From: an uncultured Streptococcus sp.
Lineage (GTDB): Bacteria; Bacillota; Bacilli; Lactobacillales; Streptococcaceae
Assembly: GCA_902479835.1 (NCBI GenBank)
Contig: CABSQC010000003.1
Span: forward strand, 1-18,061
Length of the DNA: 18,061 nucleotides
Reading direction: 5' to 3'
A program made the translations under genes and the position numbers. The notes beneath the pieces are model-generated. The model was not told the origin of the DNA. It was given only the letters and a program-made list of their open reading frames with translations, and searched no databases. Positions within the stretch are counted from its first letter, which is position 1. Each line of letters opens with the position of its first letter. Positions 1-18,061 of this stretch are shown here, in pieces.

Positions 1-429
1 GTATTGAGTCAGATTAGTCAGCAAAATTGGGTGACCATTGGGATCTCTGGCTTGCTTGTTCTTCTGACTGGTTTTTTTGCGGTGAAAGCCTATCGGGAGA
101 AGCACGATAGCAAATTCCGCGAATTATCTATTATCTCCATTTTAACTCTGGTGGCAGTGGTCTTGATCAGTATCAGCAATTTCCAAAATAGCCAAAGTAA
201 TAATGATCAGTTCCAACGCTCACTCCATTTTATTGAGGTCGTCTCAAAGGAGTTGGATGTCAAAAAAGAAGATGTCTATGTCAATACTTCAGCAGCCACA
301 GATGGGGCGATCCTGAAGGTTGGAGAGGTTTATTACCGAGCTATCGCAGGCTCTGACCCAGATAGCTACCTATTAGAAAAGATGGATCTGTATAAAACAG
401 ACGTGGAACTTGTGGAGGTGAACAAATGA
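1..429 (+). CDS. DUF3290 family membrane protein (5' end outside window)
   Basis: Small membrane protein resembling the DUF3290 family, whose function is unknown. The reading frame is open to base 1, so the true start probably lies upstream; the TTG at position 4 is the only start-like codon before the hydrophobic segment and has no visible ribosome site. The visible 142 codons encode one strong membrane segment (about residues 9-27 counted from that TTG), a second hydrophobic stretch at about 40-57, then a soluble tail rich in charged residues. The stop codon overlaps the start of the next gene (ATGA), so the two are translationally coupled. DUF3290 next to a DUF421/YetF-like gene is a recurring pair in lactic acid bacteria, which suggests a shared membrane role. 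Family assignment is from recognition of the sequence and its neighbour; function is not claimed. Confidence 0.75.
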   Translation, partial: VLSQISQQNWVTIGISGLLVLLTGFFAVKAYREKHDSKFRELSIISILTLVAVVLISISNFQNSQSNNDQFQRSLHFIEVVSKELDVKKEDVYVNTSAATDGAILKVGEVYYRAIAGSDPDSYLLEKMDLYKTDVELVEVNK

Positions 430-1058
430 CAGTAGATTTTTTAGCCATTTTGATTAAATTAGCTATCGGCTTGATTTCCTTGGTATTTGTAATCAATGTG
501 ACCGGGAAAGGAAACTTAGCACCAAGTTCTGCAGTAGACCAGATACAGAACTTTGTTCTTGGGGGAATTATTGGTGGGGTCATCTACAATAGCTCCATTA
601 CCATTCTTCAATACATTGTGATTCTCTTGATGTGGACTATTTTGATCTTGCTCTTAAAATGGCTCAATACCAATGTCCGTTTTATGAAGCACTTGATCGA
701 TGGCAAACCAACTGTCATTATCAAAAATGGGAAGCTTGATCCGGAAGCTTGTCGATCCAAGGGACTTTCTGCTTCAGACGTTGCCTTGAAATTGCGTTCA
801 CAAGGAATTTTCCAATTAAAGGAAGTGAAACGAGCTGTCATTGAACAAAACGGTCAAATGATCGTTGTCCGTGCGGGGGATGAAAATCCTAAATACCCAA
901 TCATTACGGATGGTGTGGTTCAGCTTGAAATTTTGGAAACAATTGGGAAAAGTGAAGAGTGGTTGCTGGCTGAATTGGAAAAAGAAGGCTATGACAACGT
1001 TTTGGATATTTTCATTGCTGAGTATGACAAAGGAAAAATCAATGTTGTGACTTATTAG
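426..1058 (+). CDS. DUF421 (YetF-like) membrane protein
   Basis: 210-residue protein of the DUF421/YetF family. The N-terminal third holds three hydrophobic segments (about residues 4-24, 42-56 and 60-79). The C-terminal part is the soluble domain typical of the family, including the stretch from the GKPTVIIKNG segment (about residue 93) through LDPEACRSKGLSASDVALKLRS and the EVKRAVIEQNGQ strand. The start is the ATG overlapping the previous stop, with a strong GGAGGTG ribosome site at 414-420. In Bacillus the relatives (YetF, YdfS and others) are membrane proteins tied to spore or envelope properties; no function is established for the streptococcal one. It forms a two-gene operon with the preceding DUF3290 gene and is followed at once by a terminator. 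Confidence 0.85.
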   Translation: MTVDFLAILIKLAIGLISLVFVINVTGKGNLAPSSAVDQIQNFVLGGIIGGVIYNSSITILQYIVILLMWTILILLLKWLNTNVRFMKHLIDGKPTVIIKNGKLDPEACRSKGLSASDVALKLRSQGIFQLKEVKRAVIEQNGQMIVVRAGDENPKYPIITDGVVQLEILETIGKSEEWLLAELEKEGYDNVLDIFIAEYDKGKINVVTY

Positions 1059-1094
1059 AAAAAGAGATTGGGCGAGCATGTCCAATCTTTTTTC
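1059..1094 (+). terminator. Rho-independent terminator after the DUF421 gene
   Basis: A 9-bp stem, AGATTGGGC (1065-1073) against GTCCAATCT (1080-1088) with one G-T pair, is followed by a run of T from 1089 to 1093. The A-run on the 5' side (1059-1063) could pair with the T-run. It begins directly after the stop codon. Confidence 0.85.
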
Positions 1095-1128
1095 TTCATA
1101 AAATTCCAGGAAAGGTCTCTTCCTTTTC

Positions 1129-1157
1129 TTGAGATACTCTTGGAAAAATAGTAAAAT
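1129..1157 (+). promoter_or_regulatory. Sigma-70-type promoter of pbp2b
   Basis: TTGAGA at 1129-1134 and TAAAAT at 1152-1157 are separated by 17 bp. The start codon is 41 bp beyond the -10 box, leaving room for a normal leader with AAGGA at 1183-1187. Confidence 0.65.
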
Positions 1158-1198
1158 GGAAGGTAAGGGTTGATTAGAAAAGAAGGATAGAACATTTC

Positions 1199-3250
1199 AT
1201 GAAGAAGAAAATACGGAAGTTTGAGAATCATTCGATCACACGCAGACTCTACCTGCTGTTTAGTTTGATTTGCCTTCTTTTTTTGGTTCTGATTGCCCGA
1301 CTTGGCTATATGCAGATCTCTCACCAAGCCTACTATACGGATAAATTGGCAAAAGCTACCAAAAAGACGGTCAAACAAGGGAGTGTTCGAGGGCAAATCT
1401 ATGATGCTTCTGGTAAGCCCTTGGTGGAAAATGTGGGAAAACAAGTCTTGACCTTTACGCGCGATCGCAAAATGACGGCCCAAGAAATGCGAGAGACCGC
1501 AGGTAAACTCTTGCAGTATGTGGATGTAGAAAATCCTCAAGTAACCGAACGGCAAGAAGTGGATTACTATCTAGCCAATACCAAAGTCTACCAAGAGGTT
1601 GTAGGTCACTTACCCGAGAAAAAGAAATTTGATACAGATGGCAACCGTCTACCAGAAGCTAAGATTTATCAAGCAGCTGTAGAGAGTGTCGATCCCTCTA
1701 AACTTGGTTACACAGAAGATGAGAAAAAGATTATCTATCTTTATAGCCAGATGAATGCTGTGGAGAATTTTGCGACGGGGATTATTTCGACGCAAGCACT
1801 AGGAGCTGAGCAGATTGCGACCATCGCGGCTGACAGTCAGGACCTTCCTGGAATTGCGATCACGACCAGCTGGGACCGCAAGGTTTTGGATACTCCTTTA
1901 GCTTCTATCATCGGAACGGTTTCGACTGAGCAGGCAGGACTTCCAGCAGAAGAAGTCGAGGACTATGTCAAAAAAGGCTATGCCCTCAATGACCGGGTTG
2001 GAACATCTTATCTCGAAAAGGAATACGAAAACGTCCTTCAAGGAAAACGCAGTGAAAAAGAAATTCTCCTGGATAAAAATGGCAACATGGATAAAGTGGT
2101 AGATATTTCAAAAGGAGCTAAGGGGGAAAACCTCAAGCTCTCGATTGACTTGGATTTCCAAAAAGGGGTGGAAGATATTCTCCGCTCTGCCTTTAGCGCA
2201 GAGTTGCAAGCTGGAAATGCGACCTACTCCGAAGGTGTCTATGCTGTAGCCCTTGAGCCTGATACAGGGAAAGTCCTTGCCATGGCAGGGATCAAACACC
2301 AGGCTGGTAGTCAAGATTTATCAACCGATGCTTTGGGAACAGTCACCAATGTTTTCGTCCCAGGATCGGTCGTTAAAGGAGCAACCTTGACTTCAGGATG
2401 GGAAAATGGTGCCATTTCCGGCAATCAGGTACTGACCGATCAGCCCATTGTTTTTGCAGGATCAACACCGATTAACTCTTGGTTTACCCAATACGGTAGT
2501 CGCTCCATCAATGCAGTAGAAGCTTTGGAATACTCTTCTAATACCTATATGGTCCAAATTGCCCTTAAGATGATGGGGCAACCCTACACTCCAAATATGA
2601 CCTTACAAGTGGATCAAGTGGACCCTGCTATGAAAAAACTGCGTTCTACTTTTGCAGAGTACGGTCTTGGAACGTCAACGGGGATTGACCTTCCCAATGA
2701 ATCGACCGGTTTTATCCCGAAAGAGTATACAGTCGGTAATTATTTGACCAACGCCTTTGGCCAGTTTGACAACTACACCCCTATGCAATTGGCTCAGTAT
2801 GCGGCAACCGTTGCAAATGATGGGAAGCGGGTGAGTCCTCATGTCGTCGAAGGCATCTATGACAATAATGATCAAGGTGGCCTCGGTCAGTTGAAAAAAG
2901 CGATCGAAGCCAAGGAGCTCAATCAAGTCCATATCTCAGCGGAGGACATGGCTTTGATCAAGCAAGGGTTTTACCAAGTGGCCAATGGTACGAGTGGGTT
3001 GACGACAGGAAAAACCGTTGGTCGTGGGGCCAGTGTGCCCATCAGTGCAAAGACTGGTACAGCTGAAACCACTGTCGATGGAGGCAAACAAGCCATTAAT
3101 ACTAATGTGGTGGCGTATGCCCCATCGAATAATCCAAAGATTGCGGTAGCGGTGGTCTTTCCACATAATACCAATCTACAGGCGACGGTTAGTCATTCCA
3201 TTACGCGTGACATTATTAACTTATACAATCAGAAACACCCCATGAATTAG
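1199..3250 (+). CDS. pbp2b: Penicillin-binding protein 2B (class B transpeptidase)
   Basis: 683-residue class B PBP, the D,D-transpeptidase that crosslinks peptidoglycan during peripheral growth, probably with RodA. One membrane anchor (about residues 17-36) precedes the PBP dimerisation domain and the transpeptidase domain. The catalytic motifs are all present: S390-V-V-K393, S446-S-N448 and K618-T-G620. Length and sequence are very close to pneumococcal PBP2b, and the C-terminus ends in the same NQxHPMN pattern. The residue after SSN is Thr449, the state found in penicillin-susceptible pneumococci; the Ala that replaces it in many resistant alleles is absent. recR follows after 10 bp with no terminator, so the two are cotranscribed. 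Identification is firm. Confidence 0.97.
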
Positions 3251-3260
3251 AAAGGAAACT

Positions 3261-3857
3261 ATGCTTTATCCAGCACCTATTGCAAAATTAATTGACAGCT
3301 ATTCCAAGTTGCCAGGAATTGGGATCAAAACAGCGACCCGTTTGGCTTTTTACACCATTGGTATGTCAGATGATGATGTCAATGAATTTGCCAAGAACTT
3401 ACTCAATGCCAAGCGCGAGCTAGGGTATTGCAGTATTTGTGGCAATTTAACCGATGAAGAAACCTGCGAGATTTGTCGAGATGAAACGCGGGATCCATCC
3501 CTCATTCTTGTTGTAGAAGATAGCCGGGATGTCTCTGCTATGGAAAATATCCAGGAATACCACGGTCGCTATCATGTCTTGCATGGCTTGATCTCACCCA
3601 TGAATGGCGTGGGACCCGATGATATCAATCTCAAGAGTTTGCTCAGTCGCTTGATGGATGGAACAGTTACTGAGGTGATTGTTGCGACCAATGCGACGGC
3701 AGACGGAGAAGCGACATCTATGTATATCTCACGCGTCCTCAAACCAGCCGGGATCAAAGTGACACGTTTGGCACGGGGTCTAGCAGTTGGAGCCGATATC
3801 GAGTATGCGGACGAAGTGACCCTTCTTCGCGCGATCGAAAATCGGACAGAATTATAA
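3261..3857 (+). CDS. recR: Recombination protein RecR
   Basis: 198 residues, the normal RecR length. RecR works with RecO and RecF to load RecA on gapped DNA. The domains are in family order: helix-hairpin-helix around [11 protein letters not shown] (residues 17-27), a four-cysteine zinc finger (C57, C60, C69, C72), then a Toprim domain beginning near [10 protein letters not shown] (about residues 81-90), and the C-terminal part containing the conserved [14 protein letters not shown] segment. The ribosome site AAAGGAAA (3251-3258) lies directly after the pbp2b stop. The pbp2b-recR-ddl order is the common streptococcal arrangement. There is nothing unusual in the protein. Confidence 0.97.
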
Positions 3858-3866
3858 GAGAAGTTC

Positions 3867-3895
3867 TTTCGAAAGGGCTGTCATTGTGGTATACT
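3867..3895 (+). promoter_or_regulatory. Extended -10 promoter of ddl
   Basis: TATACT at 3890-3895 is preceded by TGG (3887-3889), an extended -10 element. A weak -35-like TTTCGA (3867-3872) sits 17 bp upstream. There is no terminator between recR and ddl, so this adds to read-through from pbp2b. Confidence 0.6.
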
Positions 3896-3933
3896 ATCAA
3901 GTAAGAAATCAAGGGAACAATTAGGGAGAAACT

Positions 3934-4980
3934 ATGAGTAAACAAGACTTAATCCTGTTATATGGTGGACGTAGTGCAGAACGTGAAGTATCTGTTCTTT
4001 CAGCAGAAAGCGTGATGCGCGCGATTGATTACCAAGCATTTTCGGTTCAAACCTACTTTATTACGCAGTCAGGAGACTTCATCCAGACGCAAGCTTTTGA
4101 AGAGAAACCAGCGGATGATGAGAAATTGATGACCAATGAGACAGTGGACTGGTCTAAAAAAGTGGCACCATCTGCGATTTACAAGGAAGGAGCAGTAGTC
4201 TTTCCAATTCTTCATGGACCAATGGGAGAAGATGGTTCCATCCAAGGCTTCTTAGAAGTCTTGAAAATGCCTTATGTCGGCTGTGGCATCCTGGCTTCTA
4301 GTGTCGCGATGGACAAGATCACGACCAAACGGGTCTTGGAGTCGGCGGGGATTCCACAAGTTCCTTATGTAGCTCTAGTGGAAGGCGATGACGTGGATGA
4401 AAAAATTACTGCAATTGAAGCGACTCTCTCTTATCCGGTTTTCACCAAACCATCCAATATGGGTTCTAGCGTAGGGATTTCAAAATCTGAAAACCAAACA
4501 GAGCTTCGGGCTGCTCTTGAATTAGCCTTTAAATACGATAGCCGTGTTTTAGTAGAACAAGGAGTCAATGCGCGTGAGATTGAAGTTGGACTGCTTGGAA
4601 ACTATGATGTGAAGAGCACCTTGCCAGGTGAAGTTGTGAAAGATGTGGCCTTCTATGATTATGATGCTAAATACATCGACAACAAAATTACCATGGCGAT
4701 TCCGGCTCAATTGGACCCTGAGGTTGTGAAAACCATGCGGACCAACGCAGAAAAAGCCTTTCGTGCGATCGGTGGTCTAGGTTTAGCGCGTTGTGATTTC
4801 TTCTATACCGATAAAGGAGAGATCTTCTTAAATGAGCTCAATACCATGCCAGGCTTTACCCAATGGTCTATGTATCCCTTGCTTTGGGACAATATGGGTC
4901 TCAACTATACAGATTTGATCACCAAGTTAGTAGAGCTTGGAAAAGAAGTCTTCCAAAAACACGAAGCGCATTTGTTGTAA
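3934..4980 (+). CDS. ddl: D-alanine--D-alanine ligase
   Basis: 348-residue ATP-grasp enzyme that joins two D-Ala to make the dipeptide for the peptidoglycan stem. The N-terminal [17 protein letters not shown] motif binds substrate. The [17 protein letters not shown] segment, the ATP-binding region ([14 protein letters not shown]) and the metal/ATP site near the C-terminus ([12 protein letters not shown]) are all present. The specificity loop reads [12 protein letters not shown], with Tyr rather than the Phe I associate with D-Ala-D-Lac ligases, so D-Ala-D-Ala synthesis and vancomycin-susceptible precursors are expected; that residue assignment is from memory. The ribosome site is AGGGAGA (3923-3929). 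In most streptococci murF follows ddl, but here a repeat and terminator follow instead. Confidence 0.96.
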
Positions 4981-4990
4981 GAAAAGAGAG

Positions 4991-5110
4991 AGTGGGACAG
5001 AAATCGGTAATTCGTTAGAATTCGATTTCGTTGTCCCACCTCCGCACAGTTGAGTAGGGCTGTAAAAGCTGATGAAATCAGCGTAGTAGAGCCCACTCAA
5101 CCACTGCGTC
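4991..5110 (+). repeat. Intergenic hairpin repeat (streptococcal RUP/BOX-like small repeat)
   Basis: Two strong folded units lie side by side without coding capacity. Unit 1 (4992-5039) pairs GTGGGACA with TGTCCCAC, GAAATCG (5000-5006) with CGATTTC (5023-5029) and AATTC with GAATT around a GTTA loop. Unit 2 (5049-5101) pairs GTTGAGT with ACTCAAC, GGGCT (5057-5061) with AGCCC (5090-5094), and contains an inner hairpin GCTGAT-GAA-ATCAGC (5068-5082). Neither unit ends in a T-run. The GTGGGACAGAAATCG opening resembles intergenic repeats I recall from several mitis/sanguinis genomes; membership in a repeat family cannot be proved from a single copy. It may be a small non-autonomous mobile element or an RNA structure at the 3' end of the ddl transcript. 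Confidence 0.6.
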
Positions 5111-5130
5111 TTGCTCGACAATCCAAAAAT

Positions 5131-5170
5131 AATTGAGAGGCTAGGACTTTTGTCCCAGCCTCTTTTAATT
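5131..5170 (+). terminator. Rho-independent terminator between ddl and rsmD
   Basis: GAGGCT (5137-5142) plus GGAC (5144-5147) pair with GTCC (5152-5155) plus AGCCTC (5157-5162), with one A-C mismatch and a TTTT loop, followed by TTTTAATT. The flanking AATT sequences extend the symmetry. It closes the pbp2b-recR-ddl unit and isolates rsmD. Confidence 0.8.
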
Positions 5171-5210
5171 GTCGCTTGACCATATCAAATCGCAATTTTC
5201 TGATTTTTTT

Positions 5211-5219
5211 TGGTATAAT
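5211..5219 (+). promoter_or_regulatory. Extended -10 promoter directly upstream of rsmD
   Basis: TGG-TATAAT (5211-5219) is a perfect extended -10. No -35 hexamer stands at 16-18 bp; TTGACC at 5176-5181 is 32 bp away, too far. The last base of the -10 is 7 nt from the rsmD ATG, so transcription should begin at or within a base of the start codon. Confidence 0.75.
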
Positions 5220-5226
5220 GGTCCCT

Positions 5227-5766
5227 ATGAAAATAGTATCTGGAACCTATGGGGGACGCCCCCTCAAAACACTTGAAGGAAAAACAACCAGGCCGACTTC
5301 TGATAAGGTCAGAGGGGCTATGTTCAATATGATTGGTCCTTACTTTGACGGTGGAAGAGTGCTGGATCTCTATGCAGGAAGCGGTGGGCTCTCTATCGAG
5401 GCCGTCTCTCGAGGTATGTCAGAGGCCATTTTAGTGGAAAGAGATCGTAGAGCGCAGGAGATTGTAGCAGCCAATATTGCCATGACCAAGGAAAAGGAAC
5501 GGTTTCAACTGCTAAAAATGGAGGCCAAGCAGGCATTAGGGCTTTTAACGGGCACCTTTGACTTGGTGTTCTTAGATCCTCCTTATGCCAAGGAAGAGAT
5601 TGTTCGCGATATCGAAACCTTGTGCGAGCGCCATCTCTTGTCAGAGGAGATCATGATTGTGTGCGAAACCGATAAACACGTAGAACTTCCTGAAGAAATC
5701 GGACAAGTGGGAATCTGGAAAGAAAAAATCTATGGAATTAGTAAGGTAACAGTATATGTCAGATAG
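5227..5766 (+). CDS. rsmD: 16S rRNA (guanine(966)-N2)-methyltransferase RsmD
   Basis: 179-residue Rossmann-fold methyltransferase that modifies G966-equivalent of 16S rRNA. The AdoMet-binding motif is [15 protein letters not shown] (residues 45-59) and the catalytic motif is D117-P-P-Y120, typical of N2-guanine methylation. The N-terminal [14 protein letters not shown] and [13 protein letters not shown] signatures are characteristic of the family. The frame stays open upstream to a TTG at 5176, but the family N-terminus begins at MKIVSG, and the promoter -10 box lies inside that extension; the ATG at 5227 is therefore chosen. No Shine-Dalgarno sequence precedes it, which suggests a leaderless mRNA. 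The 3' end overlaps coaD by 11 bp. Confidence 0.95.
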
Positions 5767-6244
5767 AAGTGGATTGTTTACAGGATCGTTTGATCCGATT
5801 ACCATTGGGCATGTGCAATTGATCGAGCGAGCTAGTCGCTTGTTTGACCGTGTCTATGTCGGAATTTTTTATAATCCGGAAAAAGTCGGACTTTTTTCTA
5901 TTGAGCAGCGCGTGCGCATGGTAGAAGGGGCCTTGGCTCATTTGGAAAATGTTGAAATTGTGACGTCAACTCAAGAGTTGGCTGTGACAGTGGCGCGCAA
6001 TCTTGGGGTTATCACCTTGATCCGGGGCTTGCGCAATGCACAGGATCTGGTATACGAAGCCAATATGGATTATTTTAATCACCAGTTGGCGCCTGAATTG
6101 GAGACGGTTTATCTCTATGCCCAGCCTCCTTACCAGGCCATTAGTTCAACACGTATTCGTGAGTTGCTGGCTTTTCAACAGGATATCTCACCTTATGTAC
6201 CAAAGAGTGTAATGGAGGAAATCAAAGATGACACAAGCGAATAA
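5756..6244 (+). CDS. coaD: Phosphopantetheine adenylyltransferase
   Basis: 162-residue enzyme that transfers AMP from ATP to 4'-phosphopantetheine, the penultimate step of coenzyme A synthesis. The nucleotidyltransferase motif [11 protein letters not shown] (residues 9-19) and the C-terminal ISSTRIREL (129-137) are intact. The [14 protein letters not shown] segment (88-101) is also diagnostic. The length is normal. It starts inside the end of rsmD and its last 17 bases overlap sepM, so rsmD-coaD-sepM are translationally linked. The same three-gene order occurs in other streptococci. Confidence 0.96.
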
Positions 6245-7310
6245 ACCAAGCTTGCCTACAAAAAAGAAAAAAGGACGATTGAAAGAATACCGATGGCCGA
6301 TTGCAGGCGTTCTTTTCTTGCTCCTTTTGCTAGCTGCTTTTGTGATTCGCCTTCCCTATTATATTGAGATGCCGGGCACGGCAGAAGATATTCGATCGGT
6401 CATGACAGTGGATGGAAAAATGGATACCAAGTCAGGGTCTTATGACTTTGTAACCGTGGCAGTGAAAGAAGCGACTCCGGCTGATTTGATCTATGCTTGG
6501 GCGACACCTTTTACAGATATCTACTCTGCCAAGGATATGACAGGTGGTAGTTCGAGCCAAGAATTTACGCGGATTAACCAATTCTATATGGAAACCTCGC
6601 AAAATATGGCTATCTACCAAGGGTTAAAGACAGCTGGAAAAGAAACCCAGATGGACTTTCTTGGTGTTTATGTCATGCAAGTAGCAGATGACTCGACCTT
6701 TAAGGGAATCTTGAACATTGCGGATACCGTCACCGGTGTGAATGGCAAGACCTTTAAGAGTTCCAAAGAATTGATTGATTATGTTGGTTCTCAAAAAATT
6801 GGCGATCCTGTTTCAGTGACCTATATTGAGGATGGACAAACCAAGACCGCAGACGGAAAGATCATCAAATTGTCCAACGGGAAAAACGGAATCGGGATTA
6901 GCCTGATTGACCGGACTGAAGCCAAAGGCGATGTTCCTGTCCAGTTTGCGACCCAAGGGATTGGTGGACCAAGTGCTGGTATGATGTTTAGCCTAGCCAT
7001 CTACACCCAAGTGGCTGATCCAGATCTTCGTCAGGGACGCCATATTGCAGGGACAGGAACCATTAACCAAGATGGAACGGTTGGTGATATCGGTGGGATT
7101 GACAAGAAAGTCGTCGCAGCCGATAAAGAAGGAGCAGAAATTTTCTTTGCCCCTAATAATCCAGTTTCCAAAGAAGAAAAGAAAGCCAATCCCAAGGCCA
7201 AATCAAACTATGAAACTGCTAAAGAAGCCGCGAAACAAATCCATTCGAAGATGAAAATCGTCCCCGTCAAAACCCTTCAGGACGCCATTGATTATTTGAA
7301 GAAGAAATAG
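6228..7310 (+). CDS. sepM: PDZ/Lon-type membrane protease SepM
   Basis: 360-residue membrane-anchored serine protease. A basic N-terminus (residues 11-22) is followed by one membrane segment (about 24-41), then an external region with a PDZ domain (about 140-205, including the VTGVNGKTF strand-turn) and a Lon (S16) catalytic domain. The catalytic Ser249 sits in GGPSAG and the Lys is K294 in [12 protein letters not shown], 45 residues apart as in Lon. In S. mutans SepM trims the competence-stimulating peptide CSP outside the cell; whether this orthologue acts on a CSP is inference, and BlpC-like or other substrates are possible. The ribosome site GGAGG (6214-6218) is inside coaD. A terminator follows about 100 bp downstream. 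Confidence 0.92.
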
Positions 7311-7330
7311 AAGTATCTTGTTAGATCAGT

Positions 7331-7350
7331 CTCGTACTTGAAAGTACGAG
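7331..7350 (+). other. Perfect 9-bp inverted repeat downstream of sepM
   Basis: CTCGTACTT (7331-7339) and AAGTACGAG (7342-7350) are exact reverse complements separated by GA. No T-run follows, so it is not a typical terminator. It could be an mRNA 3'-end structure or a protein-binding site. Confidence 0.5.
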
Positions 7351-7404
7351 GTAGAGTTGGCAGATAGGAAGATTCACCTTCTAATCAAATTCAAGTTTTT
7401 GCTT

Positions 7405-7436
7405 ATCAATCTCTCTATTTTTAGAGGGATTTTTTC
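7405..7436 (+). terminator. Rho-independent terminator after sepM
   Basis: AATCTCTCT (7408-7416) pairs with AGAGGGATT (7423-7431) with one T-G pair, followed by TTTT and then CTTT. It closes the rsmD-coaD-sepM unit about 95 bp past the sepM stop. Confidence 0.75.
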
Positions 7437-7438
7437 TT

Positions 7439-7444
7439 TATACT
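7439..7444 (+). promoter_or_regulatory. Possible -10 box for the ccdA operon
   Basis: TATACT stands 28 bp before the ccdA start. No convincing -35 is present at the right distance, where the terminator's 3' arm and T-run lie, so the promoter is weak, activator-dependent or misassigned. Confidence 0.35.
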
Positions 7445-7472
7445 GGTATCAGAAAGAAAGGGAGGTAGTGAA

Positions 7473-8183
7473 ATGATTCAAACCAGTTTGTTTTCCATTT
7501 CAGTATTCTTAGCGGGAGTTCTATCCTTTTTCTCCCCATGTATTTTGCCACTGATGCCAGTCTATGTAGGAATTCTATTGGATTCTGAACGAGTGAAAAC
7601 TGTTCGGATTTTTGGAAGAGATATTTCTTGGTATGGCCTGGTGAAGACTCTTTGTTTTATTGCAGGTCTATCAACTGTTTTCCTGATTCTAGGATACGGT
7701 GCAGGGGCCCTTGGCCAGGTGCTTTATGCTCCATGGTTTCGCTATCTGCTAGGAGGGATTGTGATCTTATTGGGAATCCATCAGATGGGCCTCATCAATC
7801 TTCAGCAACTCCAAAAACAAAAGAGTATCCAACTGAAGAAGGACGAAAAACGCAATGAATTCTTCAATGCTTTTCTGATAGGGGTCACCTTCAGTTTTGG
7901 TTGGACCCCTTGTGTCGGACCAGTTTTGAGTTCTGTTTTAGCCATTGCAGCTTCTGGAGGAAATGGTGCATTGCAAGGCGCTCTCCTGATGCTGGTCTAT
8001 ACATTAGGCTTGGCTCTGCCTTTCTTGCTTTTGGCCTTGGCTTCTAGCTGGGTTCTACAACATTTTGCTAAACTCAAGCCCCATATGGGAACCTTGAAAA
8101 AAATTGGTGGTGCCCTCATCATCTTGATGGGCATCTTGCTGATGCTAGGAAATCTTAATAGCCTCGCATCCCTGTTTCACTAA
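7473..8183 (+). CDS. ccdA: CcdA family thiol-disulfide electron carrier
   Basis: 236-residue polytopic membrane protein with about six hydrophobic segments. CcdA/DsbD-type proteins move electrons from cytoplasmic thioredoxin to an extracytoplasmic thioredoxin-fold partner. The two family cysteines are C23 in FFSPCILPLMP and C147 in FGWTPCVGP, each next to the characteristic prolines. The ribosome site GGGAGG (7460-7465) is strong. It is the first gene of a redox operon ending in msrAB, matching the pneumococcal ccdA1-etrx1-msrAB1 locus except for an extra lipoprotein gene. Its expected client is the thioredoxin-like lipoprotein at 8632-9195. Confidence 0.93.
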   Translation: MIQTSLFSISVFLAGVLSFFSPCILPLMPVYVGILLDSERVKTVRIFGRDISWYGLVKTLCFIAGLSTVFLILGYGAGALGQVLYAPWFRYLLGGIVILLGIHQMGLINLQQLQKQKSIQLKKDEKRNEFFNAFLIGVTFSFGWTPCVGPVLSSVLAIAASGGNGALQGALLMLVYTLGLALPFLLLALASSWVLQHFAKLKPHMGTLKKIGGALIILMGILLMLGNLNSLASLFH

Positions 8184-8209
8184 TCTTGAATGATTAAAGG
8201 AGAAAAATC

Positions 8210-8578
8210 ATGAAAAAAATTCTTGCACTTTCTATTGCTACACTTAGCATCGTCACTTTAGCAGCTTGTTCTGGACAGAAATCAGATTCAGATATGAAAA
8301 AAACGGACGATAGTAGTATGATGAAGAAGGACGATATGAAGAAGGACGATATGAAGAAGGACGATATGAAGAAGGACGATATGAAGAAGGATGACATGAA
8401 GGATTCATCCATGTCCGATGATAAAATGAAAAAAGAAGACATGAAAGATTCATCTATGATGTCTGACAGCAGTTCTGAAATGAAGGACGACATGAAAAAA
8501 GATGAGATGAAATCTAGCGATTCAGAAATGAAAGATGAAAAGAGTGAATCATCTGATATGAAATCAGACAACAAATGA
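8210..8578 (+). CDS. Methionine-rich MxKDx-repeat lipoprotein
   Basis: 122-residue predicted lipoprotein. A type II signal peptide ends in LAAC with C20 as the lipidated residue. The 103-residue mature part is extreme in composition: 27 Asp, 26 Lys, 21 Ser, 18 Met and 6 Glu, with only one each of Cys, Gly, Gln, Thr and Asn, and no aromatic or large aliphatic residue other than Met. Residues 38-62 are five exact MKKDD pentapeptides; looser M-K-x-x and M-K-D repeats fill the rest. The pattern fits the M-x-K-D-x pentapeptide family of small secreted proteins known mainly from proteobacteria. It should be disordered and surface-anchored. It lies between ccdA and the thioredoxin gene, with ribosome site AAAGGAG at 8197-8203. 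Function is unknown; a methionine sink repaired by MsrAB, or metal binding, are guesses from composition and position. Confidence 0.85.
   Translation: MKKILALSIATLSIVTLAACSGQKSDSDMKKTDDSSMMKKDDMKKDDMKKDDMKKDDMKKDDMKDSSMSDDKMKKEDMKDSSMMSDSSSEMKDDMKKDEMKSSDSEMKDEKSESSDMKSDNK
8321..8395 (+). repeat. 15-bp in-frame tandem repeat, five copies
   Basis: Four identical copies of ATGAAGAAGGACGAT (8321-8335, 8336-8350, 8351-8365, 8366-8380) are followed by a fifth (8381-8395) differing only at two synonymous bases. Each encodes MKKDD. Near-identity at third positions points to recent expansion by slippage or unequal recombination, so copy number should vary between strains without breaking the frame. 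Confidence 0.95.
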
Positions 8579-8582
8579 AAGA

Positions 8583-8619
8583 AGGGAGAGGTCATCTGAG
8601 GATGACTTTCTCCTTATTT
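8583..8619 (+). terminator. Intra-operon hairpin (attenuator or processing site)
   Basis: GGAGAGGTCATC (8585-8596) pairs with GATGACTTTCTCC (8601-8613) with one bulged T and one G-T pair around a TGAG loop. It is followed by the imperfect T-run TTATTT. It lies between the lipoprotein stop and the thioredoxin start, so it may lower transcription of the downstream genes or protect the upstream mRNA end. Confidence 0.5.
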
Positions 8620-8620
8620 A

Positions 8621-8626
8621 AAGAGG
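8621..8626 (+). promoter_or_regulatory. Ribosome site fixing the thioredoxin lipoprotein start
   Basis: AAGAGG is 5 nt before the ATG at 8632 and 8 nt before the one at 8635. Both starts give an N-terminal signal peptide. The in-frame ATG at 8575 has no comparable site. Confidence 0.65.
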
Positions 8627-8631
8627 TAATA

Positions 8632-9195
8632 ATGATGAAGAAATTAGCTTTAGTAGCTGCAGGATTCTTGTGTACTGGACTTTTGGGGGCTTGCTCGAGT
8701 CAAGGAATGGCTACTTCCAATAAGGACATGAGCCAACAAACAGCCAAAGCTGGGGCTAGGCAACCATCTGGCAAGAAAGTGAAGGAGTTTAACCTGCAAG
8801 GAGTAGACGGTAAGACCTACCGCTTATCCGATTACAAGGGAAAGAAAGTTTACCTCAAATTTTGGGCTTCCTGGTGCTCAATCTGTCTTTCAACATTAGG
8901 CGACACAAATGATTTAGCAAAGGCAGAGGAGGGTAAGGATTATGTGGTCTTATCCGTTGTAGCTCCAACTTTTAATGGTGAAAAATCGGAAGCAGATTTC
9001 AAAAACTGGTACCAGTCTTTGGATTACAAGGATTTCCCGGTCTTGCTAGATAGTAAAGGGGAACTGCTAAAAGAGTATGGGATTCGTTCATATCCATCGG
9101 CGCTCTTTATCAATAGTGATGGGACTTTATCAAAGAGCCAGATAGGCTATATGAATAAAGAGGATATCCTCAAGACCCTAGAGAACATGCAGTAA
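8632..9195 (+). CDS. etrx1: Thioredoxin-like (TlpA/ResA type) surface lipoprotein
   Basis: 187-residue lipoprotein. The signal peptide has a lipobox LGAC with C21 lipidated, followed by a flexible linker to about residue 48 and a TlpA/ResA thioredoxin fold. The active site is W81-C82-S-I-C85 and the cis-proline is P155 in SYPSALF. Family role: it takes electrons from CcdA and reduces extracytoplasmic clients, here most likely MsrAB encoded next. The order and the CSIC motif match my recollection of pneumococcal Etrx1; the symbol is by analogy. The frame extends upstream to an ATG at 8575 overlapping the lipoprotein stop, but that would bury the signal peptide and lacks a ribosome site, so 8632 is used (8635 is equally possible). 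Confidence 0.9.
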   Translation: MMKKLALVAAGFLCTGLLGACSSQGMATSNKDMSQQTAKAGARQPSGKKVKEFNLQGVDGKTYRLSDYKGKKVYLKFWASWCSICLSTLGDTNDLAKAEEGKDYVVLSVVAPTFNGEKSEADFKNWYQSLDYKDFPVLLDSKGELLKEYGIRSYPSALFINSDGTLSKSQIGYMNKEDILKTLENMQ

Positions 9196-9207
9196 GGAGG
9201 ACATAAA

Positions 9208-10329
9208 ATGGAAACAAAATGGAAACTCATTTCCATTCTTTTAGTGGGGCTATTTTGTTTTGGAATCTTTTTCCTTATCAAAGGATCCATGGCCTTGGAT
9301 ATATCAGATGCGACGACTGAGCAGATCAAAAAAGCATCGATGAGTCAGACTCCAGTAGCTAAAAAGGAAACAAATGAAACGGTTGATCCAAAGGATCAGC
9401 GTGAAATTTATTTGGCTGGTGGTTGCTTCTGGGGCGTAGAAGAATATTTCTCCCGTGTTCCAGGTGTGATCGATGCTGTATCAGGCTACGCCAATGGGAA
9501 GGGAGAAACGACCAAGTATGAATTGGTTCCTCAAACAGGCCATGCCGAAACAGTTCACATCACCTACAATGTCAAGCAGGTATCTCTGAAAGAATTGCTC
9601 CTGCATTATTTCCGGATTATCGACCCAACGTCGAAGAATCGTCAAGGAAACGATCAAGGGACTCAATACCGAACAGGTGTCTATTATGTCTCCCAAGAAG
9701 ACCTTCCAACCATTGACCAAGTCTTTGAAGAGGTAGCAAAAAAATACGACAAACCGTTAGCAGTGGAAAAAGAACCACTGAGCAATTTCATCCAGGCGGA
9801 AGACTACCACCAGGATTATCTAAAGAAACATCCAAATGGGTACTGCCATATCGATGTCAATCAGGCTTCTTATCCTGTTATTGATGCTAGTCGCTACTCT
9901 AAGCCAAGCGATGAGGAAATCAAAAAGAAATTATCTCCTGAGGAGTATGCGGTGACACAAAAAAATGATACCGAACGGGCCTTCTCCAATCGTTATTGGG
10001 ATCAGTTTGATGCCGGTATTTATGTAGATGTCGTGACTGGTGAGCCGCTCTTTTCCTCTAAGGATAAATTTGATTCGGGTTGTGGTTGGCCAAGTTTCAG
10101 TCGGCCTATTAGTCCTGATGTGGCGATTTATAAGGAGGATAAGAGTTTCAATATGACTCGGACAGAAGTTCGGAGTCGTGTGGGAAATTCCCATCTGGGC
10201 CATGTTTTTACCGATGGTCCCAAGGAAAAAGGCGGCCTTCGCTATTGCATCAATAGTTTGTCTATTACCTTCATTCCCAAAGCAGAAATGAAAGAAAAGG
10301 GCTACGGTTATTTATTAGACTATGTCTGA
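9208..10329 (+). CDS. msrAB: Membrane-anchored methionine sulfoxide reductase MsrA/MsrB fusion
   Basis: 373-residue fusion that reduces both stereoisomers of methionine sulfoxide outside the membrane. An uncleaved N-terminal anchor (about residues 6-24) leads through a linker to MsrA (about 65-215) with catalytic C73 in GGCFWG and a probable resolving C213 in GYCHI. MsrB follows (about 240-365) with C292 in SGCGWPSFS and catalytic C347 in RYCIN. No CxxC zinc pairs are seen in the MsrB half. The ribosome site AAGGAGG (9194-9200) overlaps the preceding stop codon. It ends the ccdA operon; its electrons are expected from the adjacent thioredoxin-like lipoprotein. Confidence 0.96.
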
Positions 10330-10346
10330 GACATTTGGAACTACAA

Positions 10347-10369
10347 TTTGCTATAATAAGCATAGCAAA
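10347..10369 (+). promoter_or_regulatory. Extended -10 promoter overlapped by an 8-bp inverted repeat
   Basis: TATAAT at 10352-10357 is preceded by TGC (10349-10351), an extended -10 element. TTTGCTAT (10347-10354) and ATAGCAAA (10362-10369) are exact reverse complements with 7 nt between and cover the -10 box. That is the geometry of an operator controlling the two-component genes. No terminator separates msrAB from this site, so read-through from the redox operon is also possible. Confidence 0.6.
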
Positions 10370-10387
10370 GACAAGTAGGTGAAAGAC

Positions 10388-11122
10388 ATGTATGCGATCA
10401 TGATTGTGGAAGATGAAGAGCTTATCCGGCAGGGTCTGACTTCCTTAGTTGACTATGAACAGTTTGGAATGACTGTCATCAACCAGGCAGAAAATGGCCG
10501 TGAGGCCTGGGAGAAGTTTCAAGAGCAACCAGCCGATATCCTTCTAACCGATATCAATATGCCACAAATGAATGGCTTGGATCTGGCCCATCTCGTTAAA
10601 GAGCAATCACCATCTTGTCATATCATTTTTTTGACCGGTTATGATGACTTTGAGTTTGCGAGGAAAGCCATCAAGTTAGGTGCAGATGATTATTTGCTGA
10701 AGCCTTTTTCAAAAGATGATATTGAAGAGATGTTAGCAAAGGTGAAGGGAAAACTCGATCAAGAGCGAAAAAAGGCGCAAGTCGAAGATTTGGTCAGTCA
10801 TGGTTATTCGACTGACTTGGAAGAAGCCATTCATGCTCGTTTAGCAGATTCCCAGTTAACCCTGAAGGATTTGGCCTATCAACTTGGTTTCAGTCCCTCG
10901 TATCTAAGTGTATTGATCAAGAAAAAATTGGGACTCCCCTTCCAAGAATATCTCATCCAAGAGAGAATGAAGAAGGCTCAACTCTTACTTCTCACGACAG
11001 ATTTAAAGATTTATGAGATCGCCGATCAGGTTGGTTTTGAAGATATGAACTATTTTTCTCAACGCTTTAAGCAGGTTGTTGGGGTGACACCAAGGCAGTA
11101 CAAAAAAGGAGAGCATGAATGA
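10388..11122 (+). CDS. AraC-family response regulator (YesN type)
   Basis: 244-residue DNA-binding response regulator. The receiver domain spans about residues 1-120 with acidic pocket E8-D9-E10, phospho-acceptor D55 in LLTDINMP, T83 and K105 in LLKPF. A linker leads to an AraC-type double helix-turn-helix (about 145-242) ending in GVTPRQYKK. The GTG at 10379 also opens the frame, but the ATG at 10388 sits 6 nt after AGGTG and gives the usual MYxIxIVEDE start. It overlaps the kinase gene by 4 bp. Placed directly after msrAB, it matches pneumococcal TCS09 (RR09, also called ZmpR). Targets are not evident from the window; its own promoter is one candidate. Confidence 0.93.
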   Translation: MYAIMIVEDEELIRQGLTSLVDYEQFGMTVINQAENGREAWEKFQEQPADILLTDINMPQMNGLDLAHLVKEQSPSCHIIFLTGYDDFEFARKAIKLGADDYLLKPFSKDDIEEMLAKVKGKLDQERKKAQVEDLVSHGYSTDLEEAIHARLADSQLTLKDLAYQLGFSPSYLSVLIKKKLGLPFQEYLIQERMKKAQLLLLTTDLKIYEIADQVGFEDMNYFSQRFKQVVGVTPRQYKKGEHE

Positions 11123-12831
11123 AACGATATCCCTTGCTGATCCAGCTGGTCCTCTACTTTTTTCTCTTCATTCTCTTGCTGTTTGGTCTTATCGGTAGCC
11201 TTTACTATCAAACGAGTTCAGGGACGATCCGCCAGCAAACGGAGCGGACGACAAGAAATAGTATCGATCAAAGCAGTCAGTTTATCACCTCCTATCTAAA
11301 AAAATTAAAGCAGACCACGACGGTGCTTAGCAAAGAGCAGGCTATTCGCCAATTTGCCCAAGATAAGAGTGCGGATCAAAAAACGGTTCAGCACTTGATG
11401 CGAACGATGATTGAAACGGATCCGGACTTGGTCTCTGCGGTCTTGGTGACCAAGGATGGACGTCTGGTAGCGACAGATTCCAAAATCAGCATGCAGACTT
11501 CTTCAGATATGATGAATGAAAGTTGGTATCAAGAGGCGATTAAGGAAAGAGCCATGCCAGTTTTGACGCCAGCTCGAAAGGAATCCTTGACCTCGGAAAA
11601 AGAAAAATGGGTGGTTTCTATTACCCAAGAAGTGGTCGATCAGGCTGGTCAAAATCTCGGAGTAGTACGCTTGGATATTGGCTACGATAGCCTTCAGGCT
11701 TACTTGGATCACCTGCAACTAGGGAAGCAAGGCTTTAGTTTTATCATTAATCAAAAGCATGAGTTTGTCTATCATCCTAAAAAAGCGGTCTATTCCTCCA
11801 GCCAAGAAATGCAAGCCATGCAGCCCTATATTGCTGTGAAAGATGGTTATGCAAAAGGAGGGCAGAATTTTATCTATCAGGTTCCAATTCCAGATAGTGA
11901 TTGGACCTTGATTGGAGTGGCTTCACTTGAAGGACTTCAGATGCTGCAGTCGCAGCTCCTGTACTCTTTCATTGGCCTAGGATTACTAGCTTTGATCATG
12001 TGTTTGATGGGGATCGGCTTTGTTCTGCGTTTGTGGATCAAACCCTTACGAGACCTTCAGACCATCATTTTGAGGATTGGAGCAGGAGAAGCTCACGTGA
12101 GGGCTGTAGCCAAAGGATCTCCAGAATTGGTGGACCTCGCTCAAGCTTTTAATGCCATGTTGGACCAAATCGATAACCTCATGCAACAGGTTAAGGAAGA
12201 GGAGCAAAACGCGCGGCGTTATGAGTTGCGGGCACTTTCGGCTCAGATTAATCCGCATTTCCTCTACAATACCTTGGATACGATTGTCTGGATGGCGGAG
12301 TTTAATGATAGTCGGCGCGTGGTCAACATCACTAAGTCTCTGGCTCAATATTTTCGACTGGCTCTCAACCAAGGCCAGGAACAAATCCTGCTGAGAGATG
12401 AAATTGACCATGTCCGCCAGTATCTTTTCATTCAGAAGCAACGTTATGGAGAAAAGCTCAACTATGAAATTCTAGAAGATAAACGGTTGAGCGACTATCA
12501 GCTCCCCAAATTAGTGCTTCAACCCTTAGTGGAAAATGCGATTTACCATGGTATTAAGGAGATCGATCGGCCTGGTCTCATTCGAGTGACAACTGAAGTC
12601 AGTGGAGACTACGCTTGCGTATCGATTTTTGACAATGGACGAGGGTTTGACCGATCAGAATCAACAGCCCAAACCCTTCTTCGTTTAGGAGGTGTTGGCT
12701 TGAAAAATGTGGACCAACGATTGCGTCTTCAATTTGGCGAAGCCTATCATATGGAGATCGATTCTAAGGCCAATAGCTATACGAAAATCACTCTTTTTTT
12801 GCCCCTTTCATCATCTGATGAACATGTATAG
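11119..12831 (+). CDS. Sensor histidine kinase (YesM type)
   Basis: 570-residue membrane kinase. Membrane segment 1 (about residues 7-29) is followed by an extracellular Cache-like sensor region (about 30-277), membrane segment 2 (about 282-304), a HAMP linker (about 305-358), a His_kinase domain with phospho-His380 in QINPHFLYNTL, and an ATPase domain with N-box VENAIYHGI (471-479), D505-N-G-R-G509 and GVGLKN (525-530). Kinases of this class pair with AraC-type regulators and usually sense extracellular ligands such as sugars or peptides; the ligand here is unknown. Its start overlaps the regulator stop (ATGA), with ribosome site AAAGGAGAG just upstream. It matches the position of pneumococcal HK09 (ZmpS). 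The terminator stem begins in its stop codon. Confidence 0.93.
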   Translation: MKRYPLLIQLVLYFFLFILLLFGLIGSLYYQTSSGTIRQQTERTTRNSIDQSSQFITSYLKKLKQTTTVLSKEQAIRQFAQDKSADQKTVQHLMRTMIETDPDLVSAVLVTKDGRLVATDSKISMQTSSDMMNESWYQEAIKERAMPVLTPARKESLTSEKEKWVVSITQEVVDQAGQNLGVVRLDIGYDSLQAYLDHLQLGKQGFSFIINQKHEFVYHPKKAVYSSSQEMQAMQPYIAVKDGYAKGGQNFIYQVPIPDSDWTLIGVASLEGLQMLQSQLLYSFIGLGLLALIMCLMGIGFVLRLWIKPLRDLQTIILRIGAGEAHVRAVAKGSPELVDLAQAFNAMLDQIDNLMQQVKEEEQNARRYELRALSAQINPHFLYNTLDTIVWMAEFNDSRRVVNITKSLAQYFRLALNQGQEQILLRDEIDHVRQYLFIQKQRYGEKLNYEILEDKRLSDYQLPKLVLQPLVENAIYHGIKEIDRPGLIRVTTEVSGDYACVSIFDNGRGFDRSESTAQTLLRLGGVGLKNVDQRLRLQFGEAYHMEIDSKANSYTKITLFLPLSSSDEHV

Positions 12832-12861
12832 AGACAAAGATTGCCATCTTTGTCTCTTTTT
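12830..12861 (+). terminator. Strong terminator after the sensor kinase gene
   Basis: A perfect 12-bp stem, AGAGACAAAGAT (12830-12841) against ATCTTTGTCTCT (12846-12857), with a TGCC loop, is followed by TTTT. The first stem bases are part of the kinase TAG stop codon. Confidence 0.93.
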
Positions 12862-12931
12862 CCTTTTGGAAACTTTCAATGTTGAATTTCAACTCTTTTC
12901 TAGTCAAATCTGTCGCAAGTCATCAAATTTA

Positions 12932-12940
12932 TGATAAAAT
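12932..12940 (+). promoter_or_regulatory. Extended -10 promoter of the yutD operon
   Basis: TGA-TAAAAT (12932-12940) is an extended -10. The sequence 17 bp upstream (GTCGCA, 12912-12917) is a poor -35. The yutD start follows after 38 bp with GAAGGAA at 12968-12974 as ribosome site. Confidence 0.6.
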
Positions 12941-12978
12941 AAAGTGTTACAGTAAATAGATTTTGATGAAGGAACACT

Positions 12979-13554
12979 ATGCGAAAAGAGATTGACCCTG
13001 AATTATATAATTACAATAAATTTCCTGGACCTGTCTTTCATCAGGTAGGAGACCAAATCCGTTCAGAAAACCTCTCCTTTGAGCTGTTGAAAAATGAGAA
13101 GGAAGCATTTGATGCGACCGTTTTTGGTCAGCGATTTTCTGAGATTTTAACTAAGTTTGATTACATTGTTGGTGATTGGAGCAATGAGCAGTTGCGCTTG
13201 CGTGGCTTCTATAAGGAAGAGCGCGATGTTGCAACGATGGATAAATTAAGTCGCTTAGACGATTATTTGTTAGAATATTGTAGCTATGGTTGTGCTTATT
13301 TTGTCCTTGAAAATAAGGAACCTCATCGTACTTCCTTTGATAAGAAATCACCGGTCAAAAAAGCTCAATCAGAAGAAAGAGAACCTAAAAAGCGTTCGCG
13401 CAATCGCAAACAAAAAGATCGTTTCCAAAAACGAGAACGCGACAAGGGACAACCAGCCAAAAACTCGAAAAAAACAAGACCGTCTGCTGAGACTAAAAAG
13501 ACAACGAAGACAGACAACAAACGTCATTTTGTGATTCGACAAAAAGAGGAGTAA
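12979..13554 (+). CDS. yutD: YutD family protein with a long basic tail
   Basis: 191 residues. The first 115 or so form the YutD (DUF1027) domain, recognisable from FDYIVGDWSNEQLRLRGFY and the CSYGCAYFVLEN segment. Its function is not established. The remaining residues, about 116-185, are a low-complexity Lys/Arg-rich tail (KKRSRNRKQKDRFQKRERDK and similar), likely disordered and able to bind nucleic acid; that is inference from composition. The domain ends near ENKEPH and the tail ends in a short less basic HFVIRQKEE. It is the first gene of a unit with rlmN, an rRNA/tRNA modification enzyme, whose ribosome site lies in its last codons. Confidence 0.85.
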   Translation: MRKEIDPELYNYNKFPGPVFHQVGDQIRSENLSFELLKNEKEAFDATVFGQRFSEILTKFDYIVGDWSNEQLRLRGFYKEERDVATMDKLSRLDDYLLEYCSYGCAYFVLENKEPHRTSFDKKSPVKKAQSEEREPKKRSRNRKQKDRFQKRERDKGQPAKNSKKTRPSAETKKTTKTDNKRHFVIRQKEE

Positions 13555-13560
13555 GAAAGA

Positions 13561-14649
13561 ATGAAACCATCCATTTATAGTTTAACACGCCAAGATATGA
13601 TTGATTGGGCGGAAGAAAACGGCGAAAAGAAATTCCGTGCAGCACAAATCTGGGAATGGCTCTATCGCAAACGCGTCCAGTCCTTCGAAGAAATGACCAA
13701 CCTTTCTAAGGACTTGATTGCAAAGTTAAATGATCAGTTTGTCGTCAACCCACTCAAGCAACGGATCGTGCAAGAGTCAGCAGATGGAACGGTCAAGTAT
13801 CTTTTTGAATTGCCAGACGGCATGTTGATTGAAACCGTCTTGATGCGTCAGCACTACGGTTTATCTGTCTGTGTAACGACTCAAGTAGGATGCAATATCG
13901 GTTGTACCTTCTGTGCTTCTGGTTTGATCAAAAAACAACGCGATTTGAACAATGGTGAAATCGTGTCTCAAATCATGTTGGTCCAAAAATACTTTGACGA
14001 ACGTGGCCAAGATGAACGGGTCAGCCATATCGTTGTCATGGGGATTGGAGAACCATTTGACAACTATAACAATGTCTTGAAATTTATTCGGACGGTCAAC
14101 GATGACAAGGGATTAGCGATTGGTGCTCGTCATATTACCGTGTCTACTTCTGGTTTGGCTCATAAAATTCGTGACTTTGCAAATGAAGGTGTGCAGGTCA
14201 ATTTGGCAGTGTCTCTTCATGCACCAAACAATGACTTGCGCTCTAGCATTATGAAGATCAACCGAGCCTTCCCAATTGAAAAATTGTTTGCAGCGATTGA
14301 ATACTATATCGAGACTACGAACCGTCGGGTGACCTTTGAGTATATCATGCTCAATGAAGTCAATGATGGGGTCGAGCAAGCCTTAGAATTGGCAGAATTG
14401 CTTAAGAATATCAAGAAATTGTCTTATGTTAACTTGATTCCTTACAATCCTGTCAGTGAGCATGACCAATATAGCCGGAGTCCAAAAGAACGGGTCATGG
14501 CCTTCTATGATACCTTGAAAAAACAAGGTGTTAACTGTGTAGTGCGTCAAGAGCACGGTACAGATATTGATGCAGCCTGTGGTCAATTGCGTTCAAATAC
14601 CATGAAACGGGATCGGGAGAAAGCGATTGTTGAACATGCGCAACCTTAA
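13561..14649 (+). CDS. rlmN: 23S rRNA (A2503-C2)/tRNA (A37-C2) methyltransferase RlmN
   Basis: 362-residue radical-SAM enzyme that methylates C2 of A2503 in 23S rRNA and, in characterised members, A37 of some tRNAs. The iron-sulphur ligands are C111, C115 and C118 (CNIGCTFC). The second catalytic pair is C104 in SVCVTTQ and C340 in DIDAACGQL, at the same offsets as C118 and C355 of the E. coli enzyme. It is RlmN rather than the resistance enzyme Cfr by overall sequence and context; this is a recognition call. The ribosome site GAGGAG (13546-13551) overlaps the end of yutD. The last codons overlap the following vanZ-like gene. Confidence 0.96.
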
Positions 14650-15163
14650 ACAAGGGCTGATGGATCATACAGAACTAACAAAAAGAGGAAGAAGGCTGTT
14701 ACGGAGTGGCAGCTTCTTCTATTTTATCCTTTTGTGTCTGATGTGTTTTTTGCCCCAACAGCCAGAGCCGGGTATGGAAACACCGGGTATTCAACATTTC
14801 GGTCGCATCGTCGTCCTGCTGGTTCCTCTTAATTCGGTGATGAATCTTGGTCAGATCACCAGTGTCCTCCAACTCATTAAGGTCATTCTCCAAAATATAG
14901 CCAATATCTTTTTGTTAAGCCCGCTAGTCTTTCAACTCCTTTGGCTAAGGCCCTGGTTGAGGAGCCGCAAACGGGTCTTGTGCTTCGGCTTTGGGATGAG
15001 CTTGTGGATTGAATGTAGCCAAGTTCTGTTAGATCTCTTGTTTGATGCCAATCGTGTCTTTGAGCTAGATGATTTGTGGACCAATACCTTAGGCGCTTAT
15101 CTGGCTTATCTAGGCTTTCAGTATTGCAGAGCACGATTGCTAGCAAAAAATGGGGAAATGTAA
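14636..15163 (+). CDS. VanZ family membrane protein
   Basis: About 175 residues with four hydrophobic segments; the signature is the C-terminal [20 protein letters not shown] stretch with the WIECSQ motif before it, both typical of the VanZ domain. VanZ of the Tn1546 cluster gives low-level teicoplanin resistance, but chromosomal relatives like this one have no proven role. The start is uncertain: TTG codons at 14627 and 14630, ATG at 14636 and ATG at 14660 are all in frame; GGGAGAAAG (14615-14623) could serve the first three. It overlaps rlmN. No strong terminator follows, only weak AT-rich symmetry at about 15163-15197. Confidence 0.85.
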
Positions 15164-15198
15164 AATCCGAACATTTTAACCACTTTTTAAAATTTTTG

Positions 15199-15227
15199 TT
15201 GACAAAGTCAGAAGCGGGAGCTATAAT
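15199..15227 (+). promoter_or_regulatory. Consensus promoter of the trpB T-box transcript
   Basis: TTGACA (15199-15204) and TATAAT (15222-15227) are exact consensus with a 17-bp spacer. The predicted start is about 15234, just before the T-box Stem I. Confidence 0.93.
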
Positions 15228-15233
15228 AACTTC

Positions 15234-15490
15234 AAGACATCAGAAAAGTAGAGATTTTTCTCACTTCCAGGGAGCTTGTGGTGATTGCGAACAAGCAGTG
15301 GTGAATCTTGAAATGGGCTGATGCGTTTATGATGATGAATTTGAAACAATAAAAATTCGGTGAGCACACCTTATCGTGCACCCTGTTGTTAGACAGGTCA
15401 GAGATGTAGGAGAAAAATAGCCTCCTACAATTGAGGTGGCACCGCGGTATCGAATCGTCCTCACACAGATTTTTCTGTGTGAGGTTTTTT
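15234..15490 (+). promoter_or_regulatory. Tryptophan T-box riboswitch
   Basis: A leader that reads tRNA charging. Stem I base: CATCAG (15238-15243) pairs with CTGATG (15318-15323). The upper arm holds GCTTGT (15274-15279) paired with ACAAGC (15291-15296). The specifier codon is read as TGG (15314-15316), followed by a purine and then the stem base, the expected place. A later hairpin is GTAGGAG (15406-15412) with CTCCTAC (15422-15428). The T-box core GGTGGCACCGCGG is at 15435-15447. In the antiterminator TGAGG (15432-15436) pairs with CCTCA (15459-15463), the same bases that start the terminator stem. Uncharged tRNA-Trp should favour antitermination and trpB expression. Confidence 0.93.
15459..15490 (+). 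terminator. T-box regulated terminator
   Basis: CCTCACACAG (15459-15468) pairs perfectly with CTGTGTGAGG (15475-15484), followed by six T. It competes with the antiterminator for CCTCA. Confidence 0.93.
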
Positions 15491-15586
15491 GTATCTCAAA
15501 GGAACCCAGTGAGACTGCAGCTCAAAGGGCCCGCGAGAGAAAAAGATCATAAACAGGATTGAAGATATAGAAAAGAGGACACAATC

Positions 15587-16774
15587 ATGACAGAAACAAA
15601 AGGCTATTTCGGACAATTTGGTGGATCTTTCGTACCAGAACCCATTCAAAACTTGCTCAATCAATTAGAGGAAACCTTTGAACAATATAAAAATGATCCA
15701 GAATTTATCGCAGAATACAAACATTATTTGAAAGATTACTCTGGCCGGGAAACACCGCTCTACTTTGCGGAAAGTTTAACAGAGCATTTAGGTGGGGCAA
15801 AAATTTATTTGAAGCGCGAAGACTTGAATCACCTAGGTTCGCATAAATTGAATAACGTCTTGGGGCAAATCCTCTTGGCCAAACGCATGGGTAAAACGCG
15901 CGTGATTGCTGAAACAGGAGCCGGTCAACACGGTGTGGCTACAGCAGCAGCGGCAGCTAAGTTTGGCATGGCCTGTGATGTCTACATGGGGGCAGAAGAT
16001 GTGGAACGCCAACGCTTGAATGTCTTCCGCATGGAAATGATGGGGGCAACCGTCCATGCGGTTGAAACCGGTACTAAGACCTTGAAAGATGCCGTTGATG
16101 CGGCGTTTGGAGCATGGATGGCGGATCTGGATGCCTTTTACGTTTTGGGTTCTGCTGTTGGACCTCACCCTTACCCAACCATTGTGCATGAATTCCAAAA
16201 AGTAATCAGTGAAGAATCTAAACGTCAAATCTTGGAAAAAGAAGGCCGTTTGCCGGATTATGTGATTGCCTGTGTCGGTGGTGGCTCTAATGCCATTGGT
16301 GCCTTTTCTGAATATGTCGCAGAAGAGGAAGTCGGCTTGATTGGGGTAGAAGCAGCTGGACATGGCTTGGACACCGATCAACACGCAGCGACCATGACCA
16401 AAGGGACTATCGGTGTGGTTGATGGTATGAAGACCTATGCAGTCTTTGGCGAAGATGGAAAAGTAGCGCCAGTGTACTCGATCTCTGCTGGTTTGGACTA
16501 CCCAGGGGTTGGTCCAGAGCATGCTTTCTTTAAAGATTCTGGTCGTGTCGAATATGTAGCAGCGACAGATGATGAAGCAGTAGAAGCTCTTCTTCTTCTC
16601 AGTAAGACAGAAGGGATCCTCCCAGCCATTGAAAGCTCACACGCGATTGCGGAAGCTGTCAAACGTGCTCCACAATTGGATAAAGACAAGATCATCATCA
16701 TCAATGTTTCCGGACGTGGGGACAAGGACGTAGCTGCCATCGCTGATTATCTAGAAGCGAAGGTTGCAAAGTAA
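15587..16774 (+). CDS. trpB: Tryptophan synthase beta chain (stand-alone)
   Basis: 395-residue PLP enzyme that joins indole and L-serine to give L-tryptophan. The key residues stand at the same positions as in the enteric enzyme: K87 (Schiff base, in [10 protein letters not shown]), E109 (AETGAGQHG) and the phosphate-binding GGGSN at 231-235. Sequence and length are of the standard TrpB1 class that normally pairs with TrpA. No other trp gene adjoins it: the T-box leader is directly upstream and comC converges 7 bp downstream. The ribosome site is AGAGGA (15574-15579). Either trpA and the rest are elsewhere in the genome, or this cell makes tryptophan only by salvaging indole. Confidence 0.97.
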
Positions 16775-16781
16775 GAAGAAC

Positions 16782-17441
16782 TCATCTGCAAAATATCGTA
16801 TAAAGCAGTAAAGCGTGATAACTGAGAAAGAGACAGGGAACAAAGGGGATCCGGTCTCTTTCTTTTTTGAGAGCAAAGACGAGAATGCCTAAGATGGATG
16901 CGATCTGAATGAGAATGAGGATCTTGGTAGAAGAAAAGCTTAGCGAAAAGGTAGCTAGTAAGAGAAAATCTCCTGCTCCTATTCCGATAAAGAAAAAGTG
17001 AGCTCCGATCGCAAGGAGTAAAAAGACCAGCATGAAGAGATTACTACCGGATAAAAAGAGGACCAAGGCATGGAGACAGCACCAGATGAATAAAGGGTAT
17101 TCCATAAAGCGTAGGTCATAGATGGCTAAAACGGCAGCTCCCAGTAGTGTTAGAAGTTGATGCAGAGAAAGGAAACCATTGGCGCAGGCTAAAAAAAGTA
17201 GGCCACTCCAGACCTCAAAAAGGCAGTACCAAAATGGGTAGGTCTGATGACAATAGCGGCAGCGAAAACGATGGAGTAGTTGCGAGATAATAGGGATGAG
17301 ATCCCAAACGCCAAGGACGTGCTGGCAGTGATCACAATGACTGCGAGGAGCAAGAATGGATTGGTTTGGGAAACGATCGACAACTAGTCCCAAAAAAGAG
17401 GCGATACAAGTACCGATGGTAAAAAAATAAAAGTTGATCAT
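16782..17441 (-). CDS. comC: Competence prepilin peptidase ComC (CilC, type A24)
   Basis: 219-residue polytopic membrane aspartyl protease that cleaves the leaders of ComGC-like pilins of the competence pilus. The N-terminal domain has the paired cysteines C36/C39 and C61/C64; the catalytic aspartates are D109 in IYDLRFMEYP and D158 in GIGAGD. The start is the ATG at 17441, giving the usual MINFYFFTIGTCIASFLG opening. A ComX box lies just upstream, so expression should be restricted to competence. No Shine-Dalgarno sequence fits between box and ATG. It is also known as cilC in pneumococcus. Its 3' end faces trpB and carries the trpB terminator. Confidence 0.93.
   Translation of the reverse strand: MINFYFFTIGTCIASFLGLVVDRFPNQSILAPRSHCDHCQHVLGVWDLIPIISQLLHRFRCRYCHQTYPFWYCLFEVWSGLLFLACANGFLSLHQLLTLLGAAVLAIYDLRFMEYPLFIWCCLHALVLFLSGSNLFMLVFLLLAIGAHFFFIGIGAGDFLLLATFSLSFSSTKILILIQIASILGILVFALKKERDRIPFVPCLFLSYHALLLYTIFCR
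16824..16868 (+). terminator. trpB terminator inside the 3' end of comC
   Basis: On the plus strand GAAAGAGAC (16826-16834) pairs with GTCTCTTTC (16854-16862), followed by six T (16863-16868). The inner sequence can add a short GGA/TCC stem. It is placed and oriented to end the trpB transcript, although it lies within the convergent comC coding region. Confidence 0.75.
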
Positions 17442-17448
17442 ACTTATT

Positions 17449-17456
17449 TATTCGTA
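17449..17456 (-). promoter_or_regulatory. ComX (SigX) cin-box of comC
   Basis: On the minus strand the sequence is TACGAATA, the exact consensus recognised by the competence sigma factor ComX/SigX. It ends 7 nt before the comC ATG. Confidence 0.92.
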
Positions 17457-17492
17457 AAGCAATCGGAAAATGTCATCATTTGCTTGAAAATC

Positions 17493-17521
17493 TTGTAAAG
17501 CCTTTCTAAATTTGATACAAT
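17493..17521 (+). promoter_or_regulatory. Promoter of yqgQ
   Basis: TTGTAA (17493-17498), a 17-bp spacer and TACAAT (17516-17521) with TGA before it (extended -10). The end of the -10 box is 7 nt from the ATG at 17529. It is divergent from the comC ComX box about 40 bp away. Confidence 0.8.
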
Positions 17522-17528
17522 AATGAAC

Positions 17529-17747
17529 ATGAAAAACCTGTATGATGTTCAACAATTTTTAAAACGTTTTGGAATCATCATTTACGTAGGGAAGCGCCTC
17601 TATGACATCGAATTGATGAAAATTGAGCTTCAACGTCTTTATGATGCAGGCTTGATGGAGCGGCTCGATTATTTAGAAGCCGATACCGTTTTAAGAAGAG
17701 AGCACAAGCAAGAATTAGAATTTTTGAAAAAGAGTGAGGTAGAGTGA
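17529..17747 (+). CDS. yqgQ: YqgQ family (DUF910) small protein
   Basis: 72-residue protein of the YqgQ/DUF910 family, recognised from YDVQQFLKRFGIIIYVGKRLYDIELMKIELQRLYDAGL. The function is unknown; in Bacillus and streptococci it lies near glucokinase or rhodanese genes. Two ATGs are in frame: 17523, which touches the -10 box and cannot be transcribed from this promoter, and 17529, chosen here. There is no ribosome site, so translation may start on a leaderless mRNA. Its stop codon overlaps the start of the next gene by one base. Confidence 0.88.
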   Translation: MKNLYDVQQFLKRFGIIIYVGKRLYDIELMKIELQRLYDAGLMERLDYLEADTVLRREHKQELEFLKKSEVE

Positions 17748-18061
17748 TGGGAAATATCATTTTTTGGTTGGTTGTTTTAGGAGTAGTTGGATGGATGGCC
17801 TTTAATTATTTCCGCATCCGTAAAGCTGCTAAATTTGTGGACAATGCTGCTTTTGAAGAGTTGATTCGTAAAGGGCAGTTGATTGACTTGCGAGAGCCAG
17901 CTGAGTTTCATACAAAGCATATTTTAGGAGCACGCAACATTCCTTCTACTCAGTTGAAGTTGAGTCTTGCAGCCTTGCGCAAAGATAAACCAATTTTGCT
18001 CTATTATCATGGTCGTAGTTTTCGTGTAATCAACGCAGCTCTCTATTTCAAGAAACATGTC
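17747..18061 (+). CDS. Rhodanese-like membrane-anchored protein (3' end outside window)
   Basis: The first 105 residues are visible. An N-terminal membrane segment (about 3-20) is followed by a basic stretch and a rhodanese fold: LIDLREPAEFHTKHILGARNIP (about 45-66) is the typical first half. The active-site loop, about residues 86-93 (YYHGRSFR), has no cysteine where rhodaneses carry the sulphur-accepting Cys, and no cysteine occurs anywhere in the visible part. It is therefore probably not a sulphurtransferase. It is cotranscribed with yqgQ, with GAGGT (17736-17740) as ribosome site. The open frame runs off the window end, so length and C-terminus are unknown. Confidence 0.85.
   Translation, partial: MGNIIFWLVVLGVVGWMAFNYFRIRKAAKFVDNAAFEELIRKGQLIDLREPAEFHTKHILGARNIPSTQLKLSLAALRKDKPILLYYHGRSFRVINAALYFKKHV

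What the first reader, a model, noticed from the sequence alone, without database searches (positions are those of the whole stretch)
8210..8578. Methionine-rich MxKDx lipoprotein embedded in the methionine-repair operon
The mature protein is 18 Met in 103 residues (about 17%), with almost only Lys, Asp, Ser and Glu besides. It sits between ccdA and the thioredoxin-like lipoprotein that should feed MsrAB. The pneumococcal version of the locus, as I recall it, has no such gene. A flexible, surface-anchored, Met-dense chain next to MsrAB could act as a sacrificial oxidant sink (for example against hypochlorous acid or hydrogen peroxide made by the streptococcus itself), as an oxidation sensor, or as a metal binder through Met/Asp. 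This would be a closed cycle: lipoprotein oxidised, then reduced by MsrAB, Etrx and CcdA. The role is inference.
Basis: partly seen in the sequence, partly recalled or inferred. Interest (0 to 1): 0.78.

Follow-up and report, generated by a model that had tools for sequence, protein, structure and literature searches.

The report
Methionine-rich streptococcal repair-operon lipoprotein
A small, floppy, methionine-packed surface protein is encoded among the genes of a methionine-repair pathway in many streptococci, and in others a similar segment is built into the pathway's own thioredoxin, which suggests a rechargeable shield against oxidants that the pneumococcus lacks.

Summary
In detail: 8210-8578 encodes a 122-aa lipoprotein (X) whose mature chain has 18 Met in 103 residues, between ccdA and the thioredoxin lipoprotein gene etrx, upstream of msrAB. 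X is under purifying selection (pN/pS about 0.12), probably disordered, and below cut-off for every named family tried. In 284 genus genomes all 50 strong matches lie in this slot. New: many other streptococci, and one genome of another family, have no separate X; instead Etrx carries a Met-rich N-terminal linker (44-107 residues where parsed); some loci have both. Paralogous thioredoxin lipoproteins have Met-poor linkers (0 of 15 unique). On a 64-row MsrAB tree the module needs four changes and is absent from the pneumococcus/mitis clade. Met spacing is 5-6 and avoids MxM/MxxM. Best reading: a membrane-anchored, MsrAB-recharged methionine sink, a Gram-positive, thioredoxin-coupled counterpart of the MrpX/BcrX peptides beside MsrPQ. 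Association is shown; oxidation and recycling are inferred.

The parts
8210..8578 (+). X: Met-rich MxKDx-style lipoprotein, 122 aa
   Evidence: purifying selection; AlphaFold mean pLDDT 54, pTM 0.12, (fits disorder, no proof of it)
8210..8266 (+). lipoprotein signal peptide of X (residues 1-19; lipobox LAA-C)
   Evidence: sequence, read by pattern; no experiment
8321..8401 (+). 15-bp tandem array encoding MKKDD x 5; the longest run of MKK[DE][DN] is 0-5 copies in 53 loci compared (window included), the window having the most
7473..8183 (+). ccdA (DsbD_TM family electron-transfer membrane protein)
   Evidence: PF02683 69.4 bits, PF13386 46.3 bits
8588..8609 (+). intercistronic hairpin between X and etrx, seen in the sanguinis/parasanguinis clade; possible attenuator or mRNA 3'-end stabiliser
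   Evidence: 5 terminator-like sites in the region against 3.2 expected; 9 named pairs on 20 sequences, 93% of cells paired, covariation score reached by 0 of 500 shuffles, but only 1 pair with changes on both sides, which 307 of 500 shuffles also reach: modest support
8635..9195 (+). etrx: thioredoxin-like lipoprotein (WASWCSIC) with a short linker holding 2 Met
9208..10329 (+). msrAB: MsrA-MsrB fusion with a hydrophobic N-terminus (likely membrane anchor, by eye)
10388..11122 (+). response regulator, AraC-type (YesN/RR09-like by position and domains)
   Evidence: an RR homologue lies directly downstream of msrAB in 63 of 80 named loci
11119..12831 (+). sensor histidine kinase with dCache domain (YesM/HK09-like by position and domains)

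Best explanation
X is a membrane-anchored, intrinsically disordered methionine reservoir that works as a renewable oxidant sink for the extracytoplasmic CcdA-Etrx-MsrAB pathway. Proposed steps: (1) X is exported, lipidated and stays on the outer face of the membrane, reaching into the wall (predicted). (2) Its evenly spaced, exposed Met residues react with hypohalous acids and similar oxidants before essential surface proteins do (inferred). (3) MsrAB on the same membrane reduces both MetSO epimers; Etrx and CcdA return electrons from the cytoplasm (the relay is published for S. gordonii and S. pneumoniae; X as its substrate is inferred). (4) In species without a separate X, a Met-rich tail on Etrx plays the same role in cis (the fusion is shown, its role inferred).
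For: Location: 49 strong genus matches lie 621-658 bp upstream of msrAB on the same strand, 49 of 49 tested, and G001 has the same order; 9 more divergent copies occupy the same slot. Met-rich Etrx linker without a separate X: 6 of 20 fetched loci, 15 of 30 further genus genomes that had given no clear X match, and G084 and G580. Both forms: L103, L110, L112, L113, L145, L148, and more weakly L108. Paralogous thioredoxin lipoproteins: 0 of 15 unique linkers Met-rich. pN/pS about 0.12. No confident fold. In 12 X and 24 fused non-redundant segments Met is 8-24% although repeat units change; Met-Met distances 5 and 6 are in excess and 2 and 3 nearly absent; no aromatics in any of the 36. Precedent: Brucella BcrX, an MXKDX-repeat protein made from an HOCl-induced operon with MsrPQ; the triple mutant is HOCl-sensitive. 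The S. gordonii relay genes are needed against H2O2 and MetSO. Met-rich proteins from other bacteria are oxidised by H2O2 and their gel mobility fully restored by an MsrB-MsrA fusion (passages).
Against: No biochemical or genetic result on X. In the Brucella precedent all three operon genes were removed together, so the peptide's own share is not shown there. The mitis/pneumococcus/infantis clade and L162-165, L171, L176 have little or no Met-rich segment. Abundance, decisive for a stoichiometric sink, is unknown. Met-Asp repeats also occur on a fasciclin-like lipoprotein (recognised by eye) with no msr or ccdA match nearby (L158), so such linkers need not mean Msr. The spacing test treats related, repetitive segments as independent, which inflates its z values.
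Confidence: 0.6

Rival explanations
1. Docking tail or spacer: the Met-rich chain keeps Etrx and MsrAB together at the membrane, the Met side chains serving as a weak substrate-like dock, and bulk oxidant scavenging is incidental.
For: Occurs fused to Etrx, as a domain that brings partners together would; no confident fold, so probably flexible.
Against: A tether does not need 15-20% Met, nor about 100 residues; free X is not covalently joined to another protein; repeat number varies between loci.
Confidence: 0.2
2. Oxidation sensor: MetSO formation in X signals to the dCache histidine kinase encoded downstream, which controls the operon.
For: An RR homologue follows msrAB in 63 of 80 named loci; it was not found in 17 (one of which, L065, has only 84 bases to look in), and all 17 also lack X. 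Overexpressed YesN induces ccdA1-etrx1-msrAB2 in pneumococcus (passages).
Against: That regulation exists in pneumococcus, which has no X, and 31 of the 63 named loci with the RR have no X.
Confidence: 0.08
3. Metal binder or metallochaperone (copper or silver through Met, others through Asp).
For: Met and Asp are both abundant; 6 of 24 fused linkers contain His, one of them (L182) eight.
Against: Only 1 of 12 X representatives has a His and none has a Cys beyond the lipid anchor; Met pairs at distance 2 and 3 occur 5 and 6 times against 58 and 57 expected over all 36 segments, the reverse of MxM/MxxM copper motifs (motifs recalled).
Confidence: 0.05
4. Neutral low-complexity gene driven by repeat slippage.
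For: 15-bp array, copy number varies; one genome (G151) carries a broken copy.
Against: pN/pS about 0.12 with abundant synonymous change; fixed location; conserved signal peptide and a nearly invariant S35-S36-M37 segment.
Confidence: 0.03

Closest known systems
MrpX (Azospira suillum) / BcrX (Brucella melitensis), MXKDX-repeat peptides beside MsrPQ
   Same: Secreted, Met-rich, MXKDX-style repeats, gene next to an extracytoplasmic Met-sulfoxide reductase; proposed sacrificial HOCl scavenger (MrpX known only from citing passages and recall)
   Different: X is a lipid-anchored Gram-positive protein; its reductase is the thioredoxin-driven MsrAB, not MsrPQ; its likely regulator is a YesNM-type two-component system, not an ECF sigma factor (inferred from neighbours); forms fused to the thioredoxin exist; homology to MrpX was not tested
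TIGR02953 penta_MxKDx
   Same: Same repeat style; weak match over residues 37-83, E 1.6e-5
   Different: 24.7 bits against a cut-off of 41
CcdA-Etrx-MsrAB pathway (S. pneumoniae etrx1 operon; S. gordonii Sgo_1177/MsrAB)
   Same: Same operon core; a two-component pair next to it
   Different: The gene lists in the passages seen do not include X; pneumococcus lacks it
PilB-type thioredoxin-MsrA-MsrB fusion (NF010625; the name PilB is recalled)
   Same: Etrx and MsrAB match adjoining parts of this model (9-171 and 185-520)
   Different: Separate proteins here; whether members of that model have a Met-rich segment was not examined
Met-rich proteins used as Msr assay substrates (BMC Biochem 2012, PMC3514235)
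   Same: Met-dense, mostly Cys-free, reducible by Msr (passages)
   Different: Proteins of other organisms; the words Streptococcus and operon do not occur in that text

Membership tests
TIGR02953 pentapeptide MXKDX repeat protein | whole-protein score at or above curated cut-off (41 bits) | tested here: not met
   24.7 bits
TIGR02953 pentapeptide MXKDX repeat protein | N-terminal signal sequence followed by five-residue Met repeats (definition recalled) | tested here: met
   lipoprotein signal by pattern, MKKDD x 5, Met-Met distance 5 in excess
MrpX/BcrX-type sacrificial peptide | gene beside an extracytoplasmic Met-sulfoxide reductase | tested here: met
   the reductase is MsrAB instead of MsrPQ, its surface location is from published relatives
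MrpX/BcrX-type sacrificial peptide | Met oxidised by HOCl and reduced again by the partner reductase | not testable with these tools
   needs purified proteins and mass spectrometry
MrpX/BcrX-type sacrificial peptide | common descent with MrpX | not tested
   low-complexity repeats; the MrpX sequence was not compared
CcdA-Etrx-MsrAB operon | ccdA, thioredoxin lipoprotein and msrAB contiguous on one strand | tested here: met
   X is inserted between the first two
CcdA-Etrx-MsrAB operon | co-transcription including X | not testable with these tools
   a review reports PCR hints of one long message for the S. gordonii cluster (passage); X is not named in the passages seen
Met-motif copper-binding proteins | MxM/MxxM or His/Met clusters (recalled) | tested here: not met

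The most novel reading that the evidence does not exclude
Streptococci and some relatives carry a rechargeable methionine brush on the outside of the membrane, found in two interchangeable forms: a free lipoprotein, or a tail fused to the thioredoxin that feeds MsrAB. In the fused form oxidant trap and electron supply are one molecule. The module is old in the genus and was lost in the pneumococcus/mitis clade, so a main model organism of this pathway lacks what may be a main natural MsrAB substrate.
Probability: 0.45. Interest if true: 0.8.

Novelty: new variant of a known kind. Interest (0 to 1): 0.63.

Why it matters
What surface MsrAB mainly repairs in Gram-positive bacteria is, as far as I know, open. 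A dedicated Met-rich partner would make the question directly testable and would make MsrAB the recharger of an antioxidant as well as a repair enzyme. It would extend the MrpX/MsrPQ idea to a different lineage, reductase and electron source, and it offers a natural reporter of surface methionine oxidation. It also flags that the published S. gordonii ccdA1 and sgo_1177 mutants flank a Met-rich gene that the passages seen do not mention.

Tried and rejected
The window's own assembly is not held, so relatives were searched by handle. The TIGR02953 search of six genomes rang nowhere, controls included, and is uninformative. PHROGs gave five weak matches of unknown function, all starting at the signal peptide. 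Two fetched genus matches, L116 and L117, are by eye a solute-binding lipoprotein and a repeat-rich secreted protein with no msr or ccdA match nearby. The sensor, metal and neutral readings were considered and set aside for the reasons given. H2O2 production was not compared with the presence of X.

Slips and dropped rows: my lipobox pattern picked a wrong 356-aa ORF as X for L015 and L016; one search shows the true X. In one search the 'one change' count rests on rows partly chosen because they had matched X, with 25 rows from genomes without a clear X match, gives four changes and is the one used. In one search six pneumococcus-type loci passed a loose threshold (4 Met in 30 residues); I do not count them as fused. 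In one search three Etrx rows (L107, L176, L179) and three paralogue rows (L247, L254, L255) could not be parsed and were left out. About 30 of the 97 genus genomes with matches have only weak ones (E 3e-5 to 1e-3) and were not looked at one by one. In one search 156 of 395 order genomes matched at E 1e-3 or better and the list was cut; outside the genus I followed only L145, L148, L149/L158 and L150.

Full report
What is there. The ORF at 8210-8578 encodes a 122-aa lipoprotein. After the signal peptide the chain is 103 residues with 18 Met; Asp, Lys, Ser and Glu make up 80 of the rest. Background ORFs from the nearest held genome average 2.1% Met, maximum 6.3% (352 ORFs). Part of the chain is an MKKDD x 5 array from a 15-bp DNA repeat. 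It matches no Pfam family above cut-off; the nearest curated model is TIGR02953 penta_MxKDx, below its cut-off (24.7 of 41 bits). AlphaFold on a 19-row alignment gives no confident structure (mean pLDDT 54, pTM 0.12), which fits disorder but does not prove it. It is a constrained gene: 35 distinct CDS have pN 0.073 and pS 0.617 in gap-free mature codons.

Where it lies. Order in the window: ccdA, X, etrx, msrAB, response regulator, histidine kinase. In the 80 named Streptococcus loci kept as nearest by MsrAB, 32 have X between ccdA and etrx: the parasanguinis, australis, cristatus, sanguinis, gordonii and sinensis kinds and their relatives, L030 (a short one, 44 mature residues with 6 Met), S. 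cuniculi and S. massiliensis. The other 48 have none: mitis, oralis, pneumoniae and infantis kinds. Among 284 genus genomes, 97 matched X at E 1e-3 or better. Of the 50 strong ones (E 1e-16 or better), 49 lie 621-658 bp upstream of msrAB on the same strand and the 50th, G001, has the same order. Of 20 loci fetched mostly from weaker or odd matches, 9 have X in the same slot, 6 have only the fused form below, 3 belong to the strong set and 2 are unrelated. The remaining weak matches were not examined singly.

The fused form. In loci L104, L107, L109, L111, L114 and L115 no separate X exists, but Etrx carries a Met-rich linker between its lipid Cys and its thioredoxin domain; most of these linkers resemble the start of X letter by letter (for example DMKKSDESAMMKKDEKMSDEKK in L109). 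L103, L110, L112, L113 and, from another family of the order, L145 and L148 have both forms. To avoid choosing only positives I took 30 genus genomes that have msrAB but had given no clear X match: 15 have Met-rich Etrx linkers (8-23% Met where parsed), 2 have a separate X that the first search missed (L178, and L184, where ccdA was not seen in the stretch held), 6 have little or none, 2 are mitis-type, 1 has no intact Etrx ORF and 4 have no etrx beside msrAB. L179 was read from an internal start only. Named proteins of the fused kind include those of S. marmotae, S. cuniculi, S. respiraculi, S. azizii and S. oricebi. As control, 15 unique linkers of paralogous thioredoxin lipoproteins, from 17 loci whose genomes or species carry X or a Met-rich Etrx, have 0-3 Met; none reaches 4 Met and 8%. 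Of 104 unique linkers of msrAB-linked Etrx, which include many from species with X or with neither form, 30 do, 27 if at least 28 residues long.

History. On a 64-row MsrAB tree (careful method) the presence of a Met-rich module in either form needs four changes, and separate X alone needs five. The root is not inferred, but the pattern fits an old module lost in the mitis/pneumococcus clade and in three other places (L162-165, L171, L176). L154 and L155, wider stretches of the other-family loci, fall in one strongly supported group with 11 streptococcal rows, which suggests transfer of the operon (inference). In 398 genomes drawn from the phylum, three matched at E 1e-6 or better, two of them Streptococcus and one at a contig edge.

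What the chain looks like it does. In 12 non-redundant X and 24 fused segments, Met pairs at distance 5 and 6 are in excess (121 and 91 against about 55 and 54 expected) and pairs at 2 and 3 nearly absent (5 and 6 against 58 and 57); none of the 36 has an aromatic residue. One X and six fused linkers have His, and two fused linkers as cut hold a second Cys. Repeat units differ between lineages (MKKDD, MSDDK, MKDDK, MDDKK) while Met density and spacing persist. The segments are related and repetitive, so the z values overstate significance. This fits a chain that keeps each Met separate and exposed. It does not fit copper clusters (motifs recalled).

Mechanism. Shown by others: MsrAB, two thioredoxin lipoproteins and two CcdA proteins form a reducing pathway against H2O2 and MetSO in S. 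gordonii (PMC7034828, abstract and passages) and a like one in pneumococcus (PMC3914529, passages); overexpressed YesN, whose genes lie just beyond msrAB2 by locus tag, induces the operon in pneumococcus (PMC11034029, passages); in group A Streptococcus the ccdA-tlpA-msrAB operon is up in strains that survive H2O2 and NaOCl better, and deleting msrAB lowers H2O2 resistance (PMC11238559, passages). Inferred: X is oxidised first and recharged by that chain. The precedent is BcrX/MrpX (PMC8315932, passages and section 6; the MrpX paper is not held). There a mutant of the whole three-gene operon is sensitive to HOCl, not to H2O2 (the latter as data not shown), so I expect hypohalous acid to be the relevant oxidant here too; a streptococcus making H2O2 would meet it where host peroxidases are present (inference).

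Expression. A hairpin follows the X stop codon in the sanguinis/parasanguinis clade (8588-8609). On 20 sequences 93% of cells of the 9 pairs I named are paired and 0 of 500 shuffles reach the covariation score, but only 1 pair has changes on both sides and 307 of 500 shuffles do as well on that measure; RNAalifold's own structure has 2 such pairs of 9. It was not seen next to the more divergent X genes. A review reports that the S. gordonii cluster is down in an abpA mutant in a gradient along the genes and suggests polarity or attenuation (PMC12650345, passages). A sink should outnumber its reductase, so partial termination after X would make sense; this is untested.

Literature gap. Searches: MXKDX (3 papers, Brucella and Asaia); SGO_1178 (0); methionine-rich with Streptococcus sanguinis (1, off topic); methionine-rich with lipoprotein, Streptococcus and methionine sulfoxide (4); a five-term search (13 holding at least four terms). 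No listing names X; only some listed papers were opened, as passages. The S. gordonii paper describes a five-gene operon (two-component pair, ccdA1, sgo_1177, msrAB), and the string 1178 does not occur in its main text, while the S. gordonii DD07 locus L029 has X between ccdA and etrx. That X is SGO_1178 is inferred from numbering; the paper's supplementary figure was not seen. Subscription papers were not searched.

Verdict. The idea (Met-rich sink plus Msr) is known; notable are the new lineage, the lipid anchor, the thioredoxin-MsrAB partner and above all the fused form. Interest 0.63.

Noticed in passing
8588-8609 (+): Hairpin between X and etrx shared by the sanguinis/parasanguinis clade; possible attenuator.
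   Followed up: partly
15226-15465 (+): T-box leader (RF00230, 106.7 bits) upstream of an ORF at 15587 that looks like tryptophan synthase beta (by eye).
   Followed up: no
P0048: A thioredoxin lipoprotein of actinobacterial look (by eye) with its own Met-rich MSDDKMTDKAM linker, perhaps an independent fusion.
   Followed up: no
L158:4554-5261 (-): Fasciclin-like lipoprotein (by eye) with a TDDEM/ADDEM repeat linker and no msr or ccdA match nearby: Met-Asp repeats occur elsewhere too.
   Followed up: partly
L118, L161 (genome G151): X is broken in one close genome; signal and C-terminal parts are not in one open frame.
   Followed up: partly
L160 (genome G001): msrAB and the response regulator each match in two overlapping pieces, so both look frame-broken or mis-assembled there.
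   Followed up: no
L031, L064-L077, L079, L080: Infantis-type loci show no ccdA beside etrx and no response regulator after msrAB (L065, L074 and L076 hold less downstream sequence); most carry a long ORF upstream of etrx.
   Followed up: no
L159:1-254: Met-rich repeat ORF at a contig edge in a distant genome of the phylum, context not available.
   Followed up: no
P0012: Database protein joining the X N-terminus to the ccdA C-terminus, perhaps a duplication or assembly junction at a short shared word.
   Followed up: no
8575-8634 (+): The longest etrx ORF starts at an ATG overlapping the X stop codon, which would put 19-20 residues before the lipoprotein signal.
   Followed up: no
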